Source: Marinobacter bohaiensis (GTDB lineage Bacteria > Pseudomonadota > Gammaproteobacteria > Pseudomonadales > Oleiphilaceae). Taken from it: a stretch of DNA of 64,000 nt. The position numbers and the translations under genes are program-made. Location: assembly GCF_003258515.1 (NCBI RefSeq), contig NZ_QGEH01000001.1, positions 2,108,001-2,172,000 on the forward strand. Direction: 5' to 3'. Positions 1-64,000 of the stretch are shown here, piece after piece. The notes beneath the pieces were generated by a model that was not told the origin of the DNA, made no database searches, and saw only the letters and a program-made list of their open reading frames with translations. Within the stretch, counting starts at the first letter, position 1. The number at the start of each line of letters is the position of its first letter.

Positions 1-2
1 TC

Positions 3-1640
3 CTGCACAACCTGGTGGCGGATCTCGGGCTGTCGACGGGCGACAGTCCGTTCGATCCGCTGGCCGCCGACGCCTCGCCCTGGACGGGGCCGCGTCCTGA
101 CATCCTGGCGGATCTGGATGCGTCCCCGTGGCGCACCGGGGCCGATACCCGCGAACGCCTGGAATGGCTCGGGGAACGATTGATCGCCGATTACGTGCTG
201 GAGCCCGGCCCGCTGGAGGCACTGGCCCGCGACCTGCCGGACACCGCCGAGCAATGCCGTTACGCTCGCGACACGGTCTGGCAGGCGATCCAGCGCAGTG
301 CGGAACTGGAAATCCAGTCGCTGCTGGACGGCCTGTCCGGCGTTTTCGTGCCGCCGGGCCCGAGTGGCGCGCCCAGTCGCGGCCGGCTCGACACGCTGCC
401 CACCGGGCGCAATTTCTTCACGGTCGACAATCGCTCGATCCCGTCACCGGCGGCCTGGCGGCTGGGTGAGAAGTCCGCCCAGGCGTTCGTCGAGCGCTAC
501 CTGCAGGACAACGGCGACTTTCCGCGCCGCCTGGGGCTGTCGATCTGGGGCACGGCCACCATGCGCACCGGCGGCGACGACATCGCCCAGGCCCTGGCGC
601 TGATGGGCGTACGGCCGGTCTGGTCGCTGGGCTCCCAGCGGGTGATCGATGTGGAAGTGATCCCCACCATGCTGTTGCAGCGCCCCCGGGTGGACGTGAC
701 GCTGCGGGTGTCCGGTTTCTTCCGCGACGCCTTTCCCAACGTCATTCGCCTGTTCGACGCCGCCGTGCGCGCCGTGGCCGACTACGAGGAGCCGGGAGAG
801 GACAACACTGTGCGCCGGGCCATACAGGACCGGCAAGTCGAACTCCAGGGCCAGGGCATGGCCCCGGACGAGGCGTTCCGCCAGGCCAGCTACCGCGTGT
901 TCGGCAGCAGGCCGGGCGACTACGGCACCGGCCTCAACCGCCTGATCGACGGTCGTCAGTGGGACAGCGCCGACGATCTGGCCGAGGCCTACGTCAAGGC
1001 CGGCGCCTACGCCTACGGCCAGTCCGACGAAGCCGGCGTCGCCGCGCGGGACGCCTTCGAGCACCAGCTCGGTGGCTTGCAGGCGGTGATGCAGAACCAG
1101 GACAACCGCGAGCACGACATTCTCGACTCGAATACCTATTACGCTTTCCAGGGCGGCATGGCCAACGCCAGTCGCGCCCTGGGCGGCGAGGCGCCCGCGA
1201 TCTACCACGCCGACCACGCCAACCCGGCGAACCCGCGCATCCGCACATTGAACGAAGAACTCAACCGGGTGATCCGTTCGCGGGTGCTCAATCCCAAGTG
1301 GATCAACGCCATGCGCGAACACGGCTACAAGGGTGCGTTCGAAATGGCGGCAACGGTGGATTACCTGTTCGCCTACGACGCCACCACCGATCTGGTGGCC
1401 GATTACCAGTATGCCCAGGTCACCGATGCGCTGGTGCTGGACCCGGACAACCAGCGCTTCCTGCGCGATCACAATGCATCGGCGCTGGAGGAAATGGCCG
1501 AACGGCTGCTGGAAGCCACGCAGCGTGGTTTGTGGCAAGAGCCGGGGGAGCACGCCGAGAGACTGCAGGATCTGCTGCTGGAAATCGACGAATCCAAGGA
1601 AGGTGCCACAGCACCGGAGGCCGCGGGTCATGGTGGCTGA
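3..1640 (+). CDS. cobN: Cobaltochelatase subunit CobN, C-terminal part (gene starts before the window)
   Basis: The open frame enters from the left edge with no start, so only about the last 545 residues are present; full CobN proteins are usually over 1,200. CobN is the large subunit of the ATP-dependent aerobic cobaltochelatase (CobNST), which inserts cobalt into hydrogenobyrinic acid a,c-diamide in the cytoplasm. The visible part carries typical CobN/BchH-family stretches: 'TGRNFFTVDNRSIPSPAAW', 'LGLSIWGTATMRTGGDDIAQ' and 'RVDVTLRVSGFFRDAFPN'. The stop overlaps the cobG start by 11 bases, suggesting translational coupling. Recognition is from the conserved family sequence and from its place at the head of a cob operon. 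Confidence 0.95.
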   Translation: MHNLVADLGLSTGDSPFDPLAADASPWTGPRPDILADLDASPWRTGADTRERLEWLGERLIADYVLEPGPLEALARDLPDTAEQCRYARDTVWQAIQRSAELEIQSLLDGLSGVFVPPGPSGAPSRGRLDTLPTGRNFFTVDNRSIPSPAAWRLGEKSAQAFVERYLQDNGDFPRRLGLSIWGTATMRTGGDDIAQALALMGVRPVWSLGSQRVIDVEVIPTMLLQRPRVDVTLRVSGFFRDAFPNVIRLFDAAVRAVADYEEPGEDNTVRRAIQDRQVELQGQGMAPDEAFRQASYRVFGSRPGDYGTGLNRLIDGRQWDSADDLAEAYVKAGAYAYGQSDEAGVAARDAFEHQLGGLQAVMQNQDNREHDILDSNTYYAFQGGMANASRALGGEAPAIYHADHANPANPRIRTLNEELNRVIRSRVLNPKWINAMREHGYKGAFEMAATVDYLFAYDATTDLVADYQYAQVTDALVLDPDNQRFLRDHNASALEEMAERLLEATQRGLWQEPGEHAERLQDLLLEIDESKEGATAPEAAGHGG

Positions 1641-2781
1641 GGCACGCATCAAGGGCTGGTGCCCGGGGGGCTGGCGGCCGATGGCGTCCGGCGATGGCCT
1701 GCTGGTGCGAGTGCGGCCCTTCCACGGCCGGCTGACCCGAGACCAGGCGTTGGCGCTGTGTGACGCGGCGGACACCTACGGCTCCGGCCAGATCCAGTTG
1801 ACCAATCGCGCCAACCTGCAGCTGCGCGGCGTGTCCGAGTCGGACTGGCCGGCCTTGCTGGAGGCGCTGGCCGGGCATGAGCTGGTCGATCCGGATCAAG
1901 AGGCCGAGAGCCGCCGCAACCTGATCCTGGCGCCGGACTGGGAACCCGGCGACGACACGGATCGCGCCGGTGATGCGTTCATTGAACAGATGGCGAAGTT
2001 ACCGGCGCTGCCCGATAAGGTAGGATTCGCGCTCGATGCGGGACCCGCCCCCATTCTGGCAGACACTTCGGCCGACTTTCGCCTGGAGCGTACGGCCGAA
2101 GGCGCACTGATGGTGCGGGCGGACGGTTACGCACGGGGCCTGCCAGTCCCGGACGTGACCGAAGCCGTCACACAGCTGATCGCGCTGGCCCAGTGGTTCG
2201 TGGACAGCGGTGGCGCGGCTGCGGGGCGCATGTGCCGTCATCGGGCGCCGTTGCCGGACTGGGCGCGCCCGACGGTCAGCCCGGCGCCGGCTCGAACGCC
2301 GCTGGCGCTGGGAGCGTATCCCGCTGGGCAGGTTTACGGACTGCCGTTTGGACGAACCCAGACCACTGAGCTGCGCGCAGCCCTGGCTCCGGCGTCGGTC
2401 ACCGGCGTGCGGGTGACGCCCTGGCGCCGACTGCTGGTGGAAGGCGTCGAGCCGGGACTCATTCCGGGGCTGCTGAGCGATCACCGCGACCCGCGCCTGA
2501 GCGTGGACGCCTGCCCCGGCGCCCCGGCCTGCGAACAGGCCCACGTGGCCACTGAAGCGCTCGCGGAGCGCCTGAGCGGGCGTGTCCGGGGCAACCTGCA
2601 CGTCTCCGGCTGCGACAAGGGCTGCGCCCGCCGCCAACCGGCGGAGGTCTGCCTGCGTGGGCGGGAAGGGCGCTTTGATGTGATTTTGAACGGTCGGGCC
2701 GACGGCGAACCCGCTGCGGTCGGCCTGAGCGAAGACGACGTTATTGAATATCTGGAGAACAGGAATGCCTCACGTCTATGA
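1630..2781 (+). CDS. cobG: Precorrin-3B synthase CobG
   Basis: CobG is the oxygen-dependent monooxygenase of the aerobic cobalamin route, converting precorrin-3A to precorrin-3B. It belongs to the nitrite/sulfite reductase-like iron-sulfur family. Visible marks are 'YGSGQIQLTNRANLQLRG' near the N-terminus, characteristic of that fold, and a C-terminal cysteine set 'DACPGAPAC' and 'HVSGCDKGCARR' suited to bind a 4Fe-4S cluster. The frame is open further upstream, but the ATG at 1630 (MVAEARIKGWCPGGW...) gives a normal 383-residue protein and overlaps only the cobN tail. Its presence marks the pathway as the aerobic one. Confidence 0.93.
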   Translation: MVAEARIKGWCPGGWRPMASGDGLLVRVRPFHGRLTRDQALALCDAADTYGSGQIQLTNRANLQLRGVSESDWPALLEALAGHELVDPDQEAESRRNLILAPDWEPGDDTDRAGDAFIEQMAKLPALPDKVGFALDAGPAPILADTSADFRLERTAEGALMVRADGYARGLPVPDVTEAVTQLIALAQWFVDSGGAAAGRMCRHRAPLPDWARPTVSPAPARTPLALGAYPAGQVYGLPFGRTQTTELRAALAPASVTGVRVTPWRRLLVEGVEPGLIPGLLSDHRDPRLSVDACPGAPACEQAHVATEALAERLSGRVRGNLHVSGCDKGCARRQPAEVCLRGREGRFDVILNGRADGEPAAVGLSEDDVIEYLENRNASRL

Positions 2782-3394
2782 GACAGACGGCCCGGCCATC
2801 TACCGGGAGTCCTTTTCCATCATCCGGCGGGAGGCCGACCTGGAGCGGTTTTCGGAGGACGAAGAAACGGTGGCGGTGCGGATGATCCACGCCGCCGGCC
2901 TGGTGGAGCTCGCGCCCCACGTCCATTTCCGGGGCGACGCCGTCCAGCGTGCCCGGACCGCGCTGGAGCAGGGCGCGCCGATCCTGTGCGATGCTCGCAT
3001 GGTGTCCGAGGGCATTACCCGCAAGCGTCTGCCGGCGGACAACGACGTTATCTGCACCCTGCACGATGAACGGGTGCCGGGGCTAGCCAGGGAGATGCAG
3101 AACACCCGGTCGGCGGCGGCGCTGGAACTATGGCGTTCGTACCTTGAAGGCGCTGTGGTGGCCATCGGTAATGCGCCGACCGCGCTGTTTCACCTGCTCA
3201 ACATGCTGGAAGACCCGGACTGCCCGAGGCCGGCGGCGATCATCGGTTGCCCGGTGGGATTTGTGGGCGCTGCGGAGTCCAAGGAGGCCCTGTGGGAAAG
3301 CGACGTCGTACCCTGTTGCATCGTCCGTGGTCGCCTGGGCGGCAGCGCCGTCACCGTGGCTGCCATTAACGCCATCGCCAACCGAACGGAATGA
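2765..3394 (+). CDS. cobH: Precorrin-8X methylmutase CobH
   Basis: CobH moves the C-11 methyl group of precorrin-8X to C-12, giving hydrogenobyrinic acid. The 209-residue length fits the family. Typical features are 'YRESFSIIRREADL' at the start, 'DARMVSEGITR', 'IGNAPTALFHLLNMLE' and 'GCPVGFVGAAESKEAL'. The start at ATG 2765 is chosen over an in-frame ATG 21 bases upstream because it matches the usual CobH N-terminus. It overlaps the cobG end by 17 bases, and its own stop overlaps the cobI start in ATGA fashion, so the genes are probably translated together. Confidence 0.95.
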   Translation: MPHVYETDGPAIYRESFSIIRREADLERFSEDEETVAVRMIHAAGLVELAPHVHFRGDAVQRARTALEQGAPILCDARMVSEGITRKRLPADNDVICTLHDERVPGLAREMQNTRSAAALELWRSYLEGAVVAIGNAPTALFHLLNMLEDPDCPRPAAIIGCPVGFVGAAESKEALWESDVVPCCIVRGRLGGSAVTVAAINAIANRTE

Positions 3395-4116
3395 CCATGG
3401 GAACCATCTACGGCGTAGGATTGGGCCCGGGTGCCCAGGACCTGATGAGCGTGCGGTCGGATCGCCTGATCCGGCAGGCCTCCCATGTGGCGTATTTCCG
3501 CAAGAAGGGCCGCACCGGCCACGCGCGCAGCATCGTCGAGGGCATGCTGAGCGCCGACGCCGTCGAGCTGCCGATGGAATACCCGGTCACCACCGAGATT
3601 CCGTTCGACGACCCACGCTACAACGAGCTGTTGTCGAACTTCTACGAGGGCAGCGTCGCCCAGTTGATCGAAATTGCCCGGGCCGGACACGACGTGGTGG
3701 TCCTGTGCGAGGGCGACCCGTTTTTCTACGGCTCGTTCATGCACCTCTACACCCGTTTGCGGGACGTCGTACCGGTATCGGTGGTGCCCGGAATCACCGG
3801 CATGTCCGCCGCCTGGACCGCCACCGGGCAGCCGATCACCTGGGGCGATGACGTTTTGACCGTCGCCATGGGAACGCTGCCGGAGGACACCCTGGCCGAG
3901 CGCATCGCCCGGACCGACGCGCTGGTGGTGATGAAGATCGGTCGCAACCTGGCCAAGGTCCGGCGGGCGCTGGCCCAGGCGGGCCGCGAGGCGGACGCCT
4001 GGCTGATTGAGTACGCGGCCATGTCGAAGGAACGGGTGATCCCGTTCGCGGAGGCGGGCGACAGCGCGCCGTATTTCTCCATCCTGGTGATTCACGGCAA
4101 CGGGAGACGGCCATGA
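3391..4116 (+). CDS. cobI: Precorrin-2 C20-methyltransferase CobI
   Basis: This is an SAM-dependent tetrapyrrole methylase that methylates precorrin-2 at C-20 to give precorrin-3A. The N-terminal 'GTIYGVGLGPGAQDLMSVRS' is the family's glycine-rich start, and 'VVLCEGDPFFYGSFMHLY' is the conserved GDP-type methylase motif of the CobI/CbiL branch. 'VVPGITGMSAAW' follows in the usual place. It is 241 residues long, as expected. The start overlaps the cobH stop by 4 bases (ATGA). Confidence 0.95.
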   Translation: MTMGTIYGVGLGPGAQDLMSVRSDRLIRQASHVAYFRKKGRTGHARSIVEGMLSADAVELPMEYPVTTEIPFDDPRYNELLSNFYEGSVAQLIEIARAGHDVVVLCEGDPFFYGSFMHLYTRLRDVVPVSVVPGITGMSAAWTATGQPITWGDDVLTVAMGTLPEDTLAERIARTDALVVMKIGRNLAKVRRALAQAGREADAWLIEYAAMSKERVIPFAEAGDSAPYFSILVIHGNGRRP

Positions 4117-4862
4117 GCGGTTCGCTGGTCATCGCCGGGCTGGGGCCAGGCGCCGAGGCGTTGGTGACGCCGGAAGTGTCGGCCGCGCTTGCCGAGGCCA
4201 CGGATGTGGTCGGGTACGTGCCGTACGTGGAGCGTGTCGCGTCGCGCCCGGGGCTGGTGCGTCACGGTTCCGACAATCGTGAGGAAATCCGCCGCGCCGA
4301 ACACGCCCTGCAGATGGCCACCGACGGTCACCGCGTGGTGGTGGTGTCGTCCGGCGACCCCGGCGTCTTTGCCATGGCCGCGGCCCTTTTCGAGGCGGTG
4401 GAGCAGGGCGATGCCGCCTGGCGCGACCTGGATATCCGGGTGCTGCCGGGGGTTTCCGCCATGCTGGCCGCCAGTGCCCGCGCCGGTGCGCCCCTGGGCC
4501 ACGATTTTTGCTGCATCAACCTGTCGGACAACCTCAAGCCCTGGTCACTGATCGAAAAGCGGCTGCGCCTGGCCGCCGAAGCGGATTTCGCCATGGCGTT
4601 CTATAACCCGCGATCGAAATCGCGCCCGGAAGGCTTCGTGCGGACGCTGGAGATTCTGCGCCAGAGCTGCGAGCCGGAGCGACTGATCGTGTTCGCCCGG
4701 GCCGTCTCGACGCCGGACGAGCACATCCGGGTGACCACGCTCGCCGAGGCCACGCCGGAGATGGCGGACATGCGCACGTTGGTGATCGTGGGGTCCAGTC
4801 AGACCCGGCGGATCGAGCGCGACGGCGCGGCGCTGGTCTACACGCCGAGGTCGGTGTCGTGA
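4113..4862 (+). CDS. cobJ: Precorrin-3B C17-methyltransferase CobJ
   Basis: CobJ performs ring contraction with C-17 methylation, making precorrin-4. Motifs seen are 'LVIAGLGPGAEALVTPE' at the N-terminus, 'GYVPYVERV', 'VVVSSGDPGVFAMAAALFEA' and 'FAMAFYNPRSKSRPEGF', the last being diagnostic for CobJ/CbiH. It has 249 residues, overlaps cobI by 4 bases, and its 3' end overlaps the 3' end of the oppositely transcribed cobK by 25 bases. Confidence 0.95.
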   Translation: MSGSLVIAGLGPGAEALVTPEVSAALAEATDVVGYVPYVERVASRPGLVRHGSDNREEIRRAEHALQMATDGHRVVVVSSGDPGVFAMAAALFEAVEQGDAAWRDLDIRVLPGVSAMLAASARAGAPLGHDFCCINLSDNLKPWSLIEKRLRLAAEADFAMAFYNPRSKSRPEGFVRTLEILRQSCEPERLIVFARAVSTPDEHIRVTTLAEATPEMADMRTLVIVGSSQTRRIERDGAALVYTPRSVS

Positions 4863-5584
4863 GCCAGCCAGTCCAGCACGGCGTCGATACGGTGGGCTTC
4901 GCGGCGGGCCGGCAGCTCTGGGCGGTCGATCATCAGCACCGGGATACCGAGCTCGCGGGCAGCGACGATCTTGGAAGCCGCGCCGCTGCCACCGGCGTTC
5001 TTGCACACAACGCGCTCGATACGGTGATCACGCAGCAGCACCCGGTCATTTGCGACGGTGAACGGTCCGCGGTCCACGGTGACTGTGTGACGGGGCAGCG
5101 GCGGTTGCGCGTCCGGCTGGTCCACCAGTCGCAGCAGGTAATGGTGCTGGGGCTGACCGAGGAAAGCGTCGAGGTGCATACGGCCAATCGCCAGCATGAC
5201 GCGTTGCGCCGGCCCGGCCAGGGCCTCGACGGCCGCCGGGATATCGGCCGCGTGCGCCCAGTTGTCACCGGGCTCCGGCGTCCAGGGCGGACGTGTGAGG
5301 GCGATCAGATGGACTCCACTGTCGCGAGCTGCCGCAACGGCGTTGAGGCTCATCTGCCGGGCGAAAGGATGGGTTGCGTCCACCAGGTGAGAAAAGCCAC
5401 CCGCGCGCAGGTAGCGCGCCAGGCCGGCGGCACCGCCGATGCCGCCCACGCGGGTGGGGATCGGCTGTTCGCGGGGCGCGGCCACCCGGCCGGCGTAGCT
5501 GAATTCAGCAGGAATGGAACGCTCGGCAAGGGCACTCGCCAGGGCGCTGGCTTCGGTGGTGCCTCCCAGAATCAGGACTTTCAT
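4838..5584 (-). CDS. cobK: Precorrin-6A reductase CobK, on the opposite strand inside the cob operon
   Basis: CobK reduces precorrin-6A to precorrin-6B (dihydro-precorrin-6) with NADPH. The 248-residue protein starts 'MKVLILGGTTEASALASAL', a typical CobK nucleotide-binding start, and carries 'LVDATHPFARQMSLNA' and 'VVCKNAGGSGAASKI' (the family's K-N-S/A-G-G motif). It is reversed relative to all neighbours. Its end overlaps cobJ tail-to-tail, and its ATG (5584-5582) overlaps the possible cobL ATG at 5583 on the other strand. The ribosome-binding region of each gene therefore lies in the coding sequence of the other. Confidence 0.93.
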   Translation of the reverse strand: MKVLILGGTTEASALASALAERSIPAEFSYAGRVAAPREQPIPTRVGGIGGAAGLARYLRAGGFSHLVDATHPFARQMSLNAVAAARDSGVHLIALTRPPWTPEPGDNWAHAADIPAAVEALAGPAQRVMLAIGRMHLDAFLGQPQHHYLLRLVDQPDAQPPLPRHTVTVDRGPFTVANDRVLLRDHRIERVVCKNAGGSGAASKIVAARELGIPVLMIDRPELPARREAHRIDAVLDWLAHDTDLGV

Positions 5585-5585
5585 G

Positions 5586-6791
5586 ATGGCTGACGTGAAC
5601 GCTCCGTGGCTGACAGTCGTGGGCTGGGGCGAGAGTGGCACAAGCGGACTCTCAGCGGCAAGTCGCAACGCGCTGGAAGACGCCGACGTCGTGTTCGGCG
5701 CCAAGCGCCACCTGCGGCTACTGCCCGAATTGAAAGCGAGCGTGCGGGAGTGGCCGGTCCCGTTTGCCGACGGGATTCCGCAACTGCTGGCCGAGCGGGG
5801 CGGGCGAGTCGTCATGCTGGTGTCGGGCGATCCGTTCTGGTTTGGCGCCGGCACCACGCTGTCGAAGCACCTGGACCCGGCGGAATGGCGCGCCGAGCCG
5901 GCCCCGTCGACGTTCAGTCTGGCGGCGTCGCGTCTGGGCTGGGCGCTGGAAACCTGCCAGTGCCTGGGGCTGCACGCGAGGCCGCTGACGCGCATTCGCC
6001 CGTATCTGCAGCCCGGTCGTCGGCTGATCGTCCTGCTGCGTGATGGCGAGGCGGTGGCGGAACTGGCGAGACTTTTGGAACGGTACGGCTTCGCCGGGTC
6101 GACGCTGGCTGTCCTGGAAGCCCTGGGGGGTGATCAGGAACGCCATCGCACGCTGGCCGGTGCCGGGAGTCTACCCGACGACATCCGCCACCCGGTTGCG
6201 GTGGGCGTGGATGTGGCGGGCGAGGGGCCCGCATTGCCGCTGGTGCCGGGCCTGGCGGACGACTTCTTCGAGCACGATGGCCAGATCACCAAACAGGCGG
6301 TGCGCGCGGTGACCCTGTCGGCACTGGCGCCCCGGGCCGGTGAGCGGCTCTGGGACATCGGCACCGGCTCCGGCTCCATCGCCATCGAATGGCTGCTGGC
6401 GCATCCCGCCAACCAGGCGGTGGGCTTCGAGCGGTCGCCGGAACGGGCGGAGCGGGCCCGGCTTAACGCCCGGAACCTGGGCGTCGACTGGCTCGACGTT
6501 GCGCAAGGCGCCGCGCCCGAAGTACTGGTGGACCGTCCCGCGCCGGACGCCGTGTTTATTGGCGGTGGTCTGTCCCAAGAGCTGCTCGATACCCTGTGGC
6601 GGGTGTTGCCGACCGGTGTGCGTGTGGTCGCCAACGCGGTGACCCTGGAATCCGAAGCCCTGCTGGCTCAGTGGCAGCAAGAGCAGGGCGGCGAGCTGCT
6701 GCGGCTGGGATTGGCCGCCGCCGCGCCCATCGGCGGCCGACGGGGCTGGAAAGCCAGTTACCCCATCGTCCAGTGGCGCACCGTTCGATGA
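5586..6791 (+). CDS. cobL: Precorrin-6Y C5,15-methyltransferase (decarboxylating) CobL, CbiE-CbiT fusion
   Basis: CobL methylates C-5 and C-15 and decarboxylates the acetate side chain, producing precorrin-8X. Two domains are visible. The N-terminal CbiE-like tetrapyrrole methylase begins 'WLTVVGWGESG' and includes 'VVMLVSGDPFWFGAG'. A C-terminal CbiT-like Rossmann methyltransferase has the SAM motif 'LWDIGTGSGSIAIEWLL'. About 401 residues, normal for the fusion. ATG 5586 has AGGA eight bases upstream; ATG 5583 is an alternative. The longer open frame upstream lies inside cobK and is not needed. Confidence 0.94.
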   Translation: MADVNAPWLTVVGWGESGTSGLSAASRNALEDADVVFGAKRHLRLLPELKASVREWPVPFADGIPQLLAERGGRVVMLVSGDPFWFGAGTTLSKHLDPAEWRAEPAPSTFSLAASRLGWALETCQCLGLHARPLTRIRPYLQPGRRLIVLLRDGEAVAELARLLERYGFAGSTLAVLEALGGDQERHRTLAGAGSLPDDIRHPVAVGVDVAGEGPALPLVPGLADDFFEHDGQITKQAVRAVTLSALAPRAGERLWDIGTGSGSIAIEWLLAHPANQAVGFERSPERAERARLNARNLGVDWLDVAQGAAPEVLVDRPAPDAVFIGGGLSQELLDTLWRVLPTGVRVVANAVTLESEALLAQWQQEQGGELLRLGLAAAAPIGGRRGWKASYPIVQWRTVR

Positions 6792-7153
6792 ACGTGGCGG
6801 GCTTCGGTTTTCGTCGCGCTGCCCCGATGGAGTCACTGGCCGAGGCCCTGGCGCAAGTTCGTCAACGGCATGGCCCGGTTGACTGTCTGGCCGCGGCAGA
6901 GTCCATGTTGGCGGCGGTGCAGGGGCTGGCCGAGTCCGAAGGGCTGCGGGTGATCGCCGTGCCGGATGCGATGCTGGCGGATGCGACTACCCTGACCCAA
7001 TCGCCCCGCAGCCTGGAAACACGTGGCACCGGCAGTGTCGCCGAAGCGGTCGCCCTGCTGGCCGCCGGGCAGAACGCCAAATTACTGGGTCCCCGGGTGA
7101 TCTCGGAGGACCGGCAAGCCACCTGCGCGGTGGCCCAAGGAGACACTCCATGA
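6788..7153 (+). CDS. cobE: CobE, CbiG C-terminal-domain-like cobalamin biosynthesis protein
   Basis: A 121-residue protein of the CobE/CbiG C-terminal family, found in aerobic cob operons; its exact biochemical role is not well settled. '[19 protein letters not shown]' is the family's G-x-G/R-rich start and '[15 protein letters not shown]' its conserved middle. The ATG at 6788 overlaps the cobL stop as ATGA, and the stop region overlaps the cobM start. The larger in-frame opening upstream is a shadow of cobL. Confidence 0.85.
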
Positions 7154-7965
7154 CCGTACATTTTATTGGCGCCGGCCCCGGCGCGCCGGATCTGCTAACC
7201 CTGCGCGGCCGCGACCTGATCGCCGCCTGCCCGGTGTGCCTCTACGCCGGGTCGCTGGTGCCCGAAGACATCCTGGCGCATTGCCCGGCGGACGCCCGGA
7301 TCATCAATACCGCGCCCCTGTCGCTGGACGAGATCATCGACGAGATTCGCTGCGCCCACGACGCGGGGCAGGATGTGGCACGACTGCACTCCGGCGACCT
7401 GTCGGTCTGGTCCGCCCTGGGCGAACAGTTGCGTCGCCTGCGGGCACTCGACATTCCCTACGTCGTGACGCCGGGTGTGCCGTCCTTTGCCGCGGCGGCG
7501 GCCACGCTGGGCCAGGAGCTGACGCTGCCCGGCGTGGCCCAGTCCGTGGTGCTGACCCGTACACCAGGCCGAGCCAGCGCCATGCCGATGGGCGAGACCC
7601 TGGCCAACTTCGCCCGTACCGGCGCCACCCTGGCGATTCACCTGTCCATCCATAATCTGGAGCAGGTGGTGGCCGACCTCGCTCCGCATTACGGTGTCCA
7701 GTGTCCTGTGGCGATTGTCTGGCGCGCGAGCTGGCCGGACGAGCAGGTGGTGCGTTCCACGCTCTGCGAAGTGGCCGGGGCTTGGGATGCCGGTATGAAC
7801 CGCACCGCGCTGATTCTGGTCGGACCGGCCCTGGCCGCGGACGATTTTGTGGAGAGCGCCCTGTATTCCGCCGGCTATGACCGTCGCTTCCGTCCGCAAT
7901 CTTCGGACTCGCCGTTTGCCGGCACTGGTGCGGGCGGCGCCAACCCGCCAGAGGGCTCCGCATGA
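7150..7965 (+). CDS. cobM: Precorrin-4 C11-methyltransferase CobM
   Basis: An SAM-dependent tetrapyrrole methylase that methylates precorrin-4 at C-11, forming precorrin-5. It starts '[20 protein letters not shown]' and has '[17 protein letters not shown]', '[19 protein letters not shown]' and '[14 protein letters not shown]', all typical of CobM/CbiF. At 271 residues it is slightly long because of a Gly/Pro-rich tail. It overlaps cobE and cobF by 4 bases each. Confidence 0.95.
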
Positions 7966-8726
7966 TCCAGCTGTCCCTGATCGGCATCGGCACCGGCAAC
8001 CCGGATCACGTCACACTGGCGGCGGTAAAAGCCCTGAATCGGGCCGACCTGATCCTCCTGCCGCGCAAAGGGGAAGCCAAGTCGGATCTGGTGGATCTGC
8101 GGCGCCTGCTGTGCGATCAGTTGCTGGAAGCTTCTTCAGAGACGCGCATCGTCGAGTTCGACCTGCCCAGGCGTGACGGCGAGCGCGATTACCTGAGCGC
8201 CGTCGACGACTGGCATGCGGCCATCGCGGCTGTCTGGGGCCGTCTCATCGAACAGCACCTGCCGGACGGCGGTCGGGTGGGGATGCTGATCTGGGGCGAT
8301 CCGTCCCTTTACGACAGCAGCCTGCGCATCGCCGATCGCCTGCAATCAGGGCATGGAACGGTGGACGTGGAGGTGGTGCCGGGGATTACCAGTCTGCAGG
8401 TGCTGACCGCCGAACACCGCATCCCGCTCAACACCCTGGCGGAGCCGGTGCAGATTACGACTGGCCGACGTCTGCGGGAACGGGGCTGGCCGACGGATGC
8501 AGCGTCGGTAGCCGTGATGCTGGACAGCGGCGGGGCGTTCGAGTCCCTGCTTCCAGGAGAGGACCTGCACATCTGGTGGGGCGCCTACCTGGGGATGGAC
8601 AAGCAGTGCCTGATCGACGGGCCCCTGGCCGACGTCAGCGACGCTATCCTGACCCGCCGTGCCGCGTTACGCGAGCAGCACGGCTGGATCATGGACATCT
8701 ATCTGCTGGTGCGTCGTCCCGGCTGA
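7962..8726 (+). CDS. cobF: Precorrin-6A synthase (deacetylating) CobF
   Basis: CobF methylates precorrin-5 at C-1 with loss of the acetyl group, giving precorrin-6A; it is specific to the aerobic route. Marks are '[21 protein letters not shown]', '[20 protein letters not shown]', '[19 protein letters not shown]' and a C-terminal 'WWGAYLGM' segment. It has 254 residues and is the last gene of the operon; only 7 bases separate its stop from the end of the converging DUF2914 gene. Confidence 0.94.
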
Positions 8727-8733
8727 CCGGAGC

Positions 8734-9732
8734 CTATTCGGTGACCCGGAAGTAGCCGATACCCAGCACCTCGCCGCTGTCGGTCACCGTTTCCACGTGC
8801 CAGTCGCCCAGCATCTGGCGATTGATGCGTTTGCTGCTGGAGGCGCGCATGCTGTCCAGGAACGCATCGATCTCCACCCGCGCCATGCGCTCGTCGCCGC
8901 GGTACCAGTCGTGATACACCGTCCTGCCTTTCAGGCCCCGCCACTCGTTGAAGTAGTAGACCCGAATCAGGTCCTCCGAGCCCATCCGGACCGTCATGGG
9001 CATCACATCGGTGGGTTCGCGACCGTCAAGCGCCGATGTGAGCTGGGCCCGTGCCAAGTGATCGGAGGCGATCTCCACGTAGCTGTTGCCGTCGGCAGCC
9101 ACTGACGCCGTATCCGTATCATCCACGGACTCCGAATCGGCCGCGGCCGTTGACTCGGGCGTGGCCTGCGGCTCCGGGGCAGCAGGTGCGTCATCGGATG
9201 GCGCCGTCGCGGCCGGATCGTCGATCACGTTCTTCGGCGGTAACGTCTCGCCAATGTCCGGCTGGGCTTCGGTACCGTCGTCGTTGGTGCTGACGCTATC
9301 GGAGCCGCTGGCCGCAGCAACATCCGGGGCTGAGCTTTGCTCGGGCGACCTGGCGCTTTCGCTTACAGGATCCACGTCGCGAACGTCAGGTGTTGCCTCC
9401 GCCGGGACCTCTGCGGGCATCTCGACCGGCTCCGGCTTAAAGTAGAACTTGGGGCCGTCGGACTCAGGCGGCGACGCTTCGGAGGCGCTCTGGCTATCCG
9501 GCTGCTCCCGTTCCTGCACCTGCCCGGCGGCCACCAGGCGCTCCTGGATGGGATCATCCCCGCCACTGCCGAGCCAGGACCAGAGGTAGAGCCCCAGTCC
9601 CACCAGGACCACGGCGGCAATCACCAGGAAGACCAGGATTCGGCCCCAATGGTAGACCACCACCTCCTGGGCGGGATTGCTCCGGTCGCGGGCTACCGCC
9701 CGAATGCGCAAGTTGTCGCTCTTTTCTTTCAT
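8734..9732 (-). CDS. DUF2914-type single-pass membrane protein with acidic linker
   Basis: A 332-residue protein with a basic N-terminal 28 residues and one membrane helix at about residues 29-52 (start 'WGRILVFLVIAAVVLVGL'). A long Asp/Glu/Ser/Ala/Pro-rich low-complexity linker spans about 60-225, and a C-terminal globular part of about 90 residues ('RVYYFNEWRGLKGRTVYHDW', 'ASSSKRINRQMLGDWHVE') resembles DUF2914. The layout suggests a periplasmic C-terminal domain on a flexible tether. The function of the family is not known to me. It converges on the cob operon and has no partner downstream. Confidence 0.75.
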   Translation of the reverse strand: MKEKSDNLRIRAVARDRSNPAQEVVVYHWGRILVFLVIAAVVLVGLGLYLWSWLGSGGDDPIQERLVAAGQVQEREQPDSQSASEASPPESDGPKFYFKPEPVEMPAEVPAEATPDVRDVDPVSESARSPEQSSAPDVAAASGSDSVSTNDDGTEAQPDIGETLPPKNVIDDPAATAPSDDAPAAPEPQATPESTAAADSESVDDTDTASVAADGNSYVEIASDHLARAQLTSALDGREPTDVMPMTVRMGSEDLIRVYYFNEWRGLKGRTVYHDWYRGDERMARVEIDAFLDSMRASSSKRINRQMLGDWHVETVTDSGEVLGIGYFRVTE

Positions 9733-9975
9733 GCCGCGTTTTTCGTCCGTTGGTTAGCTGCCGCTGGTCTTTAAGGGGTCTAATAGTAGAGCGCAGTTGG
9801 AGCCTTGGATAGAGCGCGGCCTGCGATAGTCGCCGCGAAATGCCCTTGAGCCCGCGCCATACGGGGCCCGGTCACTGGATTGCGATACTGAAAGGATTGG
9901 ATGGGGCGGAAAGGAACAGGGCGCCACCGGTTAGAACCCGACGGATATCAGGGCGCCCCAGGAACCGAGGCGCCG

Positions 9976-10731
9976 CTACGTGGGCTCGGGCAGTGCCACG
10001 ACGAACTCCAGAATGGCGTTAGCCACCGCCTCCGGTGCGGAAGCCTGGGGGAAGTGCCCGGTGTCCAGTGTGACTCGTCGTGCCCCGGGTACGCGTGCCT
10101 GCATCTCCCGCTGCACTTCGAGTATCACCGAACGGTCCTGCGCCGCCTCGATGTAGAGTCGCGGCAGACGGCCGAAGCGATCGGCGCTCCAGGTCGGCAC
10201 CATGGCGCGGCCGGACTCCGGCTGGGGCGTCAGTCGCGCTGCCAGCGTTGAGGCGTCTTCAACCGGTAAATCCTGCAGAAAAATGTCCAGGGCTGCCGCT
10301 TCCGGGACCGCGCTGACGGTTCCCTCTTCGGACCAGTCGAGGTGAGGGCCGATGCCGGCGGCGTGGGGAAGGCGTTGCTGGACCGGCTTGACCAGATCAG
10401 CAAAACCGGTGCCGCTGGGCAGCATCATCCCGGTGATAAAGACCACGCCATACACCTGATCGACTAGGGCTTCCGCCACCTGGGTGGCGACGACACCGCC
10501 GCCGGAGTGACCGACCAGCACCACCTTGGCCGACCCAATCGCCGTGCTCACGACATCGACGAAGTTCTCCAGGGTGGCCGGACCCGGTGTCTGGCCATTG
10601 CCCGGCAAATCGACGGCGAGGGTGGGGTAGCCGGCGGCGTTCAGCAAGGGCTCGACCCGGCTCCAGCCCCAACTGCCGGCCCAGGCACCATGAATCAGCA
10701 CCATCGTCGGTTTTGAGGGCATCTCAGGCAT
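9976..10731 (-). CDS. Alpha/beta-hydrolase
   Basis: A 251-residue alpha/beta-hydrolase. It shows 'TMVLIHGAWAGSWGW' (oxyanion HG), the nucleophile elbow G-H-S-G-G in 'KVVLVGHSGGG', and a late 'LDTGHFP' that would hold the catalytic His. The substrate cannot be read from sequence; the 'HGAWAGSWGW' start is common in small esterases. The ATG at 10731 is chosen because it starts 8 bases inside the end of the upstream oxygenase gene (coupled) and gives a normal N-terminus; the longer frame upstream is antisense shadow. Probably one operon with the oxygenase. Confidence 0.85.
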   Translation of the reverse strand: MPEMPSKPTMVLIHGAWAGSWGWSRVEPLLNAAGYPTLAVDLPGNGQTPGPATLENFVDVVSTAIGSAKVVLVGHSGGGVVATQVAEALVDQVYGVVFITGMMLPSGTGFADLVKPVQQRLPHAAGIGPHLDWSEEGTVSAVPEAAALDIFLQDLPVEDASTLAARLTPQPESGRAMVPTWSADRFGRLPRLYIEAAQDRSVILEVQREMQARVPGARRVTLDTGHFPQASAPEAVANAILEFVVALPEPT

Positions 10732-11686
10732 AGGTTCTCCGGTACATCTCGCGCATGTGATTGGCCACGGTGGTGGGCGGGTATTTGGGCGATTCGCCCT
10801 GGTCGAGGCAATTTTCCAGGCAACGCACTTCGTGCCCCAATCGACCGCTGTAGAAGAAAGGCACCGAGTAGCGCTCGCGGCCGGACGTATTGACGACGCG
10901 ATGCAGTGTCGAGCGGTAACGGTCATTGGTCCAGCGCGCCACCATATCGCCCAGGTTGACGACGAAGGTTCCGGGGATCGGGTCCACCGGCAGCCAGCGC
11001 TCGTTGCGGATGTCCCAGACCTGCAGGCCGGGGTTGTCATCAAGCAGCAGGATCGTAATGCCGCCGAAGTCGGTGTGCGCGCCGCAGCCTTTTTCGCCCG
11101 GCTCCGGCTTCTCCGGTTGCTGCGGATAGTGCAACAGGCGCAGCGTGGCCAGCGGTTCCCGGCAGAAATCGTCGAAATAGGTCTCCGGCAGCTCCAGCGA
11201 CAGGGCCAGCCCGCGCATGATGCGCTCGCTCAGTACGGTCAGGGCCTCGAAGTATTCGGTCATGGCCGCACGGAAGTCCGGCACATCCTCCGGCCACAGG
11301 TTCGGCCCGATGTTGAATTCGCCGTTCAGGGCGCGCGGGTCATCGGCAGGCACGTCCTCACCGATATAAAAGCCCTCCTTCAGGTCCGGCGGAGTGCCGG
11401 GTTCCAGAGTTTGCCCACGCAGTGGCTCGTAACCACGGTTTGCCGGCGATTGGGCCTTGTCCACCTGATTCTTGATATCGAGCGGCTGATCGAAGAAAGC
11501 CCGGGAGGCGGCGAAGACCCGCTCGATCAGCGCCGGGTTTATGCCGTGGTTGGACACATAGAAGAAGCCGGTCTCCAGGCAGGCCTCGCGTAGGGAAGTC
11601 GCTAGGTGGCTTGCCTGTTCCGGCGACAGATCAATGATCGGTACAGCACTGGCCGGGCCGCCTGTGTTTTCGGGACTAACGTTCAT
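10724..11686 (-). CDS. 2-oxoglutarate/Fe(II)-dependent oxygenase, isopenicillin-N-synthase-like
   Basis: A 320-residue non-haem iron oxygenase of the 2OG-Fe(II)/IPNS family. The N-terminal DIOX_N-type region ('VPIIDLSPEQASHL', 'GFFYVSNHGI') is followed by the metal triad His204-x-Asp206 ('GAHTDFGG') and His262 ('STLHRVV'). The 2OG-binding Arg272-x-Ser274 sits in 'RERYSVPFF'. All key residues are present, so it should be active. The substrate is unknown. It is divergent from a transporter-deaminase operon, so a role in the same nitrogen-heterocycle metabolism is possible but only inferred. GGAGG lies just before the ATG. Confidence 0.88.
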   Translation of the reverse strand: MNVSPENTGGPASAVPIIDLSPEQASHLATSLREACLETGFFYVSNHGINPALIERVFAASRAFFDQPLDIKNQVDKAQSPANRGYEPLRGQTLEPGTPPDLKEGFYIGEDVPADDPRALNGEFNIGPNLWPEDVPDFRAAMTEYFEALTVLSERIMRGLALSLELPETYFDDFCREPLATLRLLHYPQQPEKPEPGEKGCGAHTDFGGITILLLDDNPGLQVWDIRNERWLPVDPIPGTFVVNLGDMVARWTNDRYRSTLHRVVNTSGRERYSVPFFYSGRLGHEVRCLENCLDQGESPKYPPTTVANHMREMYRRTYA

Positions 11687-11700
11687 AACGCCTCCGGTAA

Positions 11701-11724
11701 TTTCCTGAACAAATAGTCAGGAAA
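11701..11724. promoter_or_regulatory. Perfect 8-bp inverted repeat upstream of the oxygenase gene
   Basis: TTTCCTGA - 8 bases - TCAGGAAA, a perfect palindrome 15-38 bases upstream of the oxygenase start, next to its Shine-Dalgarno sequence. The size and position fit an operator for a dimeric repressor; a short mRNA hairpin is the alternative. A further half-site TTCCTGA lies at 11745-11751. No regulator gene adjoins it. Confidence 0.5.
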
Positions 11725-12004
11725 GCCATACATGAAGCGTGCCATTCCTGACCGAATGGACAACTTGGCGAACACTCGATTCTTGCAAACCGGCCGGTGA
11801 GGCGATCAGTGCACCTGGAACCCATAGGGTGCAATCGACTTTCAGAATGTCTCATTTCGGTGCGTTTTGGTCATCTACCAGTGCGGAAAAGGCGGTGGTG
11901 CGGTCCATTGGAACTGGCACCTCGATTGCATTCGAAAAATGCTGAATAGCTGGTCAGGTTATTTTTAAGCCTGCCTATGGCTTCGAAATACCAGGCCTCA
12001 AATA
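11725..12004. other. Intergenic region between divergent operons, no gene
   Basis: This stretch between the oxygenase and the EamA operon has no plausible reading frame with a ribosome-binding site. It should hold the promoters of both divergent operons, but I see no clear -35/-10 pair. It is somewhat more AT-rich than the flanking genes. Confidence 0.4.
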
Positions 12005-12079
12005 GCGACGTAAAGTTGGCCAAACGGGCAAGTGAGTAAAGACCGGTGCCCGTTGCAGAGGCCAGCGAACCAGCGTCGT
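12005..12079 (+). ncRNA. Structured mRNA leader, candidate riboswitch
   Basis: Three nested helices can be drawn by eye. P1 is CGACG 12006-12010 with CGTCG 12074-12078. P2 is TTGGCC 12016-12021 with GGCCAG 12060-12065. P3 is AACGGGCA 12023-12030 with TGCCCGTT 12047-12054, a perfect 8-bp stem with a 16-base loop. The internal loops are asymmetric (TAAAG / CGAACCAG and A / GCAGA). It ends about 12 bases before the first gene of an operon encoding an NMT1-type binding protein and a purine-like deaminase. That architecture (P1-J1-P2-J2-P3) and context resemble the xanthine-binding NMT1-motif RNA as I remember it; the class assignment is inference. Confidence 0.5.
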
Positions 12080-12090
12080 AACCGTATTGG

Positions 12091-13122
12091 ATGAGAGCTA
12101 TGCCAGGATCACGCCATTCGGCGAATAAGCAGCAGGGGCATGCCGTCTACCGTTGGGGGATCGGCTATGCCTTGCTGGCTTTTGCGGCGCTGGGGTGGGG
12201 CTGCAACTTTCCGGTGCTTAAGCTCGGGCTGGCCCAGAGCCCTCCGTTGATTTACACCGTGCTGCGTATGTCCCTGGGCTTTTCGACGATGCTGCTGATC
12301 GCGTTCCTTTCCGGGAATCTGCGCATGCCGCATCGACGTGACTGGCCGGTGGTGCTGTCAGTGGGTGTGCTCCAGAACATGGGCTTTATCACGCTGGTGA
12401 CCCTGGGGCTGCAGTACCTACCGGCCGGGCGGGCTGTGATCCTGGCGTACACCACGCCCATCTGGGTCGTGCCCGCCGCCGCGCTGTTCCTGGGTGAGCG
12501 CCTGTCGCTGCCAAAGGCGCTTGGCGTTGGTCTGGGGCTGGCGGGTCTGCTGACCATCGTCAATCCGCTGGCCATTGCCCTGATTGACGCCGAAACGCTG
12601 AAAGGCATCGGGCTGATTGTCGCCGGGACCATCGTCTGGACGGCGGGGCTGGTGCACGTCCGGCGCCATCACTGGCACGGCGATGTGGTGTCCCTGATTC
12701 CCTGGCAGATCGGCTTGTCGCTGCTGTCGCTCACGCCGCTGGCACTCGCCCTGGAAGACCTGTCCGACGTTCAATGGAGCGCCGCTTTCGGCTGGAATGT
12801 CCTGTTCAGCGGCGCCATCGCCTCGGGACTGTGCGTGGCTGCGCAGGTCGGCGCAATGCGTTCCCTGCCGGCGGTGACCCTGTCCCTCAATTCAGCGGCG
12901 GTGCCCGCGGTTGGCATCGTCGCCTCTTTCTTCCTGCTCGGCGAATCGCCGTCGTTCACCGATCTCACCGGTTTCCTGCTGATCGCATCCGGCATTGTCC
13001 TGGTTGGACTGGCGGATCGTCGGCAGGCCTTGCGAGGGCGTGCCCGTCTGGCCGCGCCCGAACGATCCATAACGACATCAACAAACAAAGCAACAACGCA
13101 ATCAACGACCAAAGCAACCTAG
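12091..13122 (+). CDS. EamA/DMT-superfamily transporter
   Basis: A 343-residue integral membrane protein with about ten hydrophobic helices and the two-fold EamA repeat. Typical motifs are 'ALGWGCNFPVLKLGL' and 'AGRAVILAYTTPIWVV' in the first half and 'FLLGESPSFTDLTGFLLIASGIVLV' at the end. Such proteins move small metabolites across the inner membrane; the substrate is not predictable here. The start may be ATG 12091 or ATG 12100; GGATGAGAG sits just before the latter. The tail is Thr/Asn-rich and poorly conserved. It is the first gene after the structured leader and lies 20 bases upstream of the binding-protein gene. Confidence 0.85.
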   Translation: MRAMPGSRHSANKQQGHAVYRWGIGYALLAFAALGWGCNFPVLKLGLAQSPPLIYTVLRMSLGFSTMLLIAFLSGNLRMPHRRDWPVVLSVGVLQNMGFITLVTLGLQYLPAGRAVILAYTTPIWVVPAAALFLGERLSLPKALGVGLGLAGLLTIVNPLAIALIDAETLKGIGLIVAGTIVWTAGLVHVRRHHWHGDVVSLIPWQIGLSLLSLTPLALALEDLSDVQWSAAFGWNVLFSGAIASGLCVAAQVGAMRSLPAVTLSLNSAAVPAVGIVASFFLLGESPSFTDLTGFLLIASGIVLVGLADRRQALRGRARLAAPERSITTSTNKATTQSTTKAT

Positions 13123-13142
13123 ACCCTGACTGGAGCCTGGAC

Positions 13143-14138
13143 ATGATGATGAAGAGTTCCCGAATGCTGGTGTTGGCCGCCGCCCTGAGCGGCAGTGGGA
13201 TGGCCGCCGCGGCGGACAAAGTGGTGTTTCAGCTGGACTGGCTGCCGGGTGGTGACAAGGCGCCCGTGTACGTCGGTATCCAGGAAGGCTACTTCGCCGA
13301 CGAAGACCTGGAGGTGAGCATTGCCAGTGGCCGCGGGTCCACCGACGCGGTGACCAAGATGGCGACCGGCCAATCGGACATCGGCAGCGCGGATATCGGC
13401 GCCCTGATGGCGGCAAAAGCCCAGGATGACGTGCCCGTCAGCGCGGTCTATCCGCTGTTCACGCAGGCACCGCACGCCTTTTTTGTGCTGGACGACAGCG
13501 GCATCCAGTCCATCACCGATATCAAAGGCAAGAAGGTCGCCACATCGCCGTTCACGTCTTCCAATGCCTTTCTGCCCATCGTGCTGGAAGAAAACGGCAT
13601 GGCGCCCGATGCGGTGACGTTGACCAAGACGGATCCCGGCGCGCTGGGCCCCATGCTGATGACGGGCAACACCGACGCCATCATCGCCTGGGTCACCAAT
13701 GTGGCGCTGTTCCAGAGCCAGGCCACCGACGCCGGCAAGGCCATCCGCGTGCTGCCCTGGTCGGAAGCTGGCCTGGAACTCTACAGCTCGGCCATCCTGG
13801 CCAGCGACCGTTTCCTCGAAGAGCGACCGGACGTGGCCAAGCGTTTCCTGAAGGCGTTCGCCAAATCCGTCGCCTTCACCCGGGATAACCCGGAGCAGGC
13901 GGGCGAGGACCTTCACGCCATGGTTGCCGAAGTCGACCCGGCGGTCGCGGCCGGCCAGATCCGCGACACCATGAAGCTGGTCTTCAACGACGCCACCGAG
14001 CAGGACGGCGTGGGCGTGTTCGCGCCGGAACGTATCGCGGCGACCTGGAGTTATGTGGCCGAGGCCAACGATCTGGCGGAATCCTCCCTGGACCCGGAAA
14101 CCACCGTCAACCGCGGCTTTGCCCCGGAGCCGAAGTAA
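13143..14138 (+). CDS. ABC transporter substrate-binding protein, NMT1/THI5-like
   Basis: A 331-residue periplasmic binding protein. A signal peptide covers about residues 1-24, ending AMAAAA-like before 'DKVVFQLDW'. The mature part carries the NMT1-family 'FQLDWLPGGDKAPVYVGIQE' and 'TDAVTKMATGQSDIGSADIG', seen in binding proteins for thiamine precursors and related heterocycles. ATG 13143 is chosen because it begins the signal peptide; GGAG lies upstream. With the ATPase and permease that follow it forms a complete importer. The presence of a deaminase gene and a candidate leader RNA points to a nucleobase-like ligand, which is inference. Confidence 0.88.
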   Translation: MMMKSSRMLVLAAALSGSGMAAAADKVVFQLDWLPGGDKAPVYVGIQEGYFADEDLEVSIASGRGSTDAVTKMATGQSDIGSADIGALMAAKAQDDVPVSAVYPLFTQAPHAFFVLDDSGIQSITDIKGKKVATSPFTSSNAFLPIVLEENGMAPDAVTLTKTDPGALGPMLMTGNTDAIIAWVTNVALFQSQATDAGKAIRVLPWSEAGLELYSSAILASDRFLEERPDVAKRFLKAFAKSVAFTRDNPEQAGEDLHAMVAEVDPAVAAGQIRDTMKLVFNDATEQDGVGVFAPERIAATWSYVAEANDLAESSLDPETTVNRGFAPEPK

Positions 14139-14139
14139 C

Positions 14140-14928
14140 ATGACCCAGCAACATGAACGCGCCTTCGTGAAGATGGATGGGGTCGGGCATCGCTACGACC
14201 CCAGCCCGGACGCACCCATGGCGGTACGTGACATCAACCTGGAAATCCACCGTCACGAATTCGTGGCGGTGGTGGGGCCCTCCGGCTGCGGCAAGTCGAC
14301 GCTGCTGCGCATGGTATCGGGCCTGCTGATCCCCAGCGACGGGGAGGTCAGCGTGTTCGGCAAAACCGTGAACGGCCCCCGTGATGACGTCGGCATCGTG
14401 TTCCAGAAGCCGACGCTGCTGCCGTGGCTCACGGTGCGCAAGAACATCCTGTTCCCGCTCAAGCACAAGTACGGCAGTTACAGCCGCATCGACGAGAAGC
14501 GTGCCGAAGAACTGCTGGCGATCGCCGGGCTCGAGGCCTTCGCCGACAAGATGCCGGACGAGCTGTCCGGCGGCATGCAGCAGCGAGTGGGGATCGTGCG
14601 GGCGTTACTGCTCAATCCCGACATCCTGCTGATGGACGAGCCTTTCTCGGCCCTGGATGCCATGACTCGCGAACAGATCGGCTTCGACCTGCTCAAGATC
14701 TGGAGCGAGCAGCCCAAAACCGTGCTGTTCATCACGCACTCCATCTCCGAGGCGGTGCTGCTGGCGGACCGGGTGCTGGTCATGAGCAAACGCCCAGGCT
14801 CCGTGCTTGATCTGATCGACGTTGACCTGCCGCGCCCGCGCAGCGCGGACACCATCAGGGAACCCCGTTTCAGCGACCTGACCGACCGCATAAGGAAGCA
14901 TATCTATGAACCCGAAGCAGCCGTCTGA
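14140..14928 (+). CDS. ABC transporter ATP-binding protein, nitrate/taurine/thiamine-precursor type
   Basis: A 262-residue ATPase with Walker A 'GPSGCGKST', Q-loop 'VFQKPTLLPWLTV', signature 'ELSGGMQQRVGIVRAL', Walker B 'ILLMDEPFSALD' and the switch His in 'VLFITHSISEA'. The 'LLPWLTVRKNI' stretch is typical of the SsuB/TauB/NrtD/ThiZ group that works with NMT1-type binding proteins. It starts one base after the stop of the binding-protein gene, and its end overlaps the permease start. Confidence 0.93.
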   Translation: MTQQHERAFVKMDGVGHRYDPSPDAPMAVRDINLEIHRHEFVAVVGPSGCGKSTLLRMVSGLLIPSDGEVSVFGKTVNGPRDDVGIVFQKPTLLPWLTVRKNILFPLKHKYGSYSRIDEKRAEELLAIAGLEAFADKMPDELSGGMQQRVGIVRALLLNPDILLMDEPFSALDAMTREQIGFDLLKIWSEQPKTVLFITHSISEAVLLADRVLVMSKRPGSVLDLIDVDLPRPRSADTIREPRFSDLTDRIRKHIYEPEAAV

Positions 14929-15697
14929 CATGAGGTTTCGCCAGCCGCTGATGCGGGTTGCTCCCGGTCTCTTCTTCGTCGGCCTGATCCTGGCCTGGGA
15001 ACTGGTCTGCCGTCTGGCGCAACTGCCGGCGTTTGTCCTGCCGGCGCCGTCGGCGATCTTCCAGGCCTTTCTGGACGTGGACTTCAGCCGCTGGATGACC
15101 CACCTGTGGGCCACCTTGCGGGTGGCGCTGATGGGCTTCGCCATCTCAATCGCCATCAGCATTCCGATCGCCATCGCCATGATGCGCTCGGAGCTGTTGT
15201 CCCGGACGCTGTACCCACTGCTGGTGGTGATCCAGTCCACGCCGGTGGTGGCGGTGGCGCCGCTGATCATCGTGCTGATGGGCTCCGACGACCCGTCGCG
15301 GGTGCTGATCACCTGTCTGCTGACGTTCTTCCCGCTGGTGGTGTCCACCGCAACCGGGATCAACGAGACGCCGGCGGAACTGATCGAGCTGAGCCGGTCG
15401 CTGGATGCGCCGATCCGCCGGGAGACCTGGCAGATCCGCATTCCCTACGCCATCCCTCACATCTTTGCCGGTCTGAAAGTCGCCATCACCCTGGCGATTA
15501 TCGGTGCCGTCGTGGCGGAGTTTGTCGCGGCGGAAGAGGGGCTGGGCTATTTCATCCAGTTCTCCACGTCCTTCTTCAAGATTCCCCAGGCGTTTGCCGG
15601 CCTGTTCTTCCTGGCGATTGTCAGTCTGCTGCTTTTCAAATCCGTGCAGTGGGTGCAGCAGGCCTTCTTTGGCTGGAGCCTTCCCAAAAAGAAGTAG
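14906..15697 (+). CDS. ABC transporter permease, SsuC/TauC/ThiX-like
   Basis: A 263-residue inner-membrane permease with about six helices. It bears the BPD_transp_1 EAA-type loop around 'SRSLDAPIRRETWQIRIPYAIPHIFAG', where the coupling helix contacts the ATPase. 'FVLPAPSAIFQAF' near the N-terminus is typical for this subfamily. ATG 14906 has AAGGA nine bases upstream and overlaps the ATPase gene by 23 bases; ATG 14930, one base after the ATPase stop, is the alternative. Confidence 0.9.
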   Translation: MNPKQPSDMRFRQPLMRVAPGLFFVGLILAWELVCRLAQLPAFVLPAPSAIFQAFLDVDFSRWMTHLWATLRVALMGFAISIAISIPIAIAMMRSELLSRTLYPLLVVIQSTPVVAVAPLIIVLMGSDDPSRVLITCLLTFFPLVVSTATGINETPAELIELSRSLDAPIRRETWQIRIPYAIPHIFAGLKVAITLAIIGAVVAEFVAAEEGLGYFIQFSTSFFKIPQAFAGLFFLAIVSLLLFKSVQWVQQAFFGWSLPKKK

Positions 15698-15745
15698 TGT
15701 CTTGTTAAAACGTTTATAAACAGATTTCTATAGGATTTTATTAAA

Positions 15746-16234
15746 GTGAGTTATACAGAAACCGATCTGGAATTTCTTCGATCTGCCATCCGCTTGTCGG
15801 AGTCGATTGCCGAGCAGGGCATCCATCCCTTCACCGCGCTGCTGGTGGACGCCGACGGCCAGGTACTGATGGAGCAGGTGAACGCCTACCTGCCGGACCA
15901 GGACATGACCGGCCACGCCGAACGCGTGCTGATGACCCGGGCCAGCAAGGCGTATCGCCCGGATTTCCTGGCCCAATGCACCATGTACGTGTCCGCCGAA
16001 CCCTGCGCCATGTGTGCCGGCGCCGCCTATTGGGCGGGACTGGGGCGCGTCGTGTATGGCGTGAGCGAGAAGCGACTGAAGGCGATCACCGGTAATCATC
16101 CGGAAAATCCCACCCTCGATCTGCCGTGCCGCCAGGTGTTCGAATCGGGACAGCGTCCGGTCGATGTGATTGGGCCGCTGCTTGAGGACGAGGCCGCCAG
16201 GGTGCACGAGAGCTTCTGGGCGAAGCACGGCTAG
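15746..16234 (+). CDS. Cytidine/deoxycytidylate-deaminase-fold nucleobase deaminase (guanine-deaminase-like)
   Basis: A 162-residue zinc deaminase. His57-Ala58-Glu59 ('GHAER') and Pro86-Cys87-x-x-Cys90 ('SAEPCAMCAGA') supply the zinc ligands and proton shuttle. Length and motif spacing resemble bacterial guanine/nucleobase deaminases more than TadA, which prefers tRNA; exact substrate unproven. It uses a GTG start with AGGA ten bases upstream. The 48-base gap after the permease, and a common direction, suggest it is in the transporter operon, so the imported compound may be its substrate (inference). Confidence 0.8.
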   Translation: MSYTETDLEFLRSAIRLSESIAEQGIHPFTALLVDADGQVLMEQVNAYLPDQDMTGHAERVLMTRASKAYRPDFLAQCTMYVSAEPCAMCAGAAYWAGLGRVVYGVSEKRLKAITGNHPENPTLDLPCRQVFESGQRPVDVIGPLLEDEAARVHESFWAKHG

Positions 16235-16288
16235 CGAGGGCAGGAGAGCTGGCGGATAACCGGGGCCGCCGGGACAGCGGCCCCGAAA

Positions 16289-16639
16289 TCAGAACAGGCC
16301 GGACTGCTGGAACACCATGTAGCAGGCGGTCCCGGCAATAATCGACAGCAACGCGTTGCGGCGCCACAGGTGCAGGGCCACCACGACCAGGCTCGGCACC
16401 AGCGCATCCAGCCCCAGCATCGGCGCCGACCAGTGGCCCGAGCGCAGCAGGAAGATCACCACCAGAAGCGACATGACCGCGGCGGGAAGGTACCGGCCCA
16501 AATGCTGGATCAACGGGTGTTCGCTGTGCCGGGAGAAGAAGGCGAACGGAATCACCCGCGTGGCAAACGTGGCCGCCGTGCCCACGGCGATAAAGGCCAG
16601 CAGGTACGCCGTGCTGTCGGCGCTCAACACGCTATCCAT
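16289..16639 (-). CDS. azlD: AzlD-family branched-chain amino acid export subunit
   Basis: A 116-residue protein with four hydrophobic segments and the AzlD-type 'GTAATFATRVIPFAFF' start and 'YLPAAVMSLLVVIFLL' centre. AzlD is the small partner of AzlC in export of branched-chain amino acids or analogues. The ATG at 16639 lies inside the end of azlC with GGAGGA nine bases before it, so the two are coupled; in-frame ATGs further upstream lack this signal. Confidence 0.85.
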   Translation of the reverse strand: MDSVLSADSTAYLLAFIAVGTAATFATRVIPFAFFSRHSEHPLIQHLGRYLPAAVMSLLVVIFLLRSGHWSAPMLGLDALVPSLVVVALHLWRRNALLSIIAGTACYMVFQQSGLF

Positions 16640-17402
16640 GGCTGTGTCCTCCATTCCGGTGCGCATCGTTCGCGGCTGTCCGCCGCTGATTCAGGCGGTA
16701 ATGCCCAAGTAGCGTCAGCGTAGCGACCACCACGGCGCCGATGAGTTGCTGGTCGGCCGGCAGCACGGCCAGGCAGAGCCCGGCAGACGCCGCGCCGATC
16801 CACACCGGCAGGCTCTCGCCCAGCCCCTTGTATTGCTCGATGGTGAGGACGATGAACAGTGCCACCAGAGCAAACTCGATGCCGGTGCTGTCGAATTCCA
16901 CCGCGCGGCCGAGCAGGGCGCCGAGGGTGCTGCCCAGGATCCAGTAGCACTGGTTGTAGAAGGTGATGAGTGCGTCCTTGCGCTGCTCGTCCGAGCCGTT
17001 GTCGTGGCGCTTCCGGCTGGTGAGCAGGGAATAGGTTTCGTCGGTCAGCCCGAAGATCAGGTAGGCCTTGCGCCAGCCGGCGCCGCGAAAGCGCCCCAGC
17101 AGGGACAGGCCGTAAAACAGGTGACGGGCGTTGAGCACAAACAGGGCGACGAAGACCTCGAGTAATCCGGCGTGGGCGGCCAAAAGGCTTATCGCCAGGA
17201 TCTGCCCGGCCCCGGCGTATATGGCCACCGACATGAGGGTCGCGCCCCACCAGGGGTAGTCGAGCTGGGTCACGAACAGAACGCCGAAGGCCATGCCCAG
17301 GGGCACATAGCCAAAAAGCACCGGCAGGGTAAGCTGGAAGACGGAACGATTGAACACGATCAAACACACTGTGATACAAAGGGGTGAGGCATCATAGACC
17401 AT
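16632..17402 (-). CDS. azlC: AzlC-family branched-chain amino acid export permease
   Basis: An integral membrane protein of the AzlC family, with 'LPVLFGYVPLGMAFGVL', 'YAGAGQILAISLL', 'LNARHLFYGLSLLGRFR' (the R-H-x-x-Y-G motif) and 'YLIFGLTDETYSLL'. It would pair with the overlapping azlD. The start is uncertain: ATG 17402 is used here, while family alignments in memory would also allow GTG 17357 (FNRSVFQ...). It is divergent from the small gene at 17493. Confidence 0.85.
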   Translation of the reverse strand: MVYDASPLCITVCLIVFNRSVFQLTLPVLFGYVPLGMAFGVLFVTQLDYPWWGATLMSVAIYAGAGQILAISLLAAHAGLLEVFVALFVLNARHLFYGLSLLGRFRGAGWRKAYLIFGLTDETYSLLTSRKRHDNGSDEQRKDALITFYNQCYWILGSTLGALLGRAVEFDSTGIEFALVALFIVLTIEQYKGLGESLPVWIGAASAGLCLAVLPADQQLIGAVVVATLTLLGHYRLNQRRTAANDAHRNGGHSHG

Positions 17403-17492
17403 GCTCTTCGATCTGGTAAGGTACAGCACACCGCGAATCTGTACCGCATGCTGCGCGCCCCTCTGGCGTCAGTGGCGACAATGGGGAGCCCG

Positions 17493-17744
17493 ATGACAGA
17501 CGATACCGAACAGCAGCCGCAGTCCGATCCCCGCGAAGAACCGTTCGTGGTGGATACGAACCTGCTCACCGAAGATCAGCTCGAAGGTCTGGTGGAGGAG
17601 TATTGCACACGCTATCACGGCATCAATGACGTCGAATCACCGTTCAACGAGAAGCAGCAGGTGATGACCGCGGTCAAGAAAGGGGAGCTGGTGGTGTGGT
17701 TCAATCCGGTGGAAAATACCGCGGGACTGGGGCCGCGCCAGTGA
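17493..17744 (+). CDS. Small conserved protein, UPF0270/YheU-like
   Basis: An 83-residue acidic protein. The part 'LLTEDQLEGLVEEYCTR' followed by 'VMTAVKKGELVVWFNP' resembles the YheU (UPF0270) pattern of an L-x-x-L-x-E-E-x-x-x-R helix and a K-x-G-x-x-V-x-x strand; the function of that family is unknown. ATG 17493 is preceded by GGGGAG at a good distance. The 281 bases after it, up to gacA, hold no gene and should contain the gacA promoter. Confidence 0.6.
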   Translation: MTDDTEQQPQSDPREEPFVVDTNLLTEDQLEGLVEEYCTRYHGINDVESPFNEKQQVMTAVKKGELVVWFNPVENTAGLGPRQ

Positions 17745-18026
17745 GTGCCGTCACGTGCAGGTGGTTGGAAATAGTCGATTCGACGGCTATCCCCGGCCCC
17801 TTGAAGACGCTACAATTCTTACTGATTTCGATTTGGTTTTCGCTTTGTCGCCGGCGGACGGACAACGCCGGTGAGCTTGCACCTGCCAGGCAGGGCGATG
17901 GCTCGGGGTCGCGAATCTCGTGTTGCGAACATCATTGAACGTGCAGTGTTCGCTGCGCCGCTGTCTACGGGGCGGTGATATAAAGAATAGCCAAACAGAC
18001 CAGCTAAAAAACGTGCGGGGTGGGTT

Positions 18027-18686
18027 TTGATCAGGGTCCTGGTTGTAGATGACCACGAACTGGTCCGGTCAGGCATCACGCGGATGCTCGCGGACAACAC
18101 CGACATCGAGGTTATCGGACAGGCACCGTCGGGTGAGGACGCGGTGGACTTTGTCCGATCCGACGTGCCGGACATCGTCCTCATGGACATTCGCATGCCC
18201 GGCATCGGCGGCCTCGAAGCGACCCGTCGAATCCTGCGTATCGACGATTCCGTTCGCGTCATCGTCGTGACCGCCTGCGCCGACGATCCGTATCCCACCC
18301 GTGTCATGCAGGCCGGGGCGTCGGCCTACATCACCAAGAGCGCGGACATCAAGGAGATGGTGCGCGCCATTCGCATGGCTCACACCGGCCAGCGTTACAT
18401 CAGCCCGGAAATCGCCCAGAAGATGGCCCTCAAGCAACTGGGCGGCGACGCGACCGATGACGATAAGCTGTCGATTTTCGACAAGCTGTCCGAGCGCGAA
18501 CTCCAGATCGCCATGATGGTGGTCGACTGCCAGAAAGTGCAGGACATTTCCGACAAGCTCTGCCTGAGCCCGAAAACGGTCAACAGCTACCGTTACCGCA
18601 TCTTCGAGAAACTGGATATTTCCAGCGACGTGGAGCTTGCCCTGATGGCGGTCCGACTCGGGTTACTCGATGCCGACAAAGTCTGA
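18027..18686 (+). CDS. gacA: Response regulator GacA/UvrY
   Basis: A 219-residue two-component regulator. The receiver has Asp8/Asp9, phospho-acceptor Asp54 ('DIVLMDIRMPGIGGLEATRR') and a later Lys in 'AYITKSAD'. The C-terminal LuxR/FixJ helix-turn-helix is 'LSERELQIAMMV' then 'DISDKLCLSPKTVNSYRYRIFEKL'. GacA responds to the GacS/BarA kinase and drives Rsm/Csr small RNAs. The start is TTG, as in many gacA genes. It overlaps uvrC by 17 bases, the classic gacA-uvrC arrangement. Confidence 0.95.
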   Translation: MIRVLVVDDHELVRSGITRMLADNTDIEVIGQAPSGEDAVDFVRSDVPDIVLMDIRMPGIGGLEATRRILRIDDSVRVIVVTACADDPYPTRVMQAGASAYITKSADIKEMVRAIRMAHTGQRYISPEIAQKMALKQLGGDATDDDKLSIFDKLSERELQIAMMVVDCQKVQDISDKLCLSPKTVNSYRYRIFEKLDISSDVELALMAVRLGLLDADKV

Positions 18687-20520
18687 GCAGCCCGCTGGCT
18701 TCGACAGCAAGACCTTCCTCAAACGCCTTACTGAACGCCCTGGAGTCTACCGGATGCTGGACGCGTCCGGTGAGGTGCTTTACGTCGGCAAGGCGCGGAA
18801 CCTCAAGAATCGCGTCAGCAGCTATTTCCGCAAGAGCGGCCTGTCCACCAAGACCGAGGCCCTGGTCGCGCGCATCGAACAGGTGGAAGTCACGGTAACC
18901 GGCAGCGAGACCGAAGCGCTTCTGCTGGAACAGAACCTGATCAAGTCCCTGCGCCCGCCTTACAACATCCTGCTGCGGGACGACAAATCCTACCCGTACA
19001 TCTATCTGTCGTCCCACGAAAGATACCCGTCACTGACCTTTCGGCGGGGCCGTACCAAGCGCGGCAAAGGGACCTGGTTCGGCCCCTATCCGAGCTCCGG
19101 TGCGGTGCGGGAAAGCCTGAACGTCCTGCAGAAGATCTTCCGCATCCGTAACTGCAGCGACAGCTACTTCAACAACCGCTCGCGCCCCTGCCTGCAGTAC
19201 CAGATCAATCGCTGCACCGCGCCCTGCGTGGGCTTCGTGACGCCGGAAGAGTACGCCGACGACATCCGCCACGCGGCGATGTTCCTGGAGGGCAAGAACC
19301 CGGCGATCATCGATGATCTGATGCGTTCCATGGAGGAAGCGAGTCAGTCGCTGGCGTTCGAGAAGGCAGCGGCGTACCGCGACCAGATCAACCACCTGCG
19401 GCACGTGCAGGAACAGCAGTCCATCGAGGCCAGCGGCGGGGACGCGGACGTGCTGGCGATCTCCCAGGACGCCGGGATCGTCTGCGTAGTGGTGATCGTC
19501 GTGCGCGGTGGCCGTGTGCTGGGCACCAAGGACTATTTCCCGCGCTTCTCGCTGGAGCAGTCCGAGAGCGAATTGCTGAGCGCCTTCCTCGGCCAGTTCT
19601 ATTTCGGCGGCGATGCACAGCGGGAATTCCCCCGTGAAGTACTGGTGCCGGTGGAAATCGACGAACAGGACGTCCTGTCCCAGGCCCTGAGCGAAGCCGC
19701 CGGCCGCGAGGTGAAAATCCGCCGCAACGTGCGCGGGGAGCGTCGTCGCTGGCTGGATCTGGCGGCCACCAACGCTCAGCAGACGTTGATGACGCATCTG
19801 GCGAGCAAGGAAACCGTGTACCGCCGGCTGCTGGCTTTGCGTGACTTGCTGGAGCTCAAGGAAACGCCGACGCGCATGGAATGCTTTGATATCAGCCACA
19901 GTCACGGCGAGAATACCGTCGCATCCTGTGTCGTTTTTGACGAGAATGGTCCGCTGAAAAGCGATTACCGCCTCTATAACATCGAGGACGTGACGGCGGG
20001 GGACGATTACGGCGCCATGCGCCAGGTGCTGACGCGCCGCTACAGCAAGATGAAAGCCAGCGACGGCAAACGCCCTGACCTGGTGTTTATCGACGGCGGC
20101 AAGGGGCAGCTCAACGTGGCGCGGGATGTGTTCGACAGCCTGGGCATCGCGGATATCACCTTGATCGGTGTCGCCAAGGGCGTGACCCGGAAAGCGGGCA
20201 TGGAGCAGCTGATCGACGCGCTGACCGACGCCGTGTTCCGCGTGCCCGCGGATTCGCCGGCCCTGCATCTGATCCAGCACATTCGCGACGAATCGCACCG
20301 GTTTGCCATCACCGGCCACCGGGCCAGGCGCGACAAGAAGCGTCGCCAGTCCACGCTTGAGGGCATTGAAGGGGTGGGCGCCAAGCGCCGCCGCGAGCTG
20401 ATCCGCTATTTTGGCGGCATCCAGGAAATCAGGAAGGCCAGCATCACCGAAATCGCCAAGGTAAAAGGCGTCAGTCGCAACCTGGCCGAAACGATCTACG
20501 CAGCATTGCACAACGAGTAG
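18670..20520 (+). CDS. uvrC: Excinuclease ABC subunit C
   Basis: UvrC makes the dual incisions in nucleotide excision repair. The 616-residue protein has the N-terminal GIY-YIG nuclease ('RPGVYRMLDASGEVLYVGKARNLKNRV'-type block, residues about 22-50), a UVR motif near 215-240 ('SMEEASQSLAFEKAAAYRDQI') and the RNase H-like domain ('RMECFDISHSHGENTVASCV', 'PDLVFIDGGKGQLN'). It ends with C-terminal helix-hairpin-helix repeats ('GIEGVGAKRRRELI'). Length is normal. It overlaps gacA and lies 6 bases before pgsA. Confidence 0.97.
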   Translation: MPTKSEQPAGFDSKTFLKRLTERPGVYRMLDASGEVLYVGKARNLKNRVSSYFRKSGLSTKTEALVARIEQVEVTVTGSETEALLLEQNLIKSLRPPYNILLRDDKSYPYIYLSSHERYPSLTFRRGRTKRGKGTWFGPYPSSGAVRESLNVLQKIFRIRNCSDSYFNNRSRPCLQYQINRCTAPCVGFVTPEEYADDIRHAAMFLEGKNPAIIDDLMRSMEEASQSLAFEKAAAYRDQINHLRHVQEQQSIEASGGDADVLAISQDAGIVCVVVIVVRGGRVLGTKDYFPRFSLEQSESELLSAFLGQFYFGGDAQREFPREVLVPVEIDEQDVLSQALSEAAGREVKIRRNVRGERRRWLDLAATNAQQTLMTHLASKETVYRRLLALRDLLELKETPTRMECFDISHSHGENTVASCVVFDENGPLKSDYRLYNIEDVTAGDDYGAMRQVLTRRYSKMKASDGKRPDLVFIDGGKGQLNVARDVFDSLGIADITLIGVAKGVTRKAGMEQLIDALTDAVFRVPADSPALHLIQHIRDESHRFAITGHRARRDKKRRQSTLEGIEGVGAKRRRELIRYFGGIQEIRKASITEIAKVKGVSRNLAETIYAALHNE

Positions 20521-20526
20521 GGCAGC

Positions 20527-21084
20527 ATGAACTTACCCAACGTACTGACGATGTCCCGGATCGTCATGATTCCGGTTTTCGTCATTGTTTTTTACCTGCC
20601 GTTCGACTGGCGGTTCATGGTCAGCGCCGCGATTTTTGCCCTGGCGGGCGCGACCGACTGGCTCGATGGCTACCTCGCCCGCAAACTGAACCAGAGCACG
20701 CCGTTTGGCGCGTTTCTCGACCCCGTGGCCGACAAGCTGATGGTGGCGGTTGCGCTGACGCTGCTGGTGGAAGAGCACCACAGCATCAGCCTGACGCTGC
20801 CGGCGATGATCATTATCGGCCGGGAAATCGTCATCTCCGCCCTGCGGGAGTGGATGGCCGAGATGGGCAAGCGCGCCAGCGTGGCGGTGTCCTATATCGG
20901 CAAGATCAAGACGACCGCGCAGATGGTGTCGATCATCATGCTGCTGGCGTTCCCCCTGGGCACCATCGGTGCGCAGTTCGGCAAGCTGCTGCTCTACATC
21001 GCGGCGATCCTGACGCTCTGGTCCATGATCCTGTACCTCAAGGCCGCGTGGGAGCAGATGTTTCCGGAGGAAGGCTCGAAATGA
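20527..21084 (+). CDS. pgsA: CDP-diacylglycerol-glycerol-3-phosphate 3-phosphatidyltransferase
   Basis: PgsA makes phosphatidylglycerol phosphate at the inner membrane. The 185-residue protein has four membrane helices and the CDP-alcohol phosphatidyltransferase signature D-x2-D-G-x2-A-R-x8-G-x3-D-x3-D, visible in '[20 protein letters not shown]' and the following '[10 protein letters not shown]'. It follows uvrC by 6 bases as in Pseudomonas-type genomes. Confidence 0.95.
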
Positions 21085-21140
21085 GCCTTGTTTAAAGAAT
21101 AATCAACCAGTTAGGCGCGAACATTAATTTAAAAAAGGGG

Positions 21141-21168
21141 TTGACTCCCCGCCGAGATCCATTAATAT
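21141..21168 (+). promoter_or_regulatory. Sigma-70 promoter for the tRNA genes
   Basis: TTGACT (21141-21146), a 16-base spacer and TAATAT (21163-21168), followed by a GC-rich discriminator (ATGCGCC). This is typical of a strong, stringently controlled stable-RNA promoter. It lies about 100 bases before tRNA-Gly and 57 bases after pgsA. Confidence 0.7.
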
Positions 21169-21247
21169 ATGCGCCACTTCAACGGCGACGGGCACAGCGC
21201 CCCAGACGTTGAATCCCTGATAAGCCTCAGCGCTGCACAGGGTTATC

Positions 21248-21269
21248 AGAAACCTGATTTCAGGTTTCT
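21248..21269 (+). repeat. Perfect 10-bp hairpin in the tRNA-Gly leader
   Basis: AGAAACCTGA - TT - TCAGGTTTCT, a perfect inverted repeat ending 6 bases before tRNA-Gly. No T-run follows, so it is not an ordinary terminator; it could guide 5' processing of the precursor. A second pair, CTGATAA/TTATCAG, brackets the sequence just upstream. Confidence 0.45.
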
Positions 21270-21275
21270 CGAGAA

Positions 21276-21351
21276 GCGGGAATAGCTCAGTTGGTAGAGC
21301 ACAACCTTGCCAAGGTTGGGGTCGCGAGTTCGAATCTCGTTTCCCGCTCCA
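21276..21351 (+). tRNA. tRNA-Gly (GCC)
   Basis: A full cloverleaf can be folded: acceptor GCGGGAA/TTCCCGC, D arm GCTCAGTTGGTAGAGC, anticodon arm CAACC-TTGCCAA-GGTTG with anticodon GCC, T arm containing GTTCGAATC, and encoded CCA. It is followed 88 bases later by tRNA-Cys, probably in one transcript. Confidence 0.97.
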
Positions 21352-21439
21352 ATTTCCCTCCGGTGCCATCGGTTGGAAATCACAATCCAAGTCTCTCAAT
21401 GCCTCCTGAGAGCAAAAGCCCGTTTCCAAGGCTTTCCCC

Positions 21440-21513
21440 GGCGCGGTGGCAGAGTGGTTATGCAGCGGACTGCAACTCCGTGTACGCCGGTTCGATTCCG
21501 ACCCGCGCCTCCA
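21440..21513 (+). tRNA. tRNA-Cys (GCA), carrying attL
   Basis: Acceptor GGCGCGG/CCGCGCC, anticodon arm GCGGA-CTGCAAC-TCCGT with anticodon GCA, T arm with GGTTCGATTCC, discriminator T and encoded CCA. Its last 44 bases are repeated exactly at 55939-55982, so it is the integration target of the prophage and was left intact by the integration. Confidence 0.97.
21470..21513. repeat. attL: attL core (44 bp, 3' end of tRNA-Cys)
   Basis: Identical to 55939-55982, running from the anticodon loop to the encoded CCA. The flanking bases differ on both sides (A before here, G before the right copy; T after here, A after the right copy), which fixes the repeat length. Confidence 0.93.
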
Positions 21514-21570
21514 TTATTTCCCTTTTAAATCCAGAACTTTGCGGCGTTGATCGTCTGCGAGCGATCGGAC

Positions 21571-21601
21571 GTCGACATCATGTCGACATCATGTCGACAT
21601 C
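21571..21601. repeat. Tandem GTCGACATCAT repeats between attL and int
   Basis: Two full 11-base units GTCGACATCAT plus a third partial unit (GTCGACATC) in tandem, immediately beside the 3' end of int. A related GTCGACAACG lies at 55811-55820 on the attR side. Placed on both arms of a reconstituted attP, they could be arm-type sites for the integrase or excisionase. Confidence 0.5.
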
Positions 21602-21604
21602 CTT

Positions 21605-22852
21605 TCACTGTTTTCGCTTGGCAGCTTCGATCGATTTCAGCGTCGACCTGCTCCGTTCCGGCGGCGTGATAAGCCGGTAGTGCCGGCGCATCGCCTCGGT
21701 CTGGTGGCCACCTTTGTTGTTCTCGCCCTGGGAAACGAATTCGTCGGTCAGTCCTTTCTTTCGGAGATCCCGCAGCTGGTACTGGCCACCGTAGCCGGCA
21801 TCTTTGCAGGCCTGTGCCCACGACAGTTGCATGAAGCGGTGCTTCACTGGCTGGTGGCGGCTGCGCTTGTCGAAGTAGGAGGGGTACACCATCAGGTAAG
21901 GGGAGATGATGCCCTGCTGGCGCTTGAAGGTGCGGAACCAGTCCACCAGGTGGCGCAGGTCTTCGTTCATCTCCAGGATGATGGCCACGCCGGTTTTGTG
22001 TCTGGCGAAGTGGATCTCGCCCATCGGGCCCTGGTCATCGTGAATCTGTTCTTCCCGCAGGCCGAACACATCGATGGGCTGCTGGCTCATCATGTAGATC
22101 ATGTCGCAGATCTTGGCCCGCCAGGTGCCGTCGTGGGTTTGTCGGTGCAGCTTGTGCTCGAGGAGCTGGGCGGATATCTCGGCGTAGGCATCGTCGGGGA
22201 TGAGTACTTCCCGCTTTGGCTCTGTCGCCTTCTTCACATCGGGTATCGGGTTTCGGTCGATCAAACCGTCCTCGACTGCATGGCTGAACACCCGGGAAAG
22301 CGTATTTCTCAGGCCGTTGTAGTGCACCGGCTTGGTGTTCCAGGAAGACAGCAGGCGCCGGACCTTCCGCAGCAAGGCCGGGTCGGTGAGCGTGAAGTTG
22401 GAGTGGTCGCTCGCCTCCAGCTGCTGCGCATCGTTGGCGTAGTCGCGCCGGGTTGGCTCGGCGATCGGGCGGCCACGGTTGCGACCGCGCTCACTGAGGA
22501 CATGGCACTCGGCCCATTCCACGCGGCCATCGATTACACGGTGGCCGAGTACTTCTGTTCGCCAGCGCTTCAGGTACTGCCGCAGGGTGGTGCGGCCTGC
22601 TGACTGGGCCGGGCGGGCCGCGGCCATTGTGCCGGCCATTCGTTGCACGTCGAACTCAGTCGAGGATTGCTCCCATACCTGCTGGAGCATGGCCCAGCGG
22701 CGGATAGCGGTTTGCCTGTCTTTGGTCTGAAGGCTGCCCTGTTTGCGGGTAACCGGATGGCGCACGTGGAAGACGCCATCGCGGGAATTAATGTAAAGGC
22801 CAGGGTAGCGGGCAAGCCACTCCTGGCCAAGTTTTCTGCGTGGTGGGGCCAT
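21605..22852 (-). CDS. int: Tyrosine-recombinase integrase
   Basis: A 415-residue phage integrase that would recombine attP with the tRNA-Cys attB. An N-terminal arm-binding/SAM-like region is followed by the catalytic domain. Box II reads R361-D-L-R364 ('LRDLRKKGLTD'), His383 and the nucleophile Tyr392 in 'MRRHYRL'. The position of the first catalytic arginine, usually T-G-Q-R-P, reads 'SQQPIDVFGLR' with Gln258 instead of Arg. The gene points toward the tRNA and is the last of the early operon, two bases after the putative xis. Confidence 0.92.
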   Translation of the reverse strand: MAPPRRKLGQEWLARYPGLYINSRDGVFHVRHPVTRKQGSLQTKDRQTAIRRWAMLQQVWEQSSTEFDVQRMAGTMAAARPAQSAGRTTLRQYLKRWRTEVLGHRVIDGRVEWAECHVLSERGRNRGRPIAEPTRRDYANDAQQLEASDHSNFTLTDPALLRKVRRLLSSWNTKPVHYNGLRNTLSRVFSHAVEDGLIDRNPIPDVKKATEPKREVLIPDDAYAEISAQLLEHKLHRQTHDGTWRAKICDMIYMMSQQPIDVFGLREEQIHDDQGPMGEIHFARHKTGVAIILEMNEDLRHLVDWFRTFKRQQGIISPYLMVYPSYFDKRSRHQPVKHRFMQLSWAQACKDAGYGGQYQLRDLRKKGLTDEFVSQGENNKGGHQTEAMRRHYRLITPPERSRSTLKSIEAAKRKQ

Positions 22853-22853
22853 G

Positions 22854-23093
22854 TTATTGCAACTGTTCTGCCAGATCCTGAATCAATCCTAGCTCCTGGG
22901 GGCTTTCCGGCATACCCCTGATTCGCCGTTCCATGGTCTCGAAGTAGGTATCCAGATCGATGCGCCAGCGCCGGCCATCGCGGAACGCGCCCGGGATTTC
23001 CGGGCAGCGCCGGCGGATGGTGGCCAGCGAGGGCGGCTCATTGTCGTCGCAATAAACCACCTCGATGAAGGTCTGAATGGAGACCGGTCTCAC
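22854..23093 (-). CDS. xis: Putative excisionase / recombination directionality factor
   Basis: A 79-residue protein directly before int. 'SLATIRRRCPEIPGAFRDGRRWRIDLD' fits a small winged-helix excisionase (MerR/AlpA-type) in which a helix-turn-helix is followed by a basic wing. Its size and place next to int support the call; no enzymatic motif is present. Its start overlaps the end of the preceding gene by 4 bases. Confidence 0.65.
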   Translation of the reverse strand: MRPVSIQTFIEVVYCDDNEPPSLATIRRRCPEIPGAFRDGRRWRIDLDTYFETMERRIRGMPESPQELGLIQDLAEQLQ

Positions 23094-23386
23094 TGGGTAG
23101 TCACCTCCCGCCGGCCCTGCCGGCTTTTCCAGCGTTGAAAGTGAGCCTTGATCTGCCGGAACTTGGTGGCCGCCTGGACGTTGTGGTCCAGCTCGGCCCG
23201 GCTGCCGATCTTGCAGGCCGTCAGGATCAGGTCCCGGGCGTCTTCCTCCGAGTGGGTACCATCCGGAATGTAAACGCCGCCTTTGTGGCTCTGGGCTCTG
23301 TCCAGGTAGCGGCGGAACTCCGGATCCTGGCAGAGCATGGCTGCGGATCTGGCCACGTGTCCGCCTTTCAATTCATTACCGGACAT
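23090..23386 (-). CDS. Hypothetical phage early protein
   Basis: A 98-residue protein ('MSGNELKGGHVARSAAMLCQ...') that I do not recognise as a named family. It is mainly alpha-helical and ends in a very basic stretch (KAHFQRWKSRQGRR), so nucleic-acid contact is possible. The inner ATG at 23386 is chosen because GGAGGG lies 5 bases upstream. It sits between xis and a helix-turn-helix-like gene. Confidence 0.7.
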   Translation of the reverse strand: MSGNELKGGHVARSAAMLCQDPEFRRYLDRAQSHKGGVYIPDGTHSEEDARDLILTACKIGSRAELDHNVQAATKFRQIKAHFQRWKSRQGRREVTTQ

Positions 23387-23741
23387 AACGACCCTCCAAG
23401 TTATTGCCTTTCGGTGGTGTGATCTCGTAGCCAAGTGATTCGAGAAACCTGATAGAACGCTCTATCTGGGCTGACCGTTCGTTGACTTTTCGTATCCGCA
23501 TTGGCTGTCCTTCATCTTTTAGGCGCTCGATTCGTCCGTTCGAGATATCCCAGCTCAAAAGCGCAATCACTCGTTTCTGGGGGATTCCGGTCAGCGCCTC
23601 CAGCTCAGCAGATGATCGGGGTTTGCCATCATTGAGAACTCGTCTGAGCCTCTCGGTTTTCGATAGCAACACTGGAGGCTCTCTTGGCTCGGGATCCAAA
23701 GCGCCTAAACTCCGGGCTCGCTCCAAATATTTCCTGTTCAT
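23376..23741 (-). CDS. Hypothetical phage protein with helix-turn-helix-like segment
   Basis: A 121-residue protein. 'LRRVLNDGKPRSSAELEALTGIPQKRVIALLSWDI' looks like a winged helix-turn-helix and is followed by 'SNGRIERLKDEGQPMRI', a plausible wing. ATG 23741 shares one base with the stop of the upstream small gene (TGATG). Role unknown; DNA binding is inferred from the predicted fold only. Confidence 0.65.
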   Translation of the reverse strand: MNRKYLERARSLGALDPEPREPPVLLSKTERLRRVLNDGKPRSSAELEALTGIPQKRVIALLSWDISNGRIERLKDEGQPMRIRKVNERSAQIERSIRFLESLGYEITPPKGNNLEGRYVR

Positions 23742-23902
23742 CACTCGCCGTCCTTCAGCTGGTTGGCGCAATCCTCATGTATCAAGGCAATGGCGCCACC
23801 GGCCGTTCCGATATCGACCAGTTCACCTCTCATGATCGGTTGGTCGCAGAGAGGGCAGAGTGGAATCTCCTCTGGATCAATAGCTTTGCTGATATCTATC
23901 AC
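23741..23902 (-). CDS. Small zinc-finger-like phage protein (53 residues)
   Basis: A 53-residue protein starting at GTG 23902 (MIDISKAIDPEEIPLCPLCD...) and ending TGA at 23741. It has Cys-Pro-Leu-Cys and a later His-Glu-Asp-Cys, a possible zinc site. GGAGGTG lies 5 bases before the GTG. The start overlaps the upstream stop (GTGA) and the stop overlaps the next start (TGATG), which makes it a convincing coupled gene although it is short. Confidence 0.7.
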   Translation of the reverse strand: MIDISKAIDPEEIPLCPLCDQPIMRGELVDIGTAGGAIALIHEDCANQLKDGE

Positions 23903-24627
23903 TGGTCACCTCCATCTACCGGCTTGAATTCGACCACCCATACCCAAGGATTTACCTGCCATGAGTCCGGCCCGTTGATTGATTCCCAGAGCCTCATGAA
24001 TTGGTCCCGGGCGAACTGCCTCGTCACCACGCCGTAGGCTCTCGGCGAGCCGATCGGATCGGTTACACCCTCGGCAGCGCTGTCTTCACCGCTGATATCC
24101 TGCAGACGCTCTACCCGAACATCGGTGATCTCGAGCGTGATTCTGCTGGCCCAACGAGGCATGTGGATGGATGGGTGCCAGCGGCCTTCGGCCCCGGATA
24201 TCAGATCCTCCGACCACACAGCAAAGGTGTAGGGCTTTACTCGCTCGTCGTCGTAGTTGAACGCCCCGTCCTCGTCTTGAAAACTGGGCTCCGCCATAAG
24301 GTCGCGGATATCGTCGTCGGCGCGATAGGCTATGCCGGGAGCGCCCTGCAGGTTTACATCGCTCCAGGTCTCCCTCACCCACAGCCGGTCTCCTGGCCTG
24401 CCATACGGGCAAGAGACACCTACAAAAATGCTGATGTCCCGCAGATCGATGTGGTTGGAGGCGTAAGCGCCGAATTTCGAGTTGGGCTTGTGGCCATCCC
24501 AGCGAAACCAACCATTGGAGTCGATCACCGGCTGCGGTTTCATGATTCTGCGAGTCTGAGTCTTTCGGCCCTCCAGAATGGCGCGGACCATTTCGCCGTT
24601 GAGAAGAATCGGTCTTTGCGTGCTCAC
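23899..24627 (-). CDS. Phage protein, ASCH/PUA-like
   Basis: A 242-residue protein with the phage-typical start 'RPILLNGEMVRAILEGRKTQTRR', then 'CPYGRPGDRLWVRETWSDV', 'HPSIHMPRWASRITLEITDVRVERLQDIS' and 'NPWVWVVEFKPV'. This layout matches the ASCH-like proteins common in phage early regions, which have a PUA-like beta-barrel expected to bind RNA or nucleotides. Substrate unknown. Confidence 0.65.
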   Translation of the reverse strand: MSTQRPILLNGEMVRAILEGRKTQTRRIMKPQPVIDSNGWFRWDGHKPNSKFGAYASNHIDLRDISIFVGVSCPYGRPGDRLWVRETWSDVNLQGAPGIAYRADDDIRDLMAEPSFQDEDGAFNYDDERVKPYTFAVWSEDLISGAEGRWHPSIHMPRWASRITLEITDVRVERLQDISGEDSAAEGVTDPIGSPRAYGVVTRQFARDQFMRLWESINGPDSWQVNPWVWVVEFKPVDGGDQ

Positions 24628-25193
24628 AGTGCCTCCTCGTCTTCATCCGCGTCATTGAAAAGACACTCGCCACAGAAGTATTCATCGCTGTCCGGATCCG
24701 CGGGGTTCTTGGGAGACATTGGACCTTCGCGGCATTCCGGACACGTTGGGCCATACTCTTTCAATTGTTCTTCACCGTCGGCCTGCTCTTTCAATGCCTT
24801 CTCCCGTCTCCGATCGATGAACTCCTGGCGCCAGTCCAGCGCCTTTTCGCAGGCCTGCTCGTAGCTCTCGGCATAGATCCACTTCATGCTGTAGTAGCCC
24901 CAGGACAGGCGGTGGGAATCAGCCGTGATGTCCTGCGGTACCGGCGTGGCGAACTTGACCAGGTAGCCAAATTTCCGGTTGTCCGTCAGGTGCTCGAAGA
25001 TCAGGCCTTCGTCGTCCAGGTCGTAGGGCGGCTCGATGCCGATCTCTTCCCAGATCCGGTCTGGCTCGTCCTCCATGAATGCTTCCCGGGCAATGTCCGG
25101 CCAGGCATCCTGCGCCAGCATGGTGGGGATGTGGATGATGGCTTCTGCCCGGATGTTGTTTTCAAACATCATGTCGATCATTGCTTCTTTCAC
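24624..25193 (-). CDS. Hypothetical phage protein with C-terminal zinc-ribbon-like cysteines
   Basis: A 189-residue acidic protein. The C-terminal part has 'CPECREG' and 'YFCGECLFND', four cysteines spaced like a zinc ribbon, and ends in an acidic tail. The N-terminal 120 residues are unfamiliar. Overlaps its neighbours by 4 bases on each side, so it belongs to the early operon. Confidence 0.65.
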   Translation of the reverse strand: MKEAMIDMMFENNIRAEAIIHIPTMLAQDAWPDIAREAFMEDEPDRIWEEIGIEPPYDLDDEGLIFEHLTDNRKFGYLVKFATPVPQDITADSHRLSWGYYSMKWIYAESYEQACEKALDWRQEFIDRRREKALKEQADGEEQLKEYGPTCPECREGPMSPKNPADPDSDEYFCGECLFNDADEDEEAL

Positions 25194-25795
25194 GCTGCGT
25201 TCTCCTGTTCCAAAACCCGATTTCTGTCTTCCAGGTATTCCCGGTTAACCTGCTGCCAGCGGTCGTACCGCTCCTGGCTGAAGCCGGGTCCGGCCATACG
25301 GGTGATGATTTTCTCGTTGTCGGTGACCTGCCGGATGATTTCCGCCGGCGCGTATTGGTAGTGCCAGAGCTCCAGCGGATCCTCGGGTTTCTTCCCGTGC
25401 CAGGTCTGGCAGATCCAGCCCATGTCATACACCTGGTCGGTGCGCTGGGCATTGAGAGCGTCGGCCCGGAGCTCGTGGTACAGGTCTTCTACCTGCTGGA
25501 TGTTGTAGCTGGGCAGATCGAAAAGCCGGCTTTCCATCCAGCTCTTGCCGTCCGGCGCGCGGCACAGGGCACGAACTCCGACGAACCAGTTACGGGGGCG
25601 ATTCACCAGCTGGTGGGCGAGGTATTCGCCCATGGTGATCCACCCGAACGGGGACCAGCGCTCAGCGGTGGTGTATTGTTTGCCATCCACCGGGCTGATC
25701 AGGCCCTCCCAGGTCCACACCCGGGAGTTGGCGAACAGGCGCTGGTCTCTGGCGATGGCGCTGTGCTGCTTTCTGCGGTTTCGCTTCTTACCCAT
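25190..25795 (-). CDS. Hypothetical phage protein
   Basis: A 201-residue protein starting 'MGKKRNRRKQHSAIARDQRL', a very basic N-terminus, then a Trp/Tyr-rich central region ('WSPFGWITMGEYLAHQLV', 'YDMGWICQTWHGKKPED'). I do not recognise the family. The inner ATG 25795 is preferred because the upstream extension is shadow sequence. Overlaps the neighbours on both sides. Confidence 0.6.
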   Translation of the reverse strand: MGKKRNRRKQHSAIARDQRLFANSRVWTWEGLISPVDGKQYTTAERWSPFGWITMGEYLAHQLVNRPRNWFVGVRALCRAPDGKSWMESRLFDLPSYNIQQVEDLYHELRADALNAQRTDQVYDMGWICQTWHGKKPEDPLELWHYQYAPAEIIRQVTDNEKIITRMAGPGFSQERYDRWQQVNREYLEDRNRVLEQENAA

Positions 25796-26060
25796 CGCTT
25801 GGTACCTCCACCAGGTTCTTGATGGCGGCACGCGCTGCCCTGGCCATAGCCTGCCGGTGGCTTTTCTTCTCGATGCCTTCCTTGTTCATGATGGTCAACA
25901 CCATAGCGACATCCACCAGCAGACAGGCCGGGCGGCTCTCTGCCTGGTTGATGAGTGTGGTGCTGGCGTCGTCAACGGAAGTGCCGAGCAGACGGGTTGC
26001 CAACGTGGTGGCTTCGTCCAGGGCTTTCTGTTCCTGGTCTTTAACGTTATCGCTGCTCAT
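25788..26060 (-). CDS. Small hypothetical phage protein
   Basis: A 90-residue, mostly helical protein (MSSDNVKDQEQKALDEATTL...) with 'EKKSHRQAMARAARAAIKNL' as a basic helix. Unknown family. The ATG at 26060 overlaps the upstream gene end by 4 bases; the longer frame upstream is an antisense-like shadow with proline/histidine-rich composition. Confidence 0.6.
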   Translation of the reverse strand: MSSDNVKDQEQKALDEATTLATRLLGTSVDDASTTLINQAESRPACLLVDVAMVLTIMNKEGIEKKSHRQAMARAARAAIKNLVEVPSDG

Positions 26061-26530
26061 GCCGCACCTGCCTTCGCCGTCAGGGTTTGGTAATCCGGCT
26101 GGCTGATGGAGCGCATCCCCCCCATCATGGCCACGCCCCATTTCTGGCGGTTGGCCGGGATGAAGCTGAGGTCGTCCAGGTGATCGGTGAAAGCCACAGG
26201 CTGGGTAAACCGCTGAATGTTGGTGAGCTGCAGGGCACTGACCGGGATCCCTTCTAGGAAGATCGGGCAGCTGGCTGACAACCGCCGGTTCCATTGCAGA
26301 ACTTCTGCGACCTGGGCGCTCGCGATGACCTGGCGAGCATCAGAACACTGGCCCGCGGTGTAGATCAGTACCGAGTTACCCGGCTGCACCATCAGGCGAC
26401 AGCGAGTTTTCTCGAACAGCGGCCAGAAACCCCATTCCAGCAGGGCGCTGGAAGCGTCCGTGGCGGACAGGATCCGCCCGGTGGTGGTCTCTGAAGGGTG
26501 TTTGATCAGGATGAAATGGGAGCGCTTCAC
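26057..26530 (-). CDS. Phage protein, possibly PUA/EVE-like beta-barrel
   Basis: A 157-residue protein. 'SHFILIKHPSE', 'LEWGFWPLF', 'VQPGNSVLIYTAGQCSDARQVIASAQVAEVL' follow the order of strands in PUA/EVE-type domains, where an aromatic pocket reads a modified base. The resemblance is to a pattern, not a firm family match. It is the second such protein in the early operon, after the one at 23899. Confidence 0.5.
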   Translation of the reverse strand: MKRSHFILIKHPSETTTGRILSATDASSALLEWGFWPLFEKTRCRLMVQPGNSVLIYTAGQCSDARQVIASAQVAEVLQWNRRLSASCPIFLEGIPVSALQLTNIQRFTQPVAFTDHLDDLSFIPANRQKWGVAMMGGMRSISQPDYQTLTAKAGAA

Positions 26531-26817
26531 GATTCACCCCCGTTGCTCTTTTCAAGTTTCCGTCCGCAGAATGGGCAAAAGTTACACAGAATAGAGACCG
26601 AGTCCTTGGTGAAGTTCTTTGCGTGACCACCGCCCTTTTTCGGCTTGCGGTACTCAACCTCTACTCTCGGATTAACAGGAGCAAAATCTCCTCCAGATGG
26701 GAAAAAAGCCAGGTTCTGCCAGGAGACATCTATATCGGCTGAGCCCTCGGGAATAGCCTTCTCGATTTGCGGTTTAACCTTCTCAAGCATCTCTGAAAAA
26801 CATTTGCACTTGCTCAT
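26527..26817 (-). CDS. Small phage zinc-finger-like protein
   Basis: A 96-residue protein ending with 'SILCNFCPFCGRKLEK', a knuckle of the C-x2-C-P-x-C-G type frequent in small phage proteins, and starting 'MSKCKCF'. The second pair of metal ligands would have to come from the N-terminal cysteines. Unknown function; overlaps both neighbours by 4 bases. Confidence 0.65.
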   Translation of the reverse strand: MSKCKCFSEMLEKVKPQIEKAIPEGSADIDVSWQNLAFFPSGGDFAPVNPRVEVEYRKPKKGGGHAKNFTKDSVSILCNFCPFCGRKLEKSNGGES

Positions 26818-27188
26818 GCCGCCGTCTCCTTCAGCTCAACTTCAATTGGCTTGTTCAGGGCAATCAGGTGGTCCAGGTAACGGATGAACTGTTCCAGTCT
26901 GGCCATGCGGGCCAGGTACTCATCGTTCATCTCTCTCTTGTTGAGCCAGTCATAGAACGTGAGCCTGATATCGATCTCGGCGAGACGATCCGGCAGCTCT
27001 ACGCCGTCGCTCCATTCAGTGTTGGCTGGCATGATGCGGATGTCGGTGCTGTGCGTGTGGCCGTGGATGTTCAGGTGCGCCTGCACGATGCGCCGGCGGT
27101 TGAGCACCATGCACTGGAGCAGGACTTCCTCCGTGGCCAGGTGCAGGTTTTCGATCATTTCTTCTTCGGTTAGCGTCAGCATTTCCAT
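26814..27188 (-). CDS. Hypothetical phage protein
   Basis: A 124-residue acidic protein, 'MEMLTLTEEEMIENLHLATEE...', with a His-rich 'NIHGHTHSTDIRI' and a helical C-terminus. No known family comes to mind. ATG 27188 has GAGGAGAA just before it, which decides the start against a longer frame. Confidence 0.6.
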   Translation of the reverse strand: MEMLTLTEEEMIENLHLATEEVLLQCMVLNRRRIVQAHLNIHGHTHSTDIRIMPANTEWSDGVELPDRLAEIDIRLTFYDWLNKREMNDEYLARMARLEQFIRYLDHLIALNKPIEVELKETAA

Positions 27189-27217
27189 TATTTCTCCTCG
27201 GCCTTTCCGGCCTGTCT

Positions 27218-27436
27218 TTATCGGTAGTTCCGTGTTCGCACTTCCAGCAGCTCCTGGCAGTCCACGCACGTGGGGCAACCGGGCAGCGCTTCACGGCGTT
27301 TGGCCGGGATTTCCGCGCCGCATTCTTCGCAGTACGGGTCGCTGCTGGTAGCCCTCGGCTGGTTTCGCTGGTTGGCCAGTGCCAGTTCCAGGGACTGCTC
27401 GATGTAGTCGCCGGCGATGTCGGCTTTATCCGCCAT
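27218..27436 (-). CDS. TraR/DksA-type zinc-finger protein
   Basis: A 72-residue protein with the TraR/DksA finger: 'YCEECGAEIPAKRREALPGC' followed by 'PTCVDCQELLE', four cysteines in the right spacing. The preceding helical part ('ADIAGDYIEQSLELALANQR') is typical of phage TraR homologues, which bind in the RNA polymerase secondary channel. Its start overlaps the preceding gene by 11 bases. Confidence 0.85.
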   Translation of the reverse strand: MADKADIAGDYIEQSLELALANQRNQPRATSSDPYCEECGAEIPAKRREALPGCPTCVDCQELLEVRTRNYR

Positions 27437-27908
27437 GGCGCATGGCCTCCGTGGCGTCTGGGTTCAGGTCTGTGGATGGGATCAGGCGCAGGGTTCCCGC
27501 CTTCACGCAGGCCTGGGCCTGCTCTGGCGAGTCGAATACCACCACCATGGCCACGCGGTGGTGGCAGCGGCCGTGGTCTTCATTGATGACGGTGAGCTCG
27601 CCAACGTCGTGTACACGGCCGGCGGGCTGCTGTTCAGATGGGTTGGTCATGGTTGCTTCCTCTTTTGGCGTCAGCCGGTACCGGATCAGTTCCAGTCCCC
27701 GGGCGGTGATCAGGGTTTTGGTGTAGGGCGTTTTGCCCCGGGTGGGGTGTTCGTAGGTGCCAGTCTTCACGACGAAGATTCCCTGGCCCCGGTACCGGCC
27801 GGCGGGCATGTTGTGCTGGTCCAGCATCTTCAGCCGGCGGAGCTCTCGGGCCAGTGTGTTCCTGCCGGTGTCCAGCAGAGCGGCGGCTTGGTCGAAGGTG
27901 TATTCCAC
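27426..27908 (-). CDS. Phage antirepressor KilAC-like protein
   Basis: A 160-residue protein whose first 85 residues ('FDQAAALLDTGRNTLARELR', 'NMPAGRYRGQGIFVVKTGTY', 'TLITARGLELIRYRL') match the C-terminal KilAC domain of phage antirepressors, here without the N-terminal Ant/Bro part. The remaining 70 residues, including 'HHRVAMVVVFDSPEQAQACV', are unfamiliar. It may act as a DNA-binding regulator of the early operon. Confidence 0.6.
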   Translation of the reverse strand: MEYTFDQAAALLDTGRNTLARELRRLKMLDQHNMPAGRYRGQGIFVVKTGTYEHPTRGKTPYTKTLITARGLELIRYRLTPKEEATMTNPSEQQPAGRVHDVGELTVINEDHGRCHHRVAMVVVFDSPEQAQACVKAGTLRLIPSTDLNPDATEAMRHGG

Positions 27909-27921
27909 GGTGGCTTCCTCC

Positions 27922-30636
27922 TTACACTTCTTTCTCGAAGATCCAGCACCGAACCGACGTGCTGGCAGATGAGTTCAAGCTCTCCCGGATGACCGAGCGC
28001 ACGGTGCGGCTGCTCTCGACGAACTTCCGGCTGCGGCTGGTCTTCAGGTGGCGCTTGAGTTCCGATATCGGGGGGATGCGCAGCTTGGCTTCCGCGCACA
28101 CCTGCTCGAAATGCTTCAGGTTCACGGCGATCATCTTTTCGTGTTCGCCGTAGTGGTTGAGGGTGGGGGTGCCGTTCAGGCCCTCGATGAAGTCGTAGGC
28201 CTCCCAGAATTCCTGCACCATCGGGTGGTCTGCGTTCACGGCGCTCTGGCGTTCCTTGGCCATGTCCATGATCATTTCCCGGGCCGGCTCCAGGTAGGAT
28301 TCCGGCAGCAGCTTCAGGCCTTCACCACCCAGGCAGTCGATCAGGGCCATCATCTGGCCGTGGTTCTTGGCAATCCGGTGGATCCGGATCTCCGGCAATT
28401 CGGCCAGTGATTTCTCGTACTGGGGCGAGCGATCGCACACCAGCTTCATGATCTGGGATTCCGCTGTGGTGGCATGCAGCGCAAAGCCAGACACCTGGTC
28501 CATCGGTGTGCGTTCCAGCTTCTCGGCCAGGGCCTTGGTGGTCTCGCTGTGGCCGTCCCGGGTTACGTGCAGGTGCACAATCCGCTGCAGCACGGCATCG
28601 CTGGCGTTCACCTGGGCGTTCTGGCTGATCACGATGGCGCCACGGAAGGGCGGCTCGTAGGTGTCGTTGCCGCCGTTCTTCTGGCCACGGCTGCGCACGC
28701 TGCGGCCGTTGTAGGCGGTTTTCAGCTCGTCCCAGTCGAACTGCTTCTGTTTGGCGCCGGCTTCCTGGTCCCGGTCGGACTCAATCAGCACCACCGGCAG
28801 GTTGCTCACCTGGGCAAAGTTCCGGGCGCGGGCAGCCAGGGTGGCCTTGCTGGGGTCGAAGCCTTCGTAATCCTGCCGGCCTACCAGCTTCCAGAGGAAC
28901 TCAATCAGGGTGGACTTACCGGAGCCGGCCTCGCCCACAATCTCAATGAACGGGAAGCTCTTGTGCTGCTTCCGGATCTGCTCGGCGAACAAACTGCCCA
29001 GCCAGTAGGCCAGGGCGATCACACCCTTCGGGCCAAAACACTCGGCCAGATCGCGGGCCCAGCCGCGCTGGTAATCGCTGCGGTCTTTGTTGATGGACAG
29101 CGCGACGGACTCGGAGAGCGTCTTCACGCTCATGCGGCCGATGTCGTAGTAGTCCTCGTTGTTGAGCTCGTGAATCTGGCCCGCGTGCACGGCCAGCTCC
29201 GGGAACACCCAGGTTTCGTGTTCTTTGCTGTAGCCGATGAAATCAATGGTCTCGACGGTTTTGATGCCGCTTATCTGCTGTTTCAGCAGGCGGTCCAGCT
29301 GCTGGCTGGATCCAGTCCAAACGGCACCGGGTGCAATGCCCAGCAGGCGCTTCTTGAACTCGCTGGCGCTGGCGAGTTGACCGCCGCTGAAGGTGTTCTT
29401 CACGGGCCGGCCGTCGTGGGGAAAGTCGACGCGGTAGTAGTACCAGCTTTCGTCTGTGACCTTGTTGGCCAGGTAATACAGGGCGGTGGGGTAGCAGTTG
29501 GCGATTTCCACCACGGCGTTGCATTGCTCGAGGGCCCGGTCGACCATCTGGCGGTCGGTCAGCGGCTCGTCGCTGTCCTCCAGGTCACGCATGGCCTTGT
29601 GGTATTCCTCCATGTTCAACTTGAACCAGAACAGCCGGTTGTTGAAGCCGAAAGGAAACTCATTGCGCCCGGTGTGGCTGTAAATCCGGTTGGCCTTCTC
29701 CTGGGCGCTGCGCGCGATAACCAGGTCACCCTGGTACAGGAATTCCTTGGTGGTGGGCTCGCCGTCTTCGTTGATCAGCTCACCGCGCTGCCAGGCGTCG
29801 TTCCAGTCGCGCTTGTGCTTGCCTTCCTGTGGGATGACAGCGGCGCCTACCTTCCAGCCCTGAGACCGGGCGATGTTGGCGAACTTGCGGATGTAGCGAA
29901 CGCCGGCTTCATCGCCGTCCATCGCCCAGATCAGGCGGGGCAGTTCCTCGCCGGCTTCCTCACGGGCTTTTTGAAGCTCAGCCAGGAAGGTGTCCGGGTA
30001 GTTGTTGCAGCTGAAGGCGGCCACGGCTGCGATGCCGGCGTGGTAAAGGGCGATGGCGTCGAAGATACCTTCCACGAGCCACAGCTCTTTGCCCTGGGCC
30101 AGATTTAGACCGGGCGGTACCCAGGCCAGGCCCTTGGTCCTGCTGCCGTAGTTGAAATGGGCTTTCTTCTTGCCGAAGCGGTGCGGCTTGTCGATCAGCC
30201 GCTCCCAGTAGTCGCCACGGTCGTTGATCTTGAAGCGCACGGTGGCGGAACCGATGTTCCGGTCGCGGTCCCAGTATTGCTCCTGGGTGTACCAGCCTCG
30301 GACTTTGGCCAGATCGAAGCCACGGCCATGCACCATGTAGGCATCGGCCACTTCGGTACCGGTTTCTTTCTCGCCGGCCTTGCGATCCTTACGCCCGTAG
30401 CGCTCCGTCCAGCTGTCGAACAGGTCGGGGAACAGCTCCTTAACGTGGTGGGAATCACCGCACTTGCTTTCGCGCCCGCAGCGGATCATCCAGGGAGCGT
30501 CCAGCGATATGAACGCCTCCTTTTTGTCGCAACTGGGGCAGCGCAGCCGGCGCATGTAACGTGCGTCGGTCGATTCCTTGCCACCAAAGTCACTCTTCAA
30601 ACGGAACAGGATGTCCGCCCGTAGTTGGTCTTGCAT
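27922..30636 (-). CDS. Phage replication protein: primase-helicase
   Basis: A 904-residue multidomain protein. The N-terminal zinc finger (about residues 33-60, 'LRCPSCDKKEAF' with 'CGRESKCGDSHH') is followed by a TOPRIM-type primase core near 190-245 ('LWLVEGIFDAIALYHAG', 'LIWAMDGDEAGVRYI'). A large helicase region carries Walker A 'GEAGSGKSTL' near residue 570. The plan resembles P4 alpha-type primase-helicases that start replication at an iteron origin; the C-terminal 100 residues could be an origin-binding part. It is the largest early gene, and no separate replication-initiator gene is seen. Confidence 0.85.
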   Translation of the reverse strand: MQDQLRADILFRLKSDFGGKESTDARYMRRLRCPSCDKKEAFISLDAPWMIRCGRESKCGDSHHVKELFPDLFDSWTERYGRKDRKAGEKETGTEVADAYMVHGRGFDLAKVRGWYTQEQYWDRDRNIGSATVRFKINDRGDYWERLIDKPHRFGKKKAHFNYGSRTKGLAWVPPGLNLAQGKELWLVEGIFDAIALYHAGIAAVAAFSCNNYPDTFLAELQKAREEAGEELPRLIWAMDGDEAGVRYIRKFANIARSQGWKVGAAVIPQEGKHKRDWNDAWQRGELINEDGEPTTKEFLYQGDLVIARSAQEKANRIYSHTGRNEFPFGFNNRLFWFKLNMEEYHKAMRDLEDSDEPLTDRQMVDRALEQCNAVVEIANCYPTALYYLANKVTDESWYYYRVDFPHDGRPVKNTFSGGQLASASEFKKRLLGIAPGAVWTGSSQQLDRLLKQQISGIKTVETIDFIGYSKEHETWVFPELAVHAGQIHELNNEDYYDIGRMSVKTLSESVALSINKDRSDYQRGWARDLAECFGPKGVIALAYWLGSLFAEQIRKQHKSFPFIEIVGEAGSGKSTLIEFLWKLVGRQDYEGFDPSKATLAARARNFAQVSNLPVVLIESDRDQEAGAKQKQFDWDELKTAYNGRSVRSRGQKNGGNDTYEPPFRGAIVISQNAQVNASDAVLQRIVHLHVTRDGHSETTKALAEKLERTPMDQVSGFALHATTAESQIMKLVCDRSPQYEKSLAELPEIRIHRIAKNHGQMMALIDCLGGEGLKLLPESYLEPAREMIMDMAKERQSAVNADHPMVQEFWEAYDFIEGLNGTPTLNHYGEHEKMIAVNLKHFEQVCAEAKLRIPPISELKRHLKTSRSRKFVESSRTVRSVIRESLNSSASTSVRCWIFEKEV

Positions 30637-30651
30637 CTGGAGCGCTCTCGA

Positions 30652-30984
30652 TCAGGCGGGAATTTGGATGGCGGCGGCCTGGTCCCGAAGCTTCAGCAGC
30701 TCCTGAACCGAAAAGATGCTGGTGCGGCCGGACTGGTCGTGGATCACAACCGTGTTACCGGTGGTCAGGCTTACATCCACATAGGCGTTGGGCTGTTTGG
30801 CGCCTTCCAGGTCGTGCCAGGCACGGATGGCCAGCAGGGATGCCCGGCGGCGCGAGCACTGGAACTCCTCCATCAGACTGTCCACGGTCAGTTCGATGCA
30901 TTCCCGGGCATCGGTACTGCCTTTGCGAAGGGCCAGCAGTTGGGAATAGGCGGCGTCTGTCATGCATTGGGCTACTGCGTTCAT
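30652..30984 (-). CDS. Small hypothetical phage protein
   Basis: A 110-residue protein ('MNAVAQCMTDAAYSQLLALR...') with a helical first half ('DSLMEEFQCSRRRASLLAIRAWHDLE') and a strand-rich second half. Not recognised. The ATG at 30984 overlaps the stop of the Ogr/Delta-like gene by 4 bases. It sits 15 bases before the primase-helicase gene. Confidence 0.6.
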   Translation of the reverse strand: MNAVAQCMTDAAYSQLLALRKGSTDARECIELTVDSLMEEFQCSRRRASLLAIRAWHDLEGAKQPNAYVDVSLTTGNTVVIHDQSGRTSIFSVQELLKLRDQAAAIQIPA

Positions 30985-31511
30985 CGGGTTGCGTCCTTCT
31001 TCTTGGGTGAGAACTTTTCGTAGGCCAGCTCCATTTCCTGCTGGCACTGCTCGCGGACTTCCGGAGCAAGAGGGATCTGCCGAACGTTGCCGTCCGGGTC
31101 GAGCGAGAGTCGGTCGGTATGGGTGAGGAACACCACGCCCTTGTAACCGCAGTGGTCTGCGTCCTGGCAGAACACGTAAAGCTGCCGCTGTGCCGAGATC
31201 ATCTGCACGCTGGTGCGAACACGGCACACGCCGGCGCAGTGGGGGCACAGGATGCGGAGGAAGTTATTCCGGACTCCGGACTGCAGGCGCTGCTGATGTT
31301 CAGCATCTGGGGTGCCCGGGTTCTTGGCCTGCAGCACCGGGCCATAGGAGACCTCCACGGAGCCTCGGTAGCCGCATTCGATGTTCCGGCACTGTACAAA
31401 GGCGTCTTTGCCTCTCTGCTGGATGGCCCGGCTGGACTGGATCGAGCAGGCCTCGCCGCAAGCAGGGCAGCCGATCGTCAGGTAGTTGCGGGTGATCTGG
31501 TTGAGCTTCAC
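30981..31511 (-). CDS. Tandem Ogr/Delta-type zinc-finger transcription activator
   Basis: A 176-residue protein made of two Ogr-like zinc domains. Residues about 14-59 read 'GCPACGEACSIQSSRAIQQ' and 'VQCRNIECGYRGSVEVSY'. Residues about 88-133 read 'LCPHCAGVCRVRTSVQMIS' and 'FCQDADHCGYKGVVFLTH'. Each has the C-x2-C...C-x4/5-C set. Ogr (one domain) and P4 Delta (two domains) turn on P2 late promoters. Here the double form lies in the early operon instead of next to D, and is the likely activator acting at the TTTGTAT-N10-CACAAW sites. Confidence 0.88.
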   Translation of the reverse strand: MKLNQITRNYLTIGCPACGEACSIQSSRAIQQRGKDAFVQCRNIECGYRGSVEVSYGPVLQAKNPGTPDAEHQQRLQSGVRNNFLRILCPHCAGVCRVRTSVQMISAQRQLYVFCQDADHCGYKGVVFLTHTDRLSLDPDGNVRQIPLAPEVREQCQQEMELAYEKFSPKKKDATR

Positions 31512-31696
31512 TTTCTGGGGCCTCCTACGGCATGAAGCGCCCGGTTACGGCCGGTCAGCTTCAGGCTGGCTCCGCGCATGCGTTGTTTGATCAGCCACTC
31601 GGCGGCCTGATCCATGGTTTCCAGTCCTTGCTGCCTGCGGATGGTGTCCAGCAGGTCTGCCTGTTGGTCCGTCAGTTCCAGGGTGATTTCCGGCAT
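31508..31696 (-). CDS. Small phage protein, ribbon-helix-helix-like
   Basis: A 62-residue protein, 'MPEITLELTDQQADLLDTIRR...', whose strand-helix-helix order and basic C-terminus (KLTGRNRALHAVGGPRK) suggest a small DNA-binding protein. The start of the Ogr/Delta-like gene overlaps its stop by 4 bases. Confidence 0.55.
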   Translation of the reverse strand: MPEITLELTDQQADLLDTIRRQQGLETMDQAAEWLIKQRMRGASLKLTGRNRALHAVGGPRK

Positions 31697-31708
31697 CTTT
31701 TGAGGACC

Positions 31709-31930
31709 TCAAATGCTGCGAATGTGGGCCTCGGAATGTGGCGCACCACCGGCCATGCTGGGAGGTGTGGGCAACAACGCGGCCTCTGCCTGGGCGATCA
31801 GCATCTGGCGCAGCAGGCTGGCCCGGTCGGTACCGGTGTAATCCACCAGTGCGTTGATCACGGCGGCCTCGTAGTCGTCCAGGTTGAGGCTCACACGGTT
31901 TTTGCGGATGCGTTTTGGGTCCTGATACAT
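31709..31930 (-). CDS. Small phage protein, ribbon-helix-helix-like
   Basis: A 73-residue protein. 'NRVSLNLDDYEAAVINALVDYTGTDRASLLRQMLIAQAE' has the strand plus two helices of an Arc/MetJ-type DNA-binding domain, and the tail is Pro/Ser-rich. It follows the first early gene by 20 bases and may regulate early transcription. Confidence 0.6.
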   Translation of the reverse strand: MYQDPKRIRKNRVSLNLDDYEAAVINALVDYTGTDRASLLRQMLIAQAEAALLPTPPSMAGGAPHSEAHIRSI

Positions 31931-31950
31931 CGGGCTACTCCTTCAGGGCG

Positions 31951-32154
31951 TCAGGCAGAGCGGTTGCGCTGGTACTCGTTAAGGCCTTGCAGAAAGAAGA
32001 TGCGGGCCTGGGATGCCAGGGAACGGCCTTCCGCAAGGGCGGCCTGCTCCAGGGCGGAACGTTCTTCCGTGAGAAGTCGAAGCGCGATGGGCTTCGCAGT
32101 AAGAACACCGACGGGTGCGCGGTGGCTGGGGTTGGGTTTTTTTGCACCTTGCAT
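31951..32154 (-). CDS. First gene of the early operon, small ribbon-helix-helix-like protein
   Basis: A 67-residue basic protein ('MQGAKKPNPSHRAPVGVLT...', 'PIALRLLTEERSALEQAALAEGRSLASQARIFFLQGL'), compatible with a ribbon-helix-helix fold. It stands where P2 has Cox or other phages have Cro: divergent from the repressor with an operator between them. GAGGATA lies before ATG 32154, which decides the start. Function as the lytic-side regulator is inferred from position. Confidence 0.6.
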   Translation of the reverse strand: MQGAKKPNPSHRAPVGVLTAKPIALRLLTEERSALEQAALAEGRSLASQARIFFLQGLNEYQRNRSA

Positions 32155-32163
32155 GGTGTATCC

Positions 32164-32188
32164 TCTGTGTAACGCTGAATTACACAGA
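32164..32188. promoter_or_regulatory. Operator palindrome between repressor and early operon
   Basis: TCTGTGTAA - 7 bases - TTACACAGA, a perfect 9-bp inverted repeat 10 bases upstream of the first early gene's start and 67 bases before the repressor start. The 10-base half-site CACAGAATGA (32183-32192) recurs at 32291-32300 inside the repressor coding sequence, which may give autoregulation. Confidence 0.7.
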
Positions 32189-32254
32189 ATGATAGACCCC
32201 AATACGCAAGTAAGTAAACAAAACGGGAATTAAAATTTCCTATTGGTATCCGAT

Positions 32255-32932
32255 ATGAATGACAAACTTTTAAATAGTGAACAGATGATTCACAGAATGA
32301 GAGATGCGATTGGGGCGCGCAACGACGGGGCTGTGGGTGAATTTGTCGGGGCTTCAAAACAGGCCGTTTATAACTGGAAAAATCGCGGATCTATTCCAAT
32401 TGAGTACTGCGTCAAGTTTTGCGTGAAGACGGGTAAGAGCTTGGACTGGCTGATCTTTGGTTCGGAATATGGACTTTCGGTGGGAGAAGCAGCCGCTCGG
32501 TATGGTGTTGAGCTTGATGAGGATTACAGGGAGATCCCCGTCTATGACATCGAGGCCAGCGCTGGGGCCGGCTCGCTGTTCGACCAGGAGCTGGTGAGTA
32601 CCTTTCTGAAATTCAGGAAGGACTGGCTGACCCGGGAGGGCTTACACGTTCACAATCTGGTGGCCATTCGTGTATCCGGAGACTCGATGGACGGCACGCT
32701 TGCCGACGGCGACACAGTGCTGATCGATCGTTCAAAGCGAAAGCCTGACGGTGTTTTCGCCATTCGAATTGGGGACACGCTGAGAATTAAGCGCCTGCAG
32801 ATGATGACTGACGGCTCTATCCGTCTTTCCAGTGACAATCCGGTTTACCAGCCAGAGGTGATCCATCCGGAGAACCTGAACCAGGTAGAGATTGTGGGGC
32901 AGTGCTACTGGCGTGGTGGCCGGGTGTTCTAA
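32255..32932 (+). CDS. CI-like prophage repressor with S24 autocleavage domain
   Basis: A 225-residue repressor. The N-terminal helix-turn-helix ('GAVGEFVGASKQAVYNWKNR', residues about 23-45) is followed by a LexA/S24 domain with catalytic Ser144 ('VSGDSMDGTL') and Lys179 ('LRIKRLQ'). An Ala-Gly pair in 'EASAGAGSLF' is the probable cleavage point. It would keep the early operon off by binding the palindrome at 32164 and be inactivated in the SOS response, unlike the non-cleavable P2 C repressor. ATG 32255 is chosen over an in-frame TTG at 32243. Confidence 0.93.
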   Translation: MNDKLLNSEQMIHRMRDAIGARNDGAVGEFVGASKQAVYNWKNRGSIPIEYCVKFCVKTGKSLDWLIFGSEYGLSVGEAAARYGVELDEDYREIPVYDIEASAGAGSLFDQELVSTFLKFRKDWLTREGLHVHNLVAIRVSGDSMDGTLADGDTVLIDRSKRKPDGVFAIRIGDTLRIKRLQMMTDGSIRLSSDNPVYQPEVIHPENLNQVEIVGQCYWRGGRVF

Positions 32933-32961
32933 AGATAGTGTTGGCATGGAGGTTGTAACTC

Positions 32962-33903
32962 ATGGACTTGATTGTGATTCTGATGCTCCTGGCTTACGTG
33001 GTTTTCGGCTGGCGACTGATCTGCCGGTTCACGATTGCAAAAGGAGGGAAGCGCTGGGTAGGTCATGGACTTGGGGCGATATTCGCGCCTCTTGTGGGCA
33101 TACTGGCAGCGATACCGGTGATACCAGGGAAGGATATTCCCACCACTACTACCCATGTCATCACTGGCGCGGTTATTCTGGCGTTCTTCATCCTTGCCGA
33201 GATCCGAACTCGTAAAACATGGCAAGCTTCTCCAAAGCCAAGGAATGCGCGTGAAGCTTCCAAGGCTGAGGCCACTAAACTCTCCAGCCCATCCAGGGCG
33301 CCAGATAGTAGTGAGACCCCAGCTGAGGGCCTGAAGTTTTCTCTGCGCGATACTGCTGAGATCATCCTGGCCGATGACGTTGTAGACCAGCGAGAGGCTG
33401 AGCTGCTGCTTCGTTTGCTGGACGGCCAAGACATCCTGAAGTTCGATCCCGCGTGCCGGGAATTACACCAGGTTTTGATTGCCAGCCTCGATGACGGGGT
33501 GTTGGATAGCGACGAGGCCGAGGAGATCAAAGCGCTTCTGAGCGAGATCTGCGACCGGCCAATCGAGCGGCCCGCCAAACCTGAGTCGAAGAAGAGGGCG
33601 GCATCGAAGAAGCCAGCGGCCACGACGACTGCCAAACCTAAGCGCTCAAAGTCAGATCCCCGTAAGTCAGCCTCTACCCAGCGCAAACCAGAGGTGGGCG
33701 ATATTCTGGCATTCGCGTACACCGATTCGAAAGGCGACACCTCCGATCGAGAGGTGGAGTACCGGGCCATGACGAAAAAGAATGGTGTCGCCTATCTGAA
33801 GGGAATATGCCAGTCGCGGCGGGCGTTCCGGACCTTCCGGTCTGACCGGATGGATTTCGTTTGTTTTGCCGATACCGGTGAGACTGCTGAGAGTTTTCGT
33901 TAA
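32962..33903 (+). CDS. Membrane protein with TerB-like and WYL-like parts, lysogenic cargo gene
   Basis: A 313-residue protein co-directional with the repressor, 29 bases after it. Two membrane helices lie at about residues 2-20 and 60-82, with a short helical hydrophobic stretch near 40-55. Residues about 125-200 show a twice-repeated acidic helix pattern ('ILADDVVDQREAELLLRLLD', 'SLDDGVLDSDEAEEIKALLS') like TerB domains. A Lys/Ala/Ser linker follows. The last 75 residues ('AFAYTDSKGDTSDREVEYRA', 'YLKGICQSRRAFRTFRSDRM') resemble a WYL ligand-binding domain. Expression in the lysogen is expected, and a role in defence or superinfection exclusion is an inference. Confidence 0.7.
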   Translation: MDLIVILMLLAYVVFGWRLICRFTIAKGGKRWVGHGLGAIFAPLVGILAAIPVIPGKDIPTTTTHVITGAVILAFFILAEIRTRKTWQASPKPRNAREASKAEATKLSSPSRAPDSSETPAEGLKFSLRDTAEIILADDVVDQREAELLLRLLDGQDILKFDPACRELHQVLIASLDDGVLDSDEAEEIKALLSEICDRPIERPAKPESKKRAASKKPAATTTAKPKRSKSDPRKSASTQRKPEVGDILAFAYTDSKGDTSDREVEYRAMTKKNGVAYLKGICQSRRAFRTFRSDRMDFVCFADTGETAESFR

Positions 33904-33934
33904 ATCAGGGCGTGCAAAGAAAGGAGTAGTAACC

Positions 33935-34483
33935 ATGGCCATGACCAGCTGTAAAGAGTGCAAGGCGCAGGTGTCAAGGAAGGCGAAGAAATGCCCGCAG
34001 TGCGGTGTCGATAACCCAGGGGTCACTGCGAAGGATTATATTATCGGTAGCGTGGCCGTAGTGATAGTGCTTACTGCCCTAGTTTCCTTTTTCTCTGACG
34101 GTGATCCAGAGGAAAGAGCAGGGGGCACCGTAAAAGCGGTTACGGATCTTGATCAGGCAGAGGCTCAAAGGGCCAAAGAGGAGGCCTGCAATACGGACCT
34201 TCAGTGCTGGGGCGAGGAAAACTGGTCAGCTGCCACCAACCGGTGTACGAAAGCAATTGAGCGTTTGGCGGAATATGAGGTTAAGTGGACAGACTCCTAC
34301 CCTGACACCAAGTTGAGCCGCCGTGACTGGCTGAATGAAGAAGAGGGTACCCTCAGCTACTACGGTGACCGGGTGCAATTCTCGAACGGCTACGGGGCGT
34401 TCCAGAACTACGTATACCGGTGCGATTACGATCCCAAGACCCAGTCAGTGCTTAACCTTGAGCTAGAGCCCGGAAGGATTTAG
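33935..34483 (+). CDS. Zinc-ribbon plus single-helix membrane protein, lysogenic cargo gene
   Basis: A 182-residue protein. The N-terminal zinc ribbon 'SCKECKAQVSRKAKKCPQCG' is followed by one membrane helix ('IIGSVAVVIVLTALVSFF', about residues 33-50). A C-terminal domain with 'ACNTDLQCWGEEN' and two further cysteines ('RCTKAIERL', 'YRCDYDP') probably lies outside the inner membrane. AAGGAG precedes ATG 33935. It follows the TerB/WYL-like gene by 31 bases, and its stop overlaps the converging end of D by 4 bases. Confidence 0.7.
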   Translation: MAMTSCKECKAQVSRKAKKCPQCGVDNPGVTAKDYIIGSVAVVIVLTALVSFFSDGDPEERAGGTVKAVTDLDQAEAQRAKEEACNTDLQCWGEENWSAATNRCTKAIERLAEYEVKWTDSYPDTKLSRRDWLNEEEGTLSYYGDRVQFSNGYGAFQNYVYRCDYDPKTQSVLNLELEPGRI

Positions 34484-35466
34484 GCCTGCAGTGTTTCAGC
34501 CTCCAAGCTTGTCACCAGGCCAGAATCACTCAAACTGTGACTGGCCCTGGTTACCACCCATTCCCGCCCGTTGATCTGCCGCTTGAATCCCTCCGTGCGT
34601 AGCTGCCATTCCGGACCAACGTCCGGGCGGCCGGTGGCCAGCGTGATCGACAGTTCAGCCTCCCCACGGTTCAGCCGGCGCAGCTCTGCCTGTGCCGCGG
34701 CCTTTGCCTCGCTCTCATTGGCGTAGGTACCCCGCAGCCGCTTTACCCGTTCGTCCGTGCCCACCTGGATCTGAACCTGCTGACCAGCGTCGACATCGTC
34801 CCAGAAGGCGATGACGCCGGTGTAGCCGTCGCGATCGGTTTCTCGGTAGGTGCCGTTGTCACTGCTGCGGGGATTGATGGTGATGGAGGGCAGGGCGGTA
34901 CCGCCGGCGGTGGCCGCTTCTCCTCGAGGAGTGAATAGAAGCCTGCCCGCTTTTACGGTGGCGATGGCGTCGTGGCGTTCGCCCAGCCGAGTGAGGAGGT
35001 TCAGATCGGATTCGTCGGTCTGGTCCAGGTGCTCGATGCTGATCGTTGCCAGGTTACCGCCGATGACTGGCTCCAGTTCATTTTCCCGGGCGATGGTGGT
35101 TACCAGATCGCTGAGTGTTACCTGGTCCCAGCTTCGGGTTCGTCGTGTGGGCAGGCCGTTGCGCATGTCGGCACTGCGGGCGGTAATGTTCAGTACGTTC
35201 GGTGCCCAGCTGTAGGAGGCCTCGTCGACGATGAACAGGCCCTTATCGAACAGCGCCTGGCCTTTCCATCCGATGGCCAGCTGGATCTCGGCTCCCTTGG
35301 GTGGGATTTCCAGGGCGTTGTCGTGGTCGCTGAGCGTGAGGGACAGGGTGTCTGCTTCATCGCCTGGTGTTTCGTCCAGGGTGAGGTCGATCAGCCTGCC
35401 GTTGACGGTTGGCGTGATGTTGCGGCCGTTCACCACGAGACGGTAATCAGGGGCGCGGTGCTGCAT
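34480..35466 (-). CDS. D: Phage late control / tail protein gpD
   Basis: A 328-residue gpD homologue, forming the hub of the contractile tail together with gpV and gpT. Conserved parts are 'RAPDYRLVVNGRNITPTVNGRLIDLTLDE', 'LDQTDESDLNLLTRLGERHDA' and 'KAGRLLFTPRGEA'. It ends the F-D tail operon; its start overlaps the U stop by one base. Confidence 0.93.
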   Translation of the reverse strand: MQHRAPDYRLVVNGRNITPTVNGRLIDLTLDETPGDEADTLSLTLSDHDNALEIPPKGAEIQLAIGWKGQALFDKGLFIVDEASYSWAPNVLNITARSADMRNGLPTRRTRSWDQVTLSDLVTTIARENELEPVIGGNLATISIEHLDQTDESDLNLLTRLGERHDAIATVKAGRLLFTPRGEAATAGGTALPSITINPRSSDNGTYRETDRDGYTGVIAFWDDVDAGQQVQIQVGTDERVKRLRGTYANESEAKAAAQAELRRLNRGEAELSITLATGRPDVGPEWQLRTEGFKRQINGREWVVTRASHSLSDSGLVTSLEAETLQA

Positions 35467-35942
35467 TACGCCACGCTCCCGTTATTCCGGCGCGGCTGGT
35501 ACAGGCCCAGCCCGATTGCGACGTCTCGGCTCGTGGCTGCGCGGTCTCGGAATGCCTGGAAGTCGTCTTCATCCAGGCGCACCAGGTTGATGGTGAACTC
35601 GATTTTGCGGGGCACGCCATCGGAGAAGAACGCGGTGCTGGTCTCGCTCACGCTGGTGACGCCCCAGAACCCGTAGACCCTGCCGGAACCCTCGATAAGC
35701 GGCCATGCCTTGCCTTCATCGGCCATGATGCGCACGTCGTCCAGGGTGACCCGGCCACCGGTGAGCTCGGGGTACAGGGTGCCCGTGAGAGTGATCGTGT
35801 CCTCCCCCGGGCCCGTGTACTGATATGCAGGCCGCTGGCCAACTCGGTTCTGGCTGGGGTGGCGCCACTGGGTGCTGCGCTGCAGCTGCTGGTAAGGCAG
35901 GGACTGCACCTCGAAGACGAACATGCCGAGGGTCATCATCAT
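35466..35942 (-). CDS. U: Phage tail protein gpU
   Basis: A 158-residue gpU homologue: 'MMMTLGMFVFEVQSLPYQQLQR' is the family's recognisable start and 'YTGPGEDTITLTGTLYPEL' its central motif. gpU is needed for tail completion. Six bases lie between the T stop and its start. Confidence 0.93.
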   Translation of the reverse strand: MMMTLGMFVFEVQSLPYQQLQRSTQWRHPSQNRVGQRPAYQYTGPGEDTITLTGTLYPELTGGRVTLDDVRIMADEGKAWPLIEGSGRVYGFWGVTSVSETSTAFFSDGVPRKIEFTINLVRLDEDDFQAFRDRAATSRDVAIGLGLYQPRRNNGSVA

Positions 35943-35948
35943 GGCGGG

Positions 35949-38054
35949 TTACTCCCTGTCGTACAGTGCGCTGCGGGCACGGGTGGCTTTGCGGCGATCG
36001 CGCTCCTGGAGAATCCGCTCCACCTGAGCCGCGATTTCACGCTCGTTCTGGCCCGGTGCTGCATAGACGTTGATCGTTACGCTGTCTCCGGCGGTCGCTG
36101 CCGCAGGCGTTCCGGTGGCGATCGGCGGCCGGTTGTCGAACTGAACACCCGCTGCTGCGGGCAGGGCGGATGCACCAATGGCGATGCCGGCACCGACGCT
36201 GCGCACCCGCTTGCCAAACCCGCTGACCTGCTTCAGCGCTGCCGGCTCCTGCTTCTGAATGCCTTTGCGGTATCCCTCGAGGGTGTCTTGCCCGGCGCTC
36301 ATGAATACCCGGGACGGTGACTTGATGCCCAGAACGCCCTTGAACCAGCCGATGGTTTTCTGGCCGGCGTTGACGATGGTGTCTTTCACCTTGTCCAGGC
36401 CGCCCAGCAGGCCACCGACCAGACCATCAATGATCATGGAGCCGAAGCCGGAGAACTTGGCAGGCAGGCTCTTGAAGAAGTCCATAATGGCGCCCCAGTT
36501 TTTGTATATCAGGTAACCGGCGCCGGCGATCGCGGCGATGATCAAGCCGATGGGGTTAGCGGTGAGCGCCACGCCGATGGCTTTGATACCGGCTGCAACG
36601 GCCGGCAAACCGCCGGCCAGGCCGACCACTGCCCCGGTGGCCATGAAGATGGCCTTGCTAAAGGCGAGTATGGCCATGATCGGCTTCATGGCCAGAACCA
36701 CGGCGAGAATCATGCCCAGGTTATCGAACCCTCCCACCAATGTGGCCAGATTGGTGGCGATCAGGCCCAGCGTTTTAGCGGTCGAGGCGGCACCGACGGC
36801 GATGTCACGCAGCACCGGGATGGCGTTCTTGAGTTTCGTGCCGAAGTTGGAGGCGAACGCGCTGACCTGGTCCCGGTTCTCTCGCATCCAGGCAGACAGA
36901 TCGCCCATCATGTCGGTGATGGCGGGCATCAGCTCTGCACCGATGGTGTTCTTCATGCCGGCCATGCCCAGTTGGGCGTCCAGCATGGCATCCTTGAAGG
37001 CCTCCGCGTCTCGTGCGGCCTTTTCGCTGAGCACGTAGCCGGTGGCCCGGGCATCCTTTCTCAACGCCTGCAGCCCTGCGCTGCCGTCCTTCATCATGTT
37101 GACCATGGCCACGCCTTCACGGCCGAACAGCTGCGCGGCGATCGCTACCCGCTGGGACTGGTTTTCGACGGATGACAGGCGGTCTGCGACCACTTCCAGG
37201 CTCTTCTCCGGCGTCAGTTTTGCCAGATCTTCGGCAGACAGCCCCAATTCCTCGTAGGCCTTGCGGGCGGCGCCGGTGCCTTGCGTTGCTTCGCCCATTC
37301 GTTTGACGAACCGCTCCAGGCTGGAATCGAATTTCTCGGTAGACACGCCAGAGCGCTCAGCCGCGTATCGGAGTTCCTGGAACGGGCCAAGGGCAATGCC
37401 GATCTTGTCGCCTGTTTTCGCTACCTGGTCGCCCAGGGTGGCGGTGGAATTGGCGATACCGAAGATGCCGGCGGCAGCGCCAGCACCCACCAGAGCCGTG
37501 CGGCGACCGAACCGGCCTACCTCGCCGGTCATGTTGCTGAACTTGCCGGAGATATCGGCCTTGCCCAGCTGGTCTAGGTATTTCCGCTGGCGTTGGATTC
37601 GGTGGTTTGTGGCCTGCATCTGATCGGCCAGGCGCCTTTCCTCGCCGGAGAGGTTGCGCACATCGACACCGGCATCATTCAGCCGCTTACGGACTTTGCC
37701 CAGCTCCTTGCGCTGATCCTGGCCCTTACGGGTGAACTTCTCTACCTCCTCCCGGGCCTTGTTGTACTCGCTCCTCAGCTTGGATGTTGGCTTGCTGGTG
37801 GTGCGCAGCTCATGGCCCAGGCGGCGTACTCGCTCCTGGGATTCAGCCAGGGCCTTGGCGTTCTTGCCCAGGGCATCGTCCATCCGGCGGAAGGATGAGA
37901 TATCACGCTGGGAGCTCTGCAACTGCTTGGTTTCCGCCTGGGCCTGTTTCAGCGCCCGGGCGGTACCGGTGGTGGTTGCGTCGATCTTCTTGAGGGGTTT
38001 GGTGAGCTTGTCTCGGGCGGCGAGTACCACCTGCAGGTCGAGGTTCTTGGCCAT
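35949..38054 (-). CDS. T: Phage tail tape measure protein gpT
   Basis: A 701-residue tape measure. The first 180 residues are charged coiled coil ('KNLDLQVVLAARDKLTKPLKKID'), followed by a TP901-type region ('GDQVAKTGDKIGIALGPFQELRYA') and hydrophobic segments around 450-560. The C-terminal 'KSPSRVFMSAGQDTLEGYRKG' is typical for this family. Its length should set tail length. ATG 38054 shares its A with the stop of E' (TAATG). Confidence 0.93.
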   Translation of the reverse strand: MAKNLDLQVVLAARDKLTKPLKKIDATTTGTARALKQAQAETKQLQSSQRDISSFRRMDDALGKNAKALAESQERVRRLGHELRTTSKPTSKLRSEYNKAREEVEKFTRKGQDQRKELGKVRKRLNDAGVDVRNLSGEERRLADQMQATNHRIQRQRKYLDQLGKADISGKFSNMTGEVGRFGRRTALVGAGAAAGIFGIANSTATLGDQVAKTGDKIGIALGPFQELRYAAERSGVSTEKFDSSLERFVKRMGEATQGTGAARKAYEELGLSAEDLAKLTPEKSLEVVADRLSSVENQSQRVAIAAQLFGREGVAMVNMMKDGSAGLQALRKDARATGYVLSEKAARDAEAFKDAMLDAQLGMAGMKNTIGAELMPAITDMMGDLSAWMRENRDQVSAFASNFGTKLKNAIPVLRDIAVGAASTAKTLGLIATNLATLVGGFDNLGMILAVVLAMKPIMAILAFSKAIFMATGAVVGLAGGLPAVAAGIKAIGVALTANPIGLIIAAIAGAGYLIYKNWGAIMDFFKSLPAKFSGFGSMIIDGLVGGLLGGLDKVKDTIVNAGQKTIGWFKGVLGIKSPSRVFMSAGQDTLEGYRKGIQKQEPAALKQVSGFGKRVRSVGAGIAIGASALPAAAGVQFDNRPPIATGTPAAATAGDSVTINVYAAPGQNEREIAAQVERILQERDRRKATRARSALYDRE

Positions 38055-38170
38055 TACTCCTCCGTCGAGCTGCGCCTGCGGGCGTGTTCCCGCCACTCCA
38101 TGAGTTCTGAAAGGGGCATGTCGTTCATGTCTGACGGCCGCCAATGGAAGATGGCGGCGATGTCAGCCAT
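38054..38170 (-). CDS. E': Phage tail protein E' (P2 GpE family), made as E-E' frameshift fusion
   Basis: A 38-residue reading frame 'MADIAAIFHWRPSDMNDMPL...' that matches the small P2 GpE family ('F-H-W-x-P-S-D-M', 'LMEWREHARRR'). It is open well upstream of its ATG, in the -1 frame relative to E, back to the TTTTTTG site at 38218-38224. Ribosomes slipping there would make an E-E' fusion, the tail assembly chaperone known from P2 and lambda G-GT logic. Confidence 0.85.
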   Translation of the reverse strand: MADIAAIFHWRPSDMNDMPLSELMEWREHARRRSSTEE

Positions 38171-38193
38171 GGCGTCGTCTACGCGGTGTGGAA

Positions 38194-38478
38194 TTACCCC
38201 TTCAACCGCTTCGGCAGCAAAAAACCGGCGATCTCGGTACCGCAGGCAGCCAGATCGGCCGGGTCCATCTCCCGCACTTCCTGTTCGGTGAGGCTTGGGT
38301 TGCTGATACGCGGTAGTACCTTGGTCATGCTGTCCACGTCCATGTTGATCAGATCTGCCAGGGACAGGCCCCGCAGTTCGCCGGAGGCCGGCTTGCGCAG
38401 TGTGAGCTTGGCCACCTCCTCCTGGTTACGCTTGATCGGGGTGTCCAGCTCGACGGTTGCAGTTACGGGCTTACTCAT
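38194..38478 (-). CDS. E: Phage tail assembly protein gpE
   Basis: A 94-residue P2 gpE-type tail assembly chaperone: 'VTATVELDTPIKRNQEEVAKLTLRKP' and 'GELRGLSLADLINMDVDSM' are the family's core. Near its end the in-frame codons GGT TTT TTG contain the slippery heptamer T-TTT-TTG, eight codons before the stop. Confidence 0.92.
   Translation of the reverse strand: MSKPVTATVELDTPIKRNQEEVAKLTLRKPASGELRGLSLADLINMDVDSMTKVLPRISNPSLTEQEVREMDPADLAACGTEIAGFLLPKRLKG
38218..38224 (-). promoter_or_regulatory. Programmed -1 ribosomal frameshift site TTTTTTG
   Basis: The heptamer T TTT TTG is in the E frame. After a -1 slip the frame continues GCT GCC GAA GCG ... and runs without a stop into the E' sequence. 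Both the heptamer and the gene pair match the P2 arrangement. Confidence 0.85.
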
Positions 38479-38490
38479 GAATCAGGGTCC

Positions 38491-39000
38491 TTACAGGCCA
38501 ATGTTGCGGCGGTGTTCGGCCAGGCGGTCCTGGCCACGGATGCGCTCCACCATGCCGGGCACGTCGATCTCGACCACTTCCTCACCGCCGATGGTGAGCT
38601 TGTAGTAGCTGATGGAGGTGGTGACGGACAGAGTGTTGTCGCTGCCGGATTCGGCATCACCCATTGCGATCTCGCGGTGACGGCCACGAACCACGATTTC
38701 CACGGGCAGGGTCTCGCCGGTGTCGTCGCGCTGGTAGCTGCCGGAGAAGCGCAGCAGGTCGGCGTCCAGCTGGCTGGTACCGAAGTTGTCGAACAGGGCG
38801 GGGATGATTCCCGCGGGTGTCCACTGGAACTCCATCTTCTCCATGCCCTGGTCGATATCCACCGGGGCATTCATGCCACCGCCGCGGAACTCCTCCATCT
38901 GGCGGACCATGGGCGGCAGGGTGAGGGAGGCGATCTGGCCCTGCCAGTTATCGCCGTTGCCGAACAGGTTGAAGTGCTTCAGCTTCTTGGGAAGTGCCAT
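38491..39000 (-). CDS. FII: Phage major tail tube protein gpFII
   Basis: A 169-residue tail tube protein: 'MALPKKLKHFNLFGNGDNWQG', 'MVRQMEEFRGGGMNAPVDID' and 'MEKMEFQWTPAGIIPALFDNF' are typical of P2 FII. It forms the inner tube of the contractile tail. It is 11 bases downstream of FI. Confidence 0.95.
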   Translation of the reverse strand: MALPKKLKHFNLFGNGDNWQGQIASLTLPPMVRQMEEFRGGGMNAPVDIDQGMEKMEFQWTPAGIIPALFDNFGTSQLDADLLRFSGSYQRDDTGETLPVEIVVRGRHREIAMGDAESGSDNTLSVTTSISYYKLTIGGEEVVEIDVPGMVERIRGQDRLAEHRRNIGL

Positions 39001-39011
39001 GGTTCAGCTCC

Positions 39012-40526
39012 TTATGCGTTCACACGGGCGGCGAAGTCGGCCAGGTACCGGTCGGTGATCCGCTGACGGAACAGCAGGTTCTCCAGCGGCGGTACCGGGG
39101 TGTAGTCGTAGTCGATGTACAGCTTGCCGGCCTTCAGGGTGTCTTCGGTGTTGATTTCCGGATCCAACCAGGCGTTGGCATCCACGATCAGGCCCAGGAG
39201 TTTGAGCTCGCGGAACTTGGCGTTGATCCCTTCCAGGATGTCCTTGGCCAGTGACGGGTGCATGGGCTTGTCCACGGCCCACATGTGCGCCTCTGCGATG
39301 GTGTCAGCCAGGATCTGGGCGGTGCGAGTGTAGTTCTCGAACGCGAACAGCGGATCCGAGCTGCAGGTTCGGGAGCCCCAGAAGCGGAAGCCGTCACGCT
39401 GGATCAGGGTGGTGACTTCGTTGGCGTTGAGCAGGCCGGCGTCGGTGTTCGGGTCTTGCAGATCCCAGTGCACGTCCTTGTCGATGCCGGTGACGCCGTT
39501 CACCGCCACGTTGGACAGTGTCTTGTGCCAGCCCACCTGCTGGTCGATCTTCGCGCGCAGCCCCATGGCGCGGGCCACGGCGGCGGCCTGTTCCACGGTT
39601 GCGGTGTTGACGTTAAACGCGGTGAAGTCCGGCCAGATCAGCATCAGTTCCCGGGCGCCAAAGCCGTTGCGGTAGAGGATGGCCTCGGAGATGGTTTGGC
39701 AGTTGTTCGCGTAGGCATAGGCGAATGCCCGGAGCTTCTGGGCGATAGTGACCAGCTCGGCGGTGACGTTCTCAGTATCGAGACCAGGAACACCCAGAAT
39801 GCGGGGTTTGACGCCCAGGTTCTGCTCGGCGGCCAATAGTGCCTTCATTCCGGTTTTCTTGCCCTGGGCGTTGGTGGTGCCGATCAGGTTGGCTTCCGTG
39901 GCGGCTTCGTCAGCGCCTTCTTCCACCCGAACCACCACCATGACCGGTGAGGTTTGGTCGCCGATTGCGTCCAGGGCCTTGGGCAGGGTGCCTGTGGTAC
40001 CGGCGTTGCCGATTGCCTCGTCAATGCGAGTGACCAGCACCGGAGTATCCAGCGGGAAGGGCTCGTTCTCGCCACCGGCCAGGGTGGTGAAGTCCACGGC
40101 GTTGACCAGGCCAGAGCCATCATTGCCGGCATCGTTGGCAGCGGTGACCAGGGCAGAGGCCTCGGCGCTGCCGTTGATGGCGGTAACCACCTGGTTGGCG
40201 GTGCTGGTGATCTCGCCGGAGGCGTCGGTAGCCAGGGTGACGGTGATGTCGTTGCCACTGACGCTCACAGCCAGCGCTTCGGAATTGGCCGCCGGATCCA
40301 CATACTGAACTCGGATCTGGTTGCCGGCAGTACCGACGGCCGCAGCGGTGATGAGCACATCCGCGTTAGCAGCAATGGCCGGAACAACGGCTTCAGCCGC
40401 CACGCCGGGCAGGGCATCAGGGGCTGTCGCCACCAGACCGATAACGGCGGTGGAAACAGTGCGAATGGTACGGGTGCCTTCGTTAACCTCAAGCACCCGG
40501 ACGCCGTGGTGGTATTGGTCGGGCAT
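39012..40526 (-). CDS. FI: Phage tail sheath protein gpFI with N-terminal domain insertion
   Basis: A 504-residue sheath protein, about 100 residues longer than P2 FI (396). The ends are typical: '[20 protein letters not shown]' with '[14 protein letters not shown]' at the start, and '[20 protein letters not shown]' with '[15 protein letters not shown]' at the end. The extra segment is about residues 45-155 ('[20 protein letters not shown]', '[20 protein letters not shown]', '[19 protein letters not shown]'). It is Gly/Ala/Val/Thr-rich and beta-like, and probably projects from the sheath surface. Confidence 0.93.
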
Positions 40527-40603
40527 GACGCCTCCTGGTCATCTCAATGGCGGTGTTTTAACTGCCATGATGAACGCTGAAGGCTGAGAGGCTAGGGTGT
40601 GGA

Positions 40604-40626
40604 TTTGTGGCAGTGAGGCATACAAA
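40604..40626 (-). promoter_or_regulatory. Candidate Ogr/Delta-type late activator site upstream of FI
   Basis: On the minus strand it reads TTTGTAT-N10-CACAAA, a palindrome with TTTGT and ACAAA arms. Its centre is about 89 bases upstream of the FI start, leaving room for activation at about -55. Two near-identical sites lie at 52325-52347 and 45762-45784. Confidence 0.65.
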
Positions 40627-40644
40627 AAAGGGCAAGTTCAGCCC
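40624..40644 (-). terminator. Rho-independent terminator after the lysin-like gene, before FI
   Basis: On the minus strand: GGGC - 7 bases containing the TGA stop of the preceding gene - GCCC followed by six T. It ends the transcript coming from the V-G block and separates it from the FI operon, as expected for two independently controlled P2 late operons. Confidence 0.7.
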
Positions 40645-41063
40645 GTAGGAACGAGCATCGGAGACAGCAGAAGGTCCCTCGGGGTTATTCTGTGACTTCT
40701 GTCGCCACGAAGCAACGGGCAGCCCGCCTGCTCGAATGCCCAGGCGATCAGCTCAGAACAGAACCAGGCATCCTGTTCCTGCCAGTTACGGCGAAAACCC
40801 CAGCCGAGAATACCCGCCCAGTCGTAGGGCCGTCCGATCTGGCTGCGAGCGGCCTCGATCGCCTCCACGGACCCCGGCACCTGGAATTGTGCGCAGGCCA
40901 GGGTGGGTTCGGGATTCCGGATGGAGACGCCGTAGCGGGCTGTAGCTCCCAGCAACCGCCCATCAGCCAGCACCAGATCCACGTGGCTATACGGTGACCA
41001 GGTGGCCCATCGGATCACCTGGCTGCCGATGCCTTTGGTGGTGGAGAATTGCAGGGTGATCAT
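40638..41063 (-). CDS. YiiX/NlpC-P60-like cysteine hydrolase
   Basis: A 141-residue protein of the permuted papain-like (YiiX/YebB, NlpC/P60) type: His in 'WSPYSHVDLVLADG' and Cys in 'DAWFCSELIAWAFEQAG' form the expected permuted catalytic pair. In bacteria such enzymes act on peptidoglycan peptides or lipids. It lies after the tail-fibre assembly gene, where P2 has none, so it may be a tail-associated or entry enzyme. Overlaps the upstream gene by 4 bases. Confidence 0.75.
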   Translation of the reverse strand: MITLQFSTTKGIGSQVIRWATWSPYSHVDLVLADGRLLGATARYGVSIRNPEPTLACAQFQVPGSVEAIEAARSQIGRPYDWAGILGWGFRRNWQEQDAWFCSELIAWAFEQAGCPLLRGDRSHRITPRDLLLSPMLVPTG

Positions 41064-41596
41064 TCCGGGCCCAAGGCGTCCAGCTGGTCCACGTGACCCT
41101 GCGCGACAGCCTCGGCGTCTGAATCAGCGGCTGCATCAACTGCCGCTTTTCCCTGCAGGCGAATGCTGCGCACCTGGGACAAGACGCCACGCCAGGAATG
41201 CCCGGTCTGGATTATGTCCTGGGCTGCGGCGCTGGCACTCATGCCTGCCGCGTCCGCCCAGACCTGCACCTCCGAAGGGACAGCGTCAGACGGCTCGCCA
41301 GCATCCTGCCACTGTTGCGCGGCGCGCTCCGCCTCGCGGTACTCCTGTTCCACTAGGTCGCCAGGACTCACAAAACGCGCACGCGCTCGGCCAGCTGCGC
41401 GGTCAATATCTGCCTTCAGCAGTTCCCGGCTGCGCGGCTCTGGTGGAGCCGGAGGGCTGAATACTTCGCCATCCCAATTCCACCCTTCGCTCACATCAGA
41501 ACTGCAGGGTTCCCAATGCAACGCAGGATGATAGCGTCCCACTGGGTCCATGTCCGTGATTTCGGCCACGGTGCCATTTTGGATAAGTGCCCACAT
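41060..41596 (-). CDS. Putative tail fibre assembly protein (gpG-like position)
   Basis: A 178-residue protein following the tail fibre gene. The N-terminus 'MWALIQNGTVAEITDMDPVGRYHPALHW' is a receptor-type cap seen in phage tail fibre accessory proteins. The middle ('PPEPRSRELLKADIDRAAGRARARFVS', 'REAERAAQQWQDAGE') is helical. This resembles tail-fibre assembly/chaperone proteins with DUF4376-like C-termini, though the match is approximate. Confidence 0.6.
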   Translation of the reverse strand: MWALIQNGTVAEITDMDPVGRYHPALHWEPCSSDVSEGWNWDGEVFSPPAPPEPRSRELLKADIDRAAGRARARFVSPGDLVEQEYREAERAAQQWQDAGEPSDAVPSEVQVWADAAGMSASAAAQDIIQTGHSWRGVLSQVRSIRLQGKAAVDAAADSDAEAVAQGHVDQLDALGPE

Positions 41597-41601
41597 AACT
41601 A

Positions 41602-43116
41602 TCACCACTCAATGAATACTGCACCGGCCGCGCCATTGCCGCCGCCGCCTTGTGTTGTGCCACCACCGCCACCGCCACCTGACAGTGTCGCATTCGGGCC
41701 GCCCGCCCCATCAACTCCTGCTCCCGAAGCTAAAGCGCCAGGCCCGCCACCTTCGCCTGGGTTGCCATCCGTAACGCTTCCATCTCTCACGTATGTGCCG
41801 CACCCGCCTGGCCCGAGACCTGTGTTTATGTCACCCCCTTGACCGGTGCCGCTTGAGCCGCCCAGCCAATTATTCGCACCTAAACCTCCAGTAGCAGAGC
41901 AGAACGCACCGAAAGACGAAGTCCCACCTGCAAGGCCATTGGCATTTGACGTGCTGGCCGGCGCACCTGCACCGCCGGAGCCAACCGTAATTTCAACAGA
42001 CCCAACCCCAGTCAAATCGACCAGCTTCTGAGAAAAACCGCCACCGCCACCGCCACCGCCACCAGTGGAGCTGTGGTTGCCACCGCCACCACCGCCACCA
42101 ATTACAGTCACCCATGCACGAGAGACACCGGGCGGCACAGTCCAGGTATAAGATCCAGCAGTGTCGTAAACCTGCACCCCACGCAGCGGCATATCGCGCG
42201 TGGTAACACTGGCAGGGTCCAGCCACTCGGAACCGAGACTTGCCAGGACGCGCCGCTGGCCGGCTCCGATCGCCAACGACGCGCCACCTTCGATGGTATC
42301 GGGCGCCGTGCCGTCCGGGCTCACCGTGACGGTGTTGGCGCTGTCATCCATGCGCAGAACGGTGTACCGCACCCCGCCGTTGGAGGCCGCAACGGGCAGG
42401 TTTAGCGTTACATCCCCGGCGATCGCATCCACAAGCACCAGACCCGCTTCAGCCACTGTCAACGCCTTCGGTGATTCAGCGGATGTCACAACCGTGACGG
42501 CCGCACCCAGCAGCCCAGAATCTCTCAGCGCAGCAGCGGTAACCGGATCAGCTGCGTTGTACTGCTTCACCCGTTCCGCAGTCGCTAGACGCAGCATGCC
42601 CTGGGCCGACGTGGTACCGGCCGGATGGTTTCGGCCTGCCTCGTGGGTGTCCATCAGGCTATCGGCATAACCGCGCGTAGCCAGTACCACCGATGGATCC
42701 ACCTTCAGCGTGATCGCCTGGGTATCCGACACCTCCATCACGAACCGGATGGTCTGCGTACGGCTGGAGCCTTCGGCCAGAACCGGCTTGTAAGTCTCGG
42801 GGTAGTTGCCGTAGCCGATCAGATCGCCGTCGATATCGAACACGCCGATCTCGCGGATGGTCCAGCCGCCCACGTCCGGCGGCAGCACTTGCTCAACCAC
42901 AACCCAGTTCGGGTTCTGGTCATCCACTTCGCTCAGGTTGATCGGCGCCCGGCGCACTTCGTTGACCAGGGCCGTGCGCGAAGTCTCTGGGGTAGGCAGG
43001 GCGCCGTTGCCGTCACCTACTGCCAGATCGGTGATTTCAATGGTCTGGCCCAGGGCGATGGCGTTGGCGAGTTTGGCCTGACCTACGTCGGTGAGGATGG
43101 TGTAGAAGCTTGGCAT
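41602..43116 (-). CDS. H: Phage tail fibre protein gpH with poly-glycine C-terminal region
   Basis: A 504-residue tail fibre. The N-terminal about 150 residues ('FYTILTDVGQAKLANAIALG', 'IREIGVFDIDGDLIGYGNYPETYKP') are the baseplate-attachment domain of P2-type fibres. The middle has 'NHPAGTTSAQGMLRLAT'. The last 180 residues are packed with glycine runs ('VIGGGGGGGNHSS', 'TGGGGGGGGGFSQ'), suggesting a polyglycine-helix receptor-binding tip. The matching DNA is made of repeated CCACCG units, which are prone to slippage. Confidence 0.9.
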   Translation of the reverse strand: MPSFYTILTDVGQAKLANAIALGQTIEITDLAVGDGNGALPTPETSRTALVNEVRRAPINLSEVDDQNPNWVVVEQVLPPDVGGWTIREIGVFDIDGDLIGYGNYPETYKPVLAEGSSRTQTIRFVMEVSDTQAITLKVDPSVVLATRGYADSLMDTHEAGRNHPAGTTSAQGMLRLATAERVKQYNAADPVTAAALRDSGLLGAAVTVVTSAESPKALTVAEAGLVLVDAIAGDVTLNLPVAASNGGVRYTVLRMDDSANTVTVSPDGTAPDTIEGGASLAIGAGQRRVLASLGSEWLDPASVTTRDMPLRGVQVYDTAGSYTWTVPPGVSRAWVTVIGGGGGGGNHSSTGGGGGGGGGFSQKLVDLTGVGSVEITVGSGGAGAPASTSNANGLAGGTSSFGAFCSATGGLGANNWLGGSSGTGQGGDINTGLGPGGCGTYVRDGSVTDGNPGEGGGPGALASGAGVDGAGGPNATLSGGGGGGGTTQGGGGNGAAGAVFIEW

Positions 43117-43124
43117 GCGCTCTC

Positions 43125-43751
43125 CTATTGCGGATAAACCGTTGCTGAATCGTTGCTGTCAGTGGCCATGCCGACGAAGAAAGGACCGTTCACAGCGACG
43201 GTGCCCGGCTGATACGGCAGGACCGCTGTGGCATCGCCATCGTAAGTTGCCGCGCCGGCATAGAAGATTCCGGATGTCTCGCCGGCAAGATCCAGCCCGG
43301 TGATGTGGCGGCTGGCCGGCTTTGCATCGTCGATCAGCCGCTCCAGTTCCTGGTACATGGCATCGGTGATGCCGGTGTTCAGTACGCCAATGCGCAGGGC
43401 GAAGGTGCCCGGCGTGCCCATGGGCGTGGTTTCCCACCACTCGGTTACTTCCAGCAGGTAGCCCAACGGCTCTACCACCCGGCGTAGTGCACTGATGGTT
43501 CCCTTTTTCTTGTGGACGTAGAAGCTGGTGGCGATCACGTCGCGCTTGGCCGCTTCTGTCCAGGTCGGGTCCCATCGGTCGACGCTGAAGGCCCATGCCA
43601 GGTATGGCAGCAACTGGGCCGGGCACGTTTGAGGGTTCCATAAGGTCCGGAGCGGTATCGGTACCCGCTGGATCTCGGCCAGAGCCTCAGCAGCGGCGCG
43701 TTCCAGCGGTGTGGCGTTACTGGGCAGGAGCGGGGTGCGGTCTTCACTCAT
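43125..43751 (-). CDS. I: Phage baseplate/tail protein gpI
   Basis: A 208-residue P2 gpI homologue: 'LLPSNATPLERAAAEALAEI', 'LLPYLAWAFSVDRWDPTWTE' and 'VHKKKGTISALRRVVEPLGY' are characteristic. It connects baseplate wedge and tail fibre. Its start overlaps the J stop by 8 bases. Confidence 0.94.
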   Translation of the reverse strand: MSEDRTPLLPSNATPLERAAAEALAEIQRVPIPLRTLWNPQTCPAQLLPYLAWAFSVDRWDPTWTEAAKRDVIATSFYVHKKKGTISALRRVVEPLGYLLEVTEWWETTPMGTPGTFALRIGVLNTGITDAMYQELERLIDDAKPASRHITGLDLAGETSGIFYAGAATYDGDATAVLPYQPGTVAVNGPFFVGMATDSNDSATVYPQ

Positions 43752-44655
43752 CGGAGCCTCCGATCACCACGCTGGTGCTTGTGCAGTACGCCGCCTCGGT
43801 TTCATCCAGCACCACATCCGCCGCAGGCTGGGCCAGTTCCACCCGCTGGACACCTTCGACGTGCAGGGCCGCATGCAGGGCAGAGATCCGGATATCACGC
43901 CCGATACGTCGCTGGTCGCTGAGGTACTTGTTCAGCGCGGCCTGGGCTGCTTCCAAAATGGGCTCCTGCTCTGGGCCGGGGTACACGTACAGGGTGGCGT
44001 CTACCTGGTAATTGACGATGGTGGCCGACTGAACCGTCAGGCGATCGCCCACCGGGCGAATATCTTCGGCAGAGAGAGCCGCGTCGACAATGTCGATGAT
44101 CTCCTGGCTGGCTGTGCCGTCGCCCTCGGTAGACAGCAAGGTCACTTCCACATACGCCGGCGTCGGGCTAATGGCGCGTGCATCCGAAACCCGCCCGTCA
44201 GCTGACAGGGCATGGAACTCGTAGGCCTTGGTGGGCCCGGCCACGCTCAAACCTTCCCAGGACTGCTGGGAGCGCAGCCGCAGGCTCTCGTTGGATTCGT
44301 AGGTGGGCGGTACCGGAGGGATGGCGTTCGGATCGCCCGGATCCACCATCAGGCGTTCTGTGTCGAAGTTGGCCACGAGGTTGTCCAGGTCTTCATCGCT
44401 CGCAAAGGCCAGCATGTTGGCCACCGCTGCTTCGTTCACCCGTTTGCGCCACACCAGCTCCCGGTAGGCGTTCTCCTGGAGCTGGATGGTGAGCGGTTCA
44501 GATTCGAGGGCGAGGGTTTCCTCCACCTCCTGGCGACGATCTTCCGGCACCAGGGAAAGCAGTTTCTGTTTTCGCTCCTCGAGAATCGTCTCGTAGTCCA
44601 GCGCCTCGATGACGGTCGGTTGTGGCAGCCGGGAAAGGTCAATCGGCCCGCTCAC
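43744..44655 (-). CDS. J: Phage baseplate assembly protein gpJ
   Basis: A 303-residue gpJ homologue of the baseplate wedge: 'LSRLPQPTVIEALDYETILEE', 'YEFHALSADGRVSDARAISPTPAYVEVTLL' and 'RDIRISALHAALHVEGVQRVEL'. Overlaps W by 4 bases. Confidence 0.95.
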   Translation of the reverse strand: MSGPIDLSRLPQPTVIEALDYETILEERKQKLLSLVPEDRRQEVEETLALESEPLTIQLQENAYRELVWRKRVNEAAVANMLAFASDEDLDNLVANFDTERLMVDPGDPNAIPPVPPTYESNESLRLRSQQSWEGLSVAGPTKAYEFHALSADGRVSDARAISPTPAYVEVTLLSTEGDGTASQEIIDIVDAALSAEDIRPVGDRLTVQSATIVNYQVDATLYVYPGPEQEPILEAAQAALNKYLSDQRRIGRDIRISALHAALHVEGVQRVELAQPAADVVLDETEAAYCTSTSVVIGGSDE

Positions 44656-44996
44656 TGGGCACCTCCTACGGCGACCTGAAGGCGCTCAGTTTGGCCGTTG
44701 TCGATTTGGGTTACGGAAATCTCTAGGGTAAATTTGCCGTCTTCACCCATGGTGCGGTTCACGCTGCCCACTCTAACCCGGGGCTCCCACTGCTGAATGG
44801 CAACCACGGCGGCACTGTAAAGACGCAACACCGTAGCCCGGTTCAGAGGCTGGTCGATCAGCTCGGGGATCACAGAGCCGAACTCCCTACGCATAACGCG
44901 GGATCCCAGCGGCGTGGCCAGGATGGTCGCGATGCTCTGGCTGATGTGTGATTTTCCGGTGAGGTATCGACCGGTGGCTGCGTTCATGCCCATCAT
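44652..44996 (-). CDS. W: Phage baseplate protein gpW
   Basis: A 114-residue gpW/gp25-like wedge protein: 'HISQSIATILATPLGSRVMRREFGS' and 'ELIDQPLNRATVLRLYSAA' are the gp25-family core. The true start could be any of three near methionines. Overlaps the upstream small gene by 4 bases. Confidence 0.94.
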   Translation of the reverse strand: MMGMNAATGRYLTGKSHISQSIATILATPLGSRVMRREFGSVIPELIDQPLNRATVLRLYSAAVVAIQQWEPRVRVGSVNRTMGEDGKFTLEISVTQIDNGQTERLQVAVGGAQ

Positions 44997-45190
44997 TCGA
45001 CCTTGTAGGTGCCAGCGCTTGAGCCGCCAGTTACCGGCACCTGCGCGTTCGCTTTAATCTCATCCACCACGGCGTTGGAAATCGCTTCTGCCATGCGTTC
45101 CACCCAGCTGTACTGGCCTGTTTCCTTGGCACCCTGGGCTTTCATCTCGTTGACGATCCGTGTTTTCAGTTGGGTTTTGCTCAGGGCCAT
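44993..45190 (-). CDS. Small phage protein between V and W
   Basis: A 65-residue protein, 'MALSKTQLKTRIVNEMKAQG...', helical, ending 'VPVTGGSSAGTYKVE'. The Gly/Ser-rich tail with a terminal Y-K-V is common in small phage baseplate-region proteins, but I cannot name a family. Tightly packed between V and W. Confidence 0.65.
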   Translation of the reverse strand: MALSKTQLKTRIVNEMKAQGAKETGQYSWVERMAEAISNAVVDEIKANAQVPVTGGSSAGTYKVE

Positions 45191-45192
45191 GA

Positions 45193-45753
45193 CTATTTCC
45201 CCGCGGTAACCGTGCTGGAGCCATCACCGTGCGGCAGACCGGTGAAGTGGCACACATGGCCAGTGGTAACAACCGGGTTTCCGTCGTTGTGGTGGATCAT
45301 CTCAGCGTTAACCTTGCAGATCCCGGCTACGGCGGTCGTGGCGTTGCCACCCACATTGATGGTGGCGTTGCCAGTGATGTTCACGTTCACCTTGCCCGGG
45401 AAACTCGCCACCAGTTCCTTTTTCACGTGGTCGTAGGTGATGCTGGCGCCGTCCGGATACACGCGCTTGTGTTCATCGGCGCTTTGAGAGGGCGCGTTCT
45501 GGCGATAGAGGCCTGTCACGATGATGGCCTGGGCCAGGTCGCCGGCAGGGGATAACAGAACCACCTGTTCTCCAACGGTAGGCGGATCCCACTCGAGACT
45601 GGTACCGGTTCTTGCCGACACCCAGGGTTGCCAGCCCGTCAGGTTGTCGCCTGCCTGTACTCGAGCTCGCGCGCGCGAGACATCGACCTCGGCCACTTGG
45701 CCGATTCGGACAATGTTGTTGATCAGGCGGAAGGCTTCAGCGAGTGTGTTCAT
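45193..45753 (-). CDS. V: Phage baseplate spike protein gpV
   Basis: A 186-residue spike protein. The start 'MNTLAEAFRLINNIVRIGQVAEVD' and the OB-fold part 'VGEQVVLLSPAGDLAQAIIVTGLY' are as in P2 gpV. They are followed by a beta-helical stretch ('VNVNITGNATINVGGNA') and a His-containing tip ('GHVCHFTGLPHGDG') that may bind metal. ATG 45753 matches the P2 gpV N-terminus. Confidence 0.92.
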   Translation of the reverse strand: MNTLAEAFRLINNIVRIGQVAEVDVSRARARVQAGDNLTGWQPWVSARTGTSLEWDPPTVGEQVVLLSPAGDLAQAIIVTGLYRQNAPSQSADEHKRVYPDGASITYDHVKKELVASFPGKVNVNITGNATINVGGNATTAVAGICKVNAEMIHHNDGNPVVTTGHVCHFTGLPHGDGSSTVTAGK

Positions 45754-45761
45754 GGGGCCAG

Positions 45762-45784
45762 TTTGTATTCTGGGCCTCCACAAT
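45762..45784 (+). promoter_or_regulatory. Candidate Ogr/Delta-type site next to V
   Basis: TTTGTAT-N10-CACAAT, the same spacing as the sites at O/P and FI. It lies only about 20 bases upstream of the V ATG, closer than expected for activation at about -55, so either transcription starts inside the assigned gene start or this copy acts differently. Confidence 0.5.
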
Positions 45785-45829
45785 AAGAAGGGCTTGAGGT
45801 TGTGTCAGGGGTCTGAACAAAACCCGGGA

Positions 45830-46285
45830 TCAGAGCTGAATGTGCTCGAGCACTCTGTCGGCGATGAGTTCCAGGTCTCCACGGCCGAAGCCGATCAGGG
45901 GGCGTGCCGGGTAGTCGTAGACTGGCCCGTTTTTGTCGACCTTCGCGCGTAATCCGTAGTGGTGGATGGCGGCAATCCGGGCGGATACACCGGTGAACGC
46001 CAGGCCGGCCGAGTCCGGGCTGGTCCGGATCTTCAGGTATTTGGCGGTGCGCAGCTTGGTGAACATGGCTTTTTTCCGGATCTGGCCACGCTTGCCCCGG
46101 AGTTTCCGTTTCTTCCTGGGCTCCCAGCTCTGACCGTCCGGACCCTGCTGGGCCTTGATTCGCTCCTGGTTCTCTTTCCGCAGATCCCTGGAGATGGTCT
46201 TCATCAGCTTCCTGCGTTCAGCAGGTTCCATCTTGCGCAGCAGCGGCTCCACCCAGCCGGCCAGGGCGTCGACGTCATCAGTCAT
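45830..46285 (-). CDS. S: Phage tail completion protein gpS
   Basis: A 151-residue gpS homologue: 'WVEPLLRKMEPAERRKLMKTISRDLRKENQERI', 'GPDGQSWEPRKKRK' and 'YPARPLIGFGRGDLELI'. It completes the tail-to-head interface. Overlaps R by 8 bases. Confidence 0.93.
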   Translation of the reverse strand: MTDDVDALAGWVEPLLRKMEPAERRKLMKTISRDLRKENQERIKAQQGPDGQSWEPRKKRKLRGKRGQIRKKAMFTKLRTAKYLKIRTSPDSAGLAFTGVSARIAAIHHYGLRAKVDKNGPVYDYPARPLIGFGRGDLELIADRVLEHIQL

Positions 46286-46742
46286 CGGATTCTACCGGTT
46301 CATTGAAGCCATGCAGATCGACGATGATCTGCCACTCGGCATCCGGGTTCATGGCAATTTCCGGCTCGGGCAGCACGTGTTCTGTCTGGAAACCAGTCTC
46401 CAGCGCGGTCACGATCACCCGCTCGGTTACGTTCACGGTGATGCTGATGTCGTAGCTGTTGTTGTTCAGCAGCTCGGCCTCAAAGCTGATAGAGCGCTGC
46501 GGATCTAAGCCGGGCTCCCGGTAGGCCAGCCATGACAGGATAGGCAATACGAGCTCGTCCATGTCGCCGCTGTAGTCGGTTACGATGATCCGGATCGGCA
46601 GGGTGTACATGTGGCTGAGGTTAGGGCCCTGCCAGAATTCGATGTTGCCGTCCTCGATGAAACTCAGGAGCTTGTCCGGGTTTCGCTTTAGGTCCGGAAC
46701 GTTGGCCAGGATGTGGTTTCGGAGATCGGCGAGCTTTTTCAT
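46278..46742 (-). CDS. R: Phage tail completion protein gpR
   Basis: A 154-residue gpR homologue: 'MKKLADLRNHILANVPDLKRNPDKLLSFIEDGNI' and 'YTLPIRIIVTDYSGDMDELVLPILSWL' are typical. The inner ATG at 46742 is preferred because it overlaps the Rz1-like gene by 4 bases and matches the family start. Confidence 0.92.
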   Translation of the reverse strand: MKKLADLRNHILANVPDLKRNPDKLLSFIEDGNIEFWQGPNLSHMYTLPIRIIVTDYSGDMDELVLPILSWLAYREPGLDPQRSISFEAELLNNNSYDISITVNVTERVIVTALETGFQTEHVLPEPEIAMNPDAEWQIIVDLHGFNEPVESDD

Positions 46743-47038
46743 GAGGACTCCTCGGAATTCATCTTCCTGGCTTTCTGTTCGCAACTATCGACCTCGGCCT
46801 GGATCTCAGCCATGCGGTCATTCTGGATGGTGAGCTTCGTGCTGTACCGGTCAATCAGATCCAGCAGGTCGCCGTTTTGATTCATCCATTGCCGGCCCGG
46901 GTGTCGCTCCTGCGCCGCCAGTGCCTTTACGTTCCCGCACACCAGGTATTCCGTTGTCTGGATGTACTGGACCTTTCCGGAGCAGGCGGACAACAACATC
47001 AGGCAGCTCAGTGCGAGCCCAGTTGCGATAGACTTCAT
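46739..47038 (-). CDS. Rz1-like outer-membrane spanin lipoprotein
   Basis: A 99-residue lipoprotein: signal peptide 'MKSIATGLALSCLMLLSAC' with lipobox L-S-A-C, then a short charged helical part ending 'EQKARKMNSEESS'. Most of its 5' part lies inside the Rz-like gene in another frame, the classical embedded Rz/Rz1 layout. With the Rz-like protein it would fuse the inner and outer membranes at the last step of lysis. Confidence 0.85.
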   Translation of the reverse strand: MKSIATGLALSCLMLLSACSGKVQYIQTTEYLVCGNVKALAAQERHPGRQWMNQNGDLLDLIDRYSTKLTIQNDRMAEIQAEVDSCEQKARKMNSEESS

Positions 47039-47321
47039 TTTCTTTCTCCAGTTGTGCCCGGGCGGCCCGCTCAGATTCCAGGGCAGCCTCCAGGTTGGAT
47101 TCGTTCGAACGGATCCGCTCAAGGCGTCCGGCCAGGCGATCGCGGGCCTGTGTCATTTCGGTGAGGCGGGCTTTCGTCTCGGTCGCTTCCTGCTCCTGCA
47201 GGCTCAGCGCCTCGGCGGTGGAGGCCAGCTTTGCGCTGGTCTCAATGTTTCGCTCGATGCTGTACCAGAGCGCCCCACAGAGTGCGAGAACGACCAAGCC
47301 GATAACCAGGTAAACCTTCAT
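46851..47321 (-). CDS. Rz-like inner-membrane spanin (LysB-type)
   Basis: A 156-residue protein with one N-terminal membrane anchor ('YLVIGLVVLALCGALWYSI') and a long coiled coil to about residue 110. It continues through 'NWARTELPDVVVRLLRKGPV', a motif common to P2 LysB/Rz proteins. It contains most of the first part of the Rz1-like gene in another frame. Overlaps the holin-like gene by 4 bases. Confidence 0.85.
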   Translation of the reverse strand: MKVYLVIGLVVLALCGALWYSIERNIETSAKLASTAEALSLQEQEATETKARLTEMTQARDRLAGRLERIRSNESNLEAALESERAARAQLEKENEVYRNWARTELPDVVVRLLRKGPVHPDNGIPGVRERKGTGGAGATPGPAMDESKRRPAGSD

Positions 47322-47527
47322 TCCTGCCGCCTCCCACTGTTGACGTAAAAACCGAACCAGGCTGCGGCGCCGGTCCAGATCACGCTGGCGTATAGCTGCT
47401 GTGGCGTGGTTGGATCAGCCAGCGCGGTGTACCACTGGTGGGTGTCGAAGCAAAGCCAGCCATAGAGAAGCACCAGCACACGAGGCACCACCCGCCAGGC
47501 GTCGAGCTGCTCCGGTGTCAGCTTCAT
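47318..47527 (-). CDS. Small membrane protein, putative holin or antiholin
   Basis: A 69-residue protein with two hydrophobic helices ('WRVVPRVLVLLYGWLCF' and 'LYASVIWTGAAAWFGFYV') and a charged end. It sits between endolysin and spanin genes, where a holin is expected. No family could be named with certainty. Confidence 0.65.
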   Translation of the reverse strand: MKLTPEQLDAWRVVPRVLVLLYGWLCFDTHQWYTALADPTTPQQLYASVIWTGAAAWFGFYVNSGRRQE

Positions 47528-48324
47528 GAGATCCGACCCACTTCGCGGAAGCGGTCGTAGGCCGCGGCCATGCGGGTGTCATATTGATTTCTGGCATATG
47601 CAGGCCCGTTATAGCGTTCAGCGAACTCTGGCCAGTCTCTGGCCTTCAATGCCTGGTGCAATGCCGGGTCTTTTTTGATGAACCTGACGAAGGCCTCCAG
47701 CTGCTCGCCTTCGCTGCGGTGCATGGCCTCTGAAAACACAGCAGCCGAGGCGTAGCCCAATTGCTGCCAGTGGAAGCCCATGATCTGGAACAGGCCCCAG
47801 CTGGCCGACTCGATGCCGGCAGTGCGATTAAGGGCACAGGCCCGGGTTAAACGGCGCCACTCGGATTCGCCGCCGATGTAGCCGCCGGGCTTCTGGTTCA
47901 CCAGTTCAGGGTGGACACTGGCCAGCTGATCGCGATCACGCTTTGGCAACCGTCGATACATGATGTGCCGCTCAAACAGAATCACCGGGCGACCGGAAGG
48001 CAGGAAACCAGCCTCCTTGCTCTCTACCTCAGTGACGGCCTTGAGCGCTGCCAGCTGGACGCCCAGCCGGCGAGCTGCATATTTGAGGTCTTCTTCAGCC
48101 AGGAGCTTTTCCGCGCTGACGGTGCTGGCTGGATCCAGGCGGGCGAGGGTGGCCGGGCCAGCGATGCCGTCGACCATGAGACCGTGCTGGCGCTGGAATC
48201 GGATAACGGCCTTTTCGGTTTCATCACCGAACCAGCCGTCTGGCTCGACCGTGTAACCGGCACTTGCCAGGCGGGCCTGCAAACTGGCGACTTCCGAACC
48301 GACATCTCCGTGCTTCAAGATCAT
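47524..48324 (-). CDS. Endolysin: peptidoglycan-binding domain plus N-acetylmuramidase
   Basis: A 266-residue endolysin. The N-terminal PG_binding_1 domain (about residues 1-65, 'GDVGSEVASLQARLASAGY', 'FQRQHGLMVDGIAG') is followed by an N-acetylmuramidase (DUF3380-type) domain ('AALKAVTEVESKEAGFLPSGRPVILFERH', 'SASWGLFQIMGFHWQ'). The Glu in 'EVESKEAG' is the probable catalytic residue. No signal peptide, so export needs the holin. Confidence 0.93.
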   Translation of the reverse strand: MILKHGDVGSEVASLQARLASAGYTVEPDGWFGDETEKAVIRFQRQHGLMVDGIAGPATLARLDPASTVSAEKLLAEEDLKYAARRLGVQLAALKAVTEVESKEAGFLPSGRPVILFERHIMYRRLPKRDRDQLASVHPELVNQKPGGYIGGESEWRRLTRACALNRTAGIESASWGLFQIMGFHWQQLGYASAAVFSEAMHRSEGEQLEAFVRFIKKDPALHQALKARDWPEFAERYNGPAYARNQYDTRMAAAYDRFREVGRIS

Positions 48325-48326
48325 CT

Positions 48327-48767
48327 TTATCCTCCAATTGCCAATGCCACCAGCCGCAGAACTTCGGTGCGGAACATCACGATCAGCCCTCCGATGCCGA
48401 GCACCATCCAGATGGCTCCAGCGGCAAAGGCGACCTTTCGAGCCAGGTTCTCGACCTTCTCCGTCAGGCTGGTGATCGCTTTGGTGGTGGCGTTGGCCGT
48501 GTCATTCAGTGCGTTGACGGTGTCCCGGTTGTCGTGGTCCATTCGGCGGCGGAAGGCATTCAGGGCCGCGTGAGTTTCGCGGTGAGCTTCCTGCTGCTCA
48601 GACCTTGCCTCCCGGAAGTCGTACCGGATCTCCGTAACGGCCTGTTCCAGTGCGTTCACCCGCGGGTGCAGCTTCTCCAGGTCCCGAAGCCGGGCGGCCA
48701 GATCCTGCGCCACAATTCGATACAGCTTTTCCTCAGAGGTTTGGGTTTGCGGGCCTGCCACGGTCAC
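48327..48767 (-). CDS. Coiled-coil protein with C-terminal membrane segment, lysis region
   Basis: A 146-residue protein: a soluble helical part with heptad-like pattern (about residues 10-105) and a C-terminal hydrophobic segment 'VAFAAGAIWMVLGIGGLIVMF', followed by a second weaker one. It lies between X and the endolysin, at the place of the P2 holin Y, so a holin or holin-regulating role is possible though the long coiled coil is atypical. Confidence 0.6.
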   Translation of the reverse strand: MTVAGPQTQTSEEKLYRIVAQDLAARLRDLEKLHPRVNALEQAVTEIRYDFREARSEQQEAHRETHAALNAFRRRMDHDNRDTVNALNDTANATTKAITSLTEKVENLARKVAFAAGAIWMVLGIGGLIVMFRTEVLRLVALAIGG

Positions 48768-48970
48768 TCCCAGAGTTGAACGGTGGATTTGGTGGGTTGG
48801 GCCGCTACGGCCGGCATCCGGATCACCGTTCCTGTTGGCAGGATGGGGCCCAGATCAGAAAGGCCGGGATTTGCGGCAAGAATGTCTTCGGTGACGCCGG
48901 CGGTGTATCCGTAGTAGCGAAAGCAGACCCGATCGACGGTGTCGCCCTGAATGGTTCGAACCTCGTCCAT
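48764..48970 (-). CDS. X: Phage tail protein gpX
   Basis: A 68-residue LysM-type protein: 'VRTIQGDTVDRVCFRYYGYT' and 'VTEDILAANPGLSDLGPILP' are the P2 gpX family pattern. ATG 48970 shares one base with the L stop (TGATG), which decides the start. Confidence 0.92.
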   Translation of the reverse strand: MDEVRTIQGDTVDRVCFRYYGYTAGVTEDILAANPGLSDLGPILPTGTVIRMPAVAAQPTKSTVQLWE

Positions 48971-49431
48971 CAGATCAGCTCCACGGTGGTGCGATTGGCG
49001 CCCCGGATATCGGATAGCGCCCACGCAGCATCACGCCGGAGATCATTACCGGTGATATCCATGGCATCCGCCTGGTCATGACCATTACCCGTGGCGTCGT
49101 AATCCCGGTACCGCTCGATGAGGTTGGCTTTTGCCAGGCACCAGACAGCGCGAAGGTACAACCGAACGTTGGTCCCCAATGGCTGCCAGTCGGCGTCCGG
49201 TACGTCCTCCAAAGCATCGAACCCCAGATCCCTCTGGGATTGCATGTACTCGGCCAGCGACCGGTTGGCATCGAACATCGCTGCCTCGAGGGCATGCTGC
49301 GCTCGCTCATCGGTGACAGTGCCGTCCAGACGCATCGAGTCCCGGAACTCCTGGAGGTTCAGGTCGGGGAAAAACGCTGCGTTGGTGATGATGATGGGCT
49401 CGGTGGTGCCACCGGCTGCGATCAGGCTCAT
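48970..49431 (-). CDS. L: Phage head completion protein gpL
   Basis: A 153-residue gpL homologue: 'FFPDLNLQEFRDSMRLDGTVT', 'RLYLRAVWCLAKANLIERYRDYDATG' and 'RRDAAWALSDIRG' are typical. It closes the DNA-filled capsid. 103 bases without a gene separate it from M. Confidence 0.93.
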   Translation of the reverse strand: MSLIAAGGTTEPIIITNAAFFPDLNLQEFRDSMRLDGTVTDERAQHALEAAMFDANRSLAEYMQSQRDLGFDALEDVPDADWQPLGTNVRLYLRAVWCLAKANLIERYRDYDATGNGHDQADAMDITGNDLRRDAAWALSDIRGANRTTVELI

Positions 49432-49534
49432 ACTGCCTCCGGGTGAAGGCGGTGGACGGGGCCGTAGAGCTTCCGGCGTGGCCTTGGCTCAGGGCCCCGT
49501 GCCGCCTGGCGTCGGGGTGCCGACTCGGGTCCGG

Positions 49535-50371
49535 TTATTGGCCGGAATTCTTAAGTTCCTTTTTCAGGCGCTCGATGTCCTTCTTCACGCCTATCTTGTC
49601 GTTCAGCTTCAGGGCCCGCTCGTAGCAGGCGAGCGCGCCGGATGGACCGCCGATGTTATCCAGAATGGAACCTTCAGCCTTGAAAAGCTTCGCCTTTACC
49701 TGGTCGTGCATGTCCGCATTCTCGAACAGTGCACGGCAGCGCTGAACCTGTGCCAGAACCGCTTCCTGGTTCTCGGCTTCCTTGTCCATTTTCAATGCGA
49801 AGTCGGCGACCTCCTCGGCGACGAGTGTCGCGGTGGTCCGCTGGTACCGGTCCGGCGTTTCCAATCCGTGGTTTGCAGCGTACTCGGCGATATCCATGGC
49901 TGTTTCCAGCTCACCTACATCCAGGTACCAGACCATCAGGGTCATCAGCACATCGTCCTGCTGGCCTTTGCCACCTTCCAGAACGCCCTGAACGTAGCTT
50001 TCATAGTTCGGCAGCAGTTCCCGCTTGGCTTCGATCTTGCGCTCGATGCTCTGGATATCAGACAGGCGCCGGACGTCCTCGATGATGGCTGCCTTGTGGA
50101 GCTCGTAGGCGTCACCCTGGGGCCGGGCCGGTGTGGACTGTGAGGCCTCAGCCTTCGCCCGGGCACGGTCGAAGTGCTTTCGGGCAGGGCTGGGTCGGGG
50201 TTTGCCCCCTTCGCCACGGTTGTAGGGGTTGAGCCGCTCCTTGGCCGGGGCTTCTGCCCGTTCCTGGTCTTTGGCCTCGGCCTCCTGCTGGGCCTTTTTC
50301 AGATTCTCGGCCGCAGCCGCCTCACGGGCGGCGCGGATCTGTTCATAGCGCTTCTTCGCTGGGCTGACCAT
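49535..50371 (-). CDS. M: Phage terminase endonuclease subunit gpM
   Basis: A 278-residue gpM homologue, somewhat longer than P2 gpM (247) through a charged N-terminal extension ('NLKKAQQEAEAKDQERAEA'). The core includes 'SPARKHFDRARA', 'PNYESYVQGVLEGGKGQQDDVLMTLMVWYLDVG' and a C-terminal TPR-like repeat. gpM recognises and cuts cos together with gpP. Confidence 0.92.
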   Translation of the reverse strand: MVSPAKKRYEQIRAAREAAAAENLKKAQQEAEAKDQERAEAPAKERLNPYNRGEGGKPRPSPARKHFDRARAKAEASQSTPARPQGDAYELHKAAIIEDVRRLSDIQSIERKIEAKRELLPNYESYVQGVLEGGKGQQDDVLMTLMVWYLDVGELETAMDIAEYAANHGLETPDRYQRTTATLVAEEVADFALKMDKEAENQEAVLAQVQRCRALFENADMHDQVKAKLFKAEGSILDNIGGPSGALACYERALKLNDKIGVKKDIERLKKELKNSGQ

Positions 50372-50380
50372 CAGTCCCCC

Positions 50381-51388
50381 TTACACCTGCGTGATGTTTT
50401 CAACGACTGCGCCGGCACCGAAATCCTCGATCACGTAGGCATCGTTGGAAGACTCGAAGTTCTCGATGCGGTTACGGCGCGGGTTGTCGATGATGTGACG
50501 GCGGCGTCCACCCTGCTGCCAGTAAATGGAAAGGTTCTCCAGGGTGGTGATCATCAGGGTGCCATCCGGAATGTAAGGCACCTGAATGCCCTGCAGGCCG
50601 CCGATGCGCTTCTGGCTCACCAGCAGATCCAGTGCCTGCTGCTCAGTCGGGGCGTTGGACTGGTTGATCAGCGGGAAGTACTTGTCGGACATCAGGGTGC
50701 GGCCGACCAGAACCACCATGTCCGGGCTCTCGCGGTACCAGGGATCGACCATGCTGTTCAGCACGTCGAACACCAGGGCGTCCAGGTTCTTGTAGTCTCC
50801 TGTGTCGCCGATGGTTACCTGGCCAGAGGCGGCGGCCACTTCAGTCAGGACGCGCTCCGGTGACTGCTCGCGATAGTGCTGCAGCCAGCCTTTGTTCACG
50901 TCCTGCAGGAGCGGGTTTGTAACTCGATCAGTAGCAGCTGCAGCGCTGGTACCGTTCCAACCGATCATGATGCGGTCGAGGGCCTGCTGGCGAACGATGG
51001 CATCGCGCAGCATGGCCTGGAAGTTCGGGAACTTCGCCCAGGCATCGATTTTGGAGTAGGGCACGGCGGTGTCGAATTCGGTCAGGAAACACTCGTAGCC
51101 ATTGCCAGTGGTGTCGCTGACGTCGGACGGGGTCCGATCGTTGGCGCTGACGTCGGTACGGCCGGCGATGGTGGAGCCCACGCCCAGGCCAACCTTCTCG
51201 CCTTTGATTTCATCCACACCGATCATGTTGATCCGGCTCAGGAAGTCGCTGGACTCCTGCATGCGACGTTCCAGCGTTTGCTGGACGGTGGGAGTGACCG
51301 CGAAGGTCTCGGCGGCGGATTCGACGCCGTTCAGCTCCGCAATCCGACGACGGAGCTGGTTGAACTGTACTCGGGATTCATTGCGCAT
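50381..51388 (-). CDS. N: Phage major capsid protein gpN
   Basis: A 335-residue HK97-fold capsid protein of the P2 N family: 'FLSRINMIGVDEIKGEKVGLGVG', 'PVVLVGRTLM'-like 'MVVLVGRTLMSDKYFPLINQ' and 'YIPDGTLMITTLENLSIYWQ'. ATG 51388 is chosen since it matches the P2 N start ('MRNESRVQFNQLRRRIAELN'). 13 bases downstream of O. Confidence 0.94.
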   Translation of the reverse strand: MRNESRVQFNQLRRRIAELNGVESAAETFAVTPTVQQTLERRMQESSDFLSRINMIGVDEIKGEKVGLGVGSTIAGRTDVSANDRTPSDVSDTTGNGYECFLTEFDTAVPYSKIDAWAKFPNFQAMLRDAIVRQQALDRIMIGWNGTSAAAATDRVTNPLLQDVNKGWLQHYREQSPERVLTEVAAASGQVTIGDTGDYKNLDALVFDVLNSMVDPWYRESPDMVVLVGRTLMSDKYFPLINQSNAPTEQQALDLLVSQKRIGGLQGIQVPYIPDGTLMITTLENLSIYWQQGGRRRHIIDNPRRNRIENFESSNDAYVIEDFGAGAVVENITQV

Positions 51389-51401
51389 AGTCTGACTTCC
51401 T

Positions 51402-52229
51402 TCAGCAGTCGGTGAGGATTGCGTTTTCGCCACCGGTGGCGGGCGGACGCTGGCTGTGGTTGTGGGGTGACTTCTCCAGCTGGGTTTTCAGTTCGTTGAA
51501 CTGCTGTTCCAGTGCTTCATGGTCCTTCTTCAGCTGGGTGTAATTGCCCTGAGTTTTCTCCAGTTCGCCCCGCAGCTCCTGTGCTTCGGTTACGAACAGG
51601 CCCAGGGTGCTTTCCAGGTCCTTCTTGAAGTCGGCGAACTTGGCGGCGCCGGCTTCCCGGTGTTTGGTGAACAGGGCCTTCACCTTGTCGAAAAGGCTGG
51701 ACTCCTCCGGATCGCTTCCGGATTCGCCAGATGCTTCCTCGCTGAAATCGAACTCGGTTTCCAGGGCCGCGGTGAACAGGTTTTCAGGGCGCTGCTTCCG
51801 GGCGTTGAGCGGGTTGGCCTTGGCTGTGGCGCTGAACTGCAGCATTTCGGTACCGAGAGAAGCGGGGGAATCGGTAACGGCCAGGCCAACCAGGTAGGCT
51901 TCGCCGGTGTCGGAGAACTCCGGATCCACCTCGATGGAGGTGTAGATCTTCTGGCGATCCTTGTTCATGGTGATCAGGTCCTGGGTGGGCTCGATCTCGG
52001 CGTAGAGCTCCAGCTTTCCATCGGCGTTTTCTTCCGTGCGAACGGCATGAACATCACCCAGGGCTTTGAACGGGCCATCGGCGAACATTCCGCGCATGTG
52101 CTCCAGCCAAACCCGGGCACCGTACTTCTGCGGGTTGAAGTTCTTGGCCATCTGCTCGATCCACGCCCGGCTGATAGCCCGGCCATCGGTAGTGGCGCCT
52201 TCGGTGGCCACTCGGAACCATTTTTTCAT
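51402..52229 (-). CDS. O: Phage capsid scaffolding/maturation protease gpO
   Basis: A 275-residue gpO homologue. The N-terminal serine protease part is 'FRVATEGATTDGRAISRAWI', 'NPQKYGARVWLEHMRGMFADG', with the His in 'LEHMRG' and Ser in 'VTDSPASLGTEML'. A long charged scaffolding coiled coil follows from about residue 190. It starts the O-N-M-L-X-lysis block. Confidence 0.94.
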   Translation of the reverse strand: MKKWFRVATEGATTDGRAISRAWIEQMAKNFNPQKYGARVWLEHMRGMFADGPFKALGDVHAVRTEENADGKLELYAEIEPTQDLITMNKDRQKIYTSIEVDPEFSDTGEAYLVGLAVTDSPASLGTEMLQFSATAKANPLNARKQRPENLFTAALETEFDFSEEASGESGSDPEESSLFDKVKALFTKHREAGAAKFADFKKDLESTLGLFVTEAQELRGELEKTQGNYTQLKKDHEALEQQFNELKTQLEKSPHNHSQRPPATGGENAILTDC

Positions 52230-52324
52230 GTTGCCTCTCCAGTGCCTGTTGGGCGATGCTTACTCAGTTGTCGTGCAAGTGCCCTCAGATTCGTGGGAAG
52301 GGCATTCAATGCCAACCTGCCGCC

Positions 52325-52347
52325 TTTGTATCGCCACACTTCACAAA
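52325..52347 (+). promoter_or_regulatory. Candidate Ogr/Delta-type late activator site between O and P
   Basis: TTTGTAT-N10-CACAAA, a palindrome with TTTGT/ACAAA arms, in the 162-base divergent region between O (start 52229) and P (start 52392). It is about 107 bases from the O start, suited for activation of O at about -55, but only about 56 from the P start. Confidence 0.65.
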
Positions 52348-52391
52348 ACACCGCACGCTGAACCCTCGCGCGCAGCCTTTACGCTGGCTGC

Positions 52392-54155
52392 ATGGATAAA
52401 GTCGTCGAATCGGAATACAGAGAACAGTTCGTCTCCGCCCGCACTCTGCTGTGGATGGGGTGGCGACCTTCGCGCATCGCGGAGCACCTGGATGTCAGCC
52501 CGCAGCTGATCAACGCCTGGCGAAAGCGGTTCAAGTGGGACGACGCGCCACCGATGGAGCGGGTGGAGAGCTCGCTGGAATCGCGCATGATCCAGTTGAT
52601 TTTCAAGGACCCGAAGGAAGGGAAGGATTACAAGGAAATCGACCTTCTGGGGCGCCAGTTTGAGCGCCTGGCCAGGGTGCACAAGTACGAGGAGACAGGG
52701 CGGGAATCGGATCTGAACCCGAAGATCCAGGAGCGGAACCGGGCACCCAGGAAGGCGAAGAACGATATCGGCGAGGAAGGTCTGGAACTCATAGAGAAGG
52801 CCTTCGATGAGTCGCTTTTCGACTATCAGCACAAGTGGAAAGTGGCGGGCCTTACCCAGCGGATACGGAACATTCTGAAGTCACGGCAGATCGGTGCAAC
52901 CTGGTACTTTGCCCGGGAAGCGATCGTGGATGCGTTCCACACGGGCAAGAACAAGATCTTCCTCAGTGCCTCGAAGGCCCAGGCTCATGTTTTCCGGCAG
53001 TACATCGTCCAGTTCATCAAGGACACTTGCGGGGTTGAGCTCCGGGGCGATCCGCTGGTGCTGCCCAATGGCGCGACCCTTTATTTTCTCGGTACCAACG
53101 TCCGGACCGCCCAGAGTTACCACGGCGATCTGTACATGGATGAGTACTTCTGGATCCAGAACTTCCAGGAGTTCCGGAAGGTGGCCTCCGGCATGGCCAT
53201 GCACAAGAAGTGGAGCCAGACCTACTTTTCCACACCGTCTGCAATCACCCACGATGCCTATCCGTTCTGGACCGGCGAGCTGTTCAACAAGCGCCGCGCC
53301 AAGGATAAGCGGGTGAGCATCGATACTTCCCACGCTGCGCTGGCCAACGGCATGGCCTGCGGCGATGGCCAATGGCGCCAGATCGTCACGGTGGAAGACG
53401 CCATGGCCGGTGGGTGCGACCTGTTCGATATCGACCAGCTGCGCCTCGAGTACTCCGATGATGAATACGCGAACCTGCTGATGTGCCAGTTTGTGGACGA
53501 CACCCATGCCGTGTTCCCGCTCGCCAAGCTGCAGCGCTGCATGGTGGACAGCTGGGTTGAGTGGCGGGACCTGAAACCATACACCGATCGGCCACTCGGA
53601 GATGGTGCGGTCTGGATCGGTTACGACCCAGCAGGCGGTAGCGAGGATGGCGACGGAGCCGGGGTTGCCGTGGTGTCTCCATCGAGATCCAACCTCAAGC
53701 CTCACCGTGTGATCGAGAAGCAGCGTTTCCGGGGCCTGGACTATGAGCAGCAGGCTGAGGAGATCCGCAAGCTCACCCATCGCTACAACGTGGCCTACAT
53801 CGGGATCGATACGACCGGCCTGGGTGAAGCGGTCGCCGAATTGGTGGAGAAGTTCTTCCCAGCCGTAACCCGGTTCAACTACAGCCCGGATGTGAAGGCC
53901 CGCCTGGTAATCAAAACCCAGAACATCATCGACCGCGGCCGGCTCCAGTTCGATGCCGGCTGGAGCGATATGGCCCAGAGCTTCATGGCGATCCGCCGCG
54001 GGATGACAGATTCCCAACGCCACATCACCTACAAATCCGGCCGTCGTGAAGATACTGGCCACGCCGATCTGGCGTGGGCGGTTATGCACGCATTGGCAAA
54101 CGAACCCCTCGAAGGGCCAACCGAGAAAGGTGGCAGCATGATGGAGATTTATTGA
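52392..54155 (+). CDS. P: Phage terminase ATPase subunit gpP
   Basis: A 587-residue large terminase. The N-terminal helix-turn-helix ('AEHLDVSPQLINAWRKRFKWD') is followed by the ATPase ('ILKSRQIGATWYFAREAI' at the Walker A position, 'GDLYMDEYFWIQNF' at Walker B). A C-terminal RNase H-like nuclease shows 'WIGYDPAGGSEDGDGAGVAV'. It packages DNA with gpM. As in P2 it is divergent from O, and its stop overlaps Q (TGATG). Confidence 0.95.
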   Translation: MDKVVESEYREQFVSARTLLWMGWRPSRIAEHLDVSPQLINAWRKRFKWDDAPPMERVESSLESRMIQLIFKDPKEGKDYKEIDLLGRQFERLARVHKYEETGRESDLNPKIQERNRAPRKAKNDIGEEGLELIEKAFDESLFDYQHKWKVAGLTQRIRNILKSRQIGATWYFAREAIVDAFHTGKNKIFLSASKAQAHVFRQYIVQFIKDTCGVELRGDPLVLPNGATLYFLGTNVRTAQSYHGDLYMDEYFWIQNFQEFRKVASGMAMHKKWSQTYFSTPSAITHDAYPFWTGELFNKRRAKDKRVSIDTSHAALANGMACGDGQWRQIVTVEDAMAGGCDLFDIDQLRLEYSDDEYANLLMCQFVDDTHAVFPLAKLQRCMVDSWVEWRDLKPYTDRPLGDGAVWIGYDPAGGSEDGDGAGVAVVSPSRSNLKPHRVIEKQRFRGLDYEQQAEEIRKLTHRYNVAYIGIDTTGLGEAVAELVEKFFPAVTRFNYSPDVKARLVIKTQNIIDRGRLQFDAGWSDMAQSFMAIRRGMTDSQRHITYKSGRREDTGHADLAWAVMHALANEPLEGPTEKGGSMMEIY

Positions 54156-55138
54156 TGAGCAAACCCCACGTTGAAGCTTTCACCTTCGGTGACCCGGTAC
54201 CGGTGATGGACCGGTACGACATGCTCTACACCGGCTGCTGGATGGCTGGCATGGACTACTACGAACCGCCGGTGGATCAGTCGGCGCTGGCCAAGTCCTA
54301 CCGGGCAACCGCTCACCATGGCAGTGCTCTCCAGGTGAAACGGAACATCCTGGTGAAATCGTTCCAGCCGACGGAATATCTCAGCCGGCAGGACTTCTCC
54401 CGCATGGCGCTGGATTACCTGGTGTTCGGCAACCTCTACGGTGAACAGATCGAGAACCGGCTCGGCAACTTGGTGCGGATCCGGCCCGCACTTGCCAAGT
54501 ATTGCCGCCGTGGCGTTGAGGAGGATCAGTACTGGTGGGTGCACGATTGGGAGCAGAAGCAGGAGTTTCCTCGAGGGAGCATTGTTCACCTGATGGAGCC
54601 CGACATTGACCAGGAGCTCTATGGCGTTCCGGATTACATCGGATCCCTACAATCGGCCTGGTTGAACGAGAGCGCCACGCTGTTTCGCCGGAAGTACTAC
54701 CAGAATGGCAGCCACGCCGGGTTCATCATGTACATGACCGATCCGGCTCAGAAGCAAGAAGACATCGATGCCCTTCGCAAGGCCCTGCGGGAAAGCAAGG
54801 GGCCGGGCAACTTCAAGAACCTGTTCATGTATGCCCCGAACGGGAAGAAAGACGGCATGCAGGTGATCCCGGTCAGTGAAGTCGCGGCCAAGGATGAGTT
54901 CTGGAACATCAAGAACGCCACCCGTGACGACCAGTTGGCCGGCCATCGTGTGCCGCCTCAGCTTATGGGCATCATTCCGACCAACACCAGCGGCTTCGGT
55001 GATTCGGAAAAGGCCGCCCGAGTGTTCGCAGCTAACGAACTGGAGCCACTGCAGGAGCGGCTGCTGGAAATGAACGACATCGTGGGCAGGGAAGTGATCC
55101 GCTTCCGGCCCTACAGCCTGGGCGAACCCAGCGCCTGA
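54155..55138 (+). CDS. Q: Phage portal protein gpQ
   Basis: A 327-residue P2-type portal: 'FTFGDPVPVMDRYDMLYTGC', 'FPRGSIVHLMEPDIDQELYGVPDYIG', 'LFRRKYYQNGSHAGFIMYMTD' and 'RVPPQLMGIIPTNTSGFGD'. ATG 54155 shares its A with the P stop. It is the last structural gene and is followed by a terminator. Confidence 0.95.
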   Translation: MSKPHVEAFTFGDPVPVMDRYDMLYTGCWMAGMDYYEPPVDQSALAKSYRATAHHGSALQVKRNILVKSFQPTEYLSRQDFSRMALDYLVFGNLYGEQIENRLGNLVRIRPALAKYCRRGVEEDQYWWVHDWEQKQEFPRGSIVHLMEPDIDQELYGVPDYIGSLQSAWLNESATLFRRKYYQNGSHAGFIMYMTDPAQKQEDIDALRKALRESKGPGNFKNLFMYAPNGKKDGMQVIPVSEVAAKDEFWNIKNATRDDQLAGHRVPPQLMGIIPTNTSGFGDSEKAARVFAANELEPLQERLLEMNDIVGREVIRFRPYSLGEPSA

Positions 55139-55166
55139 ACCTCTTTCGACGACTGCGTCAGCGTTT

Positions 55167-55191
55167 GGCCACCTTCGGGTGGTCTTTTTTT
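55167..55191 (+). terminator. Rho-independent terminator after Q
   Basis: GGCCACC - TTCG - GGTGGTC, a seven-pair stem (one G-T pair) with a stable TTCG tetraloop, followed by seven T. It lies 29 bases after the Q stop and ends the P-Q transcript. Confidence 0.88.
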
Positions 55192-55244
55192 GTGCCCGAG
55201 ATCTGCCACCCCCCCGGTAGGGGTGCTCACACCCGAAGCTCGCG

Positions 55245-55268
55245 GTCACCCCGCCCCGCCTGCGCGCT
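55245..55268. other. Candidate cos region
   Basis: The minus strand here is very G-rich, with AGGCGGGG (complement of 55254-55261), an eight-base string also in the P2 cohesive end as I remember it (GGCGAGGCGGGG...). It lies directly downstream of Q, where P2 has cos. Sequence similarity is short, so this is a weak call. Confidence 0.35.
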
Positions 55269-55365
55269 CTTGGTACCGAGGTTTTTCAACGGCCAGGAAT
55301 TTCAAACGCGGCATGACTTCTAAGTCATTGATTAGTGGTATACCAGATGCTGAGAAGTAGGGGGG

Positions 55366-55640
55366 GCTTCGGAAAAGTGTAACAACGTAACAAGGCCTAA
55401 AAACGGCTTATAGGTGACTGAAATTATTAGGTAAAACCTGTTACACCCAAAGTGCAACAAAACGTAACGCAAATGCTACATTGTTGATTTTATTAGGGTA
55501 GGGAGTCGCAACTTGTTACGTTCAGTAAGTGTAACAACGTTACGTTTTCACCTTCAAAAGTGTAACAAGTAATTATCAATAAAATCAGATAGCTATAAGC
55601 AAATATTACACTTATTACAGTTGTTACACTTTTCCGAAGC
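55366..55640. repeat. AT-rich region with repeated AAGTGTAACAA motifs, candidate phage origin
   Basis: The motif AAGTGTAACAA occurs at 55375-55385, 55527-55537 and 55558-55568, and inverted at 55621-55631, with further partial GTAAC/GTTAC words between. A perfect 21-bp inverted repeat (55366-55386 and 55620-55640) encloses the block. GC content is far lower than in the flanking genes, and no convincing gene is present. In the circular phage it would lie between Q/cos and attP. Confidence 0.6.
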
Positions 55641-55938
55641 ACTCCTACATTCTGATCCAGCCTGCCCAACGCGCATGCACACACGCGCGTATATCACTCA
55701 AAATATCCGCGCTCTTATAAACGGAAATGCTGAGATCCTGGCTGCGTGAAAGTGAGAGGTGAGCGGGGCAGTCGTTGCCGGTCCAGGGACTCCGTGACCG
55801 CCGGTACAACGTCGACAACGCTATCGTATGTTATTGATAACTGGGGATCTGAATGTGCGCTTGTGAGCGCTAAGAAACGGAGGGGGAAAGCCGTAACGTA
55901 CTGTTTTGAAATGAATAACGTGAATCAGCCGTGGGGCG
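55641..55938. other. Prophage right end, no gene
   Basis: Noncoding sequence between the repeat block and attR. It holds GTCGACAACG at 55811-55820, like the tandem repeats beside int, and some GC/TA alternation near 55672-55695. A frame that crosses attR is only the translated tRNA tail. Confidence 0.5.
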
Positions 55939-56873
<935 letters not shown>

Positions 56874-59297
56874 ATGGACCATAGCGTACACAATAAACTC
56901 GTTTCATTTATCTGGAATATCGCCGACGACTGCCTGCGCGACGTGTATGTGCGAGGAAAGTACCGTGACGTCATACTGCCGATGGTGGTATTGCGTCGCC
57001 TGGATACCTTGCTGGAGCCCACCAAAAAAGCCGTTCTGGACGAGGTCCGATACCAGAAGGAGGAGATGGAATCCACTGAGTTGGACGAAGAACCACTCAA
57101 AGAAGCTTCCGGCTATGTGTTCTACAACGTCTCCAAGTGGACGCTCACCAGCCTGTACAACACCGCCACCAATAATCGGCAGATCCTGCTGGCAAACTTC
57201 GAGGAATACCTCAACGGTTTCAGCCCCAACGTCCATGAAATCATCGAGCGGTTCGAGCTGAAGAGTAAAATCCAGCACATGGCCCACAAGGACGTGCTGT
57301 TGGATGTGGTGGAGAAGTTCGTCTCGCCGAAAATCAACCTCACCCCCAACGACACCGTGGACCCGGATGGCTACAAACTACCTGCGCTATCCAACCTGGG
57401 CATGGGTTATGTGTTTGAAGAGCTGATTCGCAAGTTCAATGAGGAAAATAACGAAGAGGCCGGGGAACACTTCACTCCGCGGGAAGTGATCGAGCTGATG
57501 ACCCACCTGGTGTTTGATCCCATCAAGAATGACTTGCCGCTCACTCTCACTGTGTACGACCCGGCCTGTGGCAGCGGTGGCATGCTCACCGAATCGCAAA
57601 ACTTCATTGAAGAGAAATATCCCTCCGACAACAGGGATATTTACCTCTACGGCAAGGAAATCAACGACGAAACCTACGCCATCTGTAAATCCGACATGAT
57701 GATCAAGGGCAACAACCCGGAAAACATCAAGGTCGGCTCCACCCTGTCCACCGATGAGTTCGCCTCCAGCCGTTTCGACTTCATGCTCTCCAACCCGCCC
57801 TACGGCAAAAGCTGGGCCTCGGAACAGAAGCACATCAAGGATGGCGGCGACGTGATCGACCCGCGCTTCAAGATCAAGCTCCGGGACTACTGGGGCAATG
57901 AAGAAGACTGCGACGCCACCCCGCGCTCCAGCGATGGCCAACTGCTGTTCCTCATGGAAATGGTCAGCAAGATGAAGGACCCGGCCAGTGGCTCCAAGGG
58001 CAGTCGTATCGCCTCGGTCCACAACGGCTCCAGCCTGTTCACCGGCGATGCCGGCGGCGGCGAAAGCAACATCCGCCGCTACCTGATCGAGAACGACTGG
58101 CTGGAAGCCATCGTCCAGTTGCCCAACAACCTGTTCTACAACACCGGCATAACCACCTATATCTGGGTGTTGAACAACAACAAGCCGGAACCGCGCCGTG
58201 GCAAGGTGCAGTTGATCGATGCCAGCCTGCTGTACCGCAAGCTGCGCAAGAACCTGGGCAACAAGAACTGCGAATTCGCCCCGGAGCATATCGAGGCAAT
58301 CACCCGCACCTACCTGGACTGCGCCGCCATCGAGCGGGAGTCGGATGACAACAACGATCCCGTCGACATCGCCAGCCAGGTATTCCGCAACGAAGACTTC
58401 GGTTACCACAAGGTCACCATCGAACGCCCGGACCGCCGCAAGGCCCAGTTCTCCGAAGAGCGCATTGCCGGTCTGCGCTTCGACAAGCAGATCAGCGAAG
58501 TCATGGAGTACCTCTATGCCGAACACGGCGACAAGGTCTACGACAAGAGCGGTCACGGCAAGGACAATAAACAAAGCTTCCTGAAAAGTATCGAAAAGCC
58601 GGTCATGGCCTGGTGTGAAGACAACGACATCAGCCTCAACACCAAGGCCAAAACAAAGCTGCTGGACGTTAAACGCTGGGACAGCCTCAAGGCTCTGGTG
58701 GAAACCGCCCGTGAACTCATGGCCGCCATTGGTGAGGGCGAGTTCAACGACTTCAACCAGTTCAAGCAGCAGGTAGACGTCGAACTTGAGGCCAGAAAGA
58801 TCAAGCTCTCCGCCACCGAGAAGAACGCCATTCTCAATGCTGTGAGCTGGTACGACGAAACCGCCGAAAAGGTGGTCAAGAAAGTCGTCAAAATCAATGG
58901 TGACAAGCTGGATGAACTGCTGCACCGGTACGACTGCACCCAGGATCAACTACCGGACTACGGCCTGTATCCCACCGGTAAAGCCAATGAATACCTCACC
59001 TACGAGCCGTGCTCGGACCTGCGCGACAGCGAATCCATCCCCCTGCTCAAGGACGGCGACAAGCAAGCCATCCACAACTATTTCCAGGAAGAAGTGAAGC
59101 CCCATGTGGAAGAATCCTGGATCAACCTGGATTCCACCAAGATCGGCTACGAAATCAGCTTCAACAAATACTTCTACCGCCACAAACCGCTTCGTTCACT
59201 GGAAGAGGTCGCCCAGGACATTATCAGTCTGGAGCAGAAATCGGAGGGACTGATTGCACAGATTTTGGGTGTGGATGTTCAGCAGGTGCAGGGGTAA
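56874..59297 (+). CDS. hsdM: Type I restriction-modification DNA methyltransferase subunit HsdM
   Basis: An 807-residue N6-adenine methyltransferase. An N-terminal HsdM_N helical domain ('KLVSFIWNIADDCLRDVYVRGKYRDVILPMVVLRRLD') is followed by SAM motif I 'DPACGSGGM' (from Asp229) and catalytic motif IV Asn307-Pro-Pro-Tyr310 ('LSNPPYGKSW'). It is longer than the classical about 500-residue HsdM: roughly 250 extra C-terminal residues ('HRYDCTQDQLPDYGLYPTG', 'GYEISFNKYFYRHKPLRSLEEVAQDI'), a form seen in a large HsdM subgroup. All catalytic motifs are intact. hsdS follows at once. Confidence 0.95.
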   Translation: MDHSVHNKLVSFIWNIADDCLRDVYVRGKYRDVILPMVVLRRLDTLLEPTKKAVLDEVRYQKEEMESTELDEEPLKEASGYVFYNVSKWTLTSLYNTATNNRQILLANFEEYLNGFSPNVHEIIERFELKSKIQHMAHKDVLLDVVEKFVSPKINLTPNDTVDPDGYKLPALSNLGMGYVFEELIRKFNEENNEEAGEHFTPREVIELMTHLVFDPIKNDLPLTLTVYDPACGSGGMLTESQNFIEEKYPSDNRDIYLYGKEINDETYAICKSDMMIKGNNPENIKVGSTLSTDEFASSRFDFMLSNPPYGKSWASEQKHIKDGGDVIDPRFKIKLRDYWGNEEDCDATPRSSDGQLLFLMEMVSKMKDPASGSKGSRIASVHNGSSLFTGDAGGGESNIRRYLIENDWLEAIVQLPNNLFYNTGITTYIWVLNNNKPEPRRGKVQLIDASLLYRKLRKNLGNKNCEFAPEHIEAITRTYLDCAAIERESDDNNDPVDIASQVFRNEDFGYHKVTIERPDRRKAQFSEERIAGLRFDKQISEVMEYLYAEHGDKVYDKSGHGKDNKQSFLKSIEKPVMAWCEDNDISLNTKAKTKLLDVKRWDSLKALVETARELMAAIGEGEFNDFNQFKQQVDVELEARKIKLSATEKNAILNAVSWYDETAEKVVKKVVKINGDKLDELLHRYDCTQDQLPDYGLYPTGKANEYLTYEPCSDLRDSESIPLLKDGDKQAIHNYFQEEVKPHVEESWINLDSTKIGYEISFNKYFYRHKPLRSLEEVAQDIISLEQKSEGLIAQILGVDVQQVQG

Positions 59298-59303
59298 GTG
59301 GTG

Positions 59304-60614
59304 ATGTTGAGTATTGCTGAATTTCCAAAGTATGAGGCGTACAAAGACTCCAAGATGACATGGGTGTCAGAATTTCCAGAGTCTTGGAGGATCGAAAAAG
59401 GGAAGTGGCTATTCAGTCGAGCTGAGCGACCTGTTCGAAGTGAGGATGAAATTGTCACATGCTTTCGCGACGGAGTGGTAACGCTGAGGAAGAATCGCCG
59501 TACTGAAGGTTTCACCAACGCGATGAAAGAACATGGCTACCAGGGAATCAGGAAAGGTGATCTCGTCATACATGCCATGGACGCCTTTGCGGGTGCTATT
59601 GGAGTATCTGATTCCGATGGAAAATCAACTCCGGTCTATGCTGCTTGTGTTCCAAGAAATAAAGGAGAGGTGCTCCCCGAGTTTTATGCCTACTTTTTGC
59701 GGGATATGGCTCTTTCAGGGTTTGTGGCTTCTTTGGCCAAAGGAATAAGAGAAAGGTCTACTGACTTCAGATTTAATGACTTCGCCAATCTTGATCTTCC
59801 AGTTCCGTTGTTTGAAGAGCAAAGGATAATCGCTAAATTCCTCGACAAAAAAACCACCCAAATCGACGAAGCCATTGCCATCAAAGAGCAGCAGATCGCC
59901 CTGCTGAAAGAGCGCAAGCAAATCATTATCCAAAAAACCGTCACCCAGGGCCTTGATCCCAATGTGCCCATGAAAGATTCCGGCGTCGACTGGGTTGGGG
60001 AGATTCCGGCTCATTGGGAGGTTCGTAGAGGGAAATATATATTCAAGAAGGAGTCTAGGCCGGTGAGAGGGTGCGATGAAGTGGTTACATGTTTCAGGGA
60101 TGGCCAAGTTACATTGCGATCGAATAGGAGGTCAGATGGCTTCACTTTTGCTATCAAGGAGCACGGCTATCAGGGGGTGAGAAAGGGGGACTTGGTTATC
60201 CATGCGATGGATGCGTTCGCGGGCGCTATCGGTGTTTCTGACTCTGATGGGAAGTCGAGTCCAGTTTATGCCGTATGTAGGCCCTTCGATAGGGCCCAAG
60301 TTAATTCAAAATATTATGCTTTATATCTAAGAAATTTAGCGTTGAATGGGTTTATAGAATCTTTAGCGAAAGGGATTAGAGAGCGATCTACAGATTTTAG
60401 GTTCAAGGACTTTTCAGAGTTGTTTCTTCCTGTTCCAGATTTATTAACTCAGGACCAGGTGGTCGAGGAAATCGAAAAAAACCATGCAGTTATTGATGCT
60501 GCGATTAGTGAACTTCTGAAGCAAATAATCAAAGTTGTGGAGTATAGAAGTACTTTAATCAACAGCGCCGTCACCGGAAAAATCCGAATCACACCCGATA
60601 TGGTGGAGGCCTGA
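59304..60614 (+). CDS. hsdS: Type I specificity subunit HsdS with two near-duplicate target-recognition domains
   Basis: A 436-residue specificity subunit. Two half-repeats each hold a target-recognition domain (about residues 45-170 and 255-380) and a coiled-coil spacer ('LFEEQRIIAKFLDKKTTQID', 'EQQIALLKERKQIIIQKTVTQG'). The two recognition domains are about three quarters identical by hand count (93 of 126 positions), including a shared block starting 'KGDLVIHAMDAFAGAIGVSD'. Normally they differ and read two unlike half-sites. ATG 59304 has GGGG nine bases upstream; GTG 59298 and 59301 are alternatives. The recognition domains are AT-richer than the spacer. Confidence 0.93.
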   Translation: MLSIAEFPKYEAYKDSKMTWVSEFPESWRIEKGKWLFSRAERPVRSEDEIVTCFRDGVVTLRKNRRTEGFTNAMKEHGYQGIRKGDLVIHAMDAFAGAIGVSDSDGKSTPVYAACVPRNKGEVLPEFYAYFLRDMALSGFVASLAKGIRERSTDFRFNDFANLDLPVPLFEEQRIIAKFLDKKTTQIDEAIAIKEQQIALLKERKQIIIQKTVTQGLDPNVPMKDSGVDWVGEIPAHWEVRRGKYIFKKESRPVRGCDEVVTCFRDGQVTLRSNRRSDGFTFAIKEHGYQGVRKGDLVIHAMDAFAGAIGVSDSDGKSSPVYAVCRPFDRAQVNSKYYALYLRNLALNGFIESLAKGIRERSTDFRFKDFSELFLPVPDLLTQDQVVEEIEKNHAVIDAAISELLKQIIKVVEYRSTLINSAVTGKIRITPDMVEA

Positions 60615-60620
60615 TCCAGC

Positions 60621-62024
60621 ATGACTGTACAGGTCGCCACGTGCAGCGCTGCCCAGCTCTTCTCTGAACGTTTGCATCCAGAGTCATCGTCCAGCGCCAA
60701 TACCATTATCACCAGCGATAACGAGACGGTGGCAGGAGCGCTGACCATCCCTGAATACCAGCGCCCCTATTGCTGGCGGGACAAGCAACTGGCGGGTTTG
60801 CTTCAGGATATCTCGTCGCACACCCAGCGAAAGGCCGAACTGCCTTATTATTTGGGCAGCCTGATCCTGCATCAGGAAGGCGATAAGCTGAATATCATCG
60901 ATGGCCAGCAGCGCATTACCACCCTGGCGCTGATGGGCTGCCTACTGGATTCCGACCCGTTGAGCATCGGCGGCCTGGTCTACGAACACCCCATCAGCCA
61001 ACAGCAGATCAAGCATAACCTCCAGTGGCTCCGCGACCGTCTGGATCGGGTGCGGAACTGGATCGACTTCAACAAGCTGCAATTCACCCTGGTAATTACC
61101 CAGTCCGAAGACGATGCCTACCGCTTCTTTGAAACCCAGAACACCGGCGGCGTGCGGCTGGGCGGGCCGGATATCATCAAGGCGCATCACCTGCGGGCGA
61201 TTGATAACAAATCGCTCCAGCCACAGTTTGCCCGGCAGTGGGAGGCCATGGGCAAACTGGACAGCACCGTCAGCGCCTTGTTGAAAGGCCGCTTCTGGCA
61301 AAGTGTGAAGCCTCGAGAGCTGCCGTCCCACAACCAGAAGAAGCTGATCCGTGACTGTATTGTGGACGAATTGGCGCAGGCTACCGGTGATGGCGACGAC
61401 GTCGCCTATGGCCGCATCCGTCGTCAGGTCGGCCTGGCGGGCGAGATCAGCCAGCAGACGGACCAGCAGGGCTACGAGGTGCGCCAGCCGCTGAATGCCG
61501 GCATCAACAGCATCCGCTACCTGGCCTATTTTAAGGAGTTGCACCAACGCTACTGGCAGCAGCCAGACCTGCCGCATCTGCCTGGCTATCAGCAGTTTGT
61601 GCAATGGCTGAAAGATCTGGGTGGGTGTGGTTACCTGGAAAAACTCTACGAAGCCTGCCTGCTGCTCTATATTAGCCAGTTCGGCGAAAACCAACTGGAG
61701 CAGGCCGCCAAAAAGCTGTTCCGGGTGGTGTATTCCCGCCGGGTCAGTAATCAGAAATCCGTGCGGGAAAATTCCATCCCTTCCTTCATTGGCAAGTATC
61801 CCGTACTGGACTGGATTGCCGCCAGTTATACCCCGGCACAGTGCTTTGCCTTTCTCGACGCTTTTGAGTTGAAGGTGGACCCCAGCAATCTGGACAAGAA
61901 CAGCGTGAAGCAGCGGTTTGTGAAAGCTGTCTGCGAGCAATTCGAGCTTGGGCTGGAGGTCAGTGAGTATGCAAAGGGATTTGCCCCAGCCTTGAACCAG
62001 AAAGTAGCCGGAGTGCAGCGATGA
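60621..62024 (+). CDS. DUF262 (GmrS-like) protein
   Basis: A 467-residue protein with the ParB/Srx-like DUF262 domain: 'LTIPEYQRPYCWRDKQLAGLLQDI', the D94-G-Q-Q-R98 motif ('IIDGQQRITTLAL') and 'FFETQNTGGVRLGGPDIIKAHHL'. In GmrSD enzymes this domain binds and hydrolyses nucleotide and controls a nuclease. No C-terminal His-x-x-Pro DUF1524 motif is visible, so it may act with the next protein. It starts 6 bases after hsdS and overlaps the next gene by ATGA. Confidence 0.88.
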   Translation: MTVQVATCSAAQLFSERLHPESSSSANTIITSDNETVAGALTIPEYQRPYCWRDKQLAGLLQDISSHTQRKAELPYYLGSLILHQEGDKLNIIDGQQRITTLALMGCLLDSDPLSIGGLVYEHPISQQQIKHNLQWLRDRLDRVRNWIDFNKLQFTLVITQSEDDAYRFFETQNTGGVRLGGPDIIKAHHLRAIDNKSLQPQFARQWEAMGKLDSTVSALLKGRFWQSVKPRELPSHNQKKLIRDCIVDELAQATGDGDDVAYGRIRRQVGLAGEISQQTDQQGYEVRQPLNAGINSIRYLAYFKELHQRYWQQPDLPHLPGYQQFVQWLKDLGGCGYLEKLYEACLLLYISQFGENQLEQAAKKLFRVVYSRRVSNQKSVRENSIPSFIGKYPVLDWIAASYTPAQCFAFLDAFELKVDPSNLDKNSVKQRFVKAVCEQFELGLEVSEYAKGFAPALNQKVAGVQR

Positions 62025-64000
62025 CGGCAGCAGTTGAGCATCAGGTAAGGACAGAAGTGCTGACGCTGGAAAAAGTCAGCAACGCTGCCATGGGCTTTGT
62101 GATACCGAGCTACCAGCGTCCCTATGTGTGGAGTGATGAGGATGTGATCAAGCTCTTTGGTGACATTCGGGATGCCTTTGGCGCCAAAGAGCCGCATTAC
62201 TTTATCGGCAGCGTACTGTCAGCGCAGCATGATGTGAATGGCTCGAAGGTGTACGAGCTTATTGATGGTCAGCAGCGCACCACCACCCTGATGTTGCTGT
62301 CACTGGCCTTCAAAGCGGCCGATGTGCAATCGCAACTGGCCGACGCCTCCGTACTGGGTGACCAGCCGAGGCTCCGCTTCGAGATCCGTAATGCGGTGGG
62401 CAATCTGCTGGGCAGCTACGCGGGCCTGGAGCGCATGGCCCGCCCCGGCCCGGATGCCATCAAGAATGATCCTTACCTTACCCATCTGGATGCGAACCTG
62501 CGCGTGCTCAAACAGCAGGTAGAGAAGTTGTCCGAAAGCGATAAGTTCAGCCGTGAAGGGTTTGCCGATTACATCTTTAGGAAGGTGAGCTGGATCAACA
62601 ATATTGTCCCGGAGAGCATGGACCTCAATCGCCTGTTCGCGAGCATGAACACGGCAGGTATTCAGCTGGAGCCGGTGGACCTGTTGAAAGCCAAGCTGTT
62701 CCGCAAGATCACTACTGAGACGCCCCTGTACAGCGCCATCTGGCAGGCCTGCGAGCACATGGAGAACTACTTCGAACGCAATCTCCGCCAGTTGTTCCCC
62801 AATGCGAACTGGAATGCGATTGAGTACAAAGACTTGAGTGCCTATGAGCGCAGGTTCTTTGAGTCCAATGTAGGTGGAAGCGTTGAAGGTGAGAGTAAAG
62901 CGTCTGGAATGACACTGCTACACCTGCTCGATGAGGTCAAGGCGGGCAGGACAGCCGACAACGTTAAACCGAAAGAAGAAAACGACACCGAGGAAAGCAT
63001 TGAAGACGAAACCGTCTACTGTCGTTCAATCGTGGGTTTTGATCTGCTGTTGATTCATGCATTTCGAGTGTTCTGCGTCAGAAAAGGTTGGCCGGATATT
63101 GAAGCCCGTATCAAGGCCACCAACCTGATGGCGTGTTTTGAGCGCCTCCTCAGCAAAGACGAAGCGGATATCAAGGCGTTTATCCAGACGCTGTGGCAGG
63201 TGCGTTATCAATTCGATACCCAGGTGGTGAAGTGGGTAGAGCACGATGACAGCGAAGACCCGCAGTTGCGACTGACCAACATCAGCCGCTCGCCCTCCAG
63301 TGGGAAGTATTACATCAACCGCAGTGCTCGGGAGCTGGGAGCGCAGGCCCAGTTGCAGGCAGTGCGTAACTTCACCGGCGACCGTTCCGCCCATTACTGG
63401 CTAACGGCGCTGCTCGCTCGGCTGGTGGAACAACCCGGCATGAGCGATGAAGACGTATTGTATGTAATGGAAAAGCTGGATAACCAGCTCTCGCTGACCA
63501 CCGAAACCCAGAAAGAAGCCAGCTTCAGAATTGCCAAAGGCGAAGTGCCCGCAACAGAGAGTTGGGCTTCCATCCAAACTTATCTCAACAGTGCCCAGGG
63601 CACCGGCTTTGAGCATTACTGGTTCCAGAAACTGGAGTATTTGCTCTGGAAGCAGGGCGACAAGAGCGATGAAAAGCTCAGGCGATACCGAATTACCTCC
63701 AAGAACTCCGTGGAGCATGTGCATCCTCAGCATGAGGAATACAGAAAAGCCATATCCGAAACGGCGCTGGATGCTTTTGGCAACCTGGTACTGTTAAGTC
63801 CGGGCGAAAACTCCTCTTACAGTAACCAGACGGTTGGCAAGAAACGGGAAGATTTCCGAGGCAAGCTCCGCTATGACTCTTTGAAGCTCAAAGCCATCTT
63901 TGAGTTTTACGATCAGGCTGACGGGGTATGGGGTGAGGAGCAGATCGCCGAACATCAGGAACGCATGATTGCACTGCTGGAAAAACATTACAGGCAAGGA
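62021..64000 (+). CDS. DUF262-DUF1524 (GmrSD-like) protein, 3' end outside the window
   Basis: 660 residues are visible and the frame is still open at the right edge. The N-terminal DUF262 has 'IPSYQRPYVWSDEDVIKLFGDI' and D82-G-Q-Q-R86 ('LIDGQQRTTTLML'). The C-terminal DUF1524, a HNH-like nuclease, shows His566-Val-His568-Pro ('SVEHVHPQHE') and 'DAFGNLVLLS'. A highly charged stretch lies near residues 310-330. This is the single-chain GmrSD plan of type IV restriction enzymes that cut modified phage DNA. The start overlaps the previous stop as ATGA. Confidence 0.9.
   Translation, partial: MTAAVEHQVRTEVLTLEKVSNAAMGFVIPSYQRPYVWSDEDVIKLFGDIRDAFGAKEPHYFIGSVLSAQHDVNGSKVYELIDGQQRTTTLMLLSLAFKAADVQSQLADASVLGDQPRLRFEIRNAVGNLLGSYAGLERMARPGPDAIKNDPYLTHLDANLRVLKQQVEKLSESDKFSREGFADYIFRKVSWINNIVPESMDLNRLFASMNTAGIQLEPVDLLKAKLFRKITTETPLYSAIWQACEHMENYFERNLRQLFPNANWNAIEYKDLSAYERRFFESNVGGSVEGESKASGMTLLHLLDEVKAGRTADNVKPKEENDTEESIEDETVYCRSIVGFDLLLIHAFRVFCVRKGWPDIEARIKATNLMACFERLLSKDEADIKAFIQTLWQVRYQFDTQVVKWVEHDDSEDPQLRLTNISRSPSSGKYYINRSARELGAQAQLQAVRNFTGDRSAHYWLTALLARLVEQPGMSDEDVLYVMEKLDNQLSLTTETQKEASFRIAKGEVPATESWASIQTYLNSAQGTGFEHYWFQKLEYLLWKQGDKSDEKLRRYRITSKNSVEHVHPQHEEYRKAISETALDAFGNLVLLSPGENSSYSNQTVGKKREDFRGKLRYDSLKLKAIFEFYDQADGVWGEEQIAEHQERMIALLEKHYRQG

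Follow-up and report, generated by a model that had tools for sequence, protein, structure and literature searches.

An operon of Marinobacter bohaiensis, as read from its sequence, very probably constitutes a single two-layer defence locus, in which a type I restriction-modification system carries an embedded type IV guard formed by homologues of TgvA and TgvB. It is a further copy of the arrangement described in 2024 in Vibrio cholerae, where the operon VC1769-65 on VPI-2 comprises VC1769 (hsdM), VC1768 (hsdS), VC1767 (tgvA), VC1766 (tgvB) and VC1765 (hsdR) (Vizzarro et al., J Bacteriol 2024; PMC11411939), and it adds, from outside Vibrio, a well-preserved case of a type I operon into which a type IV guard is built.

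Five co-directional genes join a type I system to two DUF262 proteins

We analyzed a window of 64,000 nt (the whole stretch of DNA studied; contig NZ_QGEH01000001.1, positions 2108001-2172000) from the 4.76 Mb genome of M. bohaiensis. Reading frames and Pfam matches defined an operon of five genes in the order hsdM-hsdS-tgvA-tgvB-hsdR (M-S-A-B-R), all open and all in the same direction. In window coordinates, continued past its end, these are:

56874-59297, + strand: hsdM, type I N6-adenine methyltransferase, 807 aa (Pfam, PADLOC)
59304-60614, + strand: hsdS, specificity subunit, 436 aa (Pfam, PADLOC)
60621-62024, + strand: tgvA homologue, DUF262/GmrSD_N and DUF7834, 467 aa (Pfam, motifs, AlphaFold model)
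62021-64027 (cut by the window at 64000), + strand: tgvB homologue, DUF262 and DUF1524/His-Me nuclease, 668 aa
63956-64000, + strand: 3' tail of tgvB, ahead of the hsdR start and overlapping it; the stretch retained as a scar in the related locus L119
64008 to about 67031 (past the window; 10009-13032 of L002), + strand: hsdR, complete gene (Pfam)

The initial annotation had placed HsdM, HsdS, a DUF262 protein and a DUF262-DUF1524 protein in this order, and these genes were confirmed, with Pfam and PADLOC concordant on the two type I subunits and on both GmrSD-like proteins, together with their spacing: 6 bases lie between hsdM and hsdS and again between hsdS and tgvA, and tgvA and tgvB overlap in an ATGA. 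Its statement that no hsdR appears before the window end holds for the window itself, but hsdR starts at 64008, just beyond; reading the sequence past 64000, as it had proposed, revealed the complete hsdR directly downstream, starting inside tgvB with a 20-base overlap. A downstream hsdR, combined with dispensability of both DUF262 genes for all protection, had been named there as what would speak against the proposal, and the first half of this combination is what we found. The second half runs counter to the published V. cholerae homologue, in which the pair confers protection against Tevenvirinae.

The overlaps and short spacing suggest that the five genes form one transcript. A sigma-70 scan upstream found no promoter, and no terminator was found near hsdM. 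The 0.9-kb leader between the prophage repeat described below and hsdM contains just short unassigned ORFs of at most 61 aa on either strand. Genome-wide, this hsdM was the sole N6_Mtase match, and tgvA and tgvB were the only DUF262 genes in M. bohaiensis.

The type I part consists of a methyltransferase, a specificity subunit with two recognition domains and a nuclease with a helicase-like motor. HsdM matched N6_Mtase (7e-60) and HsdM_N (2e-23) and carries motif I (DPACGSGG, 229-236) and motif IV (NPPY, 307-310). HsdR matched HSDR_N, ResIII, SWI2_SNF2 and a T1R_D3-like domain, and its motifs are intact, including the nuclease residues EID (160-162) and ELK (176-178), the Walker A motif GSGKS (326) and DEAH (438).

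HsdS matched Methylase_S (2e-6), and its description as symmetric in the initial annotation was borne out: its halves share 58% identity over 201 residues, rising to 74% over 95-115 residues in the target-recognition cores (residues 44-158 and 254-368). This internal symmetry was the highest among 35 HsdS proteins, the rest of which reached at most 46% and mostly 23-35%. At the DNA level the cores are 62% identical, compared with 74% in protein, which indicates that the likeness of the halves is old and probably held by selection. In type I enzymes, two near-identical recognition domains are expected to give a palindromic bipartite target. The likeness of the recognition domains thus suggests that the target of M. 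bohaiensis HsdS is probably palindromic and bipartite.

TgvA and TgvB carry the domains, motifs and residue spacing of a two-protein type IV system

TgvA matched GmrSD_N (5e-29) followed by DUF7834 (1e-40), and TgvB matched GmrSD_N (2e-30) followed by GmrSD_C (9e-19). The genes are thus adjacent, with an N-terminal DUF262 domain in both products and DUF1524 in the second only, and the pair is embedded between hsdS and hsdR in the order M-S-A-B-R. Both proteins contain the QR, DGQQR and FxxxN motifs, found in TgvA as YQRPY (46-50), DGQQR (94-98) and FETQN (170-174) and in TgvB, for the latter two, as DGQQR (82-86) and FASMN (206-210). No HNH (EHxxP) motif was found in TgvA; the nuclease residues of TgvB are H566 and N597, the latter being the conserved second nuclease residue in aligned relatives. 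The 31-residue spacing between them equals that between H571 and N602 in the published protein, and a search of 227 Vibrio genomes gave two TgvB homologues with exactly H571 and N602.

The DGQQR motif was invariant in 43 TgvA and 46 TgvB relatives, and all family-wide invariant residues are retained in the two M. bohaiensis proteins, both of whose genes are intact. Among the residues that had been singled out for mutation in the initial annotation, D94 of TgvA and D82 and H566 of TgvB were invariant in aligned relatives, but H568 of TgvB was variable, with EHVHP in M. bohaiensis and EHFYP, among others, in relatives.

AlphaFold models of TgvA and TgvB had mean pLDDT values of 87 and 86, and the best structural matches of both were SspE, DndI and BrxU. 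The TgvA model aligned with SspE over 386 residues, most of its length (Z 13.1, rmsd 21), and the best match of the TgvB model extended over 523 residues (Z 18.3, rmsd 12.9); given the large rmsd values, these matches point to common domains and leave the domain arrangement unconfirmed. GmrSD, BrxU, SspE and DndI likewise combine a DUF262 NTPase/sensor domain with a DUF1524 nuclease. However, GmrSD family members are mostly single chains or S+D pairs, whereas TgvA has a DUF262 domain, no nuclease and a C-terminal DUF7834 domain. Profile alignment of TgvA with TgvB covered the DUF262 half only and ended near residue 255, so that a common origin of the C-terminal halves is without sequence support.

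The V. cholerae counterpart and a proposed mode of action

In V. cholerae, TgvA and TgvB form a two-protein type IV restriction system directed against hypermodified phage DNA, which protects E. coli against all 15 Tevenvirinae tested (15/15), and protection requires tgvA and tgvB, the DGQQR motif in each protein, and H571 and N602 of TgvB (PMC11411939). There, tgvAB suffices for protection from modified phages, and restriction of unmethylated plasmids is the work of the type I part; the concurrent study of Gomez and Waters is cited in the same paper for the escape of unglucosylated T2/T4. Why a second DUF262 protein without a nuclease is needed is a question that the authors leave open (PMC11411939).

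The M. bohaiensis operon resembles that of VPI-2 in its gene order M-S-A-B-R, a TgvA with DUF262 only, a TgvB with DUF262 and DUF1524, the QR, DGQQR and FxxxN motifs, the 31-residue His-Me spacing and a genomic island setting. It differs in that its island lies at tRNA-Cys, behind a P2-like prophage and without Zorya or DdmDE, and in that the V. cholerae HsdS motif, GATGNNNNNNCTT, is asymmetric whereas M. bohaiensis HsdS is near-symmetric. The putative orthology to V. cholerae TgvAB is based on a comparison of gene order, domains, motifs and the spacing of residues with the published description. In other Vibrio five-gene loci, TgvA was about 55% and TgvB about 52% identical to the M. bohaiensis proteins; with identities in this range, the modification recognised by the M. 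bohaiensis pair could differ.

By analogy with their families, HsdM2S would methylate a bipartite and probably palindromic host site, and HsdR2M2S would cut DNA without that methyl mark. Judging from the V. cholerae experiments and the residues conserved here, TgvA and TgvB would jointly attack DNA that carries hypermodified cytosine; this would require the nucleotide-binding motif in each of the DUF262 domains, and the TgvB nuclease would make the cut. Phages that evade the type I system by glycosylating their bases would then face TgvAB.

Most tgvAB pairs have no type I genes in the fetched flanks, and in five-gene loci the pair diverges with HsdM and HsdR

A profile scan of genome contigs with the TgvA alignment yielded 80 loci. 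tgvB directly followed tgvA in 79/79 loci with room for it, and the order M-S-A-B-R was present in 17 of the 80 loci, from several genera, with extra genes between tgvB and hsdR in three of them (L024, L030 and L048). A few loci had the order M-S-R-A-B or R-M-S-A-B, and 53 of the 80 contained the pair without type I genes, within fetched flanks that were in some cases short. DUF7834, the C-terminal family of TgvA, was found in 11 of 369 sampled gammaproteobacterial genomes. The published survey of 41,142 genomes gave 79 five-gene matches and 1,341 tgvAB matches (PMC11411939).

The same five-gene order also occurs on E. coli plasmid pLAO4 (NZ_OP242218, L004), and the order, for which the initial annotation had proposed a genome survey, is not found here alone. 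Compared with M. bohaiensis, the pLAO4 proteins are 81% (HsdM and HsdR), 60% (TgvA and TgvB) and 35% (HsdS) identical; the locus differs in being plasmid-borne and in having a shortened DUF4268-type gene between hsdS and tgvA. This gene (187 aa; 10038-10598) has a counterpart of the same kind and position in L015 (8421-8981), both as if decaying, and a DUF4268-type gene of roughly 387 aa is complete in L009, L014 and L048.

In 18-19 five-gene loci, pairwise identities of TgvA and TgvB were correlated with r 0.97-0.98, and those of TgvA/TgvB with HsdM/HsdR at r 0.85-0.90 (0.79-0.84 after removal of one Bacteroidota locus), whereas HsdS showed r about 0.2 with the other four proteins. That TgvAB tracks HsdM and HsdR but hardly HsdS is the pattern expected when an operon is passed on as a unit and its recognition domains are exchanged, and it speaks against a dependence of TgvAB on the HsdS target.

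Two of the loci with extra genes carry distinctive inserts between tgvB and hsdR. In Aliivibrio sifiae (L030, 12734-15974) the insert encodes a reverse transcriptase, an AAA ATPase and a third, small protein that resembles HNH proteins but has no Pfam match; together they may form a retron-type defence unit within the operon. In Parashewanella hymeniacidonis (L024, 12428-16598) the insert encodes a NERD/UvrD-like and TBP-TOTE protein and a second long protein.

The hsdS-hsdR gap of close relatives holds varied cargo and, in one, a tgvB scar

We compared this gap in genomes of the same taxonomic family whose HsdR is 71-94% identical to that of M. bohaiensis:

L119, gap at about 3735-3828, - strand: no cargo; HsdR 94% identical, the closest
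L120: tgvAB
L121: DUF4268 and SLFN_AlbA_2-like genes, with the SLFN_AlbA_2-like one split
L122: DUF4268-like and DUF3800 genes
L123, L124, L125, L127, L128: SLFN_AlbA_2-type protein
L126, 3725-7701, - strand: a different DUF262 and DUF262-DUF1524 pair

SLFN_AlbA_2/HATPase is among the cargo types in this gap, an assignment based on Pfam for L125 and a relative in L048, the others being homologous by eye. The DUF262 pair of L126 has weak similarity to TgvAB and is reminiscent, in its composition, of V. cholerae GrwAB.

The empty gap of L119 measures 92 bases. Just upstream of hsdR, 46 bases of this gap aligned to the 3' tail of tgvB with 37 matches and a local score of 28 against a best score of 16 in 1000 shuffles. 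We therefore rejected L119 as an ancestral empty site: the tgvB tail beside its hsdR indicates that tgvAB was deleted there and the tail kept as a deletion scar. Relatives that retain TgvAB, hold other cargo or keep a TgvAB scar form a natural set for asking whether the guard works alone or jointly with the type I system.

Other lineages also use this position. Campylobacter jejuni RloF and other R-linked ORFs are, as cited in PMC4619093, accessory defence genes between hsdS and hsdR, and EPEC carries DarTG2 there (PMC12255303), where the position is described as probably being a hotspot of defence-gene recombination. The slot is common to these systems and TgvAB, but the cargo is different, RloF being a single DUF262 protein and DarTG2 a toxin-antitoxin system.

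Alternative roles for the embedded pair

The initial annotation had offered two readings, and the one in which a standard type I system contains a nested type IV guard is upheld by the anatomy of the locus, the V. cholerae operon (PMC11411939) and recurrence elsewhere. Its other reading made TgvAB the restriction arm that cuts DNA unmethylated by HsdMS, with HsdR redundant or inactive. The location of tgvAB between hsdS and hsdR, the overlap with hsdR and a TgvB that is a nuclease by sequence all suit this role. However, hsdR is present with intact motifs, most tgvAB loci (53/80) lack hsd genes in the fetched flanks, TgvAB divergence follows HsdM/R (r 0.8-0.9) and hardly HsdS (about 0.2), and in V. 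cholerae the pair is enough to stop modified phages, restriction of unmethylated plasmids falling to the type I system (PMC11411939); we regard a restriction arm as extremely improbable. It is also very unlikely that tgvA and tgvB are passengers picked up by chance and idle in this host. The variety of cargo in the slot of relatives (DUF4268, SLFN_AlbA_2/HATPase, DUF3800 and another DUF262 pair) and the loss of the pair in the close relative L119 would fit such passengers, but neither gene is disrupted, all residues that are invariant across the family are present, and the pair is kept across 17 five-gene loci of several genera.

An independent type IV activity of TgvAB that is nevertheless linked, physically or kinetically, to the type I machinery, for instance by being loaded onto phage DNA through the HsdR motor or HsdMS, is unlikely, though less so than either of these roles. 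Coupling would explain why TgvAB tracks one HsdM/HsdR lineage while HsdS varies (18-19 five-gene loci), but co-inheritance in one operon accounts for the correlation without contact. In V. cholerae, the five-gene cluster was 10-100 fold more protective than tgvAB alone against several phages, even with nuclease-dead HsdR; the K172A substitution of this control hits the nuclease active site and does not test the motor (PMC11411939). The authors, however, attribute the 10-100 fold difference to expression balance, tgvAB alone protects in E. coli (PMC11411939), and free-standing tgvAB is common.

The operon occupies a small island at tRNA-Cys

The whole operon was probably acquired horizontally, as part of a small island at tRNA-Cys that is delimited by att-like repeats of 44-50 bases:

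21440-21513, + strand: tRNA-Cys gene; the first repeat copy consists of its last 44 bases at the 3' end (21470-21513)
21605-22852: integrase-like gene beside tRNA-Cys, identified by reading
55939-55988, + strand: second copy of the tRNA-Cys 3' end; left island boundary and right end of the P2-like prophage
67100-67149 (13101-13150 of L002): third copy, about 70 bases past hsdR

Repeats 1 and 2 flank a P2-like prophage, identified by reading, and repeats 2 and 3 flank an 11,161-base (11.2-kb) island with the five genes, the 0.9-kb leader and no integrase. GC content was 52.3% in the island, 60.2% in the prophage and 65-66% in the flanking chromosome. Lacking an integrase, the island looks as if it would need that of another element to move. 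No tRNA genes were found beside the operon in six relatives, and the tRNA island setting is thus not general. The five remaining species of this genus also have the repeat at tRNA-Cys, and in four of these five the recC-side flank lay 2 to 18 kb away, indicating that the tRNA-Cys interval carries varying amounts of DNA across species.
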